From: Saccharothrix violaceirubra
GTDB lineage: Bacteria > Actinomycetota > Actinomycetes > Mycobacteriales > Pseudonocardiaceae
Length of the DNA stretch: 64,000 nucleotides
Assembly: GCF_014203755.1 (NCBI RefSeq)
Contig: NZ_JACHJS010000001.1
Span: forward strand, 5,270,001 to 5,334,000
Direction: 5' to 3'
The translations under genes and the position numbers were made by a program. This document shows, one piece after another, positions 1 through 64,000 of the stretch. The notes beneath the pieces were generated by a model. That model worked only from the letters and a program-made list of their open reading frames with translations, did no database searches and had not been told where the DNA came from. Each line of letters starts with the position of its first letter. Position 1 is the stretch's first letter.

Positions 1-296
1 CGACACCAATACCCCCACATCGTCCCGACAATCCACTACGTTGCACCACGCAACACGCGGTCATCGACATGAGCGCGCGTTCGCGAACACCTGATCAGCG
101 GCATGACAGAACGTTCGATGGTTGCCGAATCGTTGGCCGTCCGGCGACTGCGAGGTTCCGGGGTGGTTCGGCGTTGGCCGGGGACTGGGCGATCGAGGTC
201 CAGCCAGCCTGTCCTGTCGTGGGACGGCGCCTGGGAACCGCTGGCGCGGTGACTGCAAAGCGACCGAGGTTGAGGGCTGTTTGCGAGAATGGACAG

Positions 297-1325
297 GTGA
301 GGTTCAAGCGCCGAAATCTCGAAGCACTGGCTGACCTGGTCGTTGGCAACATCGGCCGCGACGACCCTCAGAACGAGGACGAGGCGAGGTACTTCCCGTA
401 CCGCTCCAGCATGTACATCACCGAGTTCTTTCGCGAGCTGGACACGGAGTACGAACACGACGGCTCCACTCGCCATCGCTGGGTTGCCGACGTCCTGGAG
501 ACGATGCTGGCCGAGCCCCACGACGGCCCCACCCGCCCACCCGAGATCTTCTGCCGTCTTATCGACCAGCTCATGAGTCCGGCCGACCGGCACAACGAAG
601 GGCCGGATCGCCCCCGCGCCCTGGCGCAGCTCAACGAGGTCCTCGGCCGCGAGGGCTTCGAGGCGTTCTACGGCGAGGACGAGCACTGCTACTTGCGTCA
701 CCAGGGCAGCCGGACCGTCACAGTGCTCGCAGCCAATCCGCACCGACCGTTTAGCAAGGCCGAACAGGAGAGACGGCAACTCCTGACCGCCTACCTGGAC
801 GACTGCAGCGAGGACGACCTCATCGAAGAGGTGCTGCTGCCGCTGTTCCGGCAACTCGGGTACCACAGGATCACGGCCGCAGGCCACAGGGACAAGGCGC
901 TGGAGTACGGCAAGGACGTCTGGATGCGCTACACGCTGCCCACCCAGCACATCCTCTACTTCGGCATCCAGGCGAAGAAGGGCAAGCTCGACGCCTCGGG
1001 CGTCACCAAGGCCGGCAACACCAACATGGCGGAGATCTACAACCAGGCCCTCATGATGCTGGCACACGAGATCTTCGACCCGGAGACCAACCGGCGAGTT
1101 CTGGTCGACCACGCGTTCATCGTGGCCGGAGGAGAGATCACCAAGGCGGCGCGCAACTGGCTCGGCAACGCCCTCGACGCGACCAAACGCAGTCAGATCA
1201 TGTTCATGGACCGCGACGACATCCTGAACCTCTACGTCGTCGCCAGCCTGCCACTGCCCGCTAGTGCGTTGCCACCGGCACCCGTGGCCCCATGGGCGGT
1301 CAGAGGTGAGGAGCCGCCCTTCTGA
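297..1325 (+). CDS. Putative defence nuclease: AbiJ-like N-terminal domain plus Mrr-like PD-(D/E)xK domain
   Basis: The reading frame is open from base 69, but I prefer the GTG at 297 because the conserved-looking protein begins there (342 aa). Residues 1-75 resemble the N-terminal domains seen in AbiJ-type abortive-infection proteins, with a short helical segment around ITEFFRELD and an HDGST motif. Residues from about 180 form a restriction-endonuclease-like domain: a helix, then EYGKDVW near residue 203 and FGIQAKKGK near 222-230, matching the E..D..QxK pattern of Mrr-like PD-(D/E)xK nucleases. It probably cleaves DNA or RNA during phage infection. No partner gene is visible; the left neighbour lies outside the window and the right neighbour is the boundary of an integrated element. 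Domain assignment is by eye and the substrate is unknown. Confidence 0.6.
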   Translation: MRFKRRNLEALADLVVGNIGRDDPQNEDEARYFPYRSSMYITEFFRELDTEYEHDGSTRHRWVADVLETMLAEPHDGPTRPPEIFCRLIDQLMSPADRHNEGPDRPRALAQLNEVLGREGFEAFYGEDEHCYLRHQGSRTVTVLAANPHRPFSKAEQERRQLLTAYLDDCSEDDLIEEVLLPLFRQLGYHRITAAGHRDKALEYGKDVWMRYTLPTQHILYFGIQAKKGKLDASGVTKAGNTNMAEIYNQALMMLAHEIFDPETNRRVLVDHAFIVAGGEITKAARNWLGNALDATKRSQIMFMDRDDILNLYVVASLPLPASALPPAPVAPWAVRGEEPPF

Positions 1326-1590
1326 CATCTCCCCGGCTCGTCGTCCACGCGTCCGCCTATGACACCACGCACCAGCCCACCGAACTCGCCCTCCGACAAC
1401 ACCCCCGACCACGACCGCCCTCAGCGCCGCCTGCTCGACGCCGCATCGTCGGCCACCTCGACCAATACACCCTCAACGAGCCTCCCGGTTCACATCGGTT
1501 CACGTCGGACCGGCGCAGATCGGGCCAGGTCGAGGTAGGTTCGGCAGAACCACCCGTTCGGGTGGCGACCCCATTTGGTGTTGGTCAAAA

Positions 1591-1613
1591 ATCAGGAGCG
1601 AGTCGCTCCTGAT
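1591..1613. promoter_or_regulatory. Perfect 11-1-11 palindrome
   Basis: The arms ATCAGGAGCGA and TCGCTCCTGAT flank a single G. The preceding sequence is TCAAAA-rich. It could be an operator or a terminator stem for a gene on either strand. There is no long T run, so a protein-binding dyad is at least as likely as an intrinsic terminator. Confidence 0.4.
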
Positions 1614-1692
1614 CCGCTCCTTCACAACACCCACGAAGATCGTTTCGTTACTGTCCCGTGACCACTTTGAAGATCGTTCCGAACGCATGAAA

Positions 1693-1734
1693 AAGCCCGC
1701 TGACCTGCGCTTATCGCGCCGATCCAGCGGGCTT
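1693..1734 (-). terminator. Displaced terminator of the tRNA-Pro gene
   Basis: A 10-bp stem (AAGCCCGCTG / CAGCGGGCTT) is followed on the minus strand by TTTTTC. It lies immediately beyond the tRNA 3'-end fragment at 1745-1786, so it was presumably the native tRNA-Pro terminator before integration separated it from the rest of the gene. Confidence 0.7.
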
Positions 1735-1735
1735 C

Positions 1736-1786
1736 CTCAGACCGTCGGGACGACAGGATTTGAACCTGCGACCCCTTGACCCCCAG
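1736..1786. repeat. Left attachment site with tRNA-Pro 3' fragment
   Basis: This 51-bp segment is identical to 10811-10861. It contains the 3' part of the tRNA-Pro gene (1745-1786: acceptor strand, T arm and half of the anticodon arm) and ends inside the anticodon loop. The identity stops abruptly at both edges, as expected for a tyrosine-integrase core (attL/attR pair). Confidence 0.93.
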
Positions 1787-1881
1787 GACGCCGAAGTGGG
1801 CATCCTCGCAGATCAATAGCGGTGTATTGATCGCTTATGTTGTCCAGGGACGAGCGCGTTGTGTGCCTCGGCGCAGGCCGT

Positions 1882-1901
1882 GTGGTCCCCACGTGGTCCC
1901 C
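1882..1901. promoter_or_regulatory. int: Candidate integrase arm-type sites, left
   Basis: Two direct copies of GTGGTCCCC start 11 bp apart (1882 and 1893). The same motif with the same 11-bp spacing occurs on the other side of the element (10700-10719), just after the integrase stop codon. Paired, evenly spaced repeats on both arms flanking the core are typical of tyrosine-integrase arm binding sites. The function is inferred. Confidence 0.55.
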
Positions 1902-2346
1902 AACCTGGACAGCCTCCAAAGACGTAGACGACAGGTTGTCCAGCGATCCGGCGCACCCTCGCCGGGGCATGATGCCGCCGGAAGTCCAGGCTCCTGAAAG
2001 ACGATCACCGTCGTCACATCGGAATGTGTGGGCCGACAAGCCGAGTGGCACCCCCGCTCCCGTGCCGGGGCTAGAAATATTGGCGAGGGGCAAGCCGGTG
2101 CCCGAAATGCCGGTGCGAGCGGAAGCCTCGGCCGCACGGTGGATGAGGTGGGCACCGTACGACGATGCGTGGCGCGGTTGGCGTGGGCGACCGCGATGTT
2201 GTCGAGTTCGTAGACTCCCCACAGCGCAAACTGTCCGGGCTCGCTGTTCCTGGTGCCGCGCATTGCCCCTCGCCTTCAGGTCGTCGACATCGGTTCGGTG
2301 GACCACCGTGGGCTTCTCGCCCCGTTCCCCCGGCCCTTGCCGCCGG

Positions 2347-2433
2347 TTAGCGCCGGGACAGCGGTGTCAAGGGTGGCCGTAGGCCATCGCGCAGCGACGC
2401 GTAGCGCCCTTGATGCCGCTGTCCCGGCGTTAA
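2347..2433. repeat. Long inverted repeat with structured loop
   Basis: Two 27-nt arms (2347-2373 and 2407-2433) pair with three mismatches, some of which would be G-U pairs in RNA. The 33-nt spacer holds a small stem of its own (TGGCC GTA GGCCA at 2374-2386). Candidate roles are a rolling-circle origin, a transfer site, a structured RNA, or a dispersed palindromic repeat of the host genome. Confidence 0.6.
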
Positions 2434-2661
2434 ACAATCCCGGGGCCTCGGCGGGAAGGCTCACAAACGCCGTGTTGGGACCGACGCCGCTGCCGTTGAA
2501 GTGCTTGAGTCCTTCACGGAACGGGCTACGGCGGCGCGCGGCCCGACCACGTGCGTCGCCTTCGCGCGGGGCCGACGGGCGGAGCGGAGCGGGAGCCCGG
2601 CGCGCCCCGATGCGAAAGGCGGCGTGACGGTGGTGGGCACCTGGCGCGGCTCGACGTCGCA

Positions 2662-2684
2662 GCGTGCCGCCGCAGGCGGCACGC
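2662..2684. terminator. 10-bp hairpin upstream of cutA
   Basis: GCGTGCCGCC and GGCGGCACGC pair perfectly around the triloop GCA. There is no U tract. It could terminate transcription entering from the left arm or be a structural element ahead of the cutA promoter. Confidence 0.4.
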
Positions 2685-2774
2685 CTTGATCCCCTAAAGC
2701 TGAATTCTTCAACGCGTCGCATGAGCGGTCAGCTCGCTACGCTCGGGTCGGCAATCCGATCTGAGAGGGACGAC

Positions 2775-3098
2775 GTGACGGATGAGCACGTGGTGGTCAT
2801 CTCGACCACCGACAGCGCCGAGAGTGCGGCTGAACTCGCGAAGGCGATCGTGGACGCCAGGCTGGCCGCGTGCGTGCAGGTCAGCAGCCCGATTCGCAGC
2901 GTCTACCGCTGGGACGGAGTGGTCCAGGACGATCAGGAGTGGCAGCTCTGGATCAAGTCGGCCCGTGATCGCCTGGACGAGCTGACCGCGTTCATCAAGG
3001 CGAACCACTCCTACGACACGCCCGAGGTGGTCGCGCTGCCGATCGTCGGCGGCAATCCCGACTACCTGAAGTGGATCACTGACGAAACTCGGGGCTAG
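2775..3098 (+). CDS. cutA: CutA-family divalent cation tolerance protein
   Basis: This 107-aa protein has the length and fold signature of trimeric CutA1: a ferredoxin-like start (HVVVISTTDSAESAAELAKAIV), then RLAACVQV, SVYRWDG, and EWQLWIKS followed by a helix ending near HSYDTPEVVALPI and the tail NPDYLKWI. The GTG at 2775 is chosen because GAGAGGGA lies directly upstream and the family N-terminus starts there; the frame is open further upstream. CutA proteins bind divalent metals such as copper, but their physiological role is not settled. It sits inside the AICE as apparent cargo, tail-to-tail with the XRE regulator and overlapping it by 4 bp. Confidence 0.92.
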   Translation: MTDEHVVVISTTDSAESAAELAKAIVDARLAACVQVSSPIRSVYRWDGVVQDDQEWQLWIKSARDRLDELTAFIKANHSYDTPEVVALPIVGGNPDYLKWITDETRG

Positions 3099-4405
3099 TG
3101 CAGGGCGACGGCGATCCGGTCTCGCAGTGCCGTCTCGGGGCCGGTCCTGGTCGTGGGCAGGGTCGACGCGAGGGTGAGCAATCGGGTCTTGGCCAGGCTG
3201 GCTTCCGTTCGCACCGCCAGGCGGCCAGCCTGGGTCGCCAGCTCGCCTGCCTTGTCGTAGTCCTTGGTCGACGCTGCCGACGTGGCGAGGTCGGCGAGGA
3301 TCAGTGCGCGGACCTTGTTGTCCCTGGGCGACAAGGAATCGAGCAACGAGCCCGCGACCGCATCCGCGTCCCGGTGCCTCATGATCGTGTAGGTCGACAC
3401 GGTCATACTGCCCAGACGGCTCGCCGAGAAGAACCCGGTCCAGGACCGTTCCGTCCGGGGTTGGGCGAAGTCGTAGGCCGTGATCGCGCGTTCGATCGAG
3501 CGGAGCGCTCCGGTCTCGTCGCCAAGCCGGGCGAGTTCTTCCGCCTGCCTGGCCGCGATCCATGAACGCGTTGCGGGTGCCGACGAACCGGGCACCATGT
3601 CGTGGGCCTGGTGGAGCAGCTTGCTCGCCGGGCCGGTGTCGTTGCGGGACGCGGCCAGGTAGCTCCAGTAGCCCAGAGCACACGCGGCCAACGCGCCGTC
3701 GTCGACGGCCTTGGCGATCTTGAGGGTTTCGCGCCACGCGTTCGCGGCCTCGTTGCCTCGGCCGGTGTCGAACAGGACCCAGCCGGTCAGGGCCTTCGTC
3801 TCACCCAACGCGACCACCAAGTCTCGACGCGTGCGGTCCGACCGGGCGTTCTTGATCAAGCTTTGCAGCGTGTTCCCGTGACCTTCGAGCGAATCCAGAA
3901 GTTGGCTCGCGGGCACGGTCTCCTCGGTCTGGAACAGGTCCGCAGTGCGGTCCCGCATGAGCCTGACCGTGGCGTCGTCCACAGGACGTTCCTGATCCAG
4001 GGAGTCCTGTAGGCGCTGCCACGGCGAGTTCGTGATCAGTTCGACGCTCGCGGCGGCGATACCCGCTGCCTTGAGCACGTCCCGGCGTCGCACCTCGGGT
4101 CCTTCCTCTGCTTCGTCGTGTTCCATGTCCGGCCAGGTGAACCACAGCAGATGACGGGGAATCCTCATCGCCTCGGCCCACGGAATGAGCTTCGCCAGGT
4201 CGGTCACGGCCACCGACGACCGCTCCACCCGGCTCAACTGCCCTTGGCTGAGGTTGATCCAGCGGCCAAGGTCGACCTGCTTGACCTCCGGCGATTGCGC
4301 TTGTCGATAGGCACGCATCACGCGGCCGATATGGCGTTCGCGCAATGCCTGCCGCAGTTCCGGCTGTGACCAGAACTCTTCGTCGTGGAGAGGCGCGTCC
4401 GACAT
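3095..4405 (-). CDS. XRE-family regulator with TPR-like C-terminus
   Basis: This 436-aa protein starts with a helix-turn-helix (about residues 25-75, including LGRWINLSQGQLSRVERS), followed by RRRDVLKAAG near residue 107 and a long helical, TPR-like region to the end. Such regulators are common in actinobacterial integrative elements and often respond to a peptide or small ligand through the repeat domain. It is transcribed divergently from the operon starting at 4594, and the 188-bp gap holds several related dyads. It therefore probably controls its own expression and that of the small-protein, transfer and replication genes. The RRRDVLKAAG stretch resembles a twin-arginine motif but is internal, so export is unlikely. 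Confidence 0.85.
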   Translation of the reverse strand: MSDAPLHDEEFWSQPELRQALRERHIGRVMRAYRQAQSPEVKQVDLGRWINLSQGQLSRVERSSVAVTDLAKLIPWAEAMRIPRHLLWFTWPDMEHDEAEEGPEVRRRDVLKAAGIAAASVELITNSPWQRLQDSLDQERPVDDATVRLMRDRTADLFQTEETVPASQLLDSLEGHGNTLQSLIKNARSDRTRRDLVVALGETKALTGWVLFDTGRGNEAANAWRETLKIAKAVDDGALAACALGYWSYLAASRNDTGPASKLLHQAHDMVPGSSAPATRSWIAARQAEELARLGDETGALRSIERAITAYDFAQPRTERSWTGFFSASRLGSMTVSTYTIMRHRDADAVAGSLLDSLSPRDNKVRALILADLATSAASTKDYDKAGELATQAGRLAVRTEASLAKTRLLTLASTLPTTRTGPETALRDRIAVALH

Positions 4406-4430
4406 TCACAACCCCCTGTGGATCGTCCGG

Positions 4431-4520
4431 CACATATGAGTCTAGCCACGATGGAACACGACTACCAGCACGTATGCGTCAGGCGCATATGCGCAGGACT
4501 GGGCCGTGCGGCGTATGCGC
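4431..4520. promoter_or_regulatory. Operator-like dyad cluster in divergent promoter
   Basis: Related motifs recur between the divergent regulator and operon: CACATATGAG (4431), CGTATGCG (4471), the perfect palindrome GCGCATATGCGC (4483-4494) and GCGTATGCGC (4511). They share a (C/G)RTATG(C/A)G core. The likely ligand is the XRE regulator encoded at 3095-4405; this is inference from position and repetition. Confidence 0.6.
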
Positions 4521-4593
4521 CCGCGTCCGACAGCGATCGGCCCGGATCGCCGAACCTGTACGTGCCAGGAAAGCCACTACGAAAGGGCAAGGG

Positions 4594-4830
4594 ATGGCAG
4601 CCACGGCAGGTCACAGCTCCGGCGAAACGGAGCGGCCTCCCGTGTCGCGACCGGAGACGGACGGGTCCGAACAGTACGGATGGGTGTACACCGAACACGG
4701 TTCGGTCGTCCTGTCGGTTCCCGGCCAGCGTGAACTCAGGTTCTCCCCGGACGACGCACGGGTCGTCGGAGAACTCTTGATCAAAAACGCGAGCGACGCA
4801 GACCAGCGGATTACCTCGGAGGACGACTGA
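4594..4830 (+). CDS. Small AICE protein, unknown function
   Basis: This 78-aa protein begins at the ATG preceded by AAAGGGCAAGGG; the upstream open frame is arginine-rich and unconvincing. Residues 20-65 contain a compact beta-rich pattern (YGWVYTEHGSVVLSVPGQRELRFSPDDARVVGELL) that looks like a folded domain, followed by an acidic tail. It is the first gene of the rightward element operon, and the next start codon lies 1 bp beyond its stop. I do not recognise the family. Confidence 0.7.
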   Translation: MAATAGHSSGETERPPVSRPETDGSEQYGWVYTEHGSVVLSVPGQRELRFSPDDARVVGELLIKNASDADQRITSEDD

Positions 4831-4831
4831 C

Positions 4832-5242
4832 ATGGCGATTGCGGGTGGCCACCGGTTCCCGATCACGTTCGACGAACTGTTCCCGGAAGGGTTCTTCGTG
4901 CTGAGCGTGGAACGGGCATCGGAATACGTGGAAGGCAAGTCACCGCGTCCGGCGGTGGACAAGGTGACCGGGCTGCCGGTGTGGCTGGCCCAAGGCACCG
5001 ATCCCTCGGCCAAGGGCCGGAACACCGGCCAGGTGGTGAAGATCGCTTCGGAGTACCAGCCGGTCCCCCCGGAGACCCTGGCGGGGACGCCGTTCCGCCC
5101 GGCCGTGTTCGAGGGGTTGAAGGTGACGCCGTACGTCCGTGACGGGTGGATCGCGTACACCGTCTGGGCCGATCGGATGCTCTCCCCCAACACGGCCACG
5201 CGCGGTTCCCGCAAGGCGGACAACGGCACGACTGCGGCCTGA
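4832..5242 (+). CDS. Pra-like plasmid replication/integration/excision activator family protein
   Basis: This 136-aa protein resembles actinobacterial element proteins commonly annotated as activators of plasmid replication, integration and excision after Pra of pSAM2. It has the pattern FDELFPEGFFVL near the N-terminus, DKVTGLPVW, then PPETLAGTPFRPAVFEGLKVTPYV with a final strand. The start ATG follows the preceding stop by one base, so the two genes are probably translationally coupled. Function is assigned from remembered family resemblance and from position in the AICE operon, not from a search. Confidence 0.6.
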   Translation: MAIAGGHRFPITFDELFPEGFFVLSVERASEYVEGKSPRPAVDKVTGLPVWLAQGTDPSAKGRNTGQVVKIASEYQPVPPETLAGTPFRPAVFEGLKVTPYVRDGWIAYTVWADRMLSPNTATRGSRKADNGTTAA

Positions 5243-5256
5243 GAGGGGGCCTTCTG

Positions 5257-5610
5257 ATGTTGCGAGCAACGTTCTCACTCGGCCCCGCGCCGACGGTCGA
5301 CGTGATCAAGTGGCCGAACTCGGACCTCCGCGCGTTGTGCCTGGAAGTCCGACCGGACGAAGTGATCGTCATCGGTCCGACGGACCGACCCGGCGGCGCG
5401 GTCGAGTTCGCGGCCTACCTGCGGGAGATGGCGTCGCACTGCGTGCGGTTGGCCGCGCAGGTGGACCCTCAGTCCGGGCGGCACGGCCAGTCACCGGACA
5501 CGACCATGCGTGCGCTGAACCAACAGGCTTCGAGCTGGTTCCGGCCGCACGGTGACGAAAGCCGGTACGGAAACCTGGGCGAGACCGGCGCCGGGAGGTT
5601 GCCCGAATGA
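5257..5610 (+). CDS. Small AICE protein, unknown function
   Basis: This 117-aa protein starts at the ATG at 5257, preceded by GAGAGGGGG. Its first 70 residues look folded, with alternating strands and a helix (VDVIKWPNSDLRALCLEVRP through AAYLREMASHCVRLAAQV); the C-terminus is polar. It lies 14 bp after the Pra-like gene and probably belongs to the same transcript. Comparable small proteins often occur between the regulator and traB in Pseudonocardiaceae elements. I assign no function. Confidence 0.65.
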   Translation: MLRATFSLGPAPTVDVIKWPNSDLRALCLEVRPDEVIVIGPTDRPGGAVEFAAYLREMASHCVRLAAQVDPQSGRHGQSPDTTMRALNQQASSWFRPHGDESRYGNLGETGAGRLPE

Positions 5611-5629
5611 GCGGCCACCGGGAGCGGTC

Positions 5630-5929
5630 ATGAGCGGGGCCTACGGACCTGAACGGGTTTCCGGTCAGGGCATCGCGCCGGAAAACTTGCCCGGTGAGTG
5701 GGCCGAAGCCGAGAACGTCCTGACGTTGCGGGAGGCCCACATCCTTGCCTGGCGACTCCGGCCGAGGCCCGGTGCGACGGACGCCGCCCAACTTCTGTTC
5801 CATCGACGGGCGGCGACGCTCTACCGACTGGTCGCGGACAAAGATGCCGCGCACCAACACGAATCCCTTGCCTGCGCGACGGTGGAGGACAACCACGCGG
5901 AGAAGCTGACCAAGACCGAACGGGAGTAG
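5630..5929 (+). CDS. AMED_5909-like small helical protein
   Basis: This 99-aa protein starts at the ATG at 5630, after GGGAGCGG; the frame is open upstream but that part overlaps the previous gene. The C-terminal two thirds contain LTLREAHILAWRLRP, then FHRRAATLYRLVADKDAAHQHESL, a helical arrangement with His-rich turns. It resembles small proteins annotated as the AMED_5909 family, which recur in Pseudonocardiaceae integrative elements. The family has no established function. Operon position suggests a role in element maintenance or transfer. Confidence 0.6.
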   Translation: MSGAYGPERVSGQGIAPENLPGEWAEAENVLTLREAHILAWRLRPRPGATDAAQLLFHRRAATLYRLVADKDAAHQHESLACATVEDNHAEKLTKTERE

Positions 5930-5968
5930 GCCCAGTAGTAGCAGGGACACCGCGCGCCCGACAGTCGC

Positions 5969-6217
5969 GTGTGGATGACGCACGCCCCGAAGTGGGTGGC
6001 TAAAGAAGATCGCGGCCGGTGGGTGTGGTCGCACGGGGAGCAGTCCGAAAGTCTTGGCGGGCTCTGGCTGCTCCCCGGCGACACACCCGACTGGCTGTCT
6101 CCTGGTCGTGTTGAGCCACAAGGAGTTCCAGTCGTGTCAAGCGTATCTGTTGTTCGTGGTCGTTCGTCAAGTGGTGACACTCGCCTGTCGGAGTGGACTT
6201 TCGGCGGTGACCTCTGA
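5969..6217 (+). CDS. Hypothetical ORF coupled to traB
   Basis: An 82-aa frame runs from GTG 5969 (or ATG 5975) and its TGA overlaps the ATG of the TraB-like gene by one base. That coupling is the main reason to list it. The first 45 residues (WVAKEDRGRWVWSHGEQ and a following Gly/Trp-rich part) could form a small domain; the remainder is low in structure. No recognisable family. It may be a chance open frame. Confidence 0.4.
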   Translation: MWMTHAPKWVAKEDRGRWVWSHGEQSESLGGLWLLPGDTPDWLSPGRVEPQGVPVVSSVSVVRGRSSSGDTRLSEWTFGGDL

Positions 6218-7641
6218 TGTCGCGCTGGGTCGATCCGGCGCCGTTCGAGGGTGTCCGCCCTCGGCTGCCGTGGTGGATGTTGTTGCCGGGCAAGCTGAAG
6301 TGCCTGGCGGTCGTGGTTGCGTTGGCGTGGCTAGTGGTCGTAGCCCTGGGGCGGTTCGTACTCACGGCTGTGCGGTACCCGGTCACGTTTGTAGCGCCGC
6401 TCGTGGCGGCCTGGTGCGTGTGGCGGCACGGCTGGTGGCCTGTGGGCCTCACCTGCACGGGCCTCGCCGGAGTCCTGGCGCTGTGGGCAAAGGTGGCCCC
6501 ACACTCATTTCGGCGGCTCTGCTGGTACCGGCTGGTTACGGAGTGGCGGCGGGCTGTGGTGTACGCCCCGCGCTGGCGGACCGTCATGAGGCTGGCCGAA
6601 CTGACGAAGGACGTTCGCGGGCGCGAGTACCGGCCCAGCCTGCGGCACGTCCGCTCCGAAGGATGGCGTGACCGGGTCCGGGTACGGATGATCCCGGCCC
6701 AGTCCTCTGATGCCTGGGAGCTGCGGCGCGACGGCCTGGCGCACTCGTTCGGCGCCCGGTCGTGCCGGATCAGGGTCCTGCGGCCCCGGGTGGTCGAGCT
6801 GGACTTCATGCACTCCGACCCCCTGTCGCGCAGCATCCCCGCGCCCGCCTTGGTCGACGTGTCGTCCGGTGTCGACTTGAAGCGGGTCACGGTCGGATGC
6901 ACGGAATCCGGTTCGTCGTGGCGGATTCGCTTGCAGGGCAACCAGGTTCTGGGCGTCGGCGTGCAGGGCTCGGGTAAAGCGTCGGTGCTGTGGTCGATCG
7001 TGTGGCACCTGGCCCCGGCGATCCGTGACGGCTTGGTGCGCCTGGTGGGCGTCGATCCCAAGGGCGGTATGGAACTCGGCCAGTGCCCAGAGGCTTTCGA
7101 CCGCGTCGTGTACGACAACGGCGTCCAGGCCGTGGAGTTGTTGGAAGACCTGGCGGTCCAGGTCAAGGATCGGGCGGACCGGTATCGCGGTGTGCGCCGG
7201 TTGTGGACGCGGGTCGACGACGAGCCGTTCACTGTCCTGGTCGTGGACGAGTTGGCGGACCTGGTCGCCTACCAGTCCGACCAGAACCTGAGGGAACGCG
7301 CTTCGCGGGCGTTGCAGACGATCGTGTCGCAGGGCCGCGCGCCCGGATTCTGCGTGCTCGCGCTCGTCCAGGACCCGCGCAAGGAAGTCGTGGGGTTCCG
7401 CCACCTGTTCGGGACCCGCATCGCGCTGCGGCTCGACGAACCCGTGCAGGTGGACATGGTCCTGGGCGACGGAGTCCGGGCCAAGGGCGCGGCGGCGCAC
7501 GAGATCGACGAGAACACTCCGGGCGTCGCCTGGGTGAAGACGGACGGTCGCGGTCTGCCCGAACGCGTCCGCGCGTTCCACGTCACCGATACCGACCTCC
7601 TGGCCCTGGCCGCGTACCTGACGGACGGTGAGGCGGCATGA
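6217..7641 (+). CDS. FtsK/TraB-like conjugative DNA translocase
   Basis: This 474-aa protein has two or three membrane segments within about residues 25-90, then a linker and an FtsK/SpoIIIE-type ATPase. The Walker A motif GVQGSGKAS is near residues 247-256 and Walker B VLVVDELADLV near 340-350. In actinomycete elements, hexameric TraB/FtsK proteins move double-stranded DNA between mycelial cells without a relaxase, recognising short repeats at the clt site. The gene is preceded by a coupled small ORF and its stop overlaps the start of the replication initiator by 4 bp. The C-terminus is short and I cannot identify its DNA-recognition sequence in the window. Confidence 0.88.
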   Translation: MSRWVDPAPFEGVRPRLPWWMLLPGKLKCLAVVVALAWLVVVALGRFVLTAVRYPVTFVAPLVAAWCVWRHGWWPVGLTCTGLAGVLALWAKVAPHSFRRLCWYRLVTEWRRAVVYAPRWRTVMRLAELTKDVRGREYRPSLRHVRSEGWRDRVRVRMIPAQSSDAWELRRDGLAHSFGARSCRIRVLRPRVVELDFMHSDPLSRSIPAPALVDVSSGVDLKRVTVGCTESGSSWRIRLQGNQVLGVGVQGSGKASVLWSIVWHLAPAIRDGLVRLVGVDPKGGMELGQCPEAFDRVVYDNGVQAVELLEDLAVQVKDRADRYRGVRRLWTRVDDEPFTVLVVDELADLVAYQSDQNLRERASRALQTIVSQGRAPGFCVLALVQDPRKEVVGFRHLFGTRIALRLDEPVQVDMVLGDGVRAKGAAAHEIDENTPGVAWVKTDGRGLPERVRAFHVTDTDLLALAAYLTDGEAA

Positions 7642-9266
7642 CCGACCTCGTTCCTGCGGTCACCTCGGACGTGGCCGCGATGACCTCGGCCGAACGTGCA
7701 CGGCTGCCCCTGACGCTGGACGTGGTCAAGGCTGCGGCCGAACAGCACGGCGTGTGCGTCCGGCCCGTGCTGCGGGAAGTCGTCGACCTGGACAGCGGCG
7801 AGGTGCGCATCGTGGGCGTCCGCTGCAACTCCACGCGCACGTCCCGGTGCCCGGCCTGCGCCGATCGCAACCGACGTTCACGCATGGCACAGTGCCGGGA
7901 AGGCTGGCACCTCGCCACTGAACCCGTCGCCGAACGCCACGCCCCGACCGCCGATCAAGTCGCCCTGATCACCTACCGGGCCGACCTCACCGCCGAGTAC
8001 CGACGCGCGAAGCACGAGGACGCGCACGACCAGGTGGACGACCTCCGCGAAGCACTACGCGAGGCAGACGCGGACATCCGGGCGGAAGGAGTCCGCGGTG
8101 GCCTCCCCGCCGTGGAACGCACCGCCAAACCTCCGGCCCGCTCCACTCGGCGTCGCCAGGACTCGCCGAACCTGCCCCGCCGTGCCGTGTCCAAGCGGAC
8201 AGTGGGTCGCGAGTTCGCCGGACGCTACCGACCATCGACCTTCATCACCCTGACCCTGGACACCTACGGCAAGGTCGGTCCGACCGGCGCTCCGGTCGAC
8301 CCGGACACCTACGACTACCGACGGGCGGCCCGCGACGCCGTCCACTTCGCGTCGCTGGTCGACCGGTGGTGGCAGAACCTGCGCCGGGTCGTCGGCTTCG
8401 ACGTGCAGTACTTCGGCACGGTCGAGCCGCAACGGCGCGTCACCCCGCACGCCCACTTCGCCGTGCGCGGCTCGATCCCCCACCGGATCGTCCGCCAGGT
8501 CACCGCAGCCACCTACCTCCAGGTCTGGTGGCCACCGCACGACCACCCCGTCTACGGCGGCGACCGCCTGCCTGTGTGGAACGCCGACGCCCGGACCTTC
8601 ACCGACCCCGACACCGGCAAGGCGTTGACCACCTGGGCCGACGCCGTGGCCGACCTCGACAAACCCGCACACCTCGCCACGTTCGGCCCCCAGGTGCACT
8701 CGAAAGGCATCCTCGGCGGCACGGAGGAAGCCGGACGACACGTCGGCTACCTGACCAAGTACCTCACGAAGTCGATCACCGAGGTAGTCGACGCCGACAG
8801 CTCGCCACGCCTGGCCGACCACGCCGACCGCCTGGCCGCCGAACTCGCGGTGACACCGTGCTCCCAACGTTGCGCGGTATGGCTGCTCTACGGCGTCCAA
8901 CCACAAGGCACGACCTCACGCACGACACCCGGCCACTGCAAGGGCAAGGCACACCGCCGGGACACCCTCGGCCTGCCCGGCCGCCGAGTCCTGGTCTCCC
9001 GCCGCTGGTCGGGCAAGACCCTCGCCGAACACAAGGCGGACCGCACCGCGTTCGTCCGCGAAGCCCTCGCGGCGGCGGGAATCGAGACTCCGACCACGGA
9101 CACCGCCCGACTGCGCTGGGCACCCGTACGCCCCGGCGACCCACACGTCCCGTCACGCACCGAACTGCTCCTGCACATGATCGCCCAACGCCTGGCGTGG
9201 AAGGCGGACTACGAACGGGCCAGAGCGGTGCCCGATGTTTCAGCAGTCCCACCGGCAGCCGCTTGA
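7638..9266 (+). CDS. repSA: RepSA-like rolling-circle replication initiator
   Basis: This 542-aa protein has the layout of RepSA-type initiators of AICEs. A zinc-finger-like cluster (CPACADRNRRSRMAQC) lies near residues 71-86, followed by a strand motif FITLTLDTYG near 201-210. A metal-binding TPHAHFAV motif of the HUH type lies near 268-275, and YLTKYLTKS near 371-379 has the spacing of the catalytic tyrosines. It would nick a double-strand origin to replicate the excised circle. The start overlaps the traB stop (ATGA), and xis follows closely. The origin itself is not identified; the left-arm inverted repeat is one candidate. Confidence 0.88.
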   Translation: MTDLVPAVTSDVAAMTSAERARLPLTLDVVKAAAEQHGVCVRPVLREVVDLDSGEVRIVGVRCNSTRTSRCPACADRNRRSRMAQCREGWHLATEPVAERHAPTADQVALITYRADLTAEYRRAKHEDAHDQVDDLREALREADADIRAEGVRGGLPAVERTAKPPARSTRRRQDSPNLPRRAVSKRTVGREFAGRYRPSTFITLTLDTYGKVGPTGAPVDPDTYDYRRAARDAVHFASLVDRWWQNLRRVVGFDVQYFGTVEPQRRVTPHAHFAVRGSIPHRIVRQVTAATYLQVWWPPHDHPVYGGDRLPVWNADARTFTDPDTGKALTTWADAVADLDKPAHLATFGPQVHSKGILGGTEEAGRHVGYLTKYLTKSITEVVDADSSPRLADHADRLAAELAVTPCSQRCAVWLLYGVQPQGTTSRTTPGHCKGKAHRRDTLGLPGRRVLVSRRWSGKTLAEHKADRTAFVREALAAAGIETPTTDTARLRWAPVRPGDPHVPSRTELLLHMIAQRLAWKADYERARAVPDVSAVPPAAA

Positions 9267-9279
9267 CCAGGGGGAAGAC

Positions 9280-9495
9280 ATGAACGAACCGATGCTGGAA
9301 AGCCAGTGGTACACGACGGACGAGTTGGCTTCACGGCTCGGCGTCGACAGCTCGACGGTGCGACGTTGGCGCACATCGAGCCCGGTCCAAGGGCCGCCGT
9401 TCGTCCGGCTGACCACACGCGTGACGCTGTACAGCGCGGCGGATGTCGAGGCATGGTTGACCGAACGGCGAATCGACCCGGGGACGGCCGCGTGA
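9280..9495 (+). CDS. xis: Excisionase (Xis), MerR/HTH-like
   Basis: This 71-aa protein begins at the ATG following GGGGGAAG. It contains a winged-helix DNA-binding domain (WYTTDELASRLGVDSSTVRRW) and the aromatic/hydrophobic pattern LYSAADVEAWL typical of actinobacterial excisionases. It would bend DNA at the attachment site and direct the integrase toward excision. Its TGA overlaps the ATG of int, giving tight coupling, the usual xis-int arrangement. Confidence 0.88.
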   Translation: MNEPMLESQWYTTDELASRLGVDSSTVRRWRTSSPVQGPPFVRLTTRVTLYSAADVEAWLTERRIDPGTAA

Positions 9496-10694
9496 TGAGC
9501 GATCCGGTGCAACTTCCGATCGGGGTGTCGCTCTCCACCGATGTCGAACACCGCCCTGATCGACGGACGCCCTACCGGGCTCGCGCGCGGTGGGTCGACC
9601 CGGTCACCAAGAAGCGTTCTTCGAAGTCGGAATCCTTCGACACGGAGACCGAAGCCCGGGACTGGCTGGACGCGCTCATCCTCGCCGCTGCCACCGGGCT
9701 CAACCCCGCCGTCGCGACCATGAGCCTCACCGACTACGGCAACGCCAACATGGGGTTGGCCATGCGCGGTCTGGAGGCGAAGACGCTGGACCCGTATCTG
9801 GCGGGCTGGCGGAAGCGGGTCGTGCCCACTCTCGGCCACATCCCGGTCCGGATGATCACCAACGGCGTCGTGGACCGTGCGGTGCACGCCTGGATCGCGG
9901 ACGAGTGCAGCCGATCGACGGTGAAGAACAGCATCGCACCGCTTGTCCGCGTCATGGAGCAAGCGTTGCGGGACGGGTTGATCGACCGGAATCCGGCCCG
10001 GGTCAGCGGATGGCAGCGCGAGTACGCCCGTGCGGAAGACGAGTTGGACGATCCCCGTTCCCTGGCGCTGCCGGACTGGGAAACGCTCGTTCGGCTCTCG
10101 GACGCGCTGGTGGCCCGTTCGCACGGCGAGTTCCGAGGCTGGGGCAACGTCGTACTGTTCGCCGCGTGCACCGCTGCCCGCATCGGGGAGGTGTCCGGAT
10201 GCCGTGTCGGTGACCTCGACACGACGGAGTGGATCTGGCGCATCCGACGACAGACCACCACGTCCCCCGGCGGCCTGGTGGACAAAGGCACGAAAGGCAA
10301 ACGCGCCCGCACCGTTCCCCTGATCGAGGAAATCCGGCCACTGGTCCAAGCCAGCATCGACCGAGTCGGCCGTGATCCCGACGCCCGCCTGTTCACCGGG
10401 CCTCGGGGTGGCCGGATTTCCACGGCGGTCCTGCGGGACGCGACGCATTGGGACGAGGTCGTAGCCGCACTCGGATACGAACACCTGCGGCGGCACAGCC
10501 TGCGGCACACCGGACTGACGTGGATGGCGGACGCCGGTGTTCCCGTGCACCACCTCCAGCGCATCGCCGGACACGGGTCGCTGACCACCACCCAGCGGTA
10601 CCTGCACCCGGACCGGCGCTCGGTCACCGACGCGGGCGAAATGCTGTCCCGCCACCTGCGGTCCCCACGTCGGCCGAACCTCCGCGCCGTGTGA
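9495..10694 (+). CDS. int: Tyrosine site-specific integrase
   Basis: This 399-aa protein has an N-terminal arm-binding region, a SAM-like core-binding domain (about residues 85-165) and a C-terminal catalytic domain. Visible active-site residues are Arg in TAARIGE (about 229), Lys in the TKGKRART region, HSLRHTG (about 334-340, His-x-x-Arg), His in GHGSLTT and the nucleophilic Tyr in QRYLHP (about 369). I start it at the ATG overlapping the xis stop; a GTG one codon upstream is also possible. It lies 117 bp from the right attachment core in tRNA-Pro. It should catalyse both integration and, with Xis, excision. Confidence 0.94.
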   Translation: MSDPVQLPIGVSLSTDVEHRPDRRTPYRARARWVDPVTKKRSSKSESFDTETEARDWLDALILAAATGLNPAVATMSLTDYGNANMGLAMRGLEAKTLDPYLAGWRKRVVPTLGHIPVRMITNGVVDRAVHAWIADECSRSTVKNSIAPLVRVMEQALRDGLIDRNPARVSGWQREYARAEDELDDPRSLALPDWETLVRLSDALVARSHGEFRGWGNVVLFAACTAARIGEVSGCRVGDLDTTEWIWRIRRQTTTSPGGLVDKGTKGKRARTVPLIEEIRPLVQASIDRVGRDPDARLFTGPRGGRISTAVLRDATHWDEVVAALGYEHLRRHSLRHTGLTWMADAGVPVHHLQRIAGHGSLTTTQRYLHPDRRSVTDAGEMLSRHLRSPRRPNLRAV

Positions 10695-10699
10695 GAAAC

Positions 10700-10719
10700 G
10701 TGGTCCCCGAATGGTCCCC
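10700..10719. promoter_or_regulatory. int: Candidate integrase arm-type sites, right
   Basis: GTGGTCCCC (10700) and ATGGTCCCC (10711) repeat with an 11-bp period immediately after the int stop codon. They mirror the pair at 1882-1901 on the opposite arm, in the same orientation relative to the window. Confidence 0.55.
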
Positions 10720-10763
10720 AAAGCATGATCCCGGCGATCATGCACAAGATCGGGACCGGAAAC

Positions 10764-10810
10764 GAGAGAAGCCGCCTCACCTGGGCAAATACCCGTGTGA
10801 AGCGGCTTCT

Positions 10811-10813
<3 letters not shown>
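10764..10813 (-). terminator. Element-supplied terminator for tRNA-Pro
   Basis: GAGAAGCCGC (10766-10775) pairs with GCGGCTTCTC (10802-10811), and an internal CAC/GTG pairing extends the stem. It lies just past the tRNA 3' end on the minus strand and inside the element, so it replaces the terminator displaced to 1693-1734. Confidence 0.65.
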
Positions 10814-10893
<80 letters not shown>

Positions 10894-10966
10894 GCCGCAT
10901 CCCGATCTCTCGGGGTGCTCGCATAGCTTAGCGCACTCCCCCGCATGCTCCGCACGGGGGTCCGCG

Positions 10967-12373
10967 CTACTTCTTCGGGCGCTTCTCACGCACCCGCACG
11001 GAGATGCGCACGGGACTGCCCTCGAAGCCGAACTCCTCCCGCAGGCGGCGCTCGATGAACCGGCGGTAGCCCGCCTCCAGGAAGCCGGTCGTGAAGAGCA
11101 CGAACGTGGGCGGCCTGGTGGCAGCCTGCGTGGCGAACAGGACCTTGGGCTGCTTGCCGCTCCGCACCGGCGGCGGGGTGGCGGCGATCAGTTCCGTCAG
11201 CCACGAGTTGAGGCGCCCGGTCGGCACGCGGGTGTCCCACGACGTCAACGCGGTACGCAGGGCCGGCGCCAGCTTGCGCACCGAACGCCCCGTCAGCGCC
11301 GAGATGTTGACGCGCTCCGCCCACGGCACGCGGACCAGGCCGCGCTCCAGCTCCCGGACCATGGCGTGGCGCCGGTCCTCGTCGACCAGGTCCCACTTGT
11401 TGAACGCCAGCACGCACGCGCGGCCCGAGTCGACGACCATCGACAGCACCCGCAGGTCCTGCTCGCTCAACGGCTCGGCCGCGTCCAGCAGCACGATCGC
11501 CACCTCGGCGGACTCGATGGCCGCCTTCGTCCGCAACGACGCGTAGTACTCCGCGCCCGACGCGAAGTTGACCCGCTTGCGCAGGCCCGCCGTGTCGACG
11601 AACCGCCACACCTCGTCGTCGAGTTCCACCAGCGAGTCCACCGGGTCGACGGTGGTGCCCGCCACCGAGTCGACGACCGCGCGCTCCTCGCCCGTCAGGC
11701 GGTTGAGCAGGGACGACTTGCCCACGTTCGGCCGACCGACCAGGGCCACCCGCCGCGGGCCGCCGCGAGCGGACTCGAAGGTGTCGCGCGGGGTCTCCGG
11801 CAGCACGTCCAGGATCTTGTCCAGCACGTCGCCCGAACCCCGGCCGTGCAGGCCGCTCACGGGCAACGGCTCGCCGAGCCCCAACGACCACAGGGACGCC
11901 ACCTCGGCCAGCAGGCGTTCGTCGTCGACCTTGTTGGCCACGAGCAGCACCGGACGCTTGGACCGCCGCAGCACCTTCACGGCCGCTTCCTCGGTCGTCG
12001 TGGCGCCCACGGTCGCGTCGACGACGAACAGGATCGCGTCCGCCGTGTTCATCGCCAGCTCGGCCTGGGCGGCGACCGACGCCATCATCCCGGTCGCGTC
12101 GGGCTCCCAACCGCCGGTGTCGACGACCGTGAACTTGCGGCCGTTCCACAGCGCGTCGTAGGCCACCCGGTCACGCGTCACGCCCGGCACGTCCTGCACG
12201 ACGGCCTCGCGCCGGCCGATGATCCGGTTGACCAGGGTCGACTTGCCGACGTTCGGCCTGCCCACCACGGCCAGCACCGGCTGCGGCGCTGCGGCCTGGT
12301 CGTCCGCGAAGTCCGCGTCGTCGAACGCGGCCCAGTCGGACTCGTCCGCCCACGTGCCGTCCAAGTCCGTCAC
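10967..12373 (-). CDS. der: Ribosome-associated GTPase Der (EngA)
   Basis: This 468-aa protein has the two tandem GTPase domains that define Der: P-loops [13 protein letters not shown] (about residue 37) and [13 protein letters not shown] (about 212), with NKVD and NKWD specificity motifs. A KH-like C-terminal domain ends in a basic tail ([10 protein letters not shown]). Der acts in late 50S ribosomal subunit assembly and is normally essential. It is the last gene of a three-gene operon: cmk, plsC-like and der overlap successively by 4 bp. The arrangement is common in actinobacteria. Confidence 0.97.
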
Positions 12374-13020
12374 GATCCCTCTCCTCGCTGGTCGTCCAGC
12401 TCGGCCACCAGCATGGCCAAGCGGTCGCGGACGTGCTCGGTGGCGGCGACGAGCGCCTGCCTACCCTTGTCGGCGGGCAGCTCGAAAGCCTCGCCGAACA
12501 GCACGTCCACCTTCGGCCGGAACCGACGTCCGGTACCGGCCGGGCGCCGGGTGCCCCGGCAGGCGACGGGCACGACGAGCGCGCCGGTCGAGCGGGCCAG
12601 CCACGCGGCGCCCTTCTGCGCCTCCGCGACGTCGCCCGAACCCCGCGTGCCCTCGGGGAAGACGCCGACGACACCGCCGGCGCGCAACACCTTCTGGGCC
12701 GCGATCAACGGTGCGCGGTCGGGCTCGCCGCGCCGGACCGGCAGTTGGCCCAGCCTGCGCAGGAACCGCCCGACCGGACCCCGGAACATCTCGTTCTTGA
12801 TCAGGAACACCGTGCGTCGCGGCACGATCCCGAACAGCAGTGGACCGTCGGCCAACGAGCTGTGGTTGGCCACGACCACGACGGGTCCGGTGGTCGGCAC
12901 GCGGTCCGCGTGGTGCACCCGCACCCGGTACCCGAGCCTGAGCGGCACGCGCGAGATCCACCGACCGAAGTCGTGCACCCCGTCGCGACCGCCTTCGGGG
13001 AGCCGACCCGACCCGCTCAC
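12370..13020 (-). CDS. PlsC-type 1-acyl-glycerol-3-phosphate acyltransferase
   Basis: This 216-aa protein shows the acyltransferase block I motif NHSSLAD (HxxxxD form, about residues 52-58), block II-like [12 protein letters not shown] and block [12 protein letters not shown] (about 119-127). It probably transfers an acyl chain to lysophosphatidate at the inner membrane face during phospholipid synthesis. It overlaps cmk upstream and der downstream by 4 bp each. Acyl donor and exact acceptor cannot be deduced from sequence. Confidence 0.9.
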
Positions 13021-13727
13021 CCGCGCACCGGACCGGCGACGAGACCCCGGCCGGCGGCCAGGTCGAGCAGCGCGGCGAGCACGCCCGCCAGGTCGAGGTC
13101 GGTGGTGTCGAGTTCGACGGCGTCGGGCGCGGGCCGCAGTGGCGAGACCGCGCGGGACGAGTCATAGGCGTCACGCCGTTCGACGTCGGCCAGCACCGCG
13201 TCCACAGTGGACTCCAGCCCGTCCTGCCGCGCGCGGCGGTGGGCACGGGCACGGGCGTCGGCGGTGAGGAACACCTTCAGACCGGCGTCCGGCACGACCA
13301 CGGTGCCGATGTCACGCCCTTCGACCACGATGCCGCCGACCGCGGACAACGCATGCGCCACGATCCGTCGCTGCTCGGCCACGAGCAGTTCGCGCACCGC
13401 CGGGTTGGCCGACACCGGGGAGACCGCCCGGGTCACCTCGGGGCCGCGGATCTCGACGCCGACGTCCTCGCCACGCAGTGTGGTGGTGGAGTCGGCCGGG
13501 TCGGTGCCCTGCGCCAGGCCCGCGTCACGGGCCACGGCCGCGACCCGGTCGGCGTCGTCGAGGTCGGCACCCGAGCGCAGCACGGCGAGCGTCACCGCCC
13601 GGTACATCGCGCCCGTGTCCAGGTAGCGGGCACCGAGCGCGGACGCGAGCCGGCGGGCCGCCGAGGACTTGCCGGTGCCGGACGGCCCGTCCAGGGCCAC
13701 CACGCCACGCAGCTCACCGTGTCCCAC
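13017..13727 (-). CDS. cmk: Cytidylate kinase
   Basis: This 236-aa protein carries the P-loop [15 protein letters not shown] near residue 14, the family motif [18 protein letters not shown], and [22 protein letters not shown]. It phosphorylates CMP and dCMP to the diphosphates. It is the first gene of the cmk-plsC-der operon; the 111-bp gap to the divergent antiporter subunit gene presumably holds both promoters. Confidence 0.95.
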
Positions 13728-13838
13728 GGTCGTCCTCCTCCACTCGTCCGGTCACCAATTGTGCCGGGTGGGGCGGGTCACAACCCCGGCAGGGCCGTCG
13801 ACGCGCACCGTACGCGTCCGAAACGCCGGACGTTTACC

Positions 13839-14330
13839 ATGAACAGTATGAATGTCGAGGTCACGCCACTTCCCGGCATCGGGACCCGTCAGGACTTCAT
13901 GATCCGCTCGGGCCGGCGGATCGGGGTGATCACCTACCGCGACGGCAAGTTCGAGTTGATCGTGTCGAGCAAAGAGGACCCCGACGACTGCTCGGCGTCC
14001 ATACCGCTGAGCACCACCGAGGCGGGCACGCTCGCCGGCCTGCTCGGCGCGCCGCAGCTCGTCGCCCAGCTGCGCGACGAGCACTCGGACATCGCGGGCA
14101 TCTCGACCAAGCAGTTCCCGATCGTGCCCGGCTCGGTGTTCGACGGCCGCACGCTCGGCGAGACCGAGTTGCGCACCCGCACGGGTGCGTCGATCGTGGC
14201 GGTGGTGCGCGCGGGCGCGGTCTCGCCCTCGCCCCGACCGGACTTCGTGTTCGTCGGCGGCGACCTCGTGGTCGTGGTCGGCACGGTGGACGGTCTCCAG
14301 CAGACGGCCGACATCCTGGGCGGTGGCTGA
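13839..14330 (+). CDS. KhtT-like regulatory subunit of a cation/proton antiporter
   Basis: This 163-aa protein has an N-terminal KhtT-like domain and a C-terminal TrkA-C (RCK_C) domain (about residues 85-160: PGSVFDGRTLGETELRTRTGASIVAVVRAG, then GGDLVVVVGT). Such subunits bind nucleotides and gate the partner antiporter. The start is ATG 13839 or 13848, three codons apart. The antiporter membrane subunit follows within 6 bp, so the two form one unit like KhtTU. Confidence 0.88.
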   Translation: MNSMNVEVTPLPGIGTRQDFMIRSGRRIGVITYRDGKFELIVSSKEDPDDCSASIPLSTTEAGTLAGLLGAPQLVAQLRDEHSDIAGISTKQFPIVPGSVFDGRTLGETELRTRTGASIVAVVRAGAVSPSPRPDFVFVGGDLVVVVGTVDGLQQTADILGGG

Positions 14331-14335
14331 ACCCC

Positions 14336-15568
14336 TTGCACAGCACAGCGATCGCACTGATCCAGCTCGGCGCCGTCTTCTTCGGACTCGGCCTGCTCGG
14401 CCGGATCGCCTGGCGCATCGGCATCTCGCCGATCCCGCTCTACCTGATCGGCGGCCTCGCGTTCGGGCACGGCGGGTTCGTCCCGCTGTCGGGCATCGAG
14501 GAGTTCGCGCACATCGCGAGCGAGATCGGCGTCATCCTCCTGCTGCTCCTGCTCGGCCTGGAGTACTCGGCCGCCGAGCTGATGACCGGGCTGAAACGCT
14601 CGTGGACGGCAGGCGTGCTCGACATCGTGCTCAACGCCGCGCCCGGCGCGATCGTCGGGTTGCTGCTGGGCTGGGGTCCGGTGGGCGCGCTCGCGATGGC
14701 GGGCGTCACCTACATCTCCTCGTCCGGGATCATCGCCAAGGTGCTCGGCGACCTCGGCCGGCTGGGCAACCGGGAGACGCCGGTCGTGCTGTCGGTCCTG
14801 GTGTTCGAGGACCTGGCGATGGCGGTGTACCTGCCGATCCTGACCGCGGTGCTGGCGGGCGTGAGCTTCCTGGGCGGGTTGAGCGCGGTCGGCATCTCGC
14901 TGGCGGCGATCACGATCGTGCTGCTGATCGCGTTGAAGTACGGCCGGTTCGTGTCCGCGATCGTGGACAGCCCGGACGCCGAGGTGTTCCTGCTCAAGCT
15001 GCTCGGTTCGGCGCTGCTGGTCGCGGGCATCGCCTCGCAGCTGCAGGTCTCGGCCGCGGTCGGCGCGTTCCTGCTGGGCATCGCGATCTCGGGGTCGACC
15101 GCCGAGAACGCCACGCGCATGCTGGAGCCGCTGCGCGACCTGTTCGCCGCGATGTTCTTCGTGGTGTTCGGCCTCAACACCGATCCCGCGTCGATCCCGC
15201 CGGTGCTGGGCCTCGCGGTCGCGCTGGCCGTGGTCACGACGGCGACGAAGGTCGCGACGGGCTGGTGGGCGGCCAAACGCCAGGGCATCGCCAAACTCGG
15301 TCGCGCCCGTGCGGGTGCCGCGCTGGTGGCCCGCGGCGAGTTCTCGATCGTGATCGCCAGCCTCACGGTCGCGTCCGGCGCCGTGGACGGTCGGCTGGCC
15401 GCGTTGGCGACCGCGTACGTGCTGCTCATGGCGATCTTGGGGCCGGTGGCCGCACGAATCGTGGAACCGCTGGCCAAACTAGGAGCTGTTTGGGGTTGGG
15501 ATCATGTGGTTGGGGTAAGGGTCTTCAACCACATGATGGCTCCTCGTAGATGCAGTCCGGCCTCGTAG
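14336..15568 (+). CDS. CPA2-family cation/proton antiporter, C-terminus altered by IS insertion
   Basis: This integral membrane protein has about a dozen hydrophobic helices in the Na+/H+ exchanger fold, including LLLLLLGLEYSA, the VLSVLVFEDLAMAVYL helix and FAAMFFVVFGLNTD. It partners the KhtT-like subunit just upstream, probably for K+/H+ or Na+/H+ exchange. The start is uncertain; TTG 14336 gives a plausible first helix. The natural 3' end has been cut by the IS element at 15483: current translation runs 28 codons into the IS. Joining base 15482 to 16594 restores a frame ending at TGA 16628 (393 aa, final residues ARKRGTEPATA). All membrane helices are intact, so transport activity may survive. 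Confidence 0.85.
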   Translation: MHSTAIALIQLGAVFFGLGLLGRIAWRIGISPIPLYLIGGLAFGHGGFVPLSGIEEFAHIASEIGVILLLLLLGLEYSAAELMTGLKRSWTAGVLDIVLNAAPGAIVGLLLGWGPVGALAMAGVTYISSSGIIAKVLGDLGRLGNRETPVVLSVLVFEDLAMAVYLPILTAVLAGVSFLGGLSAVGISLAAITIVLLIALKYGRFVSAIVDSPDAEVFLLKLLGSALLVAGIASQLQVSAAVGAFLLGIAISGSTAENATRMLEPLRDLFAAMFFVVFGLNTDPASIPPVLGLAVALAVVTTATKVATGWWAAKRQGIAKLGRARAGAALVARGEFSIVIASLTVASGAVDGRLAALATAYVLLMAILGPVAARIVEPLAKLGAVWGWDHVVGVRVFNHMMAPRRCSPAS

Positions 15569-15927
15569 CTTTGTGGTGTCTTGTCGTAGCGGGTGGCCAG
15601 TCCGCGCCATGTCTTGATCTTCTGGAAGAGGCGTTCGACGGTGTTGCGCCGCCGGTAGCGCACGGGATCGAAGGACACAGGCCGCCCGCCGGCGGAGCCC
15701 TTGTTCCTGCGGTTGGCCCGCTGGTCGGTCTTCTCCGGGATCACAGCCGTGATCCGGCGGCGGCGTAGGTAGGCCCGGTTGGCTTTGGAGGAGTACGCCT
15801 TGTCCGCGGCCACCGCGTCCGGACGGGTGCGCGGCCTTCCGACCGGGCCGGGAACCCGGATCCGGTCCAGCACCGTCCGGAATTGCGGGCTGTCCCCGGC
15901 CTGGCCAGGGGTGAGCACGAACGCCAA
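15502..15927 (-). CDS. IS5 transposase, downstream frame (ORF B)
   Basis: The frame is annotated from an internal ATG but is open back to about 16142, where it would be entered from ORF A by a -1 frameshift. It contains the C-terminal DDE region: LAFVLTPGQAGDSPQF, VAADKAYSS (catalytic Asp) and NTVERLFQKIKTWRGLATRYDK (catalytic Glu). With ORF A and a single -1 shift the fused protein is 340 codons, the expected size for this IS group. Confidence 0.85.
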   Translation of the reverse strand: MAFVLTPGQAGDSPQFRTVLDRIRVPGPVGRPRTRPDAVAADKAYSSKANRAYLRRRRITAVIPEKTDQRANRRNKGSAGGRPVSFDPVRYRRRNTVERLFQKIKTWRGLATRYDKTPQSYEAGLHLRGAIMWLKTLTPTT

Positions 15928-15968
15928 CGGCAGCCCGGCGGCGTCGACCGCGGTGTGGACCTTGCTGC

Positions 15969-16523
15969 TCAGCCCGCCCCGGGACCGGCCGAGCCCGGCC
16001 GCCGCAGCCCGCGCCTTCCGACGGCGCCTACGGGCGGCACGGTCCCGACCGGCAGATGTGCCCGCGTCGGTCGTGTCCGGCGCGGACCGCGACGCACCAC
16101 CCGCAGCACGCTCCGCTGGACGGGCAACGGAGCCCCTTTTTCCCCGGTCAACGCCTGTTCCAGCGCGTCAAGGGTCTCCCCGGTCACCGCGAGTCCGGCC
16201 GATTCGTGGTGTGCCCGCACGATCGTGGAGTCCACGCTCACCAGTTCCAGGTCGACCTGTCCGCGGGAGGCGGCCTCGGCGATCAGCGCCTCCATCAGCG
16301 TCTGGAACACTCCGGTCTTCGCCCAGGTGTTGAACCGGGAGTAGACGGTGGACCAGGGACCGTACCGTTCGGGCACGTCACGCCAGCCTGACCCGGTGCG
16401 GAACCGCCACAGGATCCCGTTGAACTGCTCCCGCACCCGACGTGGCAACGGCCCGGTGGCCGCCACCGGCATATGCGGCTCGATCAACGCCCACTCGGCA
16501 TCGGTCAGATCAAAACGCGCCAC
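15969..16523 (-). CDS. IS5 transposase, upstream frame (ORF A)
   Basis: The N-terminal 128 residues match IS5-family transposases (DLTDAEWALIEPHMP, then RFRTGSGWRDVPERYGPW and LVSVDSTIVRAHH with the first DDE Asp). After TGEKGAP the frame becomes arginine-rich and non-homologous until its stop at 15969. The run GGGGAAAAAGGGG on the minus strand (16133-16145 on plus) is where a ribosome could slip by -1 into ORF B. Confidence 0.85.
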   Translation of the reverse strand: MARFDLTDAEWALIEPHMPVAATGPLPRRVREQFNGILWRFRTGSGWRDVPERYGPWSTVYSRFNTWAKTGVFQTLMEALIAEAASRGQVDLELVSVDSTIVRAHHESAGLAVTGETLDALEQALTGEKGAPLPVQRSVLRVVRRGPRRTRPTRAHLPVGTVPPVGAVGRRGLRRPGSAGPGAG

Positions 16524-16593
16524 ATCCGTGTTCTACCAGCCCAACCAGCACACCACCGGGCCCACCTAGATCCGAACTTCAAACAGCTCCTAG

Positions 16594-16628
16594 CCCGAAA
16601 GCGTGGTACCGAGCCGGCGACCGCGTGA
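16594..16628 (+). pseudogene. Severed 3' end of the CPA2 antiporter gene
   Basis: These 35 bases are the original last codons of the antiporter. Spliced to base 15482 they continue the reading frame exactly (1182 bp in total) and end at TGA 16626-16628. They are no longer translated as part of the antiporter. Confidence 0.85.
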
Positions 16629-16708
16629 ACCCTGTCGACGCCCCGTGACGACGACCCCGGACGGGCATAGGAAAAGGGCTGCCGTCCACTCCCCCGGAAG
16701 GGGTCGTC

Positions 16709-17890
16709 ATGACAGAGCCGACAGGAGCCACGACCGGCCGCTACCTCGTCCTCTTAGCCGACGGCTCGGGTGCCGCCGGCGCACGCGAGTTACACCGGGT
16801 AGCCGGTCTCACCGCCACCAGCACGGCCGACTCGGCGACGAGCGAGGAACTCGCCGCCGCCGACGGCCTGATCCTGCACGACCTCGGCGTCGCCGTGGTC
16901 GACGCGGAACCCGAACAGGCCAGGCGGCTGTCCCTCGCCGCCGAGGGCGCCGGGCCGATCTCGGTCGTCGAGCCCGAACGCGTCGTCCAGGCGTACTCGA
17001 CGACCGCCGAGGAAGCGCTCGCCGTCGACGAGACCGTGCACACGTGGGGCCTCCAGGCGGTCGGCGCGACGCTGTCGGCCGCGACCGGCGCGGGCGTGCG
17101 GATCGCGGTGCTGGACACCGGGTTCACCACCGACCACCCGGACTTCGCCGGGCGCACGGTGTTCACGAACTCGTTCATCACCGGCGAGACCGTCGACGAC
17201 GCGCACGGCCACGGCACGCACTGCATCGGCACAGCCGCGGGTCCCCGCAAGGCGCCCTCGGGCGGGCCGGGCTACGGCGTGGCGCACCAGGCTGACATCT
17301 ACGCCGGGAAGGTGCTGTCCAACGCCGGTTTCGGCTCCGACGGCGGCATCCTCGCGGGCATCGCGTGGGCCGTGGCCAACGACTGCGCCGTGGTCTCCAT
17401 GTCGCTGGGCGCCCCGGTCGAGCCGGGCACGCCCGCGTCGCCGGTGTTCGAGGAGGTCGCCCGGCGCGCGCTGGGCCGCGGCACGCTGATCGTCGCGGCG
17501 GCGGGCAACGAGAGCCGGCGCCCGAACTCGGTCCGGCCGGTCGGCCACCCGGCCAACTGCCCGTCGATCCTGGCGGTCGGCGCGGTCGACGTGAACCGCG
17601 CGATCGCGTTCTTCTCCTGTGGCACCAAGGACACCATCGGCCAGGTCGACCTGGTCGCGCCGGGCGTGGACGTGTACTCGTCGTGGAACAAGGACTGGGA
17701 GCAGCTCGGCCGCCACCGCCGCATCCAGGGCACGTCGATGGCGACACCGCACGTCGCCGGCGTGGCCGCGCTCGTCGCCGAGAAGCACCAGGCACGCGGG
17801 TGGGAGCTGTGGGCGCGGCTCGCGCAGACCGGACGGCGGCTGGAACTGCCGTCGGTCGACGTCGGCGGCGGGCTGGTGCAGGCGCCTTGA
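16709..17890 (+). CDS. S8 subtilisin-family peptidase without signal peptide
   Basis: This 393-aa protein contains the full subtilisin triad: Asp in AVLDTGF (about residue 136), His in HGHGTHC (about 171) and Ser in GTSMATPHVAG (about 342), with the oxyanion Asn in AAGNES. Residues 1-115 look like an inhibitor-I9-type prodomain (RYLVLLADG at the start, PISVVEPERVVQAY at the end). No signal peptide or membrane helix is visible, so it is probably cytoplasmic or exported by another route. A clear GGAAGGGG lies upstream of the ATG. The following small ORF starts inside this gene's stop codon, implying coordinated production. Confidence 0.9.
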   Translation: MTEPTGATTGRYLVLLADGSGAAGARELHRVAGLTATSTADSATSEELAAADGLILHDLGVAVVDAEPEQARRLSLAAEGAGPISVVEPERVVQAYSTTAEEALAVDETVHTWGLQAVGATLSAATGAGVRIAVLDTGFTTDHPDFAGRTVFTNSFITGETVDDAHGHGTHCIGTAAGPRKAPSGGPGYGVAHQADIYAGKVLSNAGFGSDGGILAGIAWAVANDCAVVSMSLGAPVEPGTPASPVFEEVARRALGRGTLIVAAAGNESRRPNSVRPVGHPANCPSILAVGAVDVNRAIAFFSCGTKDTIGQVDLVAPGVDVYSSWNKDWEQLGRHRRIQGTSMATPHVAGVAALVAEKHQARGWELWARLAQTGRRLELPSVDVGGGLVQAP

Positions 17891-18099
17891 CGCGGGTGCC
17901 GGTCGTCGTCTCGATCGGCGTGGACGCGGAACTGTCCGACGTGATCGCGCGGTTGCGCACGCTCGGGCTGGTCGTGGACCGGGTGCTCGACCCGCTGGGC
18001 GTGGTGGTCGGGTCGGTCGACCCGGACCGGCTCGCCGCGCTCGGCACCGTCCCGGGCGTGTCGGGCGTGGAACGGCAGCGCACCGTCGGCCCGGCGTGA
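17887..18099 (+). CDS. Small I9-like protein coupled to the S8 peptidase
   Basis: A 70-aa protein can start at TTG 17887, overlapping the peptidase TGA, or at GTG 17896. Its pattern is a strand-helix-strand-strand-helix ferredoxin-like arrangement (PVVVSIGVDAELSDVIARL; GVVVGSVDPDRLAALGTVPGV; VERQRT). The end, with a V..V..VE motif, resembles the I9 propeptide/inhibitor fold. Tight overlap with the protease suggests an intracellular inhibitor or folding chaperone. Similar small proteins are sometimes annotated as aldolases, which this length does not support. Confidence 0.65.
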   Translation: MTRVPVVVSIGVDAELSDVIARLRTLGLVVDRVLDPLGVVVGSVDPDRLAALGTVPGVSGVERQRTVGPA

Positions 18100-18221
18100 G
18101 TCCCGTTTCCCGGGATGTCGGATCGACGCCCTACGCTGTGCGGTGCACTCGACCCCGCGTCGAACAGGTGTTCTAGAATGCGGCCGGGTCGATCCGGACG
18201 CGCAGAGAGGAAAACGGGAAC

Positions 18222-18620
18222 GTGGAGGCGGACACGCTCGTGGAACAGCAGGACCAGGTGGACGCCGAGGCGCCGGCCGCGCCCGTCGGGGAGACCGCGC
18301 CGGCCCCCGAGGCCAAGCCCGCGAAGCGGACCAAGAGCACGGCGAAGAAGACCCGCACCGTCGAGCTGACCCTCACGGTCACCGGCACCGCGGACGGCGA
18401 GTGGCAGGCGGACCTGGTGCACGGCACCCGACGGGTCGTGTCGGGTCTGGTCATCCCGGCGGCGGCGGTCTCCCGCGCGGCCAAGGAGCTGCACGAGGAC
18501 ATCGCCGGCGGCATCGAGGAGGTCATCGAGGCCGCCCGTTCCCAGCACCGCACCCGCATGGAGGAGCTGGAGGCCGAGTTGGCGAAGGTCAAGGCCGCGT
18601 TGGCGGAACTGACCGACTAG
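18222..18620 (+). CDS. DUF6319-like small protein with coiled-coil tail
   Basis: This 132-aa protein begins at a GTG after GAGAGGAAAACGGG. Residues 1-45 are an acidic then Ala/Pro/Lys-rich linker; residues 47-85 hold a conserved module (TLTVTGTADGEWQADLVHGTRRV, then IPAAAVSRAAKELHEDI), and the end is an amphipathic helix rich in Glu, Lys and Leu, likely a coiled coil. The module is clearly paralogous to the C-terminal half of the protein at 46363-47040, which supports a real gene. Function is unknown. A strong terminator follows at 18638. Confidence 0.75.
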   Translation: MEADTLVEQQDQVDAEAPAAPVGETAPAPEAKPAKRTKSTAKKTRTVELTLTVTGTADGEWQADLVHGTRRVVSGLVIPAAAVSRAAKELHEDIAGGIEEVIEAARSQHRTRMEELEAELAKVKAALAELTD

Positions 18621-18637
18621 TCCGCGTCGACAGGCAT

Positions 18638-18667
18638 ACGGGGGTCGTCCGGACGGACGGCCCCCGT
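18638..18667 (+). terminator. Hairpin terminator after the DUF6319-like gene
   Basis: ACGGGGGTCGTCC (18638-18650) pairs with GGACGGCCCCCGT (18655-18667) with one G-U pair and a 4-nt loop. It sits 18 bp after the stop codon. Confidence 0.7.
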
Positions 18668-18756
18668 CGTCCGTTGTGGACGGTCGGGGGCACCTGGCGC
18701 GTGACGCGTCGGACACACTAAGTTACCGGTCCTCACCGGATCGGGAGGACTGAGAC

Positions 18757-19509
18757 GTGGATCGACGCGTGGCGATCGTGACGGGTGCCGCCCGCGGCAT
18801 CGGCGCGGCCGTAGCGGCCAGGCTGGCTCGCGACGGGTTGGCCGTGGCCGTGCTCGACCTGACCTCGGAGGCGTGCGCGGACGTCGTGGCCGACATCCGC
18901 GCGCAAGGCGGCACGGCCGTCGCGATCGGCGCCGACGTGTCCGACACCGCCGCGGTCGACGCGGCCGTCGACCGGGTCGTCGCCGAACTCGGACCGCCGA
19001 CCGTGGTGGTCAACAACGCGGGCATCCTGCGCGACAACCTGCTGTTCAAGATGACCGACGACGACTGGGACGCGGTGCTGGGCGTGCACCTGCGCGGCAC
19101 GTTCCTGATGTGCCGGGCCGTGCAGCGGCACCAGAAGGCGGCCGGCTGGGGCCGGATCGTGAACCTGTCGAGCACGTCCGCGCTGGGCAACCGGGGCCAG
19201 GCCAACTACGCGGCGGCCAAGGCGGGCGTCCAGGGGTTCACCAAGACGTTGGCGATCGAGCTGGGCAAGTACGGGATCACCGCGAACGCCATCGCGCCCG
19301 GGTTCATCGCCACCGACATGACCGCGGCGACCGCCGAACGCCTGGGCATGTCCGTCGCGGAGTTCGAGCGCGGGGTCGCGGCCGTGACGCCGGTGAACCG
19401 GATCGGCACGCCCGAGGACGTGGCGCACACGGCGTCGTTCCTGGTCAGCGAGGGCGCCGGGTTCGTGTCCGGCCAGGTGGTCTACGTGGCGGGCGGGCCC
19501 AAGGACTGA
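18757..19509 (+). CDS. fabG: FabG-like 3-oxoacyl-ACP reductase (SDR)
   Basis: This 250-aa short-chain dehydrogenase has the NAD(P) motif TGAARGIG (residues 9-16), the NNAG motif, the catalytic Ser in NLSSTSALG and the YAAAK motif (Tyr and Lys). It ends in the FabG-typical GFVSGQVVYVAGG. The GTG start has GGGAGGA upstream. It most likely reduces 3-oxoacyl chains in fatty-acid metabolism, but SDR substrate range cannot be read from sequence. It converges with an acyl-CoA dehydrogenase gene one base away. Confidence 0.85.
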   Translation: MDRRVAIVTGAARGIGAAVAARLARDGLAVAVLDLTSEACADVVADIRAQGGTAVAIGADVSDTAAVDAAVDRVVAELGPPTVVVNNAGILRDNLLFKMTDDDWDAVLGVHLRGTFLMCRAVQRHQKAAGWGRIVNLSSTSALGNRGQANYAAAKAGVQGFTKTLAIELGKYGITANAIAPGFIATDMTAATAERLGMSVAEFERGVAAVTPVNRIGTPEDVAHTASFLVSEGAGFVSGQVVYVAGGPKD

Positions 19510-19510
19510 C

Positions 19511-20656
19511 TCACAGGCCGAGGTCGCGGCCGATCAGCTCCTTCATGATCTCGTTGGAGCCGGCCCAGATGCGGGTCACGCGGGCGTCCATCCACGCGCG
19601 GGCGACGCGGTACTCGGTCATGTAGCCGTAGCCGCCGTGGAGCTGCACGCACGCGTCCAGCACTTCGTTCTGCACGTCCGCGCTCCAGTACTTGGCCTTG
19701 GCCGCGTCGATCGGGGTCAGCTCGCCCCGGGCGTGCGCCTCGACGCCCTGGTCAACGAACGCCTGCGTCACGTCGATCTTCGTGACGAGTTCGGCGAGCG
19801 TGAACTTGTTGTACTGGAAGGACCCGATGGACTTGCCGAAAGCCTTGCGCTGCTTGGTGTAGTCGAGGGTCTCGTCGAGGATCTGCCGGGCGTGCGCGGT
19901 GTTGGAGACCGCCGCGCCGATCCGTTCCTGGGGCAGGCGCTGCATCATGTGCACGAAACCGCGGTCGACCTCGCCGATCACGTTCTCGGCCGGGACGCGG
20001 ACGTCGTCGAAGAACAGCTCGGCGGTGTCGGACTCGTGCTGGCCGACCTTGTCGAGCTTGCGCCCGCGTTCGAAGCCCTTCATGTCCGACTCGACCGCGA
20101 ACAGGGTGATCCCCTTGGCGCCGCGATCCGGGTCGGTGCGCGCGGCGACCACGACGAGATCCGCCGAGGAACCGTTGGTGATGAACGTCTTCGACCCGTT
20201 GAGCACCCAGTCCGACCCGTCGCGCACGGCCGTGCTCTTGAGCGCCGCGAGGTCCGACCCGCCCGAGGGCTCGGTCATCCCGATGCCGGTGACGAGGTCG
20301 CCCGCGCAGAACGCGGGCAGCCACCGCTTCTTCTGCTCGTCGGTGCCGAGGTCGACCAGGTAGGGGGCGACGACGTCGGCATGCACGCCGAAACAGCTGG
20401 CCATGCCCGCGCTGACCTTGGAGAGTTCCTCGCCCAGGACCGCGTTGAAGCGGTAGTCGCCGGCGCCGCCGCCGCCGAACTCCTCGGGCACCTCCAGTCC
20501 GAGCAGCCCTTGGCGCCCGGCTTCGAGCCAGACGTCCCGGGCGACCAGCCGGTCCCGCACGAAGTCGTCGTAGCGCGGCAGCAGGTGCCGGTCCACGAAC
20601 CCTTTGACGGACTCGCGGAAGTCTTCGTGGTCGCGCGTGAAAACCGTACGTCGCAC
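19511..20656 (-). CDS. Acyl-CoA dehydrogenase
   Basis: This 381-aa flavoprotein has the family signatures IGMTEPSGGSDLAALKSTA, NGSKTFITNG, the QRKAFGKSIGSFQ region, QLHGGYGYMTEY and RIWAGSNEIMKELI. I start it at the GTG 20656 with GGAGG eight bases upstream, giving the usual family length; an upstream ATG at 20731 would add an unlikely low-complexity N-terminus. It oxidises acyl-CoA to enoyl-CoA using FAD. Chain-length preference is not evident. Confidence 0.92.
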   Translation of the reverse strand: MRRTVFTRDHEDFRESVKGFVDRHLLPRYDDFVRDRLVARDVWLEAGRQGLLGLEVPEEFGGGGAGDYRFNAVLGEELSKVSAGMASCFGVHADVVAPYLVDLGTDEQKKRWLPAFCAGDLVTGIGMTEPSGGSDLAALKSTAVRDGSDWVLNGSKTFITNGSSADLVVVAARTDPDRGAKGITLFAVESDMKGFERGRKLDKVGQHESDTAELFFDDVRVPAENVIGEVDRGFVHMMQRLPQERIGAAVSNTAHARQILDETLDYTKQRKAFGKSIGSFQYNKFTLAELVTKIDVTQAFVDQGVEAHARGELTPIDAAKAKYWSADVQNEVLDACVQLHGGYGYMTEYRVARAWMDARVTRIWAGSNEIMKELIGRDLGL

Positions 20657-20762
20657 TGTCCGACCTCCGTGCTGGGCGGCGGCTTGGCTGCCGTTCCAGG
20701 ATTCCACAGCGACCGCCTGGGACCGGATCACTCTTCGAACCGGTCCCGATCGGCGCGCGTGA

Positions 20763-21362
20763 TCACCCCTTCAGGTTTTGCACGACCAGGGCGGCGACCT
20801 TCTCGGTGGTGGCACAGGTGTCGGTGTAGTCAGGTGACTTCTTGTTCTCGACACTCGCTTGCAGCAGGAACCAACCACCGGCGCCGGTCACCTCGACACT
20901 GGTGCCGCAGTTCCCCTTGCCGTCGGTACCGTCGGAACTCACCGCGCGGTAACCGGCCACCTCAGCCTCCCTGAAGACCGGCTCGTCCTTGGTGTTCGAG
21001 ACCATGTCGGGGAACCTGGTCCCGTCCGTCACGACGGTCACCTCGTAGGTGGTCCCTTCAAGCACCTTTTGCGCATACCAGGTGCAACTCGGACCAAGCA
21101 CGCCCTTGTCGGACTCCGGAGCCTTGAACGACCCGAGACCGGACAACTGGGCGGGTTTGAGCAGTTCGCATGGCTTGTCCGCGTAGCGCTCGGGGTTCAG
21201 ATCCCCTTTCGCCGACGATGAGCCGGTCGTGCCCGGAGTCCGAGTCGTACCCGAATCGGCGGTGGCCACGGACGACGGCCTTCCGGGAGACTTCTCCGAA
21301 CACCCCGCGATCAGGATCGCGGCAGCGGCAGCCAGCACCGGCAGAGTGGTGCGCCTCATCAT
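20763..21362 (-). CDS. DUF3558-type lipoprotein
   Basis: This 199-aa protein has a lipoprotein signal with lipobox LIAGC (Cys near residue 21), a Ser/Thr/Pro linker and a DUF3558-like domain containing PCELLKPAQLSGL, GPSCTWYAQ and a Cys near CATTEKVAALVV. Such lipoproteins are abundant in Pseudonocardiaceae, often beside WXG/ESX-like genes. It overlaps the upstream gene by 4 bp, so the two are cotranscribed. Function is unknown. Confidence 0.85.
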   Translation of the reverse strand: MMRRTTLPVLAAAAAILIAGCSEKSPGRPSSVATADSGTTRTPGTTGSSSAKGDLNPERYADKPCELLKPAQLSGLGSFKAPESDKGVLGPSCTWYAQKVLEGTTYEVTVVTDGTRFPDMVSNTKDEPVFREAEVAGYRAVSSDGTDGKGNCGTSVEVTGAGGWFLLQASVENKKSPDYTDTCATTEKVAALVVQNLKG

Positions 21363-21787
21363 CGATCCCCTTGCCCGGTGAATGCGTCGTGGGCGACGCC
21401 CTCAGTACGGCGATAGCCGGCAACGGCTGCCTTGATGTTGTCGATGGTCTTCTGCAGCGCTTCACGCGCCTTCTCGTTGGCCCACCGGTAGCCGCCTTCC
21501 TCGTCACCGGCGGCTTTGCGCATGGCCATGGCCGCGAACCCGCTGTAAATGTCCTTCCCCGGCGGGTGGCTCTTCGTCAGCTCCTCGGCGTCTCGATACG
21601 CCTTCAGCAGCTTCTCGATCGCCTGCTCCAGCGAAGCGATCAGTTGGGGCGCCTTGTCGATGTCGATGCTGAACTGCGTCTGCGTCGACCTCGCCCGAAC
21701 CCGTCCCTCGGCATCGGCGACCGTCGCGGCGGTCTCCGCGGCGAAGGCCACCCGTCGCCGCTCTAACGCGGCCTCTCCCTCACCCAT
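21359..21787 (-). CDS. Helical protein partnered with the DUF3558 lipoprotein
   Basis: This 142-aa, mostly helical protein has QTQFSIDIDKAPQLIASLEQAIEKLLKAY in the middle, the kind of segment found beside DUF3558 lipoproteins and ESX-like substrates. No signal peptide or membrane helix is present. It is upstream of and overlaps the lipoprotein gene by 4 bp. No enzymatic motif is visible; a secreted or surface-associated helical-bundle role is plausible. Confidence 0.75.
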   Translation of the reverse strand: MGEGEAALERRRVAFAAETAATVADAEGRVRARSTQTQFSIDIDKAPQLIASLEQAIEKLLKAYRDAEELTKSHPPGKDIYSGFAAMAMRKAAGDEEGGYRWANEKAREALQKTIDNIKAAVAGYRRTEGVAHDAFTGQGDR

Positions 21788-21872
21788 GACAGTCCGTACC
21801 CCTCTCGTCTCTCCCGGTGAGGATGATTCCAGAGGAGCACAGCCTCGTCAGGCGAACACGGACACACAAAGA

Positions 21873-21903
21873 GAACGGCCCCCGAAGGCTTCAGGGGCCG
21901 TTC
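21873..21903 (-). terminator. Hairpin terminator after the GlsB/YeaQ gene
   Basis: GAACGGCCCC and GGGGCCGTTC form a 10-bp stem around an 11-nt loop, followed on the minus strand by TCTTTGTG. It lies 12 bp past the stop of the gene at 21915-22190. Confidence 0.65.
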
Positions 21904-21914
21904 CGCGCATTCCG

Positions 21915-22190
21915 CTACCTGTCGAGTCGACGACGGCCCACGGCGCCCGCCGCCACCGTCACGCCGAGCCCGGCGAGGATCACCTGGAAGACGATCTCCA
22001 GCCAGTCGATCCCGGCGGTGTCGGCCACGCCGAACAGGCGGGCCACGAACGTGCCCAGGAACGCCGCGACGATGCCGACGACCAGCGTCAGCCACACGGG
22101 GATGTCCTGGCGGCCGGGCGCGACGAGTTTGCCCAGGTATCCGATGACCAGTCCGATGACCAACGCGCCGATCACACTCTCGATGCTCAT
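21915..22190 (-). CDS. GlsB/YeaQ/YmgE-family membrane protein
   Basis: This 91-aa protein starts at the ATG with GGGAGGCGTC upstream. It has three hydrophobic segments and the family pattern GALVIGLVIGYLGKLVAPGRQDIP, followed by VVGIVAAFLGTFVAR. Members are small stress-associated membrane proteins formerly called transglycosylase-associated. No gene partner is obvious. Confidence 0.85.
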   Translation of the reverse strand: MSIESVIGALVIGLVIGYLGKLVAPGRQDIPVWLTLVVGIVAAFLGTFVARLFGVADTAGIDWLEIVFQVILAGLGVTVAAGAVGRRRLDR

Positions 22191-22241
22191 GACGCCTCCC
22201 GAAGTGGGTGGTCTTAAGGCGTCAATCATCCCACTCCGACG

Positions 22242-23030
22242 TCAGCCGAACAGGCCCCGTCGGCCCGCGACCTGGTCCATCCACTGGTGCAACACGCCCG
22301 ACCAGTCGGTCCGCTGCGCCTGGTCGTGGGTGACGTGGAAGTGCCCGAACGTGTCGCCGCCGGCCCGCAGCAGGCCGCCGCGCCGGTCGGCCTCCAGCAC
22401 CACGTACAGGTGGTGCGGGTCGGTCACGAAGGTCAGCTCGACCTGGCTGATGCGGTTCAGGAACTGGGGCGGCGGGAGGAACTCGATCTCCTGGTAGAAC
22501 GGCAGCTGCTGCGGCACGCCGTGGATGCGGCCCTGCTCCGAGTCGGCGCGGGTGAAGCGGAAGCCCAACGCGCCGAACGCGTTGAGCACGTGCTCCTGCG
22601 ACGGCAGCGGGTGGACGGCGAACGGGTCGAGGTCGCCGGGGTCGACGGCGCCGCGGACCTCCAGCTCCGTGCGCAGGCCCATGGTCATGCCGTGCAGGTG
22701 CTGGCCGTGCACGACGGTCAGCGGCGTCTCCAGCGGCACGGGGAACTGGAAGGGCAGCGCGATCCGCTGGCCGGGGCCGACGCCGATGCGGTGCGCGACC
22801 GACACGCGGGCGAACTCGACGTTGCGGTTGTACTCGTTGTCACCGCTCTCGACCTCCACCCGGGTGACCAGCGACAGCTTCACCTCGTCGATGTCGGCCG
22901 CGTGGTCACCGCCCGCGATCCTGACCTCGCCGGTGAGCACCTCGCCGGGGCGGACGTTCGGGTTGGTCAGCACCGTGTCCACCGTGGGACCGCCGACACC
23001 GAACGCGCGCAACATCCTCTTGAACACCAC
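22242..23030 (-). CDS. Spo0M-family sporulation-control protein
   Basis: This 262-aa protein is an arrestin-like beta-sandwich of the Spo0M family: KRMLRAFGVGGPTVDTVL at the start, RPGEVLTGEVRIAGGDHAADI, and paired strands to FTRADSEQGRIHGVPQQLPFYQEIEF. I start it at GTG 23030, seven bases after AGGAGG; the frame is open upstream. In Bacillus Spo0M modulates sporulation; in actinomycetes the role is unsettled. It is divergent from secA2 with about 215 bp between them. Confidence 0.88.
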   Translation of the reverse strand: MVFKRMLRAFGVGGPTVDTVLTNPNVRPGEVLTGEVRIAGGDHAADIDEVKLSLVTRVEVESGDNEYNRNVEFARVSVAHRIGVGPGQRIALPFQFPVPLETPLTVVHGQHLHGMTMGLRTELEVRGAVDPGDLDPFAVHPLPSQEHVLNAFGALGFRFTRADSEQGRIHGVPQQLPFYQEIEFLPPPQFLNRISQVELTFVTDPHHLYVVLEADRRGGLLRAGGDTFGHFHVTHDQAQRTDWSGVLHQWMDQVAGRRGLFG

Positions 23031-23246
23031 GGTGGTCCTCCTGGACGACCTCAGGGCCTTGGAGCCGATTTGCCCCAAGGACGCCTCGGTGGAGTGATCG
23101 GTTCCCGGTGGAATAACGCTAAGCCCGCGTCACGGATAGTGACTGGCATCACACCCGGTCAGCCTAGCAGCCCTCACCTCGTCAATCGTGAACGGTCAAC
23201 CGGGTGACGTGCGGAACGTCGGTGCCGTGCCGTACGTTGCCCGACC

Positions 23247-25565
23247 GTGACCACTCTCCTGGGACGGTTCAAGCAGCGGCTCCGGCGGTTCGCGCAGAAG
23301 CCGGGCTCGGCGGACCTCGCGCCATACCGCAAGCTGCTCGTCGACGTCAACGAGCTCGCCGACCGCTTCTCCGGCCTGGACGACGAAGAGCTGACCGCCG
23401 CCGCGGCCGAACTGCGCGAGAAGTCCGATTTCGGCCGGGTCGAACTGGTCGAGGTGTGCGCGCTCGCGCGCGAGGCCGCCGACCGCGCGCTCGGGCTGCG
23501 CCCGTTCGACGTGCAGATCCTCGGCGCGCTCGGTCTCCTCGAGGGTCACGTCGTCGAGATGGCCACCGGTGAGGGCAAGACCCTGTCCGGCGCCATCGCC
23601 GCGGCCGGGTTCGCGCTGCGCGGCGACCAGGTGCACGTGGTGTCGGTCAACGACTACCTCGCCCAGCGCGACGCGGAGTGGATGAAGCCGCTGTACGACC
23701 TGCTCGGCGTGAGCGTGGGCTGGATCGGCCAGACGTCCAAGCCCGAGGAGCGGCGGGCCGGGTACGCGGCCGAGGTCACCTACGCGCCGGTCAGCGAGAT
23801 CGGCTTCGACGTGCTGCGCGACCGGCTGGCCACCGACGAGGCGGACCGGATCGTGCCGGAGCCGCGCGTGGCCCTGGTCGACGAGGCGGACTCCGTGCTG
23901 GTCGACGAGGCCCGCGTGCCGCTGGTGCTCGCCGGTTCCACGGCCGGCCCGTCCGCCGACCCCGCGCTCGCCGCCCTGGTCAAGCGGTTGCGCCGGGACC
24001 TGCACTTCGAGATCGACGACGAAGAGCGCAACGTCTACCTCACCGGCGCGGGCAGCGAGCTGGTCGAGCGCGAACTCGGCGGCATCGACCTGTACTCCGA
24101 CGAGCACGTGTCCACGACGCTGAGCAAGGTCAACGTCGCGCTGCACGCGCAGGTCCTGCTGCACCGGGACGTCGACTACATCGTCCGCGACGGCAAGGTG
24201 CACCTGATCAACGACACCCGCGGCCGGATCGCGAACCTCCAGCGCTGGCCGGACGGTCTCCAGGCGGCGGTCGAGGCCAAGGAGTCGGTGCAGACCACCG
24301 ACAGCGGCGAGGTGCTCGACTCGGTCACCGTGCAGGCGCTGCTGAGCCGCTACCCCACGGTGTGCGGCATGACCGGTACCGCGGTGGCCGTCGCCGAGCA
24401 GCTACGCGACTTCTACTCGCTCGAAGTGCTGGTGATCCCGCCGAACGTGGAGTGCGTGCGCGAGGACGAGGACGCCCGCCTGTACACGACGCTGGAGCTG
24501 AAGGAAGCCGCGATCGTCGAGGAGATCAAGGAGGTCCACGAGTCCGGCCGGCCGATCCTCGTGGGCACGCTCGACGTCGCCGAGTCCGAGCGGCTGTCGC
24601 GCAAGCTGTCCGAGGCGGGCCTGGAGTGCGTCGTCCTCAACGCGAAGAACGACGCCGAGGAGGCGGCGATCATCGCGGACGCGGGCTCGTTCGGCCGGGT
24701 CACGGTCTCGACCCAGATGGCCGGCCGGGGTACGGACATCCGGCTCGGCGGCCACGACCAGACCGACCGCGAGCGCATCGCCGAGCTGGGCGGCCTGTAC
24801 GTGATCGGCACCGGCCGACACCCGTTCTCCCGCCTGGACGACCAGTTGCGCGGACGCGCGGGCCGGCAGGGCGACCCCGGCGGTTCGGTGTTCTTCTCGT
24901 CGTTGCAGGACGAACTGGTCACGCAGTACGTGCCCGACCACGACGAGCCGGCCGAGGTCGAGGACGACGGCCGCATCCTGGACCTGGGCACGCTGCACAC
25001 CGTGGACCACGCGCAGCGCGTGGCCGAGGGCGTGCAGCTCGAGATCCACCGGAACACCTGGCGCTACAGCAAGTTGGTCGAGCACCAGCGCACGCTGCTG
25101 CTGGAGTTCCGCGACCGGGTGCTCACCTCGGACCTGGCGTGGAAGGAACTGGCCGAGCGCAAGCCCGAGCGGGCCGAAGAGCTGGACGAGCTGGACGAGG
25201 AGATCCGCGTCCGCGCGGCCCGGTTGATCGCGCTGCACCACCTCGACCAGCGCTGGACCGACCACCTGGTGTTCCTGACCGACCTGCGTGAGGGCATCCA
25301 CCTGCGTGCGTTGGCGCGGCAGAACCCGCTCGACGAGTTCCACCGCGAGGCGATCCCCCAGTACCACCGGATCGCGCCGGACGCGTGGGAGGAGGCCGAG
25401 GAGACGTTCGTCAAGGCGAAGATCGACGAGGACGGCGCCCACCTGGCCGAGGCGGGTGTGAAGCGGCCGAACACGACGTGGACCTACCTGGTCAACGACA
25501 ACCCGTTCTCGTCGGGTCTCGAGGAGACGTTCAAGAGCCTCGTGAAACTGGTGCGGCGCAAGTAG
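23247..25565 (+). CDS. secA2: Accessory Sec translocase SecA2
   Basis: This 772-aa ATPase is shorter than housekeeping SecA and lacks the C-terminal zinc-binding tail, as is typical of actinobacterial SecA2. It has Walker A MATGEGKT (about residues 106-113), the DEVD-like VDEADSVLVDEA, MTGTAV, the QMAGRGTDI motif and the DDQLRGRAGRQGDPG arginine-finger region. It exports a restricted set of proteins with SecYEG. The GTG at 23247 gives the usual N-terminus. Substrates in this organism are unknown. Confidence 0.93.
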   Translation: MTTLLGRFKQRLRRFAQKPGSADLAPYRKLLVDVNELADRFSGLDDEELTAAAAELREKSDFGRVELVEVCALAREAADRALGLRPFDVQILGALGLLEGHVVEMATGEGKTLSGAIAAAGFALRGDQVHVVSVNDYLAQRDAEWMKPLYDLLGVSVGWIGQTSKPEERRAGYAAEVTYAPVSEIGFDVLRDRLATDEADRIVPEPRVALVDEADSVLVDEARVPLVLAGSTAGPSADPALAALVKRLRRDLHFEIDDEERNVYLTGAGSELVERELGGIDLYSDEHVSTTLSKVNVALHAQVLLHRDVDYIVRDGKVHLINDTRGRIANLQRWPDGLQAAVEAKESVQTTDSGEVLDSVTVQALLSRYPTVCGMTGTAVAVAEQLRDFYSLEVLVIPPNVECVREDEDARLYTTLELKEAAIVEEIKEVHESGRPILVGTLDVAESERLSRKLSEAGLECVVLNAKNDAEEAAIIADAGSFGRVTVSTQMAGRGTDIRLGGHDQTDRERIAELGGLYVIGTGRHPFSRLDDQLRGRAGRQGDPGGSVFFSSLQDELVTQYVPDHDEPAEVEDDGRILDLGTLHTVDHAQRVAEGVQLEIHRNTWRYSKLVEHQRTLLLEFRDRVLTSDLAWKELAERKPERAEELDELDEEIRVRAARLIALHHLDQRWTDHLVFLTDLREGIHLRALARQNPLDEFHREAIPQYHRIAPDAWEEAEETFVKAKIDEDGAHLAEAGVKRPNTTWTYLVNDNPFSSGLEETFKSLVKLVRRK

Positions 25566-25634
25566 TCCTCGTCGTGCGCTGCGGGCCGGGTGCGTGTCGC
25601 GCCCGGCCCGCGGCATGTGGTGAGCGGGGCAGGG

Positions 25635-25931
25635 TCAGCGCGCGCCGGTCGCCAGTGGTTTGCCGGTCGGCCGGTTCTCCCCCGGCGCCGGGTCGGCCTG
25701 GCGAGGCAGCGGGTCGGCCTTCGCCCGGTCCGCGACCGCCTGCCGGGACAACGCCCTGATCTCGGCCAGGATGTCGAGGTGCTCCTGGGACGGTGGTGGG
25801 CCGACGAGGTTCGAGTGGTCGAAGGCGGTGCGCTCCGCGCGGTCCGCCAGCCGTTGAATCCGTCTGATGAGGTCGAGCCCCTGGTCGATGGGCTTCGAGC
25901 GCCGTTGCTCAGTCACGCGGGAAGCCTTCAC
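25635..25931 (-). CDS. Hypothetical small helical protein
   Basis: A 98-aa frame starts at GTG 25931 (or GTG 25916). The central part (IDQGLDLIRRIQRLADRAERTAF and HLDILAEIRALSRQAVADRAK) looks like two amphipathic helices, with a proline-rich tail. No family recognised. Upstream ribosome-binding signals are weak, but the helix pattern is more protein-like than the opposite strand. Confidence 0.5.
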   Translation of the reverse strand: MKASRVTEQRRSKPIDQGLDLIRRIQRLADRAERTAFDHSNLVGPPPSQEHLDILAEIRALSRQAVADRAKADPLPRQADPAPGENRPTGKPLATGAR

Positions 25932-26362
25932 CTCACGCCGGGTGAAGGTAAATCACCTGTGAGTGCGAACTTCACCGGCGACCATTCAGCTACCCGTGGC
26001 AAGAACCGCGAAACTCCCCGATCGGTTGGACACCCCTCCGAGCACTGCGAACGTCCCAAGTGACGATCGGGTCGGGGCGGTGCGCAATGGTGACCGGGAG
26101 TCATCGGTGAACGCGCTCGCCACTCGTTCGAGCCAAGTGCACGTGCATTCAGGTCGCTGTGACCGGGGACACCATTTTCCCGATTCGGGCGTGTTTGGGC
26201 CCACATGTGAGCGGGCATCACAACTCAGCGACCCCCGCGGGCCAGTCGGGCGGTCGAGAGACACGAACCACCTTTTGCGAATACCGCGTGAAGCGGACAA
26301 CCGGCCCCGAGTAGGCTACTTTGGCCCGATCGGGGGACGTACGAGCTTGTGGGGGTTACCAA
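25932..26362. other. Intergenic region, no gene recognised
   Basis: I see no protein-like frame here; the minus-strand frame at 25928-26221 is Arg/Pro-rich and unconvincing. Composition is less GC-rich than the neighbours. The right end presumably carries the promoter of the small gene at 26363. Confidence 0.45.
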
Positions 26363-26494
26363 GTGTCACTCACGCCGATTTACGACGACCTGATGCGCGA
26401 GTTCGAAGGGATCGTCGAGGCCAGCAAGGCGGTCGAGGCCGGCCAGGAGGCGGCCGAGCCCGCCGCCGCCCAGGAGCCCGCCCAGGGCTCCTGA
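26363..26494 (+). CDS. 43-residue acidic small protein
   Basis: A short frame starts at GTG 26363 with GGGGG eight bases upstream. The predicted product begins with a structured-looking segment (SLTPIYDDLMREFEGIVEAS) and ends in an Ala/Glu/Gln/Pro-rich tail. It is too short for ordinary gene calling. The regular third-position GC, clear start signal and helical N-terminus favour a real gene; function is unknown. Confidence 0.55.
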   Translation: MSLTPIYDDLMREFEGIVEASKAVEAGQEAAEPAAAQEPAQGS

Positions 26495-26613
26495 CCGGCG
26501 TGCCGGCCGCCAGGGCCGAGAGCCAGGGCCACCGACGATCGAGCCGGACGGACCACCGGCACGACGTCGTCCGGCGGCGCCCTGATCGGGCGCCGCCGGA
26601 CGGGACGAGAAAA

Positions 26614-27588
26614 CTAGGCCGGCGGCTGGAGCAGGTCGGCCGGCACCGGCTGGTCCTGTTCCAACGCACCGAACAGCCGCAGGGCGTTGTCGCGGTCCCA
26701 CTGGACCACCGAACCGACGTCGCCGATCGTGGGCGTACCGCCCACCGGCACGGTGACGGTGTCCACGCCGCCGCCCATCGCCAACGCCATCCCGGCGAGG
26801 TGGTGCAGGTGGTCGCCGTCGGCCACCGAGATCGAATCCGTCGCCGCGAACAGCAGCGGGAACGCGCGGAACGGGTTGGCCAGCACGCTGAAGCCGGTGG
26901 CCTTCTCCGACAGCGCGGCGAGGAACTTGCGCTGGTTCTGCACGCGTTCGAGGTCCGCCCGCGCGAACGCCCGCGTCCGCACGAAACCGAGCGCCTGCGC
27001 ACCGTCCAACTCCTGGCAGCCCGGCTGGAGGTCCAGACCCGCCAGCGGGTCCTTCATGGGCTGCTCGATGCACATGTCGACGCCGCCGATCGCGTCCACG
27101 ATCCCGGCGAAGCCGCCGAAGCCGATCTCCATGTAGTGGTCGACGTACACGCCCGTCGCGCCCTCGACCGTCTGCACGAGCAACCGCGGGCCGCCGATGG
27201 CGAACGCGGCGTTGATCTTGTTCTTGCCGTTCCCCGGAATGTCCACATAGGAGTCACGCGGCACGCTCACCAGCGTCGCCTTCCCCGATCCCTCGGGGAT
27301 GTGCAGCAGCATGATCGTGTCGGTGCGCCGGCCGCCGGCGTCGCCGGTGGACAGTTGGGTCTTCTGCTCCTCGGTGAGGTCGTCCCGCGCGTCGGAACCG
27401 ACCAGCAGCCAGTTCGTACCGGGCGTGTCGGCGGGCCGACCCTCGTAGTCGGTGAGCGCGTCGATGCGCTTCAACGTCGAGTCGACGTACACCCACATTC
27501 CGATGCCGAACGCCAGCAGCACGACCAGGACGACGGCGACCACCCGGCCGACTCGCACTTTCCGCTTGGGTCGATAACCAGCGCTCAT
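26614..27588 (-). CDS. LytR-CpsA-Psr (LCP) family cell-wall ligase
   Basis: This 324-aa protein starts at the ATG with GGGAGAG upstream. It has a basic N-terminus and one membrane helix (about residues 14-34), then the extracellular LCP domain: WLLVGSDARDD, RRTDTIMLLHIP, SVPRDSYVDIPG, KINAAFAIGG and FVRTRAFARADLERVQNQRKFL. Conserved Arg and Asp residues for polyprenyl-phosphate binding are present. LCP enzymes attach glycopolymers such as arabinogalactan or teichoic acids to peptidoglycan. Confidence 0.92.
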   Translation of the reverse strand: MSAGYRPKRKVRVGRVVAVVLVVLLAFGIGMWVYVDSTLKRIDALTDYEGRPADTPGTNWLLVGSDARDDLTEEQKTQLSTGDAGGRRTDTIMLLHIPEGSGKATLVSVPRDSYVDIPGNGKNKINAAFAIGGPRLLVQTVEGATGVYVDHYMEIGFGGFAGIVDAIGGVDMCIEQPMKDPLAGLDLQPGCQELDGAQALGFVRTRAFARADLERVQNQRKFLAALSEKATGFSVLANPFRAFPLLFAATDSISVADGDHLHHLAGMALAMGGGVDTVTVPVGGTPTIGDVGSVVQWDRDNALRLFGALEQDQPVPADLLQPPA

Positions 27589-27650
27589 CCACTCTCCCGT
27601 GTCGAGGTCTACACACCAACAGACGTGTGGTGGCGAAAGTGGTTGCCACC

Positions 27651-28040
27651 CTAATGGGACGGCGGGCGCACCAGCGCGTCGAGCAGCCGGTCCAACTCGG
27701 CCTCCGGGTCGGCGGTCAGACCGGTGTGCGCGGGCGAGGTCTGCACGATCGTGCTGCGCGGCGCCGTGAGCCACCGGAACCGCTGCCCGACCGTCGTGCG
27801 CGACACCGGCCCGGCGGCCGACAGGCCGTCGCAGGACGCCGTGAGGTGCGACAAGCTGCTCCTGAGGATCTCGACGTCCAGGAACGGGTCCAGCGCCCGT
27901 ACGCGGTCCTCGTCCACGTGCACGCGTGCGCCCAGGAAGCCCAACGGCGCGCAGTAGACCAGGACGCCGACGTTGACGAACTCGCCGCGTTCCTGCCGGG
28001 GCACGGCCCGCACCACGGCGTACTCAAACACGTGCGACAC
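27651..28040 (-). CDS. DUF3037 family protein
   Basis: This 129-aa protein starts at the GTG at 28040 and shows the DUF3037 pattern HVFEYAVVRAVPRQERGEFVNVGVLVYC, then LSHLTASCDG and QRFRWLTAPRSTIVQTSPAHTG near the C-terminus. It overlaps the HipA-like kinase gene by 17 bp. DUF3037/HipA-like pairs recur in bacteria. The biochemical role is unknown; a partner or antagonist of the kinase-like protein is a reasonable guess. Confidence 0.85.
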   Translation of the reverse strand: MSHVFEYAVVRAVPRQERGEFVNVGVLVYCAPLGFLGARVHVDEDRVRALDPFLDVEILRSSLSHLTASCDGLSAAGPVSRTTVGQRFRWLTAPRSTIVQTSPAHTGLTADPEAELDRLLDALVRPPSH

Positions 28041-28806
28041 GGGCGGCCTCCAGCTCGTCGACCCAGGTGCGATCGGCCAGGCGTGCCGCGAAGAACCGCT
28101 CGTAGGCGGCACGCGGTTCGGCGAACACCTCGTCCTGTGCGAGCCACTCGTCGGGCACCAGGGCGAGCACCTCGCGCACCAGCTCGGGCGTGACGCGGGC
28201 GGCCAGTTCGGCGTCCACGCCGGCGAGCGGACCGGCGAACGGCAGCATCAGGTGGTCGGCCGCATCGAACCGGTACTTCGCCGCCGGGAAGCGCTCGGGA
28301 TTCCACGAGTGGTGGAAGTACAGCGAGGCGCCGTGGTCGATCAGCCACAGGTCGCGGTGCCACAGCAGGGTGTTGGGGTTACGCCAGCTCCGGTCGACGT
28401 TGAGCGTCAACGCGTCCAGCCACAGCAACCGCGTCGCGTCCTCGACGGACGGGTCGCGCACCACCGGGTTGTAGTCGAACGAGCCGGGCAGGTAGTCCAG
28501 GCCGAGGTTGACTCCGCCGCTGGCCCGCAGCAGCTCCTGCACCTCCTGGTCCGGCTCGGCCCGCGCGAGTTCCGGGTCGAGGTCGACCAGCACGATCTCG
28601 GGCACCCGGAAGTCCAGGCGTCGGGCCAGTTCGCCGACGACGATCTCGGCGATCAACGCCTTCACGCCCTGACCCGCGCCCCGGAACTTGAGCACGTACA
28701 TGCCGAGGTCGTCCGCCTCGACCAGGCCGGGCAGCGAGCCGCCTTCGCGGAAGGGCGTGACGTACCGGGTGGCCGCGACCCTGCGCAGCCCGTTCGTGGA
28801 GTTCAC
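28024..28806 (-). CDS. HipA-like kinase-fold protein
   Basis: This 260-aa protein has the HipA/PI3-like kinase layout in reduced form: a nucleotide-binding start (YVLKFRGAGQGVKALIAEIVVGELARRL), then a catalytic-loop-like stretch (DALTLNVDRSWRNPNTLLW) and metal-binding LWLIDHGASLYFHH. Catalytic Asp and Asn (DR..NPN) and the D of IDHG are present, so it may be active. It lacks the N-terminal HipB-interacting region of classical HipA. It overlaps DUF3037 and is divergent from the NACHT gene, with only 63 bp between the start codons. Confidence 0.85.
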   Translation of the reverse strand: MNSTNGLRRVAATRYVTPFREGGSLPGLVEADDLGMYVLKFRGAGQGVKALIAEIVVGELARRLDFRVPEIVLVDLDPELARAEPDQEVQELLRASGGVNLGLDYLPGSFDYNPVVRDPSVEDATRLLWLDALTLNVDRSWRNPNTLLWHRDLWLIDHGASLYFHHSWNPERFPAAKYRFDAADHLMLPFAGPLAGVDAELAARVTPELVREVLALVPDEWLAQDEVFAEPRAAYERFFAARLADRTWVDELEAARVARV

Positions 28807-28869
28807 GCGGGCATCATCGCCGCCGAACCGTGATCCGCGCCAACGGGTTCACGCCGTACCCTCGCGCCC

Positions 28870-31698
28870 GTGCGACGAGACCCGGCCATCAGCCTGCGCG
28901 GCGCCTTGCAAATCCTCGGCCACCACGACCGGCCGTGGTTGGACAGGCTGAACAACGTCCTTGGTGGGGCGATCCTGGCCAGCGGCTTCACCCCGGCCGC
29001 GATCTGGGGGTGGGTGGACCAGAAGAACGAGGCCGTGGGGCTGTTACGCAACGCCGTGGACGGGGTTTCGGACCGGATTCTGGGTACGCGTGGCTACGAG
29101 CGCCACGAGCTGTGCGGGGCCGCCCACACCGCCATCGTGATCGCCGCGTACTTCGACCTGCTGCACGAGCAGTTGGGCCGTGACTACGAACTCGCCGAGC
29201 TGACCGACGCGGACAAACTGCGGTTGGCCGCGGGCGAGTCCACGGACAGCCTGATCCGCCACCTCTACAAGTCGAATGTCCCGGCCCCGTCCGCCCTGAC
29301 GGGGTTCGAAGAGAACGTCGACCTTGTCGGGCTGTGGGCCGAGCCGCTCACCCCCGCCGTCGAGCGGTTCCTGGACCGTGATCTCCACGCGACGCCGGTG
29401 AAGGTCGCGGTCGGTGACCGGTACCGCTCGTACTTCACGGAACTGGCCGCGACCGTGCCGGAGTTCCGGGTGTGGTCCGACCTCGGCGAGCACGCCGCGA
29501 CCCGTTCGGCGTTGAGGCGACTCGAAGAGCTTCTCACCGTCACGACGACCGAATCGCCGCGTGATCTGCGTGCGGTGATCCGCGACGTCAACCATTCGGA
29601 GTTGACCCGACGGGTCGTCGACGTGAATACCGAGGGGTACGGAATCGATGCGGTGTTCCCGACCGTGGAGGACATCTTCGTCATGCCGCGCTTCCGCGCC
29701 GTCGGGCGTTCGTCACCCGATGACCTGGAACTGGTGCTGGCGCGGCACTTCAGCACCCCGAACGCGACCCGTCGACCGCTGCTCCTGCTCGGCCATCCCG
29801 GTGCGGGCAAGTCCCTGATCACCAAAATCATCGCGGCTCGGCTGCCGAGCGAAAGGTTCACGGCGGTCCGCGTCCCACTGCGGCACGTCGACGCGAACAC
29901 CACCATCACGAACCAGGTCCGACAAGCATTGACCGCGGCCACGCACGGACGCGTCCCGTGGCCGGACCTCGTGGACCAGAGCGCGGACGTCATCCGCGTC
30001 CTGCTCCTCGACGGACTCGACGAGCTGCTCCAGGCCACCACCGACGACCGGTCCGGGTATCTGCACGACATCGTGGAGTTCCAGCGGGTCGAAGCAGCGA
30101 TGGGTCATCCCGTCGCGGTCGTCGTCACCTCGCGGACACTGGTCGCCGATCGGCTGCGCATCCCGGGCGCCACACCGGTCCTGAACCTGGAGGAGTTCGA
30201 CGCCGACCGGATTCGGGACTGGGTCCGGCGGTGGAACGCGGTGAACTTCGACCTCCCGTTCAGCGCCGAACTCGCGCTCCGCCACGAGGACCTGGCCGGA
30301 CATCCGTTGCTGTTGCTCATGCTCGCGCTGTACTACGCCGACCCGACCGTGTCGCGCGATGAGGAACTGTCGACCACCGAGCTGTACGAACGCCTCTTCG
30401 TCACGTATGCCCGCCGCGAGGTCACCAAGCAGGCCGGACGCGTGCTGTCGGAGGGGCAACTCGCCGAGTCGGCCAGGGATCAGGTGACCCGGCTGTCCAC
30501 GGCCGCGCTCGGCATGTTCAACCGGGGACGGCAGGACATCACCGAGGCGGACCTGAGCGCCGATCTCAAAGCACTGGACCGGATCGACACCTCGGGTGAG
30601 CGGGTACTGGCCGAGTTCTTCTTCGTCCACGCCCCCGAGGCCCAGGTCGGTGAGACCCGACGCGGGTACGAGTTCGTCCACGCCACCTTCGGCGAGTATC
30701 TGGTGGCGGCACGGGTGGTCGACGTCCTGCGTGATGTGGCGGAAGGCGCATACGGGCGCCGCAAGGTGCACGATCCCGAAGACGACCTCCTTCGCGCAAT
30801 GCTGTCACACCAGCCTTTATGCATCCGCGAACCGGTCCTGGAATTCGCCCGCGACCTGCTCTCAGTCCTGGACGAGGACGAGTTGGATCGCATCCGCCGG
30901 ACCCTGGAGACTCTGCTGCGGTGCTACCGCACCAGACCGCCGGCCCGCGCTCACACCGACTACTCGCCGCAAGAACCAGATCTGCTTCGCGAGATGGCAA
31001 CCTACGCCGCGAATCTGGTGCTCTTGCGCGTGCACGGCCCATTCGAACCGCCCAGGGCAGACAAACTCGGCATCACCTGGCCGGATCTGGTCAACCTGTG
31101 GCGGGCGGCGTTGACATCCGACAACTACCTGGCGATGCTGGATGCACTCTCGCTCAAGGGAGGGAATTTGGTACGGTTCAGCCCGCTTCAGCACGCGGGC
31201 TCGTTGTTCACCGACGTCAAGCACGCACGGCTGACCGGTGATCGCAGTCGGGAATCGCTGCTGCGCACAGGGCTGGCGCTGAATTTCGCGGCCTCTTACC
31301 TGGTCATCGACACCGACGACGGGGAGGCCGCTTTCGAGTGGACCCAGCACTTCCTCTCCTGGCTCGACGCGGCAAAAATCCGCCCCTGGGACGAGATCCC
31401 GAATTTGATCACCTGCCCGCCACCGCCCACTATGACCGTCGAAGAAATCCGTCAACACGCCGACCGCGCACTCGCCGTAGTCGAGAACCGGAAGAGTTCG
31501 TGGCCGCCCGACTATTCCGAACAGCTTTCCACCTGGTCAAAGAATCTGAAGAAGGCCGAACCAATACGATATACAGGCCTGTACTTCACCTTTCAGATGA
31601 CCAGAACTTTCGGTCGCATCCCAGAAGATACATTCGAGTTCACGAGAGTGATCGGGCCGCAGCGAGCACAGGAAGATATCCCAAGCGCTGACCTTTAG
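28870..31698 (+). CDS. NACHT-domain NTPase with helical N-terminus (candidate antiphage protein)
   Basis: This 942-aa STAND NTPase has an N-terminal all-helical domain (about residues 8-130: LRGALQILG, GGAILASG, DQKNEAVGLLRNAV, AHTAIVIAAYF) that I recognise as close to the NNH7 type. The NACHT module follows: Walker A GHPGAGKS (about 308-315), Walker B LLLDGLDELL (about 378-387), sensor VVVTSR and the downstream helical part including FVHATFGEYLVA. The C-terminal 250 residues are repeat-like and may be the sensor. Bacterial NACHT proteins defend against phage. No effector gene is adjacent, so the NNH domain may itself be the effector or a scaffold. The 3' end is noticeably less GC-rich, a sign of transfer. 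Confidence 0.88.
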   Translation: MRRDPAISLRGALQILGHHDRPWLDRLNNVLGGAILASGFTPAAIWGWVDQKNEAVGLLRNAVDGVSDRILGTRGYERHELCGAAHTAIVIAAYFDLLHEQLGRDYELAELTDADKLRLAAGESTDSLIRHLYKSNVPAPSALTGFEENVDLVGLWAEPLTPAVERFLDRDLHATPVKVAVGDRYRSYFTELAATVPEFRVWSDLGEHAATRSALRRLEELLTVTTTESPRDLRAVIRDVNHSELTRRVVDVNTEGYGIDAVFPTVEDIFVMPRFRAVGRSSPDDLELVLARHFSTPNATRRPLLLLGHPGAGKSLITKIIAARLPSERFTAVRVPLRHVDANTTITNQVRQALTAATHGRVPWPDLVDQSADVIRVLLLDGLDELLQATTDDRSGYLHDIVEFQRVEAAMGHPVAVVVTSRTLVADRLRIPGATPVLNLEEFDADRIRDWVRRWNAVNFDLPFSAELALRHEDLAGHPLLLLMLALYYADPTVSRDEELSTTELYERLFVTYARREVTKQAGRVLSEGQLAESARDQVTRLSTAALGMFNRGRQDITEADLSADLKALDRIDTSGERVLAEFFFVHAPEAQVGETRRGYEFVHATFGEYLVAARVVDVLRDVAEGAYGRRKVHDPEDDLLRAMLSHQPLCIREPVLEFARDLLSVLDEDELDRIRRTLETLLRCYRTRPPARAHTDYSPQEPDLLREMATYAANLVLLRVHGPFEPPRADKLGITWPDLVNLWRAALTSDNYLAMLDALSLKGGNLVRFSPLQHAGSLFTDVKHARLTGDRSRESLLRTGLALNFAASYLVIDTDDGEAAFEWTQHFLSWLDAAKIRPWDEIPNLITCPPPPTMTVEEIRQHADRALAVVENRKSSWPPDYSEQLSTWSKNLKKAEPIRYTGLYFTFQMTRTFGRIPEDTFEFTRVIGPQRAQEDIPSADL

Positions 31699-32374
31699 CA
31701 TTTGGGTGGTACGAGGAGATGACAGGGAACTTCACGCCGTTGATCCAGGGCGACGGGCCGCACAGGCCGTGGCCGGCGAAGGTCGTCCGCACGTCGCCGA
31801 AAGTGAAACCGGCCGCGAGAGACCGAGCCTCGATCACGGCGTTCAACCGGTCCGCCGCCGAGTTCAACGCCGCGCGCTCGGCCTTGCTCAACGAACAAGC
31901 CCCGGTCGGCTCGAACAGGTGGGGATAGCCCAGCACCACGACCTTCGCCGGGGTGGTGGCGCGGAGTTTCGAGTACAGGCGGTCCAAGCGCCCAGGCAGG
32001 GTCTCAGCCGTCAGCTTGTTCGCCTTGTCGACCGCCTTCAGGCACGACTTCTCGCTCTGCAACGTGCACGTGGTCATCACGTCCGCGAAGCCGATGTCGT
32101 TGCCACCGACCGTCAAAGTCACCAACGTCGCCGCCGGGGTGATCGACTTCAACTGACTCTCCACGGACTTCGCCGTCGCCCCCGAGCACGCCGCCATCAC
32201 GAACGACGCATGGATCTGCTTGGCGTACAAAGCCCCGTAAGCGTTCGAACTCCGGTCGCACGAATCGCGCGACGCCCCGGTGCCGGCCGCGTAGGAGTCT
32301 CCCAACGCGACCAGCTCCGGGGCGATCGGTGCGGGTACCAGGGCCAGCATCAGCACGGCAGCCATCAGGTTCAT
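31640..32374 (-). CDS. Secreted SGNH/GDSL esterase
   Basis: This 244-aa protein has a short hydrophobic N-terminus (MNLMAAVLMLALVPAPIA) likely acting as a signal peptide. It has block I LVALGDSYAAGTGA with the catalytic Ser, the oxyanion Gly in ACSGATAKS, block III TVGGNDIGF, and catalytic Asp/His-type SSYHPNAKG near the C-terminus. Paired cysteines (SRDSCDRSS, TTCTL..SCL, ACSLS..GLCG) suit an extracellular enzyme. It probably hydrolyses lipid or carbohydrate esters. Its last 59 bp overlap the 3' end of the convergent NACHT gene. Confidence 0.9.
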   Translation of the reverse strand: MNLMAAVLMLALVPAPIAPELVALGDSYAAGTGASRDSCDRSSNAYGALYAKQIHASFVMAACSGATAKSVESQLKSITPAATLVTLTVGGNDIGFADVMTTCTLQSEKSCLKAVDKANKLTAETLPGRLDRLYSKLRATTPAKVVVLGYPHLFEPTGACSLSKAERAALNSAADRLNAVIEARSLAAGFTFGDVRTTFAGHGLCGPSPWINGVKFPVISSYHPNAKGQRLGYLPVLAAARSLS

Positions 32375-32415
32375 GCCACCTGACCTACCACTGTGGACGG
32401 TGCCGGCCGAGAAAG

Positions 32416-33519
32416 TTAACCCTTCAGTGCGACACAGACCGGGATCGGGGCGGTGAACGTGCTCGCGAGCTTCACCCGGCCCGAGCCCTGGTCGACCGTG
32501 AACGTAGTGACCGTGTTCGAGTTCTGGTTCGACGCGAACAGCAGCTTGCCCGAGGCGTCCAACGCCAGGTGTCGGGGGAACTTGCCGCCGACGGGCGTGG
32601 TCTCCAGCAGCTTCACCGTGTCGCCCTCGACACTGAAGACCGCGATGCTGTCATGACCCCGGTTCGACACGTAGACGAACCGGCCGTCGGCCGACACCAG
32701 CACCTCCGCCGGGTAGTTGCGCGGGTTCGCCGGAGTGCCCGAGGGCACGGTCGGCAGCTTCGCCAGCGGCGTGAGCACGCCGTTCGCGTACGACGCCACG
32801 ACCAGGGTCGAGTCCAGTTCGTTCGCGATGTAGGCGTACTGACCGTTGGGGTGGAACGCCAGGTGCCGGGGGCCGGCACCGGGTTGCACGCGGGCCGTGC
32901 TCACGGGCGTCAGCTTCCCGCCCGCCAGCCGGTACGTGTACACCGAGTCCGTGCCCAGGTCGACGGCCAGCACGTACTCGCGCCGCGGGTCGACCACGAC
33001 CTGGTGCGCGTGCGGCCCGGCCTGCCGGGACTGGTCGGGGCCGGAGCCCTGGTGGCGCACGTGGTCGGTGCGGTCGCCGAGGCTGCCGTCCGCCTTGATC
33101 GGGTTGACCGACACGCTGCCCGAGCTGTAGTTGGCCGAGATCACGTGCCCCTGGAACACCACCAGGTGGCACGGGTCGCCGCCGCCGGTCGGCTTGGTGT
33201 TGAGCACGCGGGGCGTCGCGCCGTCGAGGGACACCGCGGTCACGGCGCCTTGAGGCGATTCGTTCACCGCATAAAGCCGGTTGCCCTCGACCACCACGAA
33301 CGACGGGTTGGCCACGTTGGAGATCACGCCCGTGGAGCGGACGCGGCCGGTGGTCCGGTCGGCGACGCCGATCCCGATGCCCTTCCCGCCGCCACTCCAC
33401 GTGGTGTACGTGCCCAGGTAGACCCGGTACTCGGCTTGCGCCTGCGCGACACCCTCGGTCATCAGCAATCCCGCTCCCACACCGGCCGCTCCGAGGAACC
33501 GCCGCCTGTTCACCACCAT
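32416..33519 (-). CDS. Tat-exported lactonase-family beta-propeller
   Basis: This 367-aa protein starts at the ATG preceded by GGAGGCGAC. It carries a twin-arginine signal (RRRFLGAAGVGAGLL) and then repeated propeller blades (VYLGTYTTWSGGGKGIGI; FVYVSNRGHDSIAVFSV; LLFASNQNSNTVTTF). It resembles the 6-phosphogluconolactonase-type seven-bladed propeller family. Because it is exported, a role in cytoplasmic pentose-phosphate metabolism is unlikely. Substrate unknown. Confidence 0.9.
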   Translation of the reverse strand: MVVNRRRFLGAAGVGAGLLMTEGVAQAQAEYRVYLGTYTTWSGGGKGIGIGVADRTTGRVRSTGVISNVANPSFVVVEGNRLYAVNESPQGAVTAVSLDGATPRVLNTKPTGGGDPCHLVVFQGHVISANYSSGSVSVNPIKADGSLGDRTDHVRHQGSGPDQSRQAGPHAHQVVVDPRREYVLAVDLGTDSVYTYRLAGGKLTPVSTARVQPGAGPRHLAFHPNGQYAYIANELDSTLVVASYANGVLTPLAKLPTVPSGTPANPRNYPAEVLVSADGRFVYVSNRGHDSIAVFSVEGDTVKLLETTPVGGKFPRHLALDASGKLLFASNQNSNTVTTFTVDQGSGRVKLASTFTAPIPVCVALKG

Positions 33520-33789
33520 GTCGCCTCCGGACAATCCGGGGGGCATCCAGAGAGGTCTACCCTGACCCAGATACCGGCGATCATGCAAGAGGCGCAACAG
33601 ATATTGCGCTCAGCGCAACGCGTGGCCGTGGGACGACCGGCCGAGCGCGGTCGCCGGATCGTACGCCGACCCAAGACCCGGCCGTCACGCAATGTATCGC
33701 CGCAGAACCATCCGATTGCGCAATGAACAAGCCCACTGCGCAATGCCTGACGGATGAAATCGCCGACCAAAGCCCTTTAGCCTGGTGAC
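33520..33789. promoter_or_regulatory. Divergent promoter region of rocD with TTGCGCAA-like dyads
   Basis: The 270-bp gap contains a perfect palindrome TTGCGCT-C-AGCGCAA (33604-33618), a second perfect palindrome ATTGCGCAAT (33715-33724), and half sites CACGCAATG (33686) and TGCGCAATG (33737). The spacing and sequence suit an Lrp/AsnC-type regulator, which commonly controls ornithine aminotransferase; no such gene is in the immediate neighbourhood. The regulator identity is inferred. Confidence 0.6.
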
Positions 33790-35007
33790 ATGACCGCCAT
33801 CGCCGCACCCACCACTGGTCAGTTCATCGCGCTCGACGACGAGTGGAGCACGCACAACTACCACCCGCTCCCCGTGGTGATCGCCCACGGCGAGGGCGCG
33901 TGGGTGACCGACGTGGAGGGCCGCCGCTACCTGGACTTCCTGTCCGGCTACTCGTCGCTGAACTTCGGCCACCGCCACCCCGCCCTGGTCGCCGCCGCCG
34001 TCGAGCAGCTCGGCCGGGTCACGCTCACCAGCCGCGCGTTCCACCACGACCAGTTCGGCCTGTTCTGCCGCGAACTGGCCGAACTGACCGGCACCGAGAT
34101 GGTGCTGACCATGAACTCCGGCGCCGAGGCGGTCGAGTCGGCGATCAAGGTCGCCCGCAAGTGGGCCTACCGGGTCAAGGGCGTGCCCGAGGGTGCCGCC
34201 CGGATCGTCGTGGCCGGGTCGAACTTCCACGGCCGCACGACGACGATCGTGTCCTTCTCCACCGACGAGTCGGCCCGCGCCGACTTCGGCCCGTTCACAC
34301 CGGGTTTCACGGTCGTCGAGTACGGCTCGCTCGACGCCCTGCGCGCGGCCATCACGCCGGACACGGCCGCCGTGCTGCTGGAGCCGATCCAGGGCGAGGC
34401 GGGTGTCGTCGTGCCGCCGCCCGGCTACCTCTCGGCCGTTCGGCAGCTCTGCGACGAGCACGACGTGCTGCTGATCGCGGACGAGATCCAGTCCGGCCTG
34501 GGCCGCACCGGCGACCTGTTCGCACTCGACCACGAGGGCGTGCGCGCCGACCTGTACACGCTGGGCAAGGCACTGGGCGGCGGCATCCTGCCGGTGTCGG
34601 CGGTGGTCGGCAGCCGCGCGGTTCTCGGCGTGCTGCGGCCCGGCGAGCACGGGTCGACGTTCGGCGGCAACCCACTGGCGTGCGCGGTCGGTCGCGCGGT
34701 GGTGCGGCTGCTGGCGACCGGCGAGTTCCAGCAGCGGTCCCGCGAGCTGGGCGCGCACCTGCACGCCCGGCTGGGCGAGCTGGTCGGCCACGGCGTCGCG
34801 GAGGTGCGCGGACGCGGCCTGTGGGCCGGGGTGGTGATCGCGCCGGGCGGCCCTGGCGGGCGGGCGGCGTCCGAGGCGCTGGCCGCCAAGGGCGTGCTGT
34901 GCAAGGAGACGCAGGAGTCGACGTTGCGCGTGGCGCCGCCGCTGGTGATCTCGCGTGCGGACCTGGACCACGGCCTCGACGCGATCGAGGCCGTCCTGCG
35001 CCGCTGA
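33790..35007 (+). CDS. rocD: Ornithine-oxo-acid aminotransferase
   Basis: This 405-aa class III aminotransferase has the RocD features: FLSGYSSLNFGHRHP, MNSGAEAVESAIKVARKWAY, NFHGRTTTIVSFS, EPIQGEAGVVVPP, LLIADEIQSGLGRTG and the PLP lysine in TLGKALGGGILPVSAV (about residue 260). It transfers the delta-amino group of ornithine to 2-oxoglutarate, giving glutamate-5-semialdehyde for proline or glutamate. The upstream dyads suggest amino-acid-responsive control. It is closed by a hairpin terminator at 35088. Confidence 0.93.
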   Translation: MTAIAAPTTGQFIALDDEWSTHNYHPLPVVIAHGEGAWVTDVEGRRYLDFLSGYSSLNFGHRHPALVAAAVEQLGRVTLTSRAFHHDQFGLFCRELAELTGTEMVLTMNSGAEAVESAIKVARKWAYRVKGVPEGAARIVVAGSNFHGRTTTIVSFSTDESARADFGPFTPGFTVVEYGSLDALRAAITPDTAAVLLEPIQGEAGVVVPPPGYLSAVRQLCDEHDVLLIADEIQSGLGRTGDLFALDHEGVRADLYTLGKALGGGILPVSAVVGSRAVLGVLRPGEHGSTFGGNPLACAVGRAVVRLLATGEFQQRSRELGAHLHARLGELVGHGVAEVRGRGLWAGVVIAPGGPGGRAASEALAAKGVLCKETQESTLRVAPPLVISRADLDHGLDAIEAVLRR

Positions 35008-35087
35008 CGCTGCGCGTCCGTCCGGTAGCGATGGGCGCAGGCCGTGTCCGAATTGGGCGATGAGCACGATTACGCAGGTCACAGCCT

Positions 35088-35119
35088 TGTCGAGGGTGCC
35101 GTGATCGGCACCCTCGACA
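35088..35119 (+). terminator. Perfect 14-bp hairpin after rocD
   Basis: TGTCGAGGGTGCCG (35088-35101) pairs perfectly with CGGCACCCTCGACA (35106-35119) around the loop TGAT. It lies between rocD and the DUF2252 gene. Confidence 0.75.
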
Positions 35120-35134
35120 GGCACAATCTCCCGT

Positions 35135-36508
35135 ATGGGAGAACGCAAGCGGGCCGAGGCCGCCGCCGCACTGGGACGGTGGACCGAGCCCGAGGAGGTC
35201 TTGGCGCAGGGACGTGCCCTGCGTTCGCAGGTCGACCACGCCGCACACCGCGCGATGTCCTTGGCCGCCGACCGCCCTTCGGTGGTCGACTACGTCGAGG
35301 CGTCCAACGAGGGTCGGCTGCCCGACCTCGTACCGTTGCGCATCGGTCGGATGCTGGCGTCGCCGTTCTCGTTCTTCCGGGGCAGTGCCGGGCTGATGGC
35401 GGGCGACCTCGCCGCCGGGGTCGCGAGCGGGTTGGACGCCCAGTTGTGCGGTGACGCGCACGCGGCGAACTTCGGCCTTTACGGCACGCCCGAGGGCACG
35501 ATCGTCATGGACATCAACGACTTCGACGAGACGTTCCCCGGCCCGTGGGAGTGGGACCTCAAGCGGCTGGCGACCTCGCTCGTGCTGGCCGGGCGTGAGG
35601 GCGGCGTGTCGGAGAAGGGTTGCCGGGACGCGGCCGAGGACGCCGTGCACGCCTACCGCGAGGCCGCCGTGCACCTGGCCGGGCTGCCGTTCCTGGAGTC
35701 GTGGAGCGCGCTGGGCGACGAGTCGGTGCTGTCCAAGTCCAAGGCGCAGGACCTGACCGACGAGTTCAGCAAGGCCGCGTCCAAGGCACGCAAGAACACC
35801 AGCGCCAAGGTCGCCGCGAAGTGGACCCGGCGCGAGGGCGAGCACTGGCGGTTCGTCGCGGACCCGCCCGTGCTGACCCGGATCCCGGACGAGACCGCCC
35901 GGGGCGTCGTCGACGCACTTCCGTCCTATGTGGACACACTACGCGAGTCACGGTACAACCTGATCATGCGCTACGGCGTGTCCGACGTCGCGTTCCGCGT
36001 GGTCGGCACGGGCAGCGTCGGCCTGCGCAACTACCTGGTCCTGTTGCACGGCAACGGGGACGAGGCGCTGGTGCTCCAGGTCAAGGAGGCCCGGCCGTCC
36101 GCGCTGGCGCCGTTCCTGGGCACGTCCGAGCACAAGCACGAGGGCAAGCGGATCGTGCACGGCGCCAGGCTCGTGCAGGCCGAGTCCGACATCCTGCTCG
36201 GCTGGACGACGATCGAGGACCGGCACTTCATCGTCCGCCAGTTCCGCAACCGCAAGGGCGAGATCGACGCGACCACGCTCAAGCGCGACGACCTCGACGA
36301 CTACGGCCGGCTCGCGGGCGCGCTGCTGGCCCGCGCGCACAGCCGGTCGGTCGACCCGCGCCTGCTGGCCGGGTACTGCGCCGACGGCGAGGACCTGGAC
36401 ACCGCGATCGGCCGGTACGCGCTGGACTACGCCGACCGCACCGAGGCCGACCACGCGGAGCTGGCGAAGGCGGTCAAGGACGGCCGGCTTCCCGCGCATG
36501 TCGAATAG
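35135..36508 (+). CDS. DUF2252 family protein (kinase-like fold)
   Basis: This 457-aa protein is full length for DUF2252: RIGRMLASPFSFFRGSAGLMAGDL, the QLCGDAHAANFGLY motif (a kinase-like HxxN loop), the metal-binding DINDFDETFPGPWEWDLKRLATSL, and VGTGSVGLRNYLVLLHG. The fold resembles aminoglycoside-phosphotransferase-type kinases, but no substrate is known. Its 3' end overlaps the convergent ceramidase-like gene by 35 bp. Confidence 0.9.
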   Translation: MGERKRAEAAAALGRWTEPEEVLAQGRALRSQVDHAAHRAMSLAADRPSVVDYVEASNEGRLPDLVPLRIGRMLASPFSFFRGSAGLMAGDLAAGVASGLDAQLCGDAHAANFGLYGTPEGTIVMDINDFDETFPGPWEWDLKRLATSLVLAGREGGVSEKGCRDAAEDAVHAYREAAVHLAGLPFLESWSALGDESVLSKSKAQDLTDEFSKAASKARKNTSAKVAAKWTRREGEHWRFVADPPVLTRIPDETARGVVDALPSYVDTLRESRYNLIMRYGVSDVAFRVVGTGSVGLRNYLVLLHGNGDEALVLQVKEARPSALAPFLGTSEHKHEGKRIVHGARLVQAESDILLGWTTIEDRHFIVRQFRNRKGEIDATTLKRDDLDDYGRLAGALLARAHSRSVDPRLLAGYCADGEDLDTAIGRYALDYADRTEADHAELAKAVKDGRLPAHVE

Positions 36509-37115
36509 CCGCCCGTGACACCAGGAACAGCACGACGGCGTTGAGCGTGTGCCACCCGTAGTGCGTGCCGCTCGGCCAGTCCGCGCACAGCGGCTGGTCG
36601 AGCGTCCGCACGGTCAGCGACACCACGAACACGACGGCCGCCGCCGCGAGGTCGGTCCACGGCTGCCGCCGGACGGCCGCGACCACCGCGATCGTGATCA
36701 ACGCGAGCAGCGGCGCCAGGTAGCCGCCCGAGCCGCCGGGGATCAGGTTCGCGAGTGGCAGCGTCACGGCCGCCAGGACCGCGAACGCGGGCACCACGAG
36801 CCACGACTTCGCCCATCCGAATCCCAGGTACCAGTGCGCGAAGCAGACCAGGTACCAGAGCACGAACACCGCGATGAAGCCGACGTCGGCCGCGTTGGTG
36901 ATCGTGTTCGCGAAGGTGTGGAACGACAGGCTCGCGAGCCCGACCAGCGCGAGCAGCACCGGCAGCGCGCGCAGACTGCGCGGTCGTGGCCGGTACCGGA
37001 GCCACAGCAGCACCGCGGCCACCAGGAAAGCGGCGTTGCTGACGGCGTTCCAGGGCTCGGCCAGCAGGCCGATGCCGAGTCGTTCGCAGTACGCGTCGAC
37101 GTGGTCCACGGGCAT
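36474..37115 (-). CDS. Alkaline ceramidase-family membrane protein
   Basis: This 213-aa protein has about seven hydrophobic helices and the ceramidase-family residues: YCE near the start, EPWNAVSNAAFLV, SLSFHTFANTITNAADV (Ser/His/Asp) and GTHYGWHTLNAV (His pair). In eukaryotes the family hydrolyses ceramides through a zinc site; in bacteria it may act on other amides or lipids. The metal-binding residues are all visible. Confidence 0.85.
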   Translation of the reverse strand: MPVDHVDAYCERLGIGLLAEPWNAVSNAAFLVAAVLLWLRYRPRPRSLRALPVLLALVGLASLSFHTFANTITNAADVGFIAVFVLWYLVCFAHWYLGFGWAKSWLVVPAFAVLAAVTLPLANLIPGGSGGYLAPLLALITIAVVAAVRRQPWTDLAAAAVVFVVSLTVRTLDQPLCADWPSGTHYGWHTLNAVVLFLVSRAAIRHAREAGRP

Positions 37116-37131
37116 TTTCTACCCTAAGTTC

Positions 37132-37812
37132 GTGCGGGTGGACTTCGGTTGGATCGGACTGATCAGACACGCGGAGAGCACAGCCAACGTCGTCGGCGCC
37201 CGAGCCGAGGCCGACGGCAGCGAGACCATCGACCTCCCGGAGCGCGACGCGGACGTGCCGCTGTCGGACCGGGGTCTCGAGCAGGCTTCGGCATTGGGCC
37301 GCTGGTTCGGCGCCCAGCCCCGCGCGCAGTGGCCGGACGTCGTGGTGTGCTCGCCCTACCGGCGGGCCATCGACACCGCGCGACTGGCGTTGCCCGAGCA
37401 CCCGCTGACGATCGTGGACGAGCGGGTGCGCGACCGGGAACTCGGCGTGCTCGACCTGCTCACCCGGCACGGGGTGGCCCGCCGGTTCCCCGACGAGGTC
37501 GTGCGCGAGCGCCGACTCGGCAAGTTCTACCACCGCCCGCCCGGCGGCGAGTCGTGGGCGGACGTGGCGCTGCGGCTGCGGTCCCTGCTCGGCGACCTCG
37601 ACCGGCGCTTCCCCGGCCGGCGGCTGCTGCTCGTGGGCCACGAGGTGACCGCGCTGCTGCTGCGCTACCTGCTGGAGTGCGTTCCGGAACGGGACCTGCT
37701 CGCCTACGCGCGCAACCGGATCGTGCCGAACGCCTCGCTCACGTCCTGGACCCCGGCGGGCGACCGCTACGCCCTGGAGCACGAGCACGCGACGGCCCAT
37801 CTGTCCACTTAG
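37132..37812 (+). CDS. Histidine phosphatase superfamily protein
   Basis: This 226-aa protein starts at GTG 37132 or 37138; the frame is open far upstream over the divergent ceramidase gene, but the family N-terminus begins here. It has the catalytic LIRHAEST motif, a second Arg in VVCSPYRRAIDTA, Glu in VRDRELGVLD and the second His in LLVGHEVTALLL. It is a phosphoglycerate-mutase-like phosphatase; the substrate is unknown. Its stop overlaps the convergent ABC-F gene by 4 bp. Confidence 0.88.
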   Translation: MRVDFGWIGLIRHAESTANVVGARAEADGSETIDLPERDADVPLSDRGLEQASALGRWFGAQPRAQWPDVVVCSPYRRAIDTARLALPEHPLTIVDERVRDRELGVLDLLTRHGVARRFPDEVVRERRLGKFYHRPPGGESWADVALRLRSLLGDLDRRFPGRRLLLVGHEVTALLLRYLLECVPERDLLAYARNRIVPNASLTSWTPAGDRYALEHEHATAHLST

Positions 37813-39422
37813 GACCTGGTGCGCGCCACGTCCCACACCGGCCCGTCCGTCTCGACCACCTCGCCGTCCGCGCGGAACAGCAGGAACCGGTCGAACGAGC
37901 GGGCGAACCAGCGGTCGTGCGTGACCGCGACGACCGTGCCCGCGAACTCGTCGAGCGCGCGTTGCAGGGCCTCGGCCGAGCCGAGGTCGAGGTTGTCGGT
38001 GGGTTCGTCGAGCAGCAGCAGGGTCGCGCCGGACAGTTCGAGCAGCAGCACCTGGAACCGGGCCTGCTGGCCGCCGGACAGCGACTCGAACCGCTGGTCG
38101 CCGGACGCGCCGAGCCCGTAGCGGCCGAGCACGGACATCGCCGCGCCCCGGTCCAGACCCCGCCGCGGACCTTCGCCGTGCCACAGCACGTCGACGAGCG
38201 TGCGGCCCTGCCACTCCGGGTGCTGGTGGGTCTGCGCGAACAGACCCGGCTCGACCCGGGCACCGAGCCGCCACGCACCGTCGTGCGCGACGTCGTCGCC
38301 GCCGAGCAGGCGCAGGAAGTGGCTCTTGCCCGACCCGTTGGGTCCGAGCACCGCGACCCGGTCGCCGTAGAAGACCTCGACGTCGAACGGGCGCATCAGG
38401 TTCTTCAGTTCCAGCCCGGCGCAGGTGATGGCGCGCACGGCCGTCCGGCCGCCGCGCAGCCGGGGCGTGACCTTCTCCTCGGCCGGCAGTTCCGGCGGCG
38501 GACCGGCTTCCTCGAAGCGTTCCAGCCGGGTGCGCGTGGCGCGGTACTTCGCGGCCATCGACTCGGAGATCCTGGCCTGGATCTGGAGCGTGCGGACCAG
38601 CTCGACGAGCCGGTCGTGCTCCTCGGCCCAGCGGCGGTGCTGTTCGGCGAGGCGTTCGACGCGGGCTTTCCGGGCGTCGTGCCACGTGCCGAAGCCGCCG
38701 GTGTGCGTCCACGCCGAGTGCGCCTCGACCGTGACGACGTGGGTCGCGGCGACGGCGAGCAGCTCGCGGTCGTGGCTGACCAGCAGCACGGCCTTGTCCG
38801 TGTCGACCAGGCGTTGTTCGAGCCAGCGCTTCCCGGGCACGTCCAGGTAGTTGTCGGGCTCGTCGAGCAGCAGCACCTGTTCCGGGCCGCGCAGCAGGGC
38901 TTCGAGCACCACGCGTTTCTGCTCGCCCCCGGACAGCGTGCGCACTTCGCGGAACCGTGCGCGGTCGAACGGCACGCCCAAGGCGGCGACCGTGACCGTG
39001 TCCCACAGCACCTCGGCGTCGTAGCCGCCGGCCTCGCCCCACTCGGCGAGGGCCCGCGCGTAGCGGAGTTGGGCGGGTTCGTCGTCGGTGTCCATCAGCG
39101 CGAGTTCGGCCGCGTCGAGTTCGGCGGCGGCCTGGCGCACCGCGGCGGTCGAGGCGTGCAGCAGCAGGTCGCGGACCGTGCTCTCGTCCCGGACCGAGCC
39201 GACGAACTGGGGCATCACGCCGAGTCCGCCGCGCACGACCACCGCACCGGCGGCGGGTGCGATCTCGCCGGACAGGATGCGCAGGAGTGTCGTCTTGCCG
39301 ACGCCGTTCGCGCCGATCAGCGCCACCACCTGCCCGGAGCCGACCTTGAACGCGACGTCGCGGAACAGTTCGCGGCCGTCGTCGAGCCGATAGGCGAGGC
39401 CGCTCGCGTCCAGGAATCCCAC
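37809..39422 (-). CDS. ABC-F family ATP-binding protein
   Basis: This 537-aa protein has two ABC domains and no membrane segments. The first has Walker A LIGANGVGKTT and signature LSGGEQKRV; the second has Walker A LGPNGSGKSHF and signature LSGGQQARF with LLLDEPTDNLDL. The linker between them (about residues 225-300) is a charged coiled coil typical of ABC-F proteins. Members act on the ribosome in translation or protect it from antibiotics; I cannot tell which from sequence. Start GTG 39422 is chosen by homology; the upstream open frame is Arg-rich. Confidence 0.88.
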   Translation of the reverse strand: MGFLDASGLAYRLDDGRELFRDVAFKVGSGQVVALIGANGVGKTTLLRILSGEIAPAAGAVVVRGGLGVMPQFVGSVRDESTVRDLLLHASTAAVRQAAAELDAAELALMDTDDEPAQLRYARALAEWGEAGGYDAEVLWDTVTVAALGVPFDRARFREVRTLSGGEQKRVVLEALLRGPEQVLLLDEPDNYLDVPGKRWLEQRLVDTDKAVLLVSHDRELLAVAATHVVTVEAHSAWTHTGGFGTWHDARKARVERLAEQHRRWAEEHDRLVELVRTLQIQARISESMAAKYRATRTRLERFEEAGPPPELPAEEKVTPRLRGGRTAVRAITCAGLELKNLMRPFDVEVFYGDRVAVLGPNGSGKSHFLRLLGGDDVAHDGAWRLGARVEPGLFAQTHQHPEWQGRTLVDVLWHGEGPRRGLDRGAAMSVLGRYGLGASGDQRFESLSGGQQARFQVLLLELSGATLLLLDEPTDNLDLGSAEALQRALDEFAGTVVAVTHDRWFARSFDRFLLFRADGEVVETDGPVWDVARTRS

Positions 39423-39475
39423 GGGTGCCGATCGTGCCTGCCGACGGGGTGGCGCGCGAGCGGTTTTCGGCGAGG

Positions 39476-39721
39476 TCAGCGCCAGGTGAAGCCACGCAGG
39501 AGCAGGATCGCGGAGGCCGAGCCGAGCGAGGCCAGGGCCGGGCCGAACGAGCCGAGGAGGAGCAGGAGGACGCCCAGGGCGACGAACACGGCCGCCAGGC
39601 TGTACACGAGGACGGGATGCTTGGGCTTGCCGGCGACGAGGGCTGTCGCCAAGGCCGGTTCCTCGTCGGTCAGTCGGGTCTCGATCTCGATCAGCGTTCT
39701 GCGCTCGGATTCGCTCAGCAT
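39476..39721 (-). CDS. DUF3040 membrane protein
   Basis: This 81-aa protein starts with MLSESERRTLIEIETRL, the typical DUF3040 N-terminus, followed by a short linker and two hydrophobic segments, ending in a basic residue. It is a common actinobacterial small membrane protein of unknown function. It lies upstream of the ABC-F gene on the same strand. Confidence 0.85.
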   Translation of the reverse strand: MLSESERRTLIEIETRLTDEEPALATALVAGKPKHPVLVYSLAAVFVALGVLLLLLGSFGPALASLGSASAILLLRGFTWR

Positions 39722-39873
39722 CGCCCGCTCCTCCCACGACCTCGTCGGCACCTTGTGAGTACCCTGACGCGGTCGCCTGAAACCCCGGTCGCCGCGCCTT
39801 GGACGCACCGGCCGCCGGATCGGTTTCGCCGGATCCGGTGCCTGATCCCGGCGCCTGATCCCGGCGCCGGACC

Positions 39874-40875
39874 TCAGCGGGACAGCGCGACCAACCGCGA
39901 GACCGCGCGCAGGTACTTCTTCCGGTACCCGCCGCGCAGCATCTCGTCGGTGAACAGTCCGGACAGCGCGGCGCCGGACACCGCCACCGGGATGTCCCGG
40001 TCGTAGAGCCGGTCCCCCAACGCGACCAGCCGCAACGCCACGGCCTGGTCCGGAGCCGGGCGCACGCCGCGCAGGTGCACGGCCGTCACGCCGTCGAGCA
40101 GCCGCCCGTACCGCGACGGGTGGACGTGGGCGAGGTGCGCGCACAGGTCGTCGAAGTCGTCCAACGTCGAGCCGGGCGTCGACTCGGCCTTGGCCGCCAG
40201 GTCCTGGTCCGACATCGGGTCCGGCGCGTCGGGCAGGCCGCGGTGCCGGTAGTCCGGGCCGTCCACCCGCACCACGTCGAACCGCGCCGACATGGACTGG
40301 ATCTCGCGCAGGAAGTCCGCCGCCGCGAACCGGCCCTCGCCCAGCTTGTCCGGCAGCGTGTTCGACGTCGCGGCCACCGACACGCCGGCCGTCGTCAACT
40401 CCTTGATCAACCGGGTCACGAGCATGGTGTCGCCCGGGTCGTCGAGTTCGAACTCGTCGATCGCCAGCAGCCGGTGCCCGGACAGCCGGCGCACGGTCTC
40501 GCCGAACCCCAGCGCGCCGACCAGGTTCGTGACCTCGACGAACGTCCCGTACGCCTTCGGGCCGGGCACGGCGTGCCACAGCGACGCGAGCAGGTGGGTC
40601 TTGCCGACGCCGAAGCCGCCGTCCAGGTACAGGCCCGGCTTGTGCTCGACCGACCTGCGGAACAGCGAGCCGAACCAACCCCCGGCACCGGCGGTACCCA
40701 CGGCTCCGGCGAACTTCTCCCCCGCGCGCACCGCCGCGGCCTGGCTGGGCTCGTCCGGGTTGGGCACGTAGGTGTCGAACCGGACCCGGTCGAACCGGGG
40801 CGGCGGGACCATCGCGTCGATCATCTCGTCCGCCTCGACGTGGGGGGTGCGGTCGGACAGGCGTGGGGCGGACAT
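39874..40875 (-). CDS. zapE: ZapE/AFG1-like ATPase
   Basis: This 333-aa protein has the AFG1/ZapE layout: an N-terminal PPPRFDRVRFDTYVPNPDEPSQ region, Walker A LDGGFGVGKTHLLASLWH, Walker B LLAIDEFELDDPGD and VAATSNTLPDKLGEGRF with the sensor region. In proteobacteria ZapE associates with FtsZ and destabilises rings; in actinobacteria it is assumed to play a division- or protein-quality-related role. It is divergent from the RibD-like gene with only 34 bp between them. Confidence 0.9.
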   Translation of the reverse strand: MSAPRLSDRTPHVEADEMIDAMVPPPRFDRVRFDTYVPNPDEPSQAAAVRAGEKFAGAVGTAGAGGWFGSLFRRSVEHKPGLYLDGGFGVGKTHLLASLWHAVPGPKAYGTFVEVTNLVGALGFGETVRRLSGHRLLAIDEFELDDPGDTMLVTRLIKELTTAGVSVAATSNTLPDKLGEGRFAAADFLREIQSMSARFDVVRVDGPDYRHRGLPDAPDPMSDQDLAAKAESTPGSTLDDFDDLCAHLAHVHPSRYGRLLDGVTAVHLRGVRPAPDQAVALRLVALGDRLYDRDIPVAVSGAALSGLFTDEMLRGGYRKKYLRAVSRLVALSR

Positions 40876-40909
40876 GCCGGGCAGCCTAGCGGCGTGCTGG
40901 GATGTTTCC

Positions 40910-41656
40910 GTGCGGATGTTGTGGCCACCACGCGAGCCGGGACCGACCGACGCGGACCTCGAACGCCTCTACGCCTACCCCGACCGGCTGGACCGACCGT
41001 TCGTGCAGGTCAACTTCGTGTCGAGCCTGGACGGCGCGGTCGAGGTCGACGGCCGGTCCGGTGCGCTGGGCAACGCGGCGGACAAGAAGGTGTTCGCGCT
41101 GGGCCGTGACCTGGCCGACGTCGTCCTGGTCGGCGCGGGCACGGCCGCCGCCGAGGGGTACCGCGGGGTCAAGGCGACCGAGGTGCGGGCGGAACGCCGG
41201 GCACGCCTGGGGTTGTCGCCCGTGCCGCCGATCGCCGTGGTCACGGACCGCTGCTCGGTGGCGCCGTCCTCACCGCTGGTCACCGACACGGCCGTGCCGC
41301 CGATCGTGCTGACCACGGCCGCCGCGCCGGCGGAACGCCGTCGTGCGCTGGCCGACGCGGGCGCGGATGTCGTGATCACCGGCGACGACCGGGTGGACCT
41401 GGTCGCCGCGCTCGACGCGCTGGCCTCGCGCGGACTGTCACGGGTGGACTGCGAGGGCGGGCCGGCGCTGTTCGGCGCGTTGATCGAGGCCGACCTGGTC
41501 GACGTGCTGTGCGTCACCTACGCGCCGTTGCTCGTCGGCGGCACGGCCGGACGGATCGCTCACGGCCGCATGCCGGACGCACCGCGCGCGATGGAACTGA
41601 CGTCCGCGCTGACGTACGAAAGCGCTCTGCTCCTGCGCTACACCCGCGTGCGCTGA
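40910..41656 (+). CDS. RibD C-terminal-type pyrimidine reductase
   Basis: This protein (about 248 aa) has the dihydrofolate-reductase-like fold of the RibD reductase domain: NFVSSLDGAVEVDGRSGALGNAADKKVFALGRDLADVVLVGAGTA, then VDCEGGPALFGALIEADLVDVLCVTYAPLLVGG. Start is GTG 40910 or ATG 40916. It lacks the deaminase domain. It may reduce the riboflavin intermediate or an F420-dependent analogue; no other riboflavin gene is adjacent, so pathway assignment is uncertain. Confidence 0.85.
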   Translation: MRMLWPPREPGPTDADLERLYAYPDRLDRPFVQVNFVSSLDGAVEVDGRSGALGNAADKKVFALGRDLADVVLVGAGTAAAEGYRGVKATEVRAERRARLGLSPVPPIAVVTDRCSVAPSSPLVTDTAVPPIVLTTAAAPAERRRALADAGADVVITGDDRVDLVAALDALASRGLSRVDCEGGPALFGALIEADLVDVLCVTYAPLLVGGTAGRIAHGRMPDAPRAMELTSALTYESALLLRYTRVR

Positions 41657-41682
41657 CGCCTTCCACCAGGCAGGATGTCGAC

Positions 41683-42756
41683 GTGGCACTCCCGTTGAGC
41701 CCTCCCGTGCAGCCGATGCTGGCCACCGCGGTCGACGCCATCCCGACCGACTCCGACCTCGTGTTCGAGCCGAAGTGGGACGGCTACCGCTGCCTGGTGT
41801 TCCGCGACGGCGACGACATCACGCTCCAGTCGCGCAGCGGGAAACCGCTCGACCGGTACTTCCCCGAGGTCGTCGCGGCGTTGAAGCGGACGCTGCCGGA
41901 CCGGATCGTGGTCGACGGCGAACTCGTCGTGGCCAAGGACGACAAGCTCGACTTCGACGCGTTGTCCGAGCGCATCCACCCGGCCGCGAGCCGGATCAGG
42001 CTGCTGGCCGAGTCCACGCCCGCGAGTTTCGTGGCGTTCGACCTGCTCGCGGTCGACGACGACGTGCTGCTGGACGTGCCGTGCGTGGACCGTCGCGCCC
42101 GCCTGGAAAAGGCGATCACGCCGGGGGATTCGCTGTACCTGACACCCGCGACGACCGACGCGGACCTGGCGGCGCAGTGGTTCGGCCTGTTCGAGGGCGC
42201 GGGTCTGGACGGCGTGATCGGCAAGCCCGCCGGGTCCGGCTACCAGCCCGGCAAGCGGGTCATGGTCAAGGTGAAGCACGCCCGCACCGCCGAGTGCGTG
42301 GTCGCCGGGTTGCGGTGGCACAAGAACACCGAGCCCGGGACCGCCGTCGGGTCGCTGCTGCTCGGTCTGCACGACGACCGGGGCGTGCTCAACCACGTCG
42401 GCGTGGTCGGGTCGTTCAAGGCGGCCGAACGCCGGGCGCTGGCGGCGGAGTTCACGTCGTCGATCGTCGCGGCGGACCACCCGTGGCTGGTCGAGCCGGA
42501 CGGGCGGCGGCTGCCCGGCGAGATCAACCGGTGGCGGTCGGCGCAGGCGGACTGGGTGCCGGTGCGGCCCGAGCGCGTGCTGGAGATCGCGTACTCGCAG
42601 ACCGAAGGCCAGGAACCGGTGCGGTTGCGGCACAACGGGCAGTTCCGGCGGTGGCGGCCCGACCGCACCCCGGAGTCGTGCCGCTACGACCAGTTGGACC
42701 GGCCCGCGCGTTACGACGTGGACTCGGTGTTGCGTGGCGAGGTGCGTCCCGCCTGA
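41683..42756 (+). CDS. ATP-dependent DNA ligase (LigC-like)
   Basis: This 357-aa protein starts at a GTG after AGGCAGGA. It contains nucleotidyltransferase motif I FEPKWDGYRCLVF (adenylated Lys), motif III VVDGELVV, motif IV ASFVAFDLLAVDDD, GVIGKPAGSGYQPGKR and motif V VKVKHARTAECVVAG, then an OB domain. It is the size of mycobacterial LigC rather than LigD. A separate LigD-type polymerase gene lies at 48352. Ku is not in the window. Confidence 0.92.
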   Translation: MALPLSPPVQPMLATAVDAIPTDSDLVFEPKWDGYRCLVFRDGDDITLQSRSGKPLDRYFPEVVAALKRTLPDRIVVDGELVVAKDDKLDFDALSERIHPAASRIRLLAESTPASFVAFDLLAVDDDVLLDVPCVDRRARLEKAITPGDSLYLTPATTDADLAAQWFGLFEGAGLDGVIGKPAGSGYQPGKRVMVKVKHARTAECVVAGLRWHKNTEPGTAVGSLLLGLHDDRGVLNHVGVVGSFKAAERRALAAEFTSSIVAADHPWLVEPDGRRLPGEINRWRSAQADWVPVRPERVLEIAYSQTEGQEPVRLRHNGQFRRWRPDRTPESCRYDQLDRPARYDVDSVLRGEVRPA

Positions 42757-42772
42757 CTTCGGTGCCACCGTC

Positions 42773-43219
42773 ATGGTCATGGCGGAAGACGTGGCCGCGC
42801 TCGTGCGCGAACTGGACGACCGGATGCTGCGCGACTACCGGCGCATGACGATGTGGCGTCAGGTGCACCGCACCACGGGCGTCCTTTACACCGTGGTGCT
42901 GATCCTCGTGCCGGCCGTGCTCGCGGTCGGGTTCACGACCTCGGAGACCATGCTGGGCAAGGCGTTGCTGTTGATCGCCGCCGTGGTCGGCGGGCTCAAC
43001 GTGACGTTCAAGCCGTACCTGCACTCGCAGAAGCGACGGGCGGACGTGAACACCATGCGCCGGTTGCGCGACGAGTACCGGGGCGAACTCGCCCGCGCCG
43101 GGGCTTCGGGTGCGGTCGACGTGTACGACAAGTACTCGCGCACCTACGCGACGGTGTTCGAGGCGCGCGGCCAGGACCTCGTCGACGGCACCGTGGAACG
43201 CGACCCCCGGCAACCCTGA
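42773..43219 (+). CDS. DUF4231-like small membrane protein
   Basis: This 148-aa protein (start ATG 42773 or 42779) has an amphipathic N-terminus, two adjacent hydrophobic helices (GVLYTVVLILVPAVLAVGF and ALLLIAAVVGGLNVTF) and a cytoplasmic helical tail rich in Arg and Asp. The arrangement resembles DUF4231/SLATT-like proteins, some of which are pore-forming effectors, but assignment is tentative. It starts 17 bp after the DNA ligase gene and is probably cotranscribed with it. Confidence 0.7.
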   Translation: MVMAEDVAALVRELDDRMLRDYRRMTMWRQVHRTTGVLYTVVLILVPAVLAVGFTTSETMLGKALLLIAAVVGGLNVTFKPYLHSQKRRADVNTMRRLRDEYRGELARAGASGAVDVYDKYSRTYATVFEARGQDLVDGTVERDPRQP

Positions 43220-43220
43220 C

Positions 43221-43265
43221 CCGCGAGTCCTCCACTCAGGCACCCCGAAACACGCGTTCAGGCAC
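43221..43265. repeat. Two units of a 22-bp intergenic repeat
   Basis: Two adjacent units (43221-43243 and 43244-43265) share the ending CTCAGGCAC or TTCAGGCAC. The second unit, read on the minus strand, matches the consensus of the larger array at 49407-49517. The repeat lies in the short gap between convergent genes. Confidence 0.6.
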
Positions 43266-43281
43266 CTTCGATCGGGTGAGA

Positions 43282-44205
43282 TCAGACGTCCGGCCGGGCC
43301 GATCGCGTCGCGCCGACGGACGCGAGCACCACGCAGCACACGGCGATCCACTGCGTAGGCCGCAACGCCTCGTGCAGCACGACCAGTCCGGCGAGCGCGG
43401 CGACCGCCGGTTCCAGGCTCATCAGGATGCCGAAGACGCGCGGCGGGATCTTGCGCAACGCCTCCAGCTCCAACGAGTACGGGATCACCGACGACAGCAG
43501 CGCGACCGCGACGCCCGCGATCAACACCGACGGCTGGAGCATCGCCGCCCCGGCCTGGCCGACGCCGAACGGCAGCGCGAGCAGCGCGCCGAACACCATG
43601 GCCAGCGCCAGGCCCCGACCGTCGGACGTGCGGTCGCCGAGCTTCGCGGCCAGCAGGATGTAACCGGCCCAGCACACGGCCGCCGCGAGCGCGAACCCGA
43701 CGCCCACCAGGGACAGACCGCCTTCGGCCCGGGTGAGCAGCACCACGCCGGCCGCCGCCAGCAACGCCCACAGGCCGTCGAGCCACCGCCGTGACCCCAG
43801 CACCGCGACCGCCAACGGGCCGAGGAACTCGATCGTCACGGCCGCGCCCAGCGGGATGTGCTCGATGGCGTGGTAGAAGGTCAGGTTCATCGCGCCCAGG
43901 ACCAGCCCGTAGCCGGCCACCACGGCGTAAGTGCGCGGATCGAGCCGCAGCGACGGCCGCCAGATCAGCACGAGGATCAGCGCCGCGAACACCAGCCGCA
44001 GCGTGACCGCGCCGCCCGGACCCGCGACCGCGAACAGCCGCTTGGCCACGGCCGCGCCGACCTGGACCGTGATCACGCCCAGCAGCACCAGGGCCGGCGG
44101 CGGGATCGCGCGGAACGCCCGGGAGGCCAGGGCCGGCGGTCCCCCGGCCGGGTGTCGCCGCCGAGGAGTGCCGTGCGCCGTCGCCATCACCACGGGGACC
44201 ATCAT
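43282..44205 (-). CDS. EamA/RhaT-like transporter
   Basis: This 307-aa protein has about ten membrane helices in two EamA repeats (for example GAMNLTFYHAIEHIPLGAAVTIEFLGPLAVAVL and IPYSLELEALRKIPPRVFGILMSLEPAVAALAGLVVL). Start is at one of two adjacent ATGs at 44202-44205. Such DMT-family carriers export amino acids or metabolites; this one resembles the threonine/homoserine exporter RhtA group. Substrate is not certain. Confidence 0.88.
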   Translation of the reverse strand: MMVPVVMATAHGTPRRRHPAGGPPALASRAFRAIPPPALVLLGVITVQVGAAVAKRLFAVAGPGGAVTLRLVFAALILVLIWRPSLRLDPRTYAVVAGYGLVLGAMNLTFYHAIEHIPLGAAVTIEFLGPLAVAVLGSRRWLDGLWALLAAAGVVLLTRAEGGLSLVGVGFALAAAVCWAGYILLAAKLGDRTSDGRGLALAMVFGALLALPFGVGQAGAAMLQPSVLIAGVAVALLSSVIPYSLELEALRKIPPRVFGILMSLEPAVAALAGLVVLHEALRPTQWIAVCCVVLASVGATRSARPDV

Positions 44206-44283
44206 CGCTGCTCCGCTCACCGAAGTCTCACCTGAATTGTGTGAGGCTGGTCCGCACCCGTCGGGAGAGAGCGAGGGACGACT

Positions 44284-45825
44284 GTGCCGCGTGTGCGTCA
44301 TGCCGCCTTGGTGATGGCGGCCTTGAGCGCGCTGGCGGCGTGCAGCGCCGGACCGTCGAACCGGCCGGTGATCGCCGTGCAGGGTGACGGGGAGACCACC
44401 GGCGCGGCGGTGCCCGCCGGGCCACGCGAGACCCCGCCGCTGGACGACATGGACCCGACCGGCATCACGTGGTCGGGCTGCGTCGAGGCCACGAAGGACC
44501 GGATGGGCGGCACGGCGCCGGCGGGCGACTGGGCTTACCGGTGCGCGCGGCTGACCGTGCGGCTGGACATGCCGTCGCGGCCGGGTCGGGGCAGTCTCGG
44601 CATGGCGCTGCTGGGCATCGGCACGGGCAAGAGCCCGCTGGTCGTGATCGGCGATCCGGACGGCGAACCGGGCACGCTCAAGGCGGCACGCCTGGCCGCC
44701 ACGCTGCCCCCGTCCCTGTTGAGCACGTTCACCCTGATCGGTGTCGACCGTCGGGGGACGGGAAATTCGGACGGTGTGCAGTGCGTGCCGGAGATCGCGC
44801 GCCTGGGCATCGTCGAGGCCGACCCCGCCGAGCAGTCCCAGGAGGACCTGCTGGAGGACATCGGCCGGGCGAGCCAGGACTGCGTGCTCGACCTGGAGAA
44901 CCGGCTGCCCGCCGTGGACTCGTGGCGCGCGGCGGCGGACCTCGAACAGCTCCGCGAGGCGATGGGCGTCGACCACCTGAACGCGATCGGCATCGGTGAC
45001 GGGTCGAAGGTGCTGACCCTGTACGCGAGCCGCTACCCCGAGCGCGTCGGGCGGCTGGTGTTCGACGGCGCGCCCGACCCGGCGCTGGACGTGGCCGGTG
45101 TGACCGAGGCCAAAGCGGTGTCGGCCGAGTCGACGTTCGCGGCGTTCGAAAAGGACTGCGTGGTGCGGTCCTGTGCGTTGGGCGCGGATGCCACCAAGCG
45201 GTTCACGGCGTTGCTGAGCACGTTGCGCACGCGGCCGATCCGCGGCTACGACTTCGACCTGACGCCCGGCACGGCCACGGTCGCGGTGCTGGCCGGGTTG
45301 GCGGACCGGGGGGCGTGGCCGGCGTTGGCGGACGCGATCGTGGCGGCGGAGGGCGGGAACGCCGAACCGTTCGCCGCGTTCTTGCGCCCGATCGTGACGG
45401 GGGACAGCGAGAACCCGCCTCGATTGGATGCCGGGCTGGTCACCGAGTGCAACGACACCGCTACGCGGTTGCCGCCGGAGCGGGTAGCGGCCATGGCGAC
45501 GGACTGGCAGGGGAAGCATCCGCTGTTCGGCGCATACTTCGCGCGGCAGTTGCTGCGGTGCGGGCCGTTCCCGGTGCCGCAGAACCCCAAGCCGGCCAAG
45601 ATCGCTTCGGCGCCGCCGGTCCTGGTGGTGACGACCGCGGACGATCCGGTGACGCCGAAGTCGGGGTCGGAGCGGGCGGCTCAGGCGTTGCCCGCCGGGG
45701 TCCGGGTGGACTGGTCGGGCGGGGGGCACGGGGCCGTGGGGCGGTCTTCTTGTGCCACGTCGGCGGTGGAGCAGTTCCTGGTGAGCGCGAAGGTGCCTAC
45801 GTCGGGGATGTCCTGCCCGCCCTGA
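44284..45825 (+). CDS. Alpha/beta-hydrolase-fold lipoprotein lacking the nucleophile
   Basis: This 513-aa protein has a lipoprotein signal (lipobox-like ALAAC near residue 19), an alpha/beta hydrolase domain of the tripeptidyl-aminopeptidase type (TLIGVDRRGTGNSDG; DLEQLREAMGVDHLNAIG) and a TAP-like C-terminus (PPVLVVTTADDPVTPKSG, SGGGHGAVGRSSCA). The nucleophile elbow, normally GxSxG, reads GIGDG, so the catalytic Ser is absent. The Asp and His positions remain. It probably binds a peptide or scaffolds something at the cell surface rather than hydrolysing it. Confidence 0.85.
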   Translation: MPRVRHAALVMAALSALAACSAGPSNRPVIAVQGDGETTGAAVPAGPRETPPLDDMDPTGITWSGCVEATKDRMGGTAPAGDWAYRCARLTVRLDMPSRPGRGSLGMALLGIGTGKSPLVVIGDPDGEPGTLKAARLAATLPPSLLSTFTLIGVDRRGTGNSDGVQCVPEIARLGIVEADPAEQSQEDLLEDIGRASQDCVLDLENRLPAVDSWRAAADLEQLREAMGVDHLNAIGIGDGSKVLTLYASRYPERVGRLVFDGAPDPALDVAGVTEAKAVSAESTFAAFEKDCVVRSCALGADATKRFTALLSTLRTRPIRGYDFDLTPGTATVAVLAGLADRGAWPALADAIVAAEGGNAEPFAAFLRPIVTGDSENPPRLDAGLVTECNDTATRLPPERVAAMATDWQGKHPLFGAYFARQLLRCGPFPVPQNPKPAKIASAPPVLVVTTADDPVTPKSGSERAAQALPAGVRVDWSGGGHGAVGRSSCATSAVEQFLVSAKVPTSGMSCPP

Positions 45826-46121
45826 TTCTTCGTGCGGTGGCGTGCGGGCGGGGTTGAGCCGGGAAGCCTTGAAAAGGTGGTCGTCGGTGCGGGGCGTTAC
45901 GAGCTTTCAAGCGTCGCTCGCCGCCGGGGAGGGTGTCGTGCCCCCGGTCCCTGCCGCTGTGCGGTGGGGCTTGGGACTTCGGGGTCGAGGGCCCTGGGAG
46001 CCGGGCTTCGAGCGGTGAGGCTTGTTCCGATTTTCGCGGTTTCCCGCCTGTCGCGGGGTTTTCGCCGCTCTCGCGGAGCGGCCCCGGTGTCCTGCGGGAC
46101 ACCGGGGCCGGTCGATGGGGT
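45826..46121. other. Intergenic region
   Basis: No protein-like frame is visible. The right end holds the perfect 14-bp hairpin at 46079-46110 that terminates the Cys-rich peptide gene. Confidence 0.5.
46079..46110 (-). terminator. Perfect 14-bp hairpin after the Cys-rich peptide gene
   Basis: CGGCCCCGGTGTCC (46079-46092) pairs perfectly with GGACACCGGGGCCG (46097-46110) around TGCG. It is 12 bp downstream of the minus-strand stop codon at 46122. Confidence 0.75.
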
Positions 46122-46223
46122 CTAGCAGCTGGAGCAGCACCCGCAGCCGGGTCCCGTGCATCCGGTGCAGCAACCGCACCCGTCGAGCTGGGCGGTCTCG
46201 GTGGTCGTGGTCTCTACCGTCAT
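46122..46223 (-). CDS. 33-residue Cys-rich peptide
   Basis: The frame starts at the ATG 46223 with GGGAGG seven bases upstream and encodes 33 residues. The first half is Thr/Glu-rich (MTVETTTTETAQLDG); the second is CGCCTGCTGPGCGCCSSC, with eight cysteines in a near-symmetric CGCC...CGCC arrangement. A dedicated perfect hairpin terminator follows. This could be a metallothionein-like metal binder or a RiPP precursor with an N-terminal leader. No modification enzyme is adjacent; the MNIO gene lies 8 kb away. Gene reality is strongly supported by start signal and terminator; function is open. Confidence 0.75.
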   Translation of the reverse strand: MTVETTTTETAQLDGCGCCTGCTGPGCGCCSSC

Positions 46224-46362
46224 GGCGGCCTCCCGGTGGAGTGAACGGACATCGGACCGAACCTGTGCCACTTCACAGTCGGCCATACGACCGCTCGGGG
46301 AAAGCCCTCTCACCCGAATGTCCTACGGAGAGCGAGTGTGAGTTGCATAGAGTGGCGATTGA

Positions 46363-47040
46363 TCAGCCGTCGAGTTCCTCCAGTGCCCGCTGGGCTTCTT
46401 CGAGTTCCGCTCGCAACTGCACGACCCTGGCCAGGTGTCGTTCCCGTGCGGTCTCGATCACGGCGTCCACGGCCTCGGCCACCTCGGGCAGGAGTTGGCG
46501 TGCCGCACGGCCCACGGCCGCCGGGGGCACGGGCGTCGCCCGGAGCGGACGTCTGCTCCCCCACTGGAGATCGACCGTCCACTCGCCCTCGGGCGTGGAC
46601 GTGAGCGTGATCGTCACCTCGCCGCCGGGCGGGCGGGACTGCTTGCGGGGCGCGGACTTCTGCTTCGTGGGCTTCTCCGGCTTCTCCGGTGGCACGGGCT
46701 CGTACGGGTACTCCACCGGTGTGTAGATCGGCTCCTCGGGCGCCGGCGCCGCCGGGACGGACTCCTCCCGGGCCGGTTTCGGTTCGGCCACGACCTTCTT
46801 GCGCGGCGCGGGTTTCTCCACGGTCAGCTCGGCCGGCGAGAACGACAGCTCGTCCTTCGTCCCGGTCGGGCGGACCTGGATGAAATCTCCCTCCGCGGGC
46901 TCCGTGAACGCGACGACCTTCGCCGACCGGCCCGCCTCCACGCCCACCGCCGCGGCGGTGAACCAGACGGCGGGTGGGCGGCCCGCGGCGAGTTCGGCGC
47001 GCAGCTGGTCGACATCCTCCGGTGACAAGGACTTCGCCAT
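46363..47040 (-). CDS. DUF6319-family protein
   Basis: This 225-aa protein starts at the ATG with GGAGG upstream. Residues 1-75 form a compact domain (LSPEDVDQLRAELAAGRPPAVWFTAAAVGV to DELSFSPAELT); a Pro/Glu/Lys-rich linker follows, then the module VTITLTSTPEGEWTVDLQWGSRRPL and a helical tail. The second half is paralogous to the protein at 18222-18620. DUF6319 proteins are actinobacterial; function is unknown, though the basic linker may bind nucleic acid or protein. Confidence 0.85.
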   Translation of the reverse strand: MAKSLSPEDVDQLRAELAAGRPPAVWFTAAAVGVEAGRSAKVVAFTEPAEGDFIQVRPTGTKDELSFSPAELTVEKPAPRKKVVAEPKPAREESVPAAPAPEEPIYTPVEYPYEPVPPEKPEKPTKQKSAPRKQSRPPGGEVTITLTSTPEGEWTVDLQWGSRRPLRATPVPPAAVGRAARQLLPEVAEAVDAVIETARERHLARVVQLRAELEEAQRALEELDG

Positions 47041-47169
47041 CGGTACCTCCACTGCGATCATGATGCGTCGCAGTGCAGCTTGCCCTATGGCACCGACAGT
47101 TCCGCAGCGGCGGTCGGGGCGGTTGGTCCGGACGGACCATCACTGGTCCACAGTGGACTATCCGGCGGA

Positions 47170-47379
47170 CTATCCGGCGGACTCGTCCTCGGTGCGCAGG
47201 TGGTACTCGCAGCCGTACTCGACGGCGTAGCGCAGGTCGTAGTGGTGCACGATCTTCGGCCCGCCGTGCAGGTGCACGTGGGTCACGGTCGGCTTGGGCG
47301 ACTCGGCCGGCCTCGGCACGGAGTCGACCCGACCGTCGAGGGGCCCGCCGACGTACCGCACCACGTACGCGTGCGTCAT
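47170..47379 (-). CDS. Hypothetical His-rich small protein
   Basis: This 69-aa protein starts at the ATG preceded by GGGAGG. It contains YVVRYVGGPLDGRVDSVP and a His cluster VTHVHLHGGPKIVHHYDLRYAVEYGCEYHL. The stop codon lies in a 12-bp tandem repeat (47155-47178), so a second in-frame stop occurs four codons later. It overlaps the start-side gene by 4 bp. The fold resembles small actinobacterial proteins of unknown function. Confidence 0.7.
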   Translation of the reverse strand: MTHAYVVRYVGGPLDGRVDSVPRPAESPKPTVTHVHLHGGPKIVHHYDLRYAVEYGCEYHLRTEDESAG

Positions 47380-48320
47380 GGTCGTGCCTCCCTCGCTTCG
47401 GCGTCCGCGTCCATCGTACGAGAGGACGGCCGGACAGGGGCACTGCCGAACCAGTGCCGCGCCAAGGCGTCCAGGGTGTCGACGTCCGCGGGCGGCGGCA
47501 CCTCCCGCAGGTACCAGGCGAGGTTGCTGTAGACGTGCAGCAGCGTGTACGCCATGACGCGCAGCGGGTCGACCGGCCGACCGTAGCCGGTGTAGAGCGC
47601 CCGGTTCGCCGCCTGGTCGCCGCGGGTGAGGAAGATCCCGGTCGCGACGAACTCGTACTCGCGGGCCGCGCGCATCGCGGGCTCGAAGTCGATCAGACCG
47701 GTGAGCCGGGTGCCCTCGACGAGCAGGTGCGCGCTCATCACCTCGGTGTGCGCCAACACCGGTTCGTCGGCGCCGAGGTCGACCCGGTCCAGGAACTCGT
47801 CCACCCGGTCGGCCCACGCCGGGTCGACCGGCCGGCGCGGTGCGACCCGTCGCGCGGCGACGAAGGACGACCAGTCGGCCGGGTGGTCGACCGGCGAGGG
47901 CAGGTCGTGCAGCACGGCCAGCGCCTCGCCGACCTGACGCGCGACCGACTCGCGACCGGCGGCGTCGAGCGTCGGCCACACCTCGACGAGTCCCGTGCCG
48001 CGCAGCCGTTCCATGAGGACGTAACCCCAGCCGTCGACCTCGCCGGCCTCGCGCACCGCGGGCGTCGGCACCGGCAGCCGGCCGTGGACGGCACGCAACA
48101 CGTCCCGCTCGGTGGGCAGCTCTTCGAGGTGCACGGCCGGGAACAGCTTGAGCACGTGCTCGCCGACCCGGTAGACGGGCAGCGACCCGTCGGGGTAGCG
48201 GACCGGCTCGCCGCGCAGGTCGAGCCGGCCCAGCAACCGGTCGACGCCGGGCCTCAGGGCACTCTCGTCGTCGACCACTGCCTCGAACCGCTCTTCGGTG
48301 TCCGCGAGGGGGAACGTCAC
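47376..48320 (-). CDS. Aminoglycoside phosphotransferase-like protein, variant catalytic loop
   Basis: This 314-aa protein has the APH/choline-kinase fold: VYRVGEHVLKLFP (nucleotide lysine), YVLMERLRGTGL hinge and LTGLIDFEPAMRAAREYE (metal-binding DFE). The catalytic loop reads LAHTEVMSAHLLVEG, so the usual HxDxxxxN is H-x-E-x-x-x-x-H. This variant recurs in a subfamily as far as I recall. Activity is uncertain; if active it would phosphorylate a small molecule. The downstream gene overlaps it by 4 bp. Confidence 0.8.
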   Translation of the reverse strand: MTFPLADTEERFEAVVDDESALRPGVDRLLGRLDLRGEPVRYPDGSLPVYRVGEHVLKLFPAVHLEELPTERDVLRAVHGRLPVPTPAVREAGEVDGWGYVLMERLRGTGLVEVWPTLDAAGRESVARQVGEALAVLHDLPSPVDHPADWSSFVAARRVAPRRPVDPAWADRVDEFLDRVDLGADEPVLAHTEVMSAHLLVEGTRLTGLIDFEPAMRAAREYEFVATGIFLTRGDQAANRALYTGYGRPVDPLRVMAYTLLHVYSNLAWYLREVPPPADVDTLDALARHWFGSAPVRPSSRTMDADAEAREARP

Positions 48321-48351
48321 CCGATCGACGCTATCGGACAGCGCTCGAGCG

Positions 48352-49353
48352 CTATTCCGTTTTGCGGGCTTTCGACGGCTGCACGCGGGGTGGCTCGCCG
48401 GGCATCTTCGGGTAGTCGGGCGGGTACGGGAGTTCGCCCCGGGGGTCGGCGGCGTACCACTCCAGGAGGGTCTCCAGGCCGTACGCGGTGTCGTCGAGCG
48501 TGGCGTGCGGGTCGCCGTCGTCGGCCAGGTAGGCGGGCACGGTGCGGACGTCGAAGTCGTCCGGGTCCACTGTGGACAGCGTCGCCCAGGTGACCGGGGT
48601 GGAGACCGTGGCGCGCGGGGTGCCGCGCACCGACCACGCGGACGCGATCGTGCGGTCCCGGGCGGCCTGGTTGAAGTCCAGGAACACGCGCTCGCCGCGT
48701 TCCTCCTTCCACCACGACGTGGTCGCCCGGTCCGGCATCCGCCGCTCGACCTCGCGGGCCAGCGCGATCACCGCGTGCCGCACGTCGACGAAGTCCCACT
48801 CCGGACGGATGCGCACGGCCACGTGCACGCCGCGCCCGCCGGACGTCTTGGGGTAGCCGACCATGCCCAGCTCGTCGAGCACCTCGCGCAGCACTTCGGC
48901 GACCCGCACCGCGTCCCGGAAGTCCGTGCCGGGCTGGGGATCGAGGTCGACCCGCAGCTCGTCGGGCCGGTCGGTGTCGGCGGCACGCACCGGCCACGGG
49001 TGGAAGTCGAACGTGCCCAGGTTCGCCGCCCACGCCAGCACGGCGGGCTCGGTCGGGCAGACCTCGTCGGCGGGCCGCCCGGACGGGAACCGGACCCGCG
49101 CGGTGCCCACCCAGTCGGGCACGCCCTTGGGCAGCCGCTTCTGGTAGAACCACTCGCCCTCGACGCCGTCCACGTACCGCTTCAACGTCGTCGGCCGGTC
49201 GCGCAACACGCGCAGCAGCGGCTCGGCGACCGCGAGGTAGTACCGGACCACCTCGATCTTGGTGATGCCGCGCTCGGGGAAGTAGACCTTGTCCGGGTTG
49301 GACACCCGCACGACCCGGTCCCCGACCTGGAGTTCCTCAGCCTTGGCAGCCAC
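48352..49353 (-). CDS. LigD-type NHEJ DNA polymerase/primase domain protein
   Basis: This 333-aa protein is a stand-alone polymerase domain of the LigD (archaeo-eukaryotic primase) family: SNPDKVYFPERGITKIEVVRYY at the start, QKRLPKGVPDWV, ELRVDLDPQPGTDF (metal-binding Asp pair), TSGGRGVHV (nucleotide motif) and RVFLDFNQAARDRTIASAWSVRG. It would fill gaps and add ribonucleotides during non-homologous end joining, together with a ligase such as the one at 41683 and Ku, which is not in this window. Confidence 0.92.
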   Translation of the reverse strand: MAAKAEELQVGDRVVRVSNPDKVYFPERGITKIEVVRYYLAVAEPLLRVLRDRPTTLKRYVDGVEGEWFYQKRLPKGVPDWVGTARVRFPSGRPADEVCPTEPAVLAWAANLGTFDFHPWPVRAADTDRPDELRVDLDPQPGTDFRDAVRVAEVLREVLDELGMVGYPKTSGGRGVHVAVRIRPEWDFVDVRHAVIALAREVERRMPDRATTSWWKEERGERVFLDFNQAARDRTIASAWSVRGTPRATVSTPVTWATLSTVDPDDFDVRTVPAYLADDGDPHATLDDTAYGLETLLEWYAADPRGELPYPPDYPKMPGEPPRVQPSKARKTE

Positions 49354-49406
49354 GTCCGGAGCCTAACCCCGACCACCGACAGCGGTCGGGCGGAAGGCGG
49401 GCGGGA

Positions 49407-49517
49407 TGCCAGGACGCGTGGTTCGGGGCCACCCGAGTGCGTAGTCGGAGGTGCCGGAGTGCGCGTGCCGGGGTGCTTGAGTGCATGTTTCGCGGTGTCC
49501 GAACGCATGACTCGCGG
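49407..49517. repeat. Array of five degenerate 22-bp repeats
   Basis: About five units with a 22-23 bp period occupy the gap between two genes. A representative unit is 49473-49494 (GTGCTTGAGTGCATGTTTCG and two more bases). The consensus is approximately GTGCC-GAGTGCGTG-TTCGGG. The same unit in the opposite orientation occurs at 43244-43265. The function is unknown. Confidence 0.65.
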
Positions 49518-49520
49518 GGC

Positions 49521-50165
49521 TCAGCCGAGGGAGGTGAGCATCTGGGCGCACACGCGGGCGAGGTGGCGGCGCATCACGTCGGCGGCCCGCGTCGGGTCGC
49601 CGGCCTCGACCGCCACCACGAGCGAGTCGTGGTCGTCCAGCGACGCGTGCTGGTGCGGCGGGTCGTCGCGCAGGCCGCTGCGCAGGAGCACGACGCGTTG
49701 CTGCACGAGCCGCACCTGTTCGGCGATCCGCGGCGAGCGGGCCGCGTCCAAAAGCGCCTGGTGGAATGCGAGGTCGAGCCGGTAGGGGAATTTGTCGCCC
49801 GCGGTGTGCGCCTGGCGGGACGATTCGCACACCGCTTTCAGGCGGATGACGTCGGTGTCCGTCCGGCGGCTCGCGGCGAGTTCGGCCGCCGCGCATTCCA
49901 ATGCGGTGCGCAATTCGAACAACGCTCGGACTTCCGACACGTCCGCCGAAGGCACGTGCGCGCCCCGGTGCGGAACCAGGACGAGCAATCCCTCGGACGC
50001 CAAATGGCGGATCGCCTCGCGCAACGGGCCCCGGGAAATGCCGAGCCGCTGCGCGATCCCGACCTCGTTCACCCGGCTGCCGGGCGGCAGCTCACCGGTC
50101 AGCACCAGCTCGCGCAGGATCTCGACGGCCTGCGCGGCGAGGCTGAGGTGGAGCGGGGATGTCAT
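49521..50165 (-). CDS. GntR-family regulator (FCD type)
   Basis: This 214-aa protein has an N-terminal winged helix (LVLTGELPPGSRVNEVGIAQRLGISRGPLREAIRHLASEGLL) and a C-terminal FCD ligand domain with conserved FHQALLDAARS. It is divergent from the asparaginase-like gene. The 71-bp gap contains the palindrome CTGTCGACAG, so it likely represses that gene and itself in response to an amino acid or organic acid. Ligand unknown. Confidence 0.9.
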   Translation of the reverse strand: MTSPLHLSLAAQAVEILRELVLTGELPPGSRVNEVGIAQRLGISRGPLREAIRHLASEGLLVLVPHRGAHVPSADVSEVRALFELRTALECAAAELAASRRTDTDVIRLKAVCESSRQAHTAGDKFPYRLDLAFHQALLDAARSPRIAEQVRLVQQRVVLLRSGLRDDPPHQHASLDDHDSLVVAVEAGDPTRAADVMRRHLARVCAQMLTSLG

Positions 50166-50203
50166 CGAAGTCTCCTAGCGCCCGTCGGCGGCCGTGTTGT
50201 TGA

Positions 50204-50213
50204 CTGTCGACAG
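50204..50213. promoter_or_regulatory. Palindrome in the GntR/asparaginase divergent promoter
   Basis: CTGTCGACAG is a perfect 10-bp palindrome, followed by GACGACAG, a partial repeat. Its location between divergent start codons suits an operator for the FCD-type GntR regulator. Confidence 0.55.
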
Positions 50214-50236
50214 ACGACAGCATAGAGGAGGAGAGC

Positions 50237-51184
50237 ATGGCTCACGAGCTGGTCGCCGAGGTGTGGCGGGGCGAGTTCCTGGAGTCCGTGCACCACGGTT
50301 CGGTGGTCGTCCTCGCCCCGGACGGCACCACGCGGCTGAGCGTGGGCCAGCCCGCCGCCGTGGCGTTCCCCCGCTCGGCGAACAAGCCGTTCCAGGCGTT
50401 GGCCCTGGTCCGGGCCGGATACGCCGAACGCGCCGAGCTGCTCGCCCTGGCCTGCGCGAGCCACTCCGGCGAGCACTTCCACCTCGACGGCGTCCGCCGC
50501 ATCCTCGGCCGCGCGGGCCTGGACGTCGACGCGTTGCGCTGCACCCCCGAACTCCCGATCGGCGAGCACGCCCTGCACGCGCACCTCGCGGCCGGGCGCG
50601 GGCCGGAGCCGATCACGATGAACTGCTCGGGCAAGCACGCCGCCATGCTCGCGACCTGCGTGGTCAACGGCTGGTCGACCGCGGACTACCTCGACCTCGA
50701 CCACCCGCTCCAGCTCGCGATCCGGGCGACGGTCGAGGAGTGCGCGAGCGAACCGGTCGGCGCCGTCGGCGTGGACGGCTGCGGCGCTCCCCTGTTCGGC
50801 ATCACCCTCGCGGGCCTGGCCCGCGGGTTCGGCCGGCTCGCGTCGGCCGCGCCCGGCACCGACGAGCACACGGTCGCGCACGCGATGACCACCTACCCCG
50901 AGTGGGTCGGCGGCACCGGCCGCGACGTCACCCGGCTCATGCACGGCGTGCCCGGCGCGGTGGCCAAGGACGGCGCCGAGGGCGTGTTCGCGATCGGCCT
51001 GCCCGACGGGTCGGCCGCCGCGTGCAAGATCGCCGACGGCGCCCGCCGCGCACAGGGCGTCGTGCTGGTGGCGGCGTTGCGCGCCCTGGGCGTGGACGCG
51101 CCCGCGGACCTGGCGACGGTCCCGGTGCTCGGGCACGGTCGCACGGTCGGTGCGGTCCGACCTTCGGCCGCTCTCACGGGGTGA
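50237..51184 (+). CDS. Asparaginase II-type amidohydrolase
   Basis: This 315-aa protein matches the asparaginase family annotated as L-asparaginase II in actinobacteria: SVVVLAPDGTTRLSVGQP, FPRSANKPFQALALV, ACASHSGEHFHLDGVR, MNCSGKHAAMLATC and VDGCGAPLFGITLAGLA. The start ATG follows AGGAGGAG. It likely hydrolyses asparagine or a related amide to the acid and ammonia, under control of the divergent GntR regulator. Confidence 0.88.
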   Translation: MAHELVAEVWRGEFLESVHHGSVVVLAPDGTTRLSVGQPAAVAFPRSANKPFQALALVRAGYAERAELLALACASHSGEHFHLDGVRRILGRAGLDVDALRCTPELPIGEHALHAHLAAGRGPEPITMNCSGKHAAMLATCVVNGWSTADYLDLDHPLQLAIRATVEECASEPVGAVGVDGCGAPLFGITLAGLARGFGRLASAAPGTDEHTVAHAMTTYPEWVGGTGRDVTRLMHGVPGAVAKDGAEGVFAIGLPDGSAAACKIADGARRAQGVVLVAALRALGVDAPADLATVPVLGHGRTVGAVRPSAALTG

Positions 51185-51205
51185 AATCGGCATTACCCTG
51201 GGCCC

Positions 51206-51508
51206 ATGGGCAGTTCCCGACCCGGGGGTTCCCCCGACGACAGGTTCGACGACGAACTCATCGGCCTCGACCCGGACGACCCGGAGACGCGGGCCTTCGC
51301 CGCCCACCTCGACCGGATGCACCGGGAGCACCCGACCTTCACGGTCGAGGGGTCGCTGGCCGGGGTGGAGCACTTCGCCGACTCGGCCAACCGCGCGGGC
51401 GGACTGCGCCGGCAGACCGCCGTGCTCATCGTGCTGCTGATCCTGCTCGGCGTAGGGGTCAGCGTGTGGTTCTACCTGGGCCAGATCCTGTCCGTGTTCT
51501 TCGTTTAA
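51206..51508 (+). CDS. Small single-pass membrane protein
   Basis: This 100-aa protein has an acidic, polar N-terminal 60 residues (DDELIGLDPDDPETRAFAAHL and others) and one C-terminal membrane helix (TAVLIVLLILLGVGVSVWFYL). It lies 21 bp after the asparaginase gene and 9 bp before msrB, so it may belong to a short transcript with msrB. No family recognised. Confidence 0.7.
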   Translation: MGSSRPGGSPDDRFDDELIGLDPDDPETRAFAAHLDRMHREHPTFTVEGSLAGVEHFADSANRAGGLRRQTAVLIVLLILLGVGVSVWFYLGQILSVFFV

Positions 51509-51517
51509 CGTGGAGGT

Positions 51518-51955
51518 ATGGAACCAGTCGTCGGCGCGACCCCGAAGGTGGTGCGCTCCGAAGCGGAGTGGCGCGAGACCCTGACGCCGCAGGAGTACGC
51601 GGTGCTGCGGCAAGCCGGCACCGAACGTGCGTGGACCGGCGAGTACACCGACACCAAGACCGAAGGCGTCTACTCGTGCCGCGCGTGCGACGCCGAGTTG
51701 TTCCGCAGCGACACGAAGTTCGACTCCCACTGCGGGTGGCCGTCGTTCTTCTCGCCGCTGGCCGGGGACTCGGTGCTCCTGCGCGAGGACCGCGCGCTCG
51801 GCATGGTGCGCACGGAAGTGCTCTGCGCCACATGCCACAGCCACCTCGGGCACGTTTTCGAGGGTGAGGGCTATGCGACTCCGACGGACCAGCGCTACTG
51901 CATCAACTCCATCAGCTTGCGTCTGGTCGAAACCACCGCCGGTCCGACAGACTGA
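51518..51955 (+). CDS. msrB: Peptide-methionine (R)-S-oxide reductase
   Basis: This 145-aa protein has all MsrB landmarks: EWRETLTPQEYAVLRQAGTERAWTGEY, zinc-binding CRAC and CATC pairs, FDSHCGWPSFF, and the catalytic Cys in QRYCINSIS. It reduces methionine-R-sulfoxide in proteins. The enzyme lies just upstream of the MNIO-type cluster, which may be coincidental or a shared redox theme. Confidence 0.95.
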   Translation: MEPVVGATPKVVRSEAEWRETLTPQEYAVLRQAGTERAWTGEYTDTKTEGVYSCRACDAELFRSDTKFDSHCGWPSFFSPLAGDSVLLREDRALGMVRTEVLCATCHSHLGHVFEGEGYATPTDQRYCINSISLRLVETTAGPTD

Positions 51956-52001
51956 CCAGTGCTGCTCCGAATGATGTCCGTTACCACACCATGGAGGAAA
52001 C

Positions 52002-52067
52002 ATGCATCTGTTCAAGGGCACCGACGGTGAGGGCTCCGGCGGCGTCGACGGCGCGTCGTCCTCCTGA
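52002..52067 (+). CDS. Possible 21-residue peptide upstream of the MNIO cluster
   Basis: An ATG four bases after GGAGG opens a 21-residue frame starting MHLFKGTDGEG and ending in GASSS. It contains no Cys. A perfect 8-1-8 hairpin (GCAACCCT-A-AGGGTTGC, 52079-52095) follows. A strong ribosome-binding site and short Gly/Ser/Asp-rich product before a modification cluster are suggestive, but the frame could be chance or a leader peptide. Confidence 0.4.
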   Translation: MHLFKGTDGEGSGGVDGASSS

Positions 52068-52078
52068 ATCCCCTTTAC

Positions 52079-52095
52079 CGCAACCCTAAGGGTTG
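52079..52095. terminator. Perfect 8-1-8 hairpin between msrB and the TIGR04222 gene
   Basis: GCAACCCT and AGGGTTGC pair around a single A. It lies 11 bp after the 21-residue frame and about 90 bp before the first TIGR04222-like gene. It may terminate or attenuate the msrB transcript, or act as a protein-binding dyad. Confidence 0.5.
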
Positions 52096-52183
52096 CTCAA
52101 GCACTCTTGCTGGGGTGTGAAGCGGCGCACACCATTGCCTCCTGACCGGCGGACGAACCGCCGAGGTCCGCAGGGGGTGGATC

Positions 52184-53119
52184 GTGGAGCGTCCGTGGGG
52201 AATTACGGAACAGGGGTTCTTCGAGCTTTACTGGATCGCGCTCGCCGTGACGATCGTGATCGCGATCCTGATCAGGGTGCGCCTGCGGGGGCAGTCGGAC
52301 GACGCCCCCGCCGGCGCACCCGACGTCCACGTGCTGGCCGTGCTGGTCGGTGGCGCACGACGCGTCGCCGAGACCGCGCTGGCCGAACTGATCGCCGCGG
52401 GAGATGTGCGGCTCACGCGTGACGGCACCGTGACCGCCACCCAGGGTGTCCCGTCCGCACGGGATCCGATCGCGCGCAGTGTGCTGCGCGACGTGGAACG
52501 GCCGCCGCTCGTCCTGGCCCGCAAGACGCTGTGGGGCCAGGTCCACACCGTCCGGCACGCGGAGGCCGTGCGCCTGGCCACCGGACGTGCCGTCGAGGCC
52601 GGTCTGCTGGCCGACCCGCGCCGGGCGTTGCGGTCGGCCGTCCTCTCACTGCTCCCGCTGGCCCTGCTGTTCGCGGTCGGCCTGGCCCGGTGGGCGTCGG
52701 AACTCACGGTCGGCGGGCCGGTCGGGTGGCTGTCGGTGCACCTCGTGCTGACCGGCGTCCTGCTGGCCGCGCTGCCGAAGGTGATCGCCGTGGGACTCAC
52801 CGCCCGGGGTTCCCGGGTGGTGGCGCGGACCCGCACGAGTGCGGGTGTCGGGGGCTGGAGGGCGACCGGCTCGGCGGGGGGAGTCGAACCGGTCGCCCTC
52901 CACGGCATCGAACGCCACCCGGACCCGGAGGTGCGGGACGCGTACGTGGCCGGTCGGCCCCTGCCGCGAACGAATGGTGGCGGCAGGTCCACCGCGGCGG
53001 CGTACGGCGCCGGCGCCGGCGCGGCGTGCGGGTCGGGCAGCGGGTGCAGTTCGTCGGGCTGCGGCGGTGGCAGTGGTTGCGGCGGTGGGGGCGGCTGCGG
53101 TGGGGGCGGGGGCAGCTGA
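52184..53119 (+). CDS. TIGR04222-like membrane protein with Cys/Gly-rich tail
   Basis: This 311-aa protein starts with WGITEQGFFELYWIALAVTIVIAIL, a membrane helix with the TIGR04222 look. A cytoplasmic domain follows (HVLAVLVGGARRVAETALAELIAAGDVRLTRDG, then HTVRHAEAVRLA), then two more hydrophobic segments (about residues 150-210). The C-terminal 35 residues are almost entirely Gly, Ser and Cys with five Cys (including SGCSSSGCGGGSGC). It is followed by a second paralogue and an MNIO enzyme. The tail may be the enzyme's substrate. Confidence 0.85.
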   Translation: MERPWGITEQGFFELYWIALAVTIVIAILIRVRLRGQSDDAPAGAPDVHVLAVLVGGARRVAETALAELIAAGDVRLTRDGTVTATQGVPSARDPIARSVLRDVERPPLVLARKTLWGQVHTVRHAEAVRLATGRAVEAGLLADPRRALRSAVLSLLPLALLFAVGLARWASELTVGGPVGWLSVHLVLTGVLLAALPKVIAVGLTARGSRVVARTRTSAGVGGWRATGSAGGVEPVALHGIERHPDPEVRDAYVAGRPLPRTNGGGRSTAAAYGAGAGAACGSGSGCSSSGCGGGSGCGGGGGCGGGGGS

Positions 53120-53291
53120 TCCCCCATCGTCGGACGAATCGGACACGGTCCGACCGCGCACCGCACACGGCCGGACCGCCTCCGTGACGGATCATCGTTT
53201 TCGCTGGTCACACCTTTACGCTGCGCGGGAACCAGGCGTGGCGCCGGTCCGTCACAGGCGGCGGTACCACCGGGGAGAGGCGGGATGGCCG

Positions 53292-54125
53292 ATGACGGTC
53301 ACGGCGGGTCCGGCACGACTGTGGCCGGAAGAGCAGGGGTTCCTGGCCGGCGGGCCGGGGCGGGCGGCCGAGGTCGCGGTCGTGTCGTTGCTCGACGCGG
53401 GCGCGCTGCGCCTGTCGCGCAGCGGCGTGGTGCGCCCGGTCAGCGGGCCGCCGCGCTCGTGGACTCCGATCCAGTCGGCCGCGCTGCGGTCGGCGTCGCG
53501 GCCGTTCGGCGAACTGGTCCAGGCCGTCGCGGCGAGCGCGGAAGCGCGGGGGTTGCGTCGCCACCTGCTGGACCGGGGACTGCTGGTGTCGCCGACGCGG
53601 CGGGCGCTCGCGAAGACCACGCGCGTGCTCGCGTTGCTGGTCGGCATCGCGGCCCTGCTCACGGTCCTGATCACGCACGTCCAGGTCCTGCTGTGCATCG
53701 GCGTGGTCGTGGCGATGCTGTTCGTGCGCTACTTCGCGGGGAAGCTGCGGGGACCGTTGACCGGCCGCGGGCGTGCCGAGGTGCGCGACCTGGCCCGGTA
53801 CGCGACGCCCGCGAGCCGGCTGCACCTGGTGGCGTACAAGGGTCTGCTCGGCCGGGTCGGGAGTCTGCGCGTGTGCGACCTGCTCGGGCTCGCCCCGGCG
53901 GCCTCGACGTTGCGGCGGCGCAGCAAGAAGCGGTCGACCACGACGTCGTCGTCGGACTCGTGCGGCGGCGGGGTCTACAGCTCGTGCGGGAGTTGCGCGG
54001 GCAGCGGGTGCGGGTCGTCGTCGGACAGTTCCTCGTCGGACAGTTCGTCCTCGTCCGACAGCGGCAGCAGTTGCAGCAGCGGGAGCAGCTGCGGTTCCTC
54101 GTGCGGAGGCGGTGGCGGTGACTGA
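53292..54125 (+). CDS. Second TIGR04222-like membrane protein with Cys/Ser-rich tail
   Basis: This 277-aa paralogue starts at ATG 53292. It retains the conserved cytoplasmic domain ([24 protein letters not shown]) and a pair of hydrophobic helices near residues 115-145 ([30 protein letters not shown]). The last 55 residues form a low-complexity Ser/Gly/Asp tail with seven Cys ([14 protein letters not shown] and [11 protein letters not shown]). The DUF692 gene starts inside its 3' end with an 8-bp overlap. Low-complexity tails can arise by simple-repeat expansion, but Cys retention in both paralogues argues for function. Confidence 0.85.
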
Positions 54126-54921
54126 ACGACTCGGGGTCGGCATCGGGTGGCGGCCGGAGATCGACCTGACCGTGGAACGGCTGCCCGGCGTGGACTTCGT
54201 CGAGGTGGTCGCGGAGAACCTGCACGTCGGGCACCTGCCCGAATCCGTGCTCCTGCTGCGTGAACGCGGCATTCCCGTACTGCCGCACGCCGTGTCGCTG
54301 TCGCTGGGCGGCGCCGACCCGGTCGACCCGAAGCGGGTCGCGCACCTGGCCGCGCTCGCCGAGGCCGTCGACGCGCCGTTCGTCAGCGACCACGTGTGCT
54401 TCGTGCGCGCGGGCGGGCTCGACTCCGGTCACCTGATGCCCGTGCCGCGCACCCGCGACGCGCTCGACGTGCTCGTGGCCAACGTCAGGTCGATCCAGCC
54501 GGACCTGCCCGTGCCGCTGGCGCTGGAGAACGTGGCCGCGTTGCTGGAGTGGCCCGACGGCGAGCTGTCCGAGGGCCGGTTCCTGGCCGAACTCGTCGAG
54601 CGCACCGACATCCACCTGCTGGTCGACGTGGCCAACCTGTACGCCAACGCCCGCAACCTGGGTACCGACGTGGACCGGTTCCTCGACGAGATCCCGTTGG
54701 AGCGCTTGGCTTACGTGCACGTCGCGGGCGGCGTCGAGCACAACGGCCTCTACCACGACACGCACGCCCACGCCGTGCTGCCCGAGGTGCTCGACGTGCT
54801 GGCCGCGTTGCGCGACCGCGTCGACCCGCCGGGCGTGCTGCTGGAACGCGACGACGACTACCCGTCCGACGCGGAACTGGCCGCCGAGCTGGCCGCGATC
54901 CGCGCGGTCGTCGAACGGTGA
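54118..54921 (+). CDS. DUF692 multinuclear non-heme iron oxidase (MNIO)
   Basis: This 267-aa protein has a TIM-barrel DUF692 signature with the metal ligands of MNIO enzymes: Glu33 (VVAENL), His57 ([11 protein letters not shown]), Asp91-His92 (SDHVCF), Glu137-Asn138 (ALENVAAL), Asp170 and Asn173 ([12 protein letters not shown]), His201 (YVHVAGG) and Asp214/His216 (YHDTHAHAV). Known members (MbnB, TglH and related) modify Cys, Asp or Asn in peptides, usually with a small partner protein. GTG 54118 overlaps the preceding gene, and the next gene overlaps it by 4 bp. The likely substrate is one of the Cys-rich tails upstream. Confidence 0.9.
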
Positions 54922-55265
54922 CCGCGCCCCAGCGCGCCGAACTGGCCCGACGCCAGGCCGAACTGCTGCGCGCCCTGCTCGCCGACGGCGACGTGCCGGC
55001 GGGGTTCGACCCGGACCGCGTCGCCGTCGAGGCGCGGGCGCTGTTGTCGAAGCGGCGCGGGATCGTGGCGATGTTGCGCCCGGATCTGGTCGACTCGTTG
55101 GGCGAACGCTTCCGTCCGCTCTTCGACACCTACGGCCGGGGCCGGCCACGAACGGATGGCAGCCGAATGCGTGAGGACGCGGCGGCCTTCGCCGAGTGGC
55201 TCGCCGACCGGGGCGAACTTCCGACGCGGACCAAACGGCGCTGGTGGCAGCGAGCGGATCAGTGA
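54918..55265 (+). CDS. Small partner protein of the MNIO enzyme
   Basis: This 115-aa protein starts at the GTG overlapping the DUF692 stop. It is helical at the N-terminus ([22 protein letters not shown]), contains [29 protein letters not shown], and ends with [22 protein letters not shown]. Its position matches the partner/recognition protein found beside MNIO enzymes, and the [14 protein letters not shown] segment is typical of such actinobacterial proteins as I recall. Peptide binding is inferred. Confidence 0.75.
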
Positions 55266-55512
55266 TCTTCGGCCGGCCGGTCGCCGGCCGGCCGCGCGAA
55301 CAGCGCAGCGTCGCCAGTCGGGTCACCGCGCGTGACCACCGACTGGGCCGACCAGGGGGCAGGGCCGCCTCGAAACGACGCTGACCCGCTTGCGCCCCGT
55401 GGCTAACTTCGGTGGCGTTGGGGGGAACTGGGACACCGCTGCCGCCGCGGTCGGACGGCGTCCTCCCGATTGCGCGTCTCGGACGCGTACCCACCGGATT
55501 CGGGAGGTGTCT

Positions 55513-58500
55513 GTGCTGGGTTCAAGATCGACCGGCCGGGGTGTCGCCTGGGGGGCGACCACCCTCGCCATCGGCCTCGTGGTCGGGGTCACCACGCCCG
55601 CGACCGCCGCGCCACCGGAGGTTCCCGCGACGGGAATCCCCTTGGCGGGCAAGCGGATCGCGACACCCGACGCCACGGTCACACTGCTCACCGGCGACCG
55701 GGTGTCCCTGGTCGGCGGCGCCGTGTCGGTACGACCGGCGGCAGGTCGGGAGAAGGCCGAGTTCCACCGCTTCGAACGCGACGGGCACCTGCACGTCGTG
55801 CCGCGCGACGCCTACGGCGCGTTGGCACGGGGCAAGCTCGACCCGCGACTGTTCGACGTCACCGGGTTGATCGACGCGCGATACGACGACGCGCACCGCG
55901 ACTCCGTGCCGTTGATCCTCCAGGCGGCGAGCACCGGCGCGGCGGGCGTGAGCGTCACGCACGCGCTGCCGGGTGCGTTGGCCGCCAAGGCTTCGAAGTC
56001 CGCGGCGGCCACCGCGTACGCCGCGCTGGTCGCCGATCCGGGCGTGGAGAAGGTGTGGCTGGACGGCCTGCGGCAGCCCACGCTGGACCAGAGCACCAGG
56101 CAGATCGGCGCGCCCGCCGCGTGGGAGCGGGGCCTGACCGGCAAGGGCGTCAAGGTCGGCGTCGTCGACACGGGCGTGGACGGCGCGCACCCCGACCTCT
56201 CCGGCCGCGAACTCGCCCAGGCCGACTTCACCGAGGACAACGACAACGTCGACCGCGTCGGCCACGGCACGCACGTCGCGGCCACGATCGCGAGCCACGA
56301 CCCGAAGTACCGGGGCGTGGCGCCCGACGCGCAGATCCTCGACGCCAAGGTGTGCGTGCTCAGCGGCTGCGCCGAGTCGTGGATCATCTCCGGGCTCACG
56401 TGGGTGGTCGAGCAGGGCGCGGACGTGGTCAACGTCAGCCTCGGCGGACCGGACGGCCCCGAGACCGACCCGATCGAGGCGCTCGTCGACTCGCTCTCGG
56501 CGCGGACCGGCACGCTGTTCGTCGTGGCGGCGGGCAACTCCGGCCGGCCGGGCACCATCGGCTCGCCGGGCAGCGCGGACTCCGCGCTCACCGTCGGCGC
56601 GGTCGAGCGCGACGACGACATCGCGGTGTTCTCCAGCCGAGGACCACGCTCTGACGGCGGGGTGAAGCCCGACGTGACCGCGCCGGGTGTGGGCATCGTC
56701 GCGGCCAAGTCGGCCGAGGGCCAGATCGGGGACCCGGTAGACGCCACGCACGTCGCCCTGAGCGGCACGTCCATGGCCACCCCGCACGTCGCCGGCGCCG
56801 CCGCGCTCCTGGCGCAGCAGCACCCCGACTGGACCGGCTCCCGCATCAAGGCCGCCCTCACCGCCACGGCCGCGTACAACCCGAAACTCGGCGCGTACGA
56901 CCAGGGTTCGGGCCGGATCGACCTGACCAAGGCCGTCGACTCGACGCTGACCAGTGAGCCGACCGGGCTCGCGTTCGGCGTCCAGGCATGGCCGCACCAG
57001 GACGACAAGCCGGTGACCAAGGAGGTGGAGTACCGCAACACGGGTACCACGCCGATCTCGCTGCGCCTGACGATCGACGCGGCCGGACCGGCGGACCTGT
57101 TCTCCGTGTCCCCCAAGGAACTCACCGTGCCCGCCGGCGGCACGGCGACGGCCACCGTCACCGCCGACACGCGCGGCACGGCCGACGGCGGGGCGTTCGG
57201 CGGCGCGGTCGTCGCGACCGGCGGGCCGACGCCGGTGCGCACGCCCGTGGGCGTCGACAGCGAGGTCGAGAGCTACGACGTCACGTTCGAGGTCGTCGAC
57301 CAGGACGGCAGCCCGGCGACGGGCCACGCGACCGACGTGTTCGGCCTGACCAACCAGACGGTGAAGTTCCTGCCGGGCGACAAGGGCACGTTCACCACCC
57401 GCGTACCCAAGGGCGACTACCTGGTCAACAGCTCGGTGACCGACCAGGGCCGGACCAAGGGCGCCTTCCTCGTGGCGCCGAAGGTCCAGGTCTCCGGCCC
57501 GACCACGGTGCGAATCGACGCGCGCAAGGCCAAGCCGGTCCGGATCACCCCGCCCGACCCCGCCGCCAAGCAGGGTCCGGGCGAGCTGACCTACCGGCGG
57601 ACCCACGGCCAGTACGGGCTGCTGATGGGCGTGCTGTTCATCGGCGGGTACGACGGCACGATCGCGATCGGCCACCTCGGCGAGGCGGTGCCGGCGGCCG
57701 AGTTCGAGACCGTGATCGGCACGACCGCCACCTCGGACCGGGCGACCTACCGGTTGTCGTACTCCGATGTCGGCCGACTGCCGGACGGGTTCGTGCGCAC
57801 ACCGTCGATCAGGGACCTCGCCGAGGTGCGGACGTCGCTGGACGCGGCGCCGGCGGGCAGGACGTTCCTGCTCGGTGCCAACCCGACGACGAAGAACGGC
57901 ACCGGCGGGTGGGGCTCGCTCGACCCGGTCCCCGCGTCCGGCAAGCCGCTCGACTACGTCACGCCCGAGCTGCGGTGGGGTTGGCGGCTGGAGCAGAATT
58001 CCGCGCCGGACCGGTCCGACGCGTCGTGGTCGTCGCCCGACCGCGACTACCGCAAGGGCCGCGTCTACCAGCAGCGATTCCTGCGCCCGCCGTTCGGTCC
58101 GGCGGTGCCGGCCAACCGGTACCTGCCGTCCATCGCCCGCTACCAGGACCTCCTCCTGGTCAGCCCGTCGTTGCTCGTCGACGGCGAAGGCAACCAGGGC
58201 CGGACCGCGGGCAAGGGCACGGTCGCGCTGTACCGCGACGGCAAGCTCCTGTCGAAGGTCGAGGCGCCGGGTGTCGGCCAGTTCCCGGTGCCGGCGGGTC
58301 CCGCCGAGTACCGGGTCGACATCGACCTGACGACGGCGGCGGACGTGCTCGCCTACGCGAGCCGGGTGACGGCGAGCTGGACCTTCCGCTCCGACACCGC
58401 GACCGGCACGACCCCCGTCGCCCTCCCGGCCGGTTTCGTGCGGTTCACGCCGAAGCTGGACGACTCGGGCACGCTGCGGGGCCGGTCCGCGCGGGTGCCG

Positions 58501-58731
58501 TTCGTGGTCGAGTTCGACAAGGACTCGGGCGCGGGCAAGGTGCGCAAGGTGGGCGTCGACGTGTCGTACGACGACGGCAAGACCTGGTCCCCGGCTCCGG
58601 TCACGGGTGACTCGGTGCTGCTCAAGCCCCCGGCGGGCAGCGGCTACGTGTCGTTGCGCGCCAAGGGGTCGGACTCGAAGGGCAACCGGTTCGAGCACGC
58701 GGTCGTCCGCACGTTCAAGTTCGCGAGGTGA
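55513..58731 (+). CDS. Large secreted S8 subtilisin-family peptidase (first of tandem pair)
   Basis: This 1072-aa protein starts at GTG 55513 after GGGAGG. It has a signal peptide (GRGVAWGATTLAIGLVVGV to TAA), a prodomain (TLLTGDRVSL, RFERDGHLHVVPRDA), then the catalytic domain with Asp (VVDTGVDGAHPD, about residue 219), His (GHGTHVAA, about 253) and Ser (GTSMATPHVAG, about 420). About 550 residues of beta-sandwich-like C-terminal domains follow (PVTKEVEYRNTGTTPISL onwards). It is probably an extracellular protease. A paralogue follows directly and a perfect hairpin terminator sits between them. Confidence 0.92.
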   Translation: MLGSRSTGRGVAWGATTLAIGLVVGVTTPATAAPPEVPATGIPLAGKRIATPDATVTLLTGDRVSLVGGAVSVRPAAGREKAEFHRFERDGHLHVVPRDAYGALARGKLDPRLFDVTGLIDARYDDAHRDSVPLILQAASTGAAGVSVTHALPGALAAKASKSAAATAYAALVADPGVEKVWLDGLRQPTLDQSTRQIGAPAAWERGLTGKGVKVGVVDTGVDGAHPDLSGRELAQADFTEDNDNVDRVGHGTHVAATIASHDPKYRGVAPDAQILDAKVCVLSGCAESWIISGLTWVVEQGADVVNVSLGGPDGPETDPIEALVDSLSARTGTLFVVAAGNSGRPGTIGSPGSADSALTVGAVERDDDIAVFSSRGPRSDGGVKPDVTAPGVGIVAAKSAEGQIGDPVDATHVALSGTSMATPHVAGAAALLAQQHPDWTGSRIKAALTATAAYNPKLGAYDQGSGRIDLTKAVDSTLTSEPTGLAFGVQAWPHQDDKPVTKEVEYRNTGTTPISLRLTIDAAGPADLFSVSPKELTVPAGGTATATVTADTRGTADGGAFGGAVVATGGPTPVRTPVGVDSEVESYDVTFEVVDQDGSPATGHATDVFGLTNQTVKFLPGDKGTFTTRVPKGDYLVNSSVTDQGRTKGAFLVAPKVQVSGPTTVRIDARKAKPVRITPPDPAAKQGPGELTYRRTHGQYGLLMGVLFIGGYDGTIAIGHLGEAVPAAEFETVIGTTATSDRATYRLSYSDVGRLPDGFVRTPSIRDLAEVRTSLDAAPAGRTFLLGANPTTKNGTGGWGSLDPVPASGKPLDYVTPELRWGWRLEQNSAPDRSDASWSSPDRDYRKGRVYQQRFLRPPFGPAVPANRYLPSIARYQDLLLVSPSLLVDGEGNQGRTAGKGTVALYRDGKLLSKVEAPGVGQFPVPAGPAEYRVDIDLTTAADVLAYASRVTASWTFRSDTATGTTPVALPAGFVRFTPKLDDSGTLRGRSARVPFVVEFDKDSGAGKVRKVGVDVSYDDGKTWSPAPVTGDSVLLKPPAGSGYVSLRAKGSDSKGNRFEHAVVRTFKFAR

Positions 58732-58736
58732 GCACG

Positions 58737-58771
58737 GCGACGGGTCGGTCCACAATGGACCGACCCGTCGC
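58737..58771 (+). terminator. Perfect 16-bp hairpin after the first subtilisin gene
   Basis: GCGACGGGTCGGTCCA (58737-58752) pairs perfectly with TGGACCGACCCGTCGC (58756-58771) around CAA. It lies 5 bp after the stop codon. Confidence 0.85.
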
Positions 58772-58879
58772 ACTCAGGTGACGCGGGTCACATTTCAGCA
58801 ACACCGACGCACGCTTCGGCACCTCCACTCCGGGAGCCCGCGAACAACGCGGGCGAGGGGAACCACAGGGAGGTGTCTC

Positions 58880-61800
58880 GTGCCGAGAACAGGTACCGCC
58901 GCACTGGCGGTCGCCGTCATCGCCGCCGGGACCGTCGCGGCAGGGGCGGGCACGGCCGCTGCCGCACCGGTGTCGTCGTCCGACACCGTCACGCTGATCA
59001 CCGGCGACAAGGTCACGTTCGCCGGCGACAAGGTCACCGGGGTCGAACCGGGACCGGGACGCGACAAGACCACGTTCCACCGCTTCGAACGCGACGGCCA
59101 CGCCCACGTCGTCCCGAGCGACGCGTTCGCACCGCTGGCACAGGGCAAACTCGACCCGCGGCTGTTCGACGTGACCGGGCTGATCGGCTTCGGCTACGAC
59201 GACAAGCACCGCGACTCAGTGCCGCTCGTCGTGCAGGGGAAGGAAACGCGCGCAGCGGGCATGCGGACCACCGCGACGTTGCCGGGCGCGTTCGCCGCGA
59301 CCGTCGCGAAGTCCGACGCGTCCGCGAACTGGTCCGGGATGCTCGGCGACCCGAACGTGCGCCGGGTCTGGCTCGACGGCCTGCGCACACCGACCCTGGA
59401 CCGAAGTACCAGGCAGATCGGCGCACCCACCGCGTGGGAGAAGGGCTTCACCGGCAAGGGCGTCAAGGTCGCCGTGCTGGACTCCGGCGTCGACGGCGCC
59501 CACCCCGACCTCGCCGGTCGGGAGATCGCCGAACACAACTTCACCACCGACCCGGACACCGTCGACCGCAACGGCCACGGCACCCACGTGGCGGCCACGA
59601 TCGCGAGCCACGACCCGAAGTACCGGGGCGTGGCACCGGACGCGTCGATCCTCGACGGCAAGGTGTGCGCCGGGAAAGGCTGCCCCGAGTCCGCGATCCT
59701 GGCCGGCATCGAGTGGGCCGTGGACCAGGGCACCGACATCGTGAACCTGAGCCTCGGCGGGCTCGACTTCCCGGGCGTCGACCCGCTGGAAGAGGCGATC
59801 AACACCTACTCAGAGCGCTCCGGCACGCTGTTCGTGGTGTCGGCGGGCAACGACGGCCTGCCCGGCACGGTGAACTCGCCGGGCAGCGCCGACGCCGCGC
59901 TCACCGTCGGTGCGGTGGACCAGAACGACGCCGTGGCCGGATTTTCCAGCCGTGGCCCCAGGCTCGGCGACCACGCGGTCAAGCCCGACGTGACCGCGCC
60001 CGGTGTGCGCATCGTCGCGGCCAAGGCCGCCGAAGGCCGGAACGGCGAACCGGTCGACGACACCCACGTCGCCATGCAAGGCACGTCCATGGCCACCCCG
60101 CACGTCGCGGGCGCGGCGGCCCTGCTGGCCCAGCAGCACCCCGACTGGACCGGTGCCCGAATCAAGGCCGCCCTCACCGGCAGCGCCGTACCCAAGTCGG
60201 GTACGGGCGAGTTCGACCAGGGCTCCGGCCGGATCGATGTCGCCGCGGCCACCGTCGTGACCGTTGTCGCCGAGCCGACCACCCTCACGTTCGGCGAACA
60301 GCGATGGCCCCGCCAGGACGACGAGCCGCTCACCCGTGATCTCGTCTACCGCAACACCGGCGACCAGCCGGCGGTGCTGGGCCTGACGCTGGAGACCGGC
60401 GCTCCCTCCGGCCTGTTCTCGTTGTCCGCCAACGAGATCACCGTGCCCGCGCATGGCACCGCTTCCGTACGGGTCACCGCCGACACCCGAACCCACCCGG
60501 ATGGTCGACACTCGGGCACCGTCGTCACGACCGGCGCGATCAAGGTCCGCGTGCCGCTGAGCGTGCACAGCGAGCCCGAGAGCTACGACGTCCACCTCGA
60601 GTTCATCGGGCACGACGGCAGGCCGGCAACCACTCACAACACGGCGTGGCACGGTAGCGCTCCCGGGGAACAGTTCCGGTTCCTCGACCCCTCGGTACCG
60701 AGCACGACCCTGCGACTGGCCAAGGGCGACTACGTCCTCACCAGCGTCGTAGGTGAATCGACTCGACAGGCCCTGCTCTCGGCTCCGAAGTTGTCGGTGA
60801 CGGCGGACATGGTGGTGAAAGTCGACGCTCGCACCGCCAAGCCGCTCACCGTCACCGCACCCGACGCCACGGCGGTCCACCAGAGCGCCATCGTGGGTGT
60901 CGCTTGGAAGGGGGAGTCCGTCTTCACCAACTTCCCGAACGGATTCGGCGATCTGACGTCCATCGGAGTCATCGGACCACAGCCCCGACTCGACGGGCTG
61001 TACACATTCGCGGCCACCAAGGCGGTGACGGCCACCGCGACCTACATGCTCGGCTACATCGACCGAGGCCGGGTCTCGACCGGATTCATCCGCAAGCCGG
61101 CCAAGAAGGACCTCGCCGAGATCCGGATCGACCCGCAGGGTACCCCTGGGCTGAGCCATTCCCTGGCCGAAAGCATGCGGTTGTCCGACGACCAGTCGAT
61201 CAATTGGTTCTCCCGTCCCGCGACGCCGAGCAACCTCGTCGAGTACGTCACCACCGACGTCTCCTGGAACTGGGGTTTCTCGCAGCACCGCGGCGATTCG
61301 CTCGCGGCGGATTGGTCCTCTCCGATGCGCGCGTACCGCCAAGGACAAGTCCACGACCTGCGGTTCCAGGTACCCGCGTTCAACCCGGTCACCCGTTTGG
61401 ACGAGCAGGGCTCCACGGTCTACGGGACCAGCGGCGCCCTACTCATGATCTTGAAGACATACGTGGACGGCGGGGGGAACCGCGGTGTCATCGGTGCGCC
61501 CAAGGTCACCCTGTACCGCAACGGCACGCTTGTCGAAGAACAGAACAGCGACTGGGTCGCCTTCACCAAGCTGCCCGAGGGAATGGCCGACTACCGGGTC
61601 GAGACCGAGAGCACGCACTCACCCGAGATGAGCGAGTACGGCACGCTCGTGCGCACCGCCTGGAACTTCCGCTTCGCGCCTTCCGCCACGAGCGACCGGA
61701 CCCGGGTCCCCGTACCGGTCACCGCCGTCCAGTTCACGCCGACGAACGGGATCGTCGCCGCCGGGAAGTCGGTACGGGTGCCGTTCGGCTTCACCGGGCC

Positions 61801-61996
61801 GCGTCAGCGGATCGAGGTGGCGGAAGTGTCCTACGACGACGGTGCCACGTGGACGAAGGTGCCGGTCGCCGGGGATTCCGTCCTCCTGCGCACGCCCAAG
61901 CGCGACGGCTACGTCTCGTTGCGTGCCAAGGGTTCCGACGGCAAGGGCAACGGGTTCGAGCAGACGACGATCCGCTCTTTCAAGTTCGCCAAGTAG
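58880..61996 (+). CDS. Large secreted S8 subtilisin-family peptidase (second of tandem pair)
   Basis: This 1038-aa paralogue of the preceding gene starts at GTG 58880 after AGGGAGG. Order: signal peptide (LAVAVIAAGTVAAGAGTAAAA), prodomain (TLITGDKVTFAGDK, RFERDGHAHVVPSDA), catalytic Asp (VLDSGVDGAHPD, about residue 201), His (GHGTHVAA, about 234), Ser (GTSMATPHVAG, about 402), then long beta-rich C-terminal domains. The second half is less GC-rich and more diverged from its neighbour than the catalytic half. It probably arose by tandem duplication. Confidence 0.92.
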   Translation: MPRTGTAALAVAVIAAGTVAAGAGTAAAAPVSSSDTVTLITGDKVTFAGDKVTGVEPGPGRDKTTFHRFERDGHAHVVPSDAFAPLAQGKLDPRLFDVTGLIGFGYDDKHRDSVPLVVQGKETRAAGMRTTATLPGAFAATVAKSDASANWSGMLGDPNVRRVWLDGLRTPTLDRSTRQIGAPTAWEKGFTGKGVKVAVLDSGVDGAHPDLAGREIAEHNFTTDPDTVDRNGHGTHVAATIASHDPKYRGVAPDASILDGKVCAGKGCPESAILAGIEWAVDQGTDIVNLSLGGLDFPGVDPLEEAINTYSERSGTLFVVSAGNDGLPGTVNSPGSADAALTVGAVDQNDAVAGFSSRGPRLGDHAVKPDVTAPGVRIVAAKAAEGRNGEPVDDTHVAMQGTSMATPHVAGAAALLAQQHPDWTGARIKAALTGSAVPKSGTGEFDQGSGRIDVAAATVVTVVAEPTTLTFGEQRWPRQDDEPLTRDLVYRNTGDQPAVLGLTLETGAPSGLFSLSANEITVPAHGTASVRVTADTRTHPDGRHSGTVVTTGAIKVRVPLSVHSEPESYDVHLEFIGHDGRPATTHNTAWHGSAPGEQFRFLDPSVPSTTLRLAKGDYVLTSVVGESTRQALLSAPKLSVTADMVVKVDARTAKPLTVTAPDATAVHQSAIVGVAWKGESVFTNFPNGFGDLTSIGVIGPQPRLDGLYTFAATKAVTATATYMLGYIDRGRVSTGFIRKPAKKDLAEIRIDPQGTPGLSHSLAESMRLSDDQSINWFSRPATPSNLVEYVTTDVSWNWGFSQHRGDSLAADWSSPMRAYRQGQVHDLRFQVPAFNPVTRLDEQGSTVYGTSGALLMILKTYVDGGGNRGVIGAPKVTLYRNGTLVEEQNSDWVAFTKLPEGMADYRVETESTHSPEMSEYGTLVRTAWNFRFAPSATSDRTRVPVPVTAVQFTPTNGIVAAGKSVRVPFGFTGPRQRIEVAEVSYDDGATWTKVPVAGDSVLLRTPKRDGYVSLRAKGSDGKGNGFEQTTIRSFKFAK

Positions 61997-62001
61997 GGCA
62001 C

Positions 62002-62042
62002 CGTCGGCCGGGTGCGTCCACTGTGGACGCACCCGGCCGACG
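62002..62042. terminator. Perfect 19-bp bidirectional hairpin
   Basis: A 19-bp stem (62002-62020 with 62024-62042) closes on the loop CTG. It lies between the convergent second subtilisin gene and hemQ, so it can terminate both transcripts. Confidence 0.85.
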
Positions 62043-62044
62043 GG

Positions 62045-62737
62045 TCAGGGCAGGTTCGCGACCAGCTCGGCCGCCGGCACGCGGGTGCCGGTGTAGAACG
62101 GGATCTCCTCACGCACGTGCAGCCGCGCCTCGGTGCCGCGCAGGTGGCGCATCAGGTCCACGATCCGGTGCAGCTCGTCGGCCTCGAACGCCAGCAGCCA
62201 CTCGTAGTCGCCGAGCGCGAACGACGCCACGGTGTTCGCCCGCACGTCCGGGTAGTCCCGCGCCTCCTTGCCGTGGTCGGCGAGCATCTTGCGGCGCTCG
62301 TCCTCCGGCAGCAGGTACCACTCGTAGGACCGCACGAACGGGTACACGCACACGTACTTGCGCGGCTCCTCCCCGGCCAGGAAGGCGGGGACGTGGCTGC
62401 GGTTGAACTCGGCCGGGCGGTGCAGGGCGACCTGGCTCCACACCGGCGTCGACACCCGGCCCACGGCGGTGCGCCGGAACCCGGTGTACGCCTGCTGGAC
62501 CTGTTCGATCTCCTCGGCGTGCCACCAGATCATGTAGTCCGCGTCGGCGCGCAGACCCGCGACGTCGTACACGCCGCGCACGACGACGCCCTTGCCCTCC
62601 AGGCCGTCCAGGTACTCCTGGGCCTCGGCGGCGGCCGGGCCGCGCTCGTCGGGCAGCCGCCCGGCGTCGACCCGGAACACGGACCACATGGTGTAGCGGA
62701 TGGTGTCGTTCAGCTCGGTGTAGTTCAGGCGGGCCAT
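62045..62737 (-). CDS. hemQ: Coproheme decarboxylase HemQ
   Basis: This 230-aa chlorite-dismutase-family protein is the actinobacterial HemQ type: [37 protein letters not shown] (with the catalytic Tyr region), [37 protein letters not shown] (proximal His) and [19 protein letters not shown]. It decarboxylates coproheme III to heme b, the last step of the coproporphyrin-dependent pathway. It lies directly downstream of the oxidase gene. Confidence 0.94.
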
Positions 62738-62741
62738 GCCC

Positions 62742-64000
62742 TCATCCTCTCACTCGCCCCAGGACGTGGGCCGCGACCCGGGCCGCCGCGGCGTCGCCGG
62801 TCGCGATGCACGCCGGGATGCCGACGCCGTGCAGCGTGGCACCCGCCAGGGCCAGGCCCGGCACGTCCTCGACCGCGTCCTCCACATCGCGCACCAGGTC
62901 GAGGTGACCCACGCCGTACTGCGGCAGGCCACCGCCCCACCGGGTCACCAGCACGTCGATCGGCGCGGCCGTGATCCCGGTCAGCTCGGCCAGGTCGGCG
63001 CGGACGGCGGCGACCAGGTCCTCGTCGTCGCGCTGGAGCACGCGCACGTCGCCGTGCCGTCCCACGCTGCCGCGCACGAGCGCCGGACCACCGGCCAGGT
63101 GCGCCCACTTGCGACTGGAGAACGTGAAAGCCTTGGCGCTGAACGGGGTCCCGTCCGCGTACCGCTCCCCCTCGGCCAGCAGCACGCCCGACCGCTCGGG
63201 CAGTTCCGTGCCGGGCGGCAGGGCCAACGCGACCACGGCCATGGACGCCAGTTCGACCTCGCCCAGCCGCACGGAGGCCTTGGGCGCGATGTCGGCGAGC
63301 AGCTTGCGGGCCGCCGGCGCGGGCACGGCGAGCACGACGCCGTCCACGTCGAGGAACTCCGGCGCGGTGGCCGACCCGATCTCCAGCCGCCAGTCGCGCT
63401 CGCGCCGGACCAGGCGCCGCACCGGCAGCCCCAGCCTGATCCGGGCCCGCGTGGACAGCGCGTCGACGAGCGCGGACAGCCCCACGTCGAGCGTGCCGAA
63501 CACGGGCGGGCGCGGCACGCGCGGCTGCGGCGGCGCGGGCATGGTGGTCGCGGCGGCGGCCAGCAGCGAGCCGACGCCCGAGTCGAGCGCGGTCGCCAGG
63601 CTCGGCATCGTGGCGCGCAGGCCCAGCACGTCCGTGCGACCCGCGTACACGCCGCCCAGCAGCGGTCCGACGAGCCGGTCGGCGACCTCGGGGCCGAACC
63701 GCTCGCGCAGCAGCGCGCCGACCGCGACGTCCCGGCCCGCCAGGTCGATCGGCGGCAGGTCGGGTTCGGCCGCGACCCGGCGCAGTCCCTCGGCGGACAG
63801 CACCGCGCGGACCGCCTCCACGGACGCGGGCACGCCCATCAGCGTGTGCGCCGGGATCGGCCGGATCGCACCGGCCGCCCGGATGGTGGACGGCGCACCG
63901 GTGGGGTGCACGACGTGCCCGCCGAGCCCGAGTTCGACGACGAGTTCGGCGGCCTCGGTCCGGCGGTGCAGGAACGCCTCCGCGCCGACGTCGTAGCGCA
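62742..64000 (-). CDS. Protoporphyrinogen/coproporphyrinogen oxidase, partial at window end
   Basis: The frame runs off the right edge; its N-terminal FAD-binding start (GxGxxG) is beyond 64000. The visible part has [69 protein letters not shown] (HemY-type) and the C-terminal FAD-binding [17 protein letters not shown] and [24 protein letters not shown]. With hemQ it makes heme through the coproporphyrin route, in which this enzyme oxidises coproporphyrinogen III. The genes are 4 bp apart and likely cotranscribed. Confidence 0.93.

Follow-up and report, generated by a model that had tools for sequence, protein, structure and literature searches.

MNIO enzymes are known as peptide modifiers. 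The closest described counterparts of the locus studied here are the TIGR04222-MNIO loci, whose Cys tails were proposed as MNIO substrates by Antoine et al. in 2025 (PMC12452194); the same paper shows a 115-residue partner protein (PME-type 2) for Saccharothrix sp. NRRL B-16314 and assigns the TIGR04222 tail to the periplasm. The analysed stretch of 64,000 nucleotides from Saccharothrix violaceirubra (hereafter the window) contains an operon of this TIGR04222-type, sharing with the published loci the gene set, the Cys-rich C-terminal tails, and the 115-residue partner, a homologue of which is also encoded in the NRRL B-16314 locus (L066). The operon type is thus not new, as gene set, tails, and hypothesis were all published in 2025 (PMC12452194). 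Added here are the ubiquity of the partner and its open-frame fusions, the specificity of the tail Cys, a charge bias pointing to the cytoplasm, and loci with Cys-free TIGR04222 proteins.

As the original prediction had described, the ORF coordinates and translations place four genes on one strand, encoding two TIGR04222 proteins, a DUF692/MNIO enzyme, and a partner of 115 aa. Membrane protein 1 (52184..53119, + strand, GTG start, 311 aa) comprises an N-terminal TM helix, a domain, a TM hairpin, and a tail, with hydrophobic segments at residues 12-30, 149-167, and 187-205. Its Gly/Ser/Cys tail (53021..53116, +; strict motif from 53027) contains five Cys. Membrane protein 2 (53292..54125, +, 277 aa) has the TM hairpin and tail without the N-terminal TM helix (hydrophobic segments 112-130 and 133-151, none N-terminal to residue 112), and its Ser/Gly/Cys tail (53949..54122, +; strict motif from 54072) contains seven Cys. 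Both Cys counts, read off the translations, agree with those predicted, and both proteins score above the cut-off of NCBIfam TIGR04222 (100.7 and 79.7 bits, cut-off 43; protein 2 covers profile positions 30-225 of 229). The MNIO gene (54118..54921, +, GTG start, 267 aa) starts inside gene 2 with an overlap of 8 bp and is itself overlapped by 4 bp by the partner gene (54918..55265, +, GTG start), again as foreseen.

The MNIO matches PF05114 with 277 bits (cut-off 25; profile positions 1-262 of 263) and is the sole match to this family found in its genome. When the window enzyme is aligned with 80 named relatives (81 rows), no row departs from H57, H92, E137, D170, H201, D214, H216, or E243-R244-D245, and only two rows lack D91 (79 of 81). 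The conserved stretches align with the solved DUF692 chains 3bww and 8hci, and the conserved residues presumably comprise the metal-site His/Asp/Glu and the catalytic Asp. By sequence comparison the enzyme matches solved MbnB and, more strongly, 8hci/8hi7, which we take to be TglH. The best NCBIfam match is BufB at 194.9 bits, below its cut-off of 310; the HvfB score, 161.4 bits, is also below its cut-off (360). Other loci of the family, L003 and L005, do encode MNIOs scoring as true BufB. The Asp of the LLERD motif, found in all 81 rows, may be mapped, in an assignment made here, to FonB-Asp249, the catalytic base of that enzyme (PMC13097082).

MNIO and TIGR04222 genes are linked across genomes. 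The enzyme was found in 79 of 150 family genomes, at least 76 of which also encode TIGR04222 among the 150 best matches listed. All 125 neighbouring pairs among the matches listed lie on the same strand with TIGR04222 upstream; one MNIO, split over three rows, enters these figures three times. A further 245 genomes of the class, screened at E 1e-12 or better, include 57 with TIGR04222, 50 with MNIO, and 43 with both, compared with ~12 expected under independence, and no opposite-strand pairs were found in them. As the loci share descent, and L080 and L081 are one strain, the counts given here do not represent independent events.

The partner is encoded directly 3' of the MNIO in all 80 named loci and was detected in all testable loci outside the family (n = 36), 23 of which encode MNIO and partner in a single open frame. 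Antoine et al. (PMC12452194), in contrast, describe many loci as apparently lacking a partner gene. The window partner resembles a divergent DUF2063 domain. A Pfam search with it gave no match; DUF2063 was detected below threshold in 15 of 47 partner members (best E 0.0014), the window protein not among them. A first hhalign comparison with two DUF2063 proteins, using narrow profiles, was negative (Prob 0.6). With both profiles broadened, the partner aligned to a set of five proteins, two of which Pfam identifies as DUF2063, with Prob 74.7 and E 2.6e-5, while 16 control comparisons reached at most 2.5 and 50 shuffles at most 2.6. The controls were the first and last 140 residues of eight neighbouring ORFs in the window (identical for the shortest); at least one of these, ORF 62012, lacks a Pfam match and may not be a real gene. 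When a profile built from the partner alignment was compared with solved structures, the single match was to a ribosomal protein (E 0.51).

Three or more Cys spaced by Gly/Ser alone occur at only three places in the window (six frames, ORF segments of at least 60 aa), two of which are the tails described above, and because the motif is so rare, these tails are not explained by chance. Across the named loci, 96 of 189 TIGR04222 ORFs vs. 1 of 13,737 other ORF segments carry a Gly/Ser run with at least four Cys, and 130 of 189 vs. 15 of 13,737 carry one with at least three. In the window's family, TIGR04222 is present in 78 named loci, and 68 of these have a strict Cys tail. The Cys of strict tails are preceded by Ser/Gly in 723 and followed by Gly/Ser in 716 of 742 cases, most frequently with a spacing of five residues, and FonB is described as preferring Cys-Gly (PMC13097082). 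Cys number and spacing differ between TIGR04222 paralogues, and in 16 of 38 named loci with at least three copies a middle copy lacks tail Cys.

On sequence evidence, two Cys-tailed membrane proteins, an MNIO, and a DUF2063-like partner are thus co-encoded and conserved. We consider it probable that MNIO and partner oxidise tail Cys to generate a membrane-anchored copper or metal ligand. The MNIO-partner complex would act in the cytoplasm on Cys of the Ser/Gly-Cys-Gly/Ser repeats and convert a number of these residues to oxidised heterocycles, with 5-thiooxazoles the likeliest form by analogy to bufferins and captophorins. The product would be a flexible, multi-site copper(I) or metal ligand, kept at the membrane by the N-terminal domain and TM hairpin, with a presumed role in buffering copper or thiophilic metals or in their hand-over at the membrane. 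Even if unmodified, the Cys tails could bind metals. The parts of the cited papers covered here report no modification, metal binding, or phenotype for TIGR04222. The original proposal that a membrane-anchored tail is the target of MNIO and partner fits the genetics and has already been published (PMC12452194); its placing of the tails at the surface fared less well.

The side of the membrane on which the tails lie was assessed from the distribution of Lys and Arg. In the named set, both flanks of the hairpin hold more Lys+Arg on average (tail side 3.14, preceding side 3.41) than its loop (0.95). Flanks exceed the loop in 175 of 188 rows and in 92 of 96 rows of a second set, and the N-terminal TM helix is followed by more Lys/Arg than precede it in 92 of 97 cases. 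By this positive-inside bias, the tails of the window proteins and most relatives look cytoplasmic, the expected compartment of the enzyme, and the predicted surface position is unsupported for the two window proteins, in which the hairpin alone separates domain and tail. That the tails are instead modified in the cytoplasm and then transported across the membrane to serve as extracellular metal-binding tails appears rather doubtful against this bias, even though it agrees with the published periplasmic topology and the export of bufferins (PMC12452194). It also draws on a further hydrophobic stretch, potentially an extra TM helix, past the hairpin in 33 of 189 named-set relatives, and on a cruder count over 127 proteins that end in a hairpin and tail, where Lys/Arg after this terminal hairpin exceeded those in the loop in 98 and fell below them in 29; this count has been superseded by the alignment-based regions, whose TM boundaries are approximate. 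In-place modification, with Cys in cytosol-facing tails converted to thiooxazoles to give a membrane-tethered copper buffer or relay at the inner face, is a tentative reading; if true, the substrates would form a class of proteins instead of peptides, with a topology opposite to that published.

The simple tail-substrate model has to accommodate 11 of 37 TIGR04222-linked MNIO loci outside the family that have only Cys-free TIGR04222 tails and yet retain the MNIO-partner frame, indicating another use of the enzyme there or loss of the tail, and these loci count against it, as do the middle TIGR04222 copies that lack tail Cys. Loss of tail Cys beside a retained DUF692 gene, originally named as a refutation, is concentrated in one genus (g68, 10 of 16 loci) and does not describe the window's family, with its prevalent strict tails. 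Other Cys-tailed candidates in the Cys-free loci were limited to relaxed-motif matches that, judged by eye, are unlike Gly/Ser tails, and wider stretches around these loci revealed no convincing alternative Cys tail. Conserved genes in these wider stretches encode a PTH2-type protein with one Cys (consistent with adjamnio-II as published), a six-Cys protein of 63 aa ~2.7 kb upstream, and DUF4142 and other proteins. The Cys-free loci are compatible with an MNIO target elsewhere, in a different protein or at a residue other than Cys within the TIGR04222 domain, in which case the Cys tails would serve unmodified as ligands for metals or in redox reactions. Asp, Asn, and Phe have been noted as sites of MNIO-type chemistry (PMC12452194). 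We regard such a target as unlikely, given the regular Cys context and the distribution of strict tails, which occur in 44 of 80 fetched TIGR04222 matches from genomes with MNIO but in only 2 of 17 where the genome has no listed MNIO. One of these two is L184, where an MNIO fragment adjoins TIGR04222 at a contig end. Still less credible is a RiPP core that, once modified, is cut from the membrane domain as its leader and set free as a soluble metallophore. The C-terminal, flexible, and modular tails with their variable Cys patterns would suit such a core, as would two subtilases (Peptidase_S8) downstream in the window. One genome paper from 2016 also places a TIGR04222 peptide in a cluster predicted to make a bacteriocin (PMC5183585). 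However, homologues of the downstream subtilase occur in 45 of 80 named loci but only in L180 among L142-L256 (reach ~2.5-6 kb), a distribution that fits family synteny. An MsrB (SelR) gene, which precedes the operon in the same orientation in 68 of 80 named loci, was also treated as family synteny and not as a functional part, since only four matches were found among L142-L256, all from the window's family (other-family loci reach ~2.5-6 kb).

If a membrane-protein tail is the substrate of MNIO and partner, MNIO chemistry reaches standing cell proteins, suggesting that actinomycetes commonly possess a so far uncharted device for handling metals. Membrane sidedness would then discriminate surface metal capture from inner-face buffering, and the natural MNIO-partner fusions offer a single-polypeptide enzyme for reconstitution. 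Methanobactin biosynthesis (MbnBC) and TglHI, like the window set, combine an MNIO with a partner and have peptide Cys targets; they differ, in part following PMC12452194, in their other partner proteins (MbnC for MbnB) and free peptide substrates. Bufferins and captophorins (BufABC; FonABC, PMC13097082) share with the window a PF05114 MNIO and a DUF2063-type partner, and their Cys targets, often Cys-Gly (PMC13097082), parallel the candidate Cys of the window tails. In contrast, their precursors are Sec-exported peptides (PMC12452194), whereas the candidates here are polytopic membrane proteins of 311 and 277 aa, and their partner is a DUF2063-RRE protein (PMC12452194), whereas the 115-aa window partner is too short for DUF2063 plus RRE.

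The interval 52184-55265 holds four co-directional genes, and the predicted architecture was borne out: two Cys-tailed TIGR04222 proteins, an MNIO enzyme, and a small overlapping gene. Genes 1 and 2 (+ strand) encode TIGR04222 membrane proteins (NCBIfam, 100.7 and 79.7 bits; cut-off 43) whose C-terminal Gly/Ser tails, read from the translations, carry 5 and 7 Cys, respectively. The MNIO gene (PF05114, 277 bits) starts 8 bp within gene 2 and shares a 4-bp overlap with the fourth gene, encoding a 115-aa protein without a match at E 0.1 in a Pfam/NCBIfam search. This MNIO is the single PF05114 match in the whole genome (7.35 Mb, one contig), and its closest named relatives come from Saccharothrix, Umezawaea, and Lentzea. 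An MsrB-type (SelR) gene lies upstream of the operon (51518-51955); it is a same-strand neighbour in 68 of the 80 loci of MNIO relatives from the window's family (hereafter named loci) and was not seen in the loci fetched outside this family. Downstream, two adjacent genes (55390-61996) encode a subtilase pair (Peptidase_S8), with homologues in 45/80 named loci.

Across 150 genomes of the window's family, MNIO occurs in 79 and TIGR04222 in 88 (E 0.001); the 150 best TIGR04222 matches, those listed, represent 78 genomes, 76 of which also encode MNIO. Among the matches listed, TIGR04222 lies within 6 kb of 78 of the 93 MNIO rows (one MNIO, split into three rows, is counted thrice), and 125/125 neighbouring pairs in the family are on the same strand with TIGR04222 upstream. 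A survey of DUF692 beside TIGR04222, as originally proposed, found co-occurrence beyond the family as well: at E 1e-12, 245 further genomes of the class contain TIGR04222 in 57 and MNIO in 50 cases, and both in 43, compared to ~12 expected if independent. Within 6 kb, 41/70 TIGR04222 and 37/54 MNIO matches of this set are linked; all pairs share a strand, 23 of them being upstream and 18 downstream.

In the named loci, Gly/Ser runs with at least four Cys are found in 96/189 TIGR04222 ORFs vs. 1/13,737 other ORF segments, the latter at a contig edge (L127); at a minimum of three Cys, the numbers are 130 and 15. TIGR04222 was found in 78/80 named loci, the exceptions (L067 and L127) having the MNIO near a contig end. 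At least one strict tail (at least three Cys separated by Gly/Ser only) occurs in 68 of these 78, and nine of the remaining ten have at least two Cys in a Gly/Ser tail, as judged by eye from the printed sequences. The residue before Cys in strict tails is Ser/Gly in 723/742 and the residue after it Gly/Ser in 716/742 cases, with five residues as the most frequent Cys spacing. Cys number and spacing differ between paralogues. The middle TIGR04222 copy has a Cys-free tail in 16/38 named loci with at least three copies (e.g. L062-L073, L080, L081, and L094); the window has two copies only. Among 97 fetched TIGR04222 matches (27 unlinked family and 70 class matches, linked family matches being left out), strict tails occur in 44/80 from genomes with a listed MNIO vs. 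2/17 from genomes without one. In one exception (G228), an MNIO fragment adjoins the TIGR04222 gene (L184), and the other (G096) is an assembly of ~480 contigs. Counts across related genomes do not represent independent events.

Antoine et al. 2025 (PMC12452194) describe the tails as periplasmic. In the alignment of named-set relatives, the loop of the transmembrane hairpin contains 0.95 Lys+Arg on average, compared to 3.41 in the segment preceding the hairpin and 3.14 in the one following it, and the flanks exceed the loop in 175/188 rows (8 ties, 5 opposite; 3/191 rows dropped for short flanks). The same holds for 92/96 proteins from the fetched loci L142-L256 (1 tie, 3 opposite; 3/99 dropped). 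A cruder first count was less clear (after-hairpin above loop in 98/127, below in 29). Where an N-terminal transmembrane helix is present, Lys/Arg is higher after than before it in 92/97 and lower in 3. Since both TIGR04222 proteins of the window share the flank-over-loop pattern, their domain and tail are predicted, by a charge rule, to be cytoplasmic, where the MNIO would be, and the surface location originally proposed for the tails is not supported. An extra hydrophobic stretch after the hairpin, found in 33/189 relatives, could turn the tail outward in those proteins.

In 80/80 named loci, the MNIO is followed by a homologue of the 115-aa protein, and the start of the match ranges from 19 nt upstream to 137 nt downstream of the MNIO stop codon. 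In the 37 linked loci outside the family (counted from the table, omitting repeat windows L235-L238), the partner is a separate gene in 13, lies in the stop-free frame of the MNIO in 23 (16 in genus g68 and 7 in family f19), and is cut by the fetched edge in one. For example, L213:91-1461 combines MNIO and a DUF2063-like partner domain in one open frame, as do 22 other loci. That the partner domain is encoded on its own in some genomes but joined to the MNIO in others is good evidence that the two form a working pair.

By profile similarity, the partner domain resembles a divergent DUF2063. Pfam yields a DUF2063 match in 15/47 partner members, in each case below threshold (best E 0.0014), and a first, narrower profile comparison with DUF2063 was negative. 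A comparison with the profile of five MNIO-adjoining proteins (L002-L006) gave Prob 74.7 and E 2.6e-5; Prob did not exceed 2.5 in 16 control comparisons or 2.6 in 50 column shuffles. The two of the five that were searched against Pfam match DUF2063 (71.5 and 61.9 bits; cut-off 27.2), and the others match these two by phmmer. L002-L006 are without TIGR04222 within 6 kb among the matches listed, and the MNIOs of L003 and L005 score above the BufB cut-off, constituting a second MNIO type in the family.

According to PMC13097082, MNIOs with DUF2063-type partners install 5-thiooxazole on Cys, with products tied to copper; FonB prefers Cys-Gly, with exceptions, and requires Asp249 as base. The Asp of the LLERD motif, invariant in 81/81 aligned MNIO rows, is taken to correspond to Asp249, and the dominant Ser/Gly-Cys-Gly/Ser tail context is consistent with the FonB preference. 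As family chemistry and context agree, we adopt tail-Cys oxidation as our reading: MNIO and partner would oxidize tail Cys, and the oxidized tail may act as a membrane-tethered metal ligand. The TIGR04222 tail is thus a reasonably probable MNIO substrate; thiooxazole and copper in particular are less probable.

Loci with only Cys-free TIGR04222 tails, 11 of the 37 TIGR04222-linked MNIO loci outside the family (counted from tables; 10 of the 16 in g68, one in f19), count against a simple tail-substrate model; all 11 retain the MNIO-partner open frame. The expectation that Cys tails accompany DUF692 therefore fails in these loci, although it holds for the 68/78 named loci with strict tails. A search for another convincing Cys tail near the Cys-free loci found none; the enzyme in these loci either acts on something else or has been retained after loss of the tail. 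In L239 and related loci of g68, which we infer to be Streptomyces, the MNIO-partner fusion stands beside a Cys-free TIGR04222, a DUF4142 gene, and a PTH2-type gene, and a 63-aa six-Cys protein is encoded ~2.7 kb upstream. The PTH2-type gene precedes the MNIO in L239, a gene order agreeing with the published adjamnio-II - MNIO - TIGR04222 type.

Our literature search for TIGR04222 found two works. PMC5183585 (2016), in a single mention, places a TIGR04222 peptide within a predicted bacteriocin cluster of Pseudonocardia. Antoine et al. 2025 report >3,500 TIGR04222 proteins, chiefly in Actinomycetota and often beside MNIO genes, propose the Cys-rich tails of a subset as MNIO substrates, and leave the chemistry and role of these loci open. 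The architecture and central idea of the original prediction are therefore in print, and the locus, real, conserved, and interesting, yet belongs to an already published kind. Topology, partner ubiquity, and enzyme-partner fusion are additions, the fusion not being found in the accessible text of PMC12452194. That study also names a class of divergent DUF2063-like partners, PME-type 2, and illustrates it with a protein of 115 residues from Saccharothrix sp. NRRL B-16314; this strain is represented here by locus L066, in which a 115-residue homologue lies directly 3' of the MNIO. Whereas the partner gene is described there as apparently missing from many TIGR04222-MNIO loci, it is present in all 80 named loci here.
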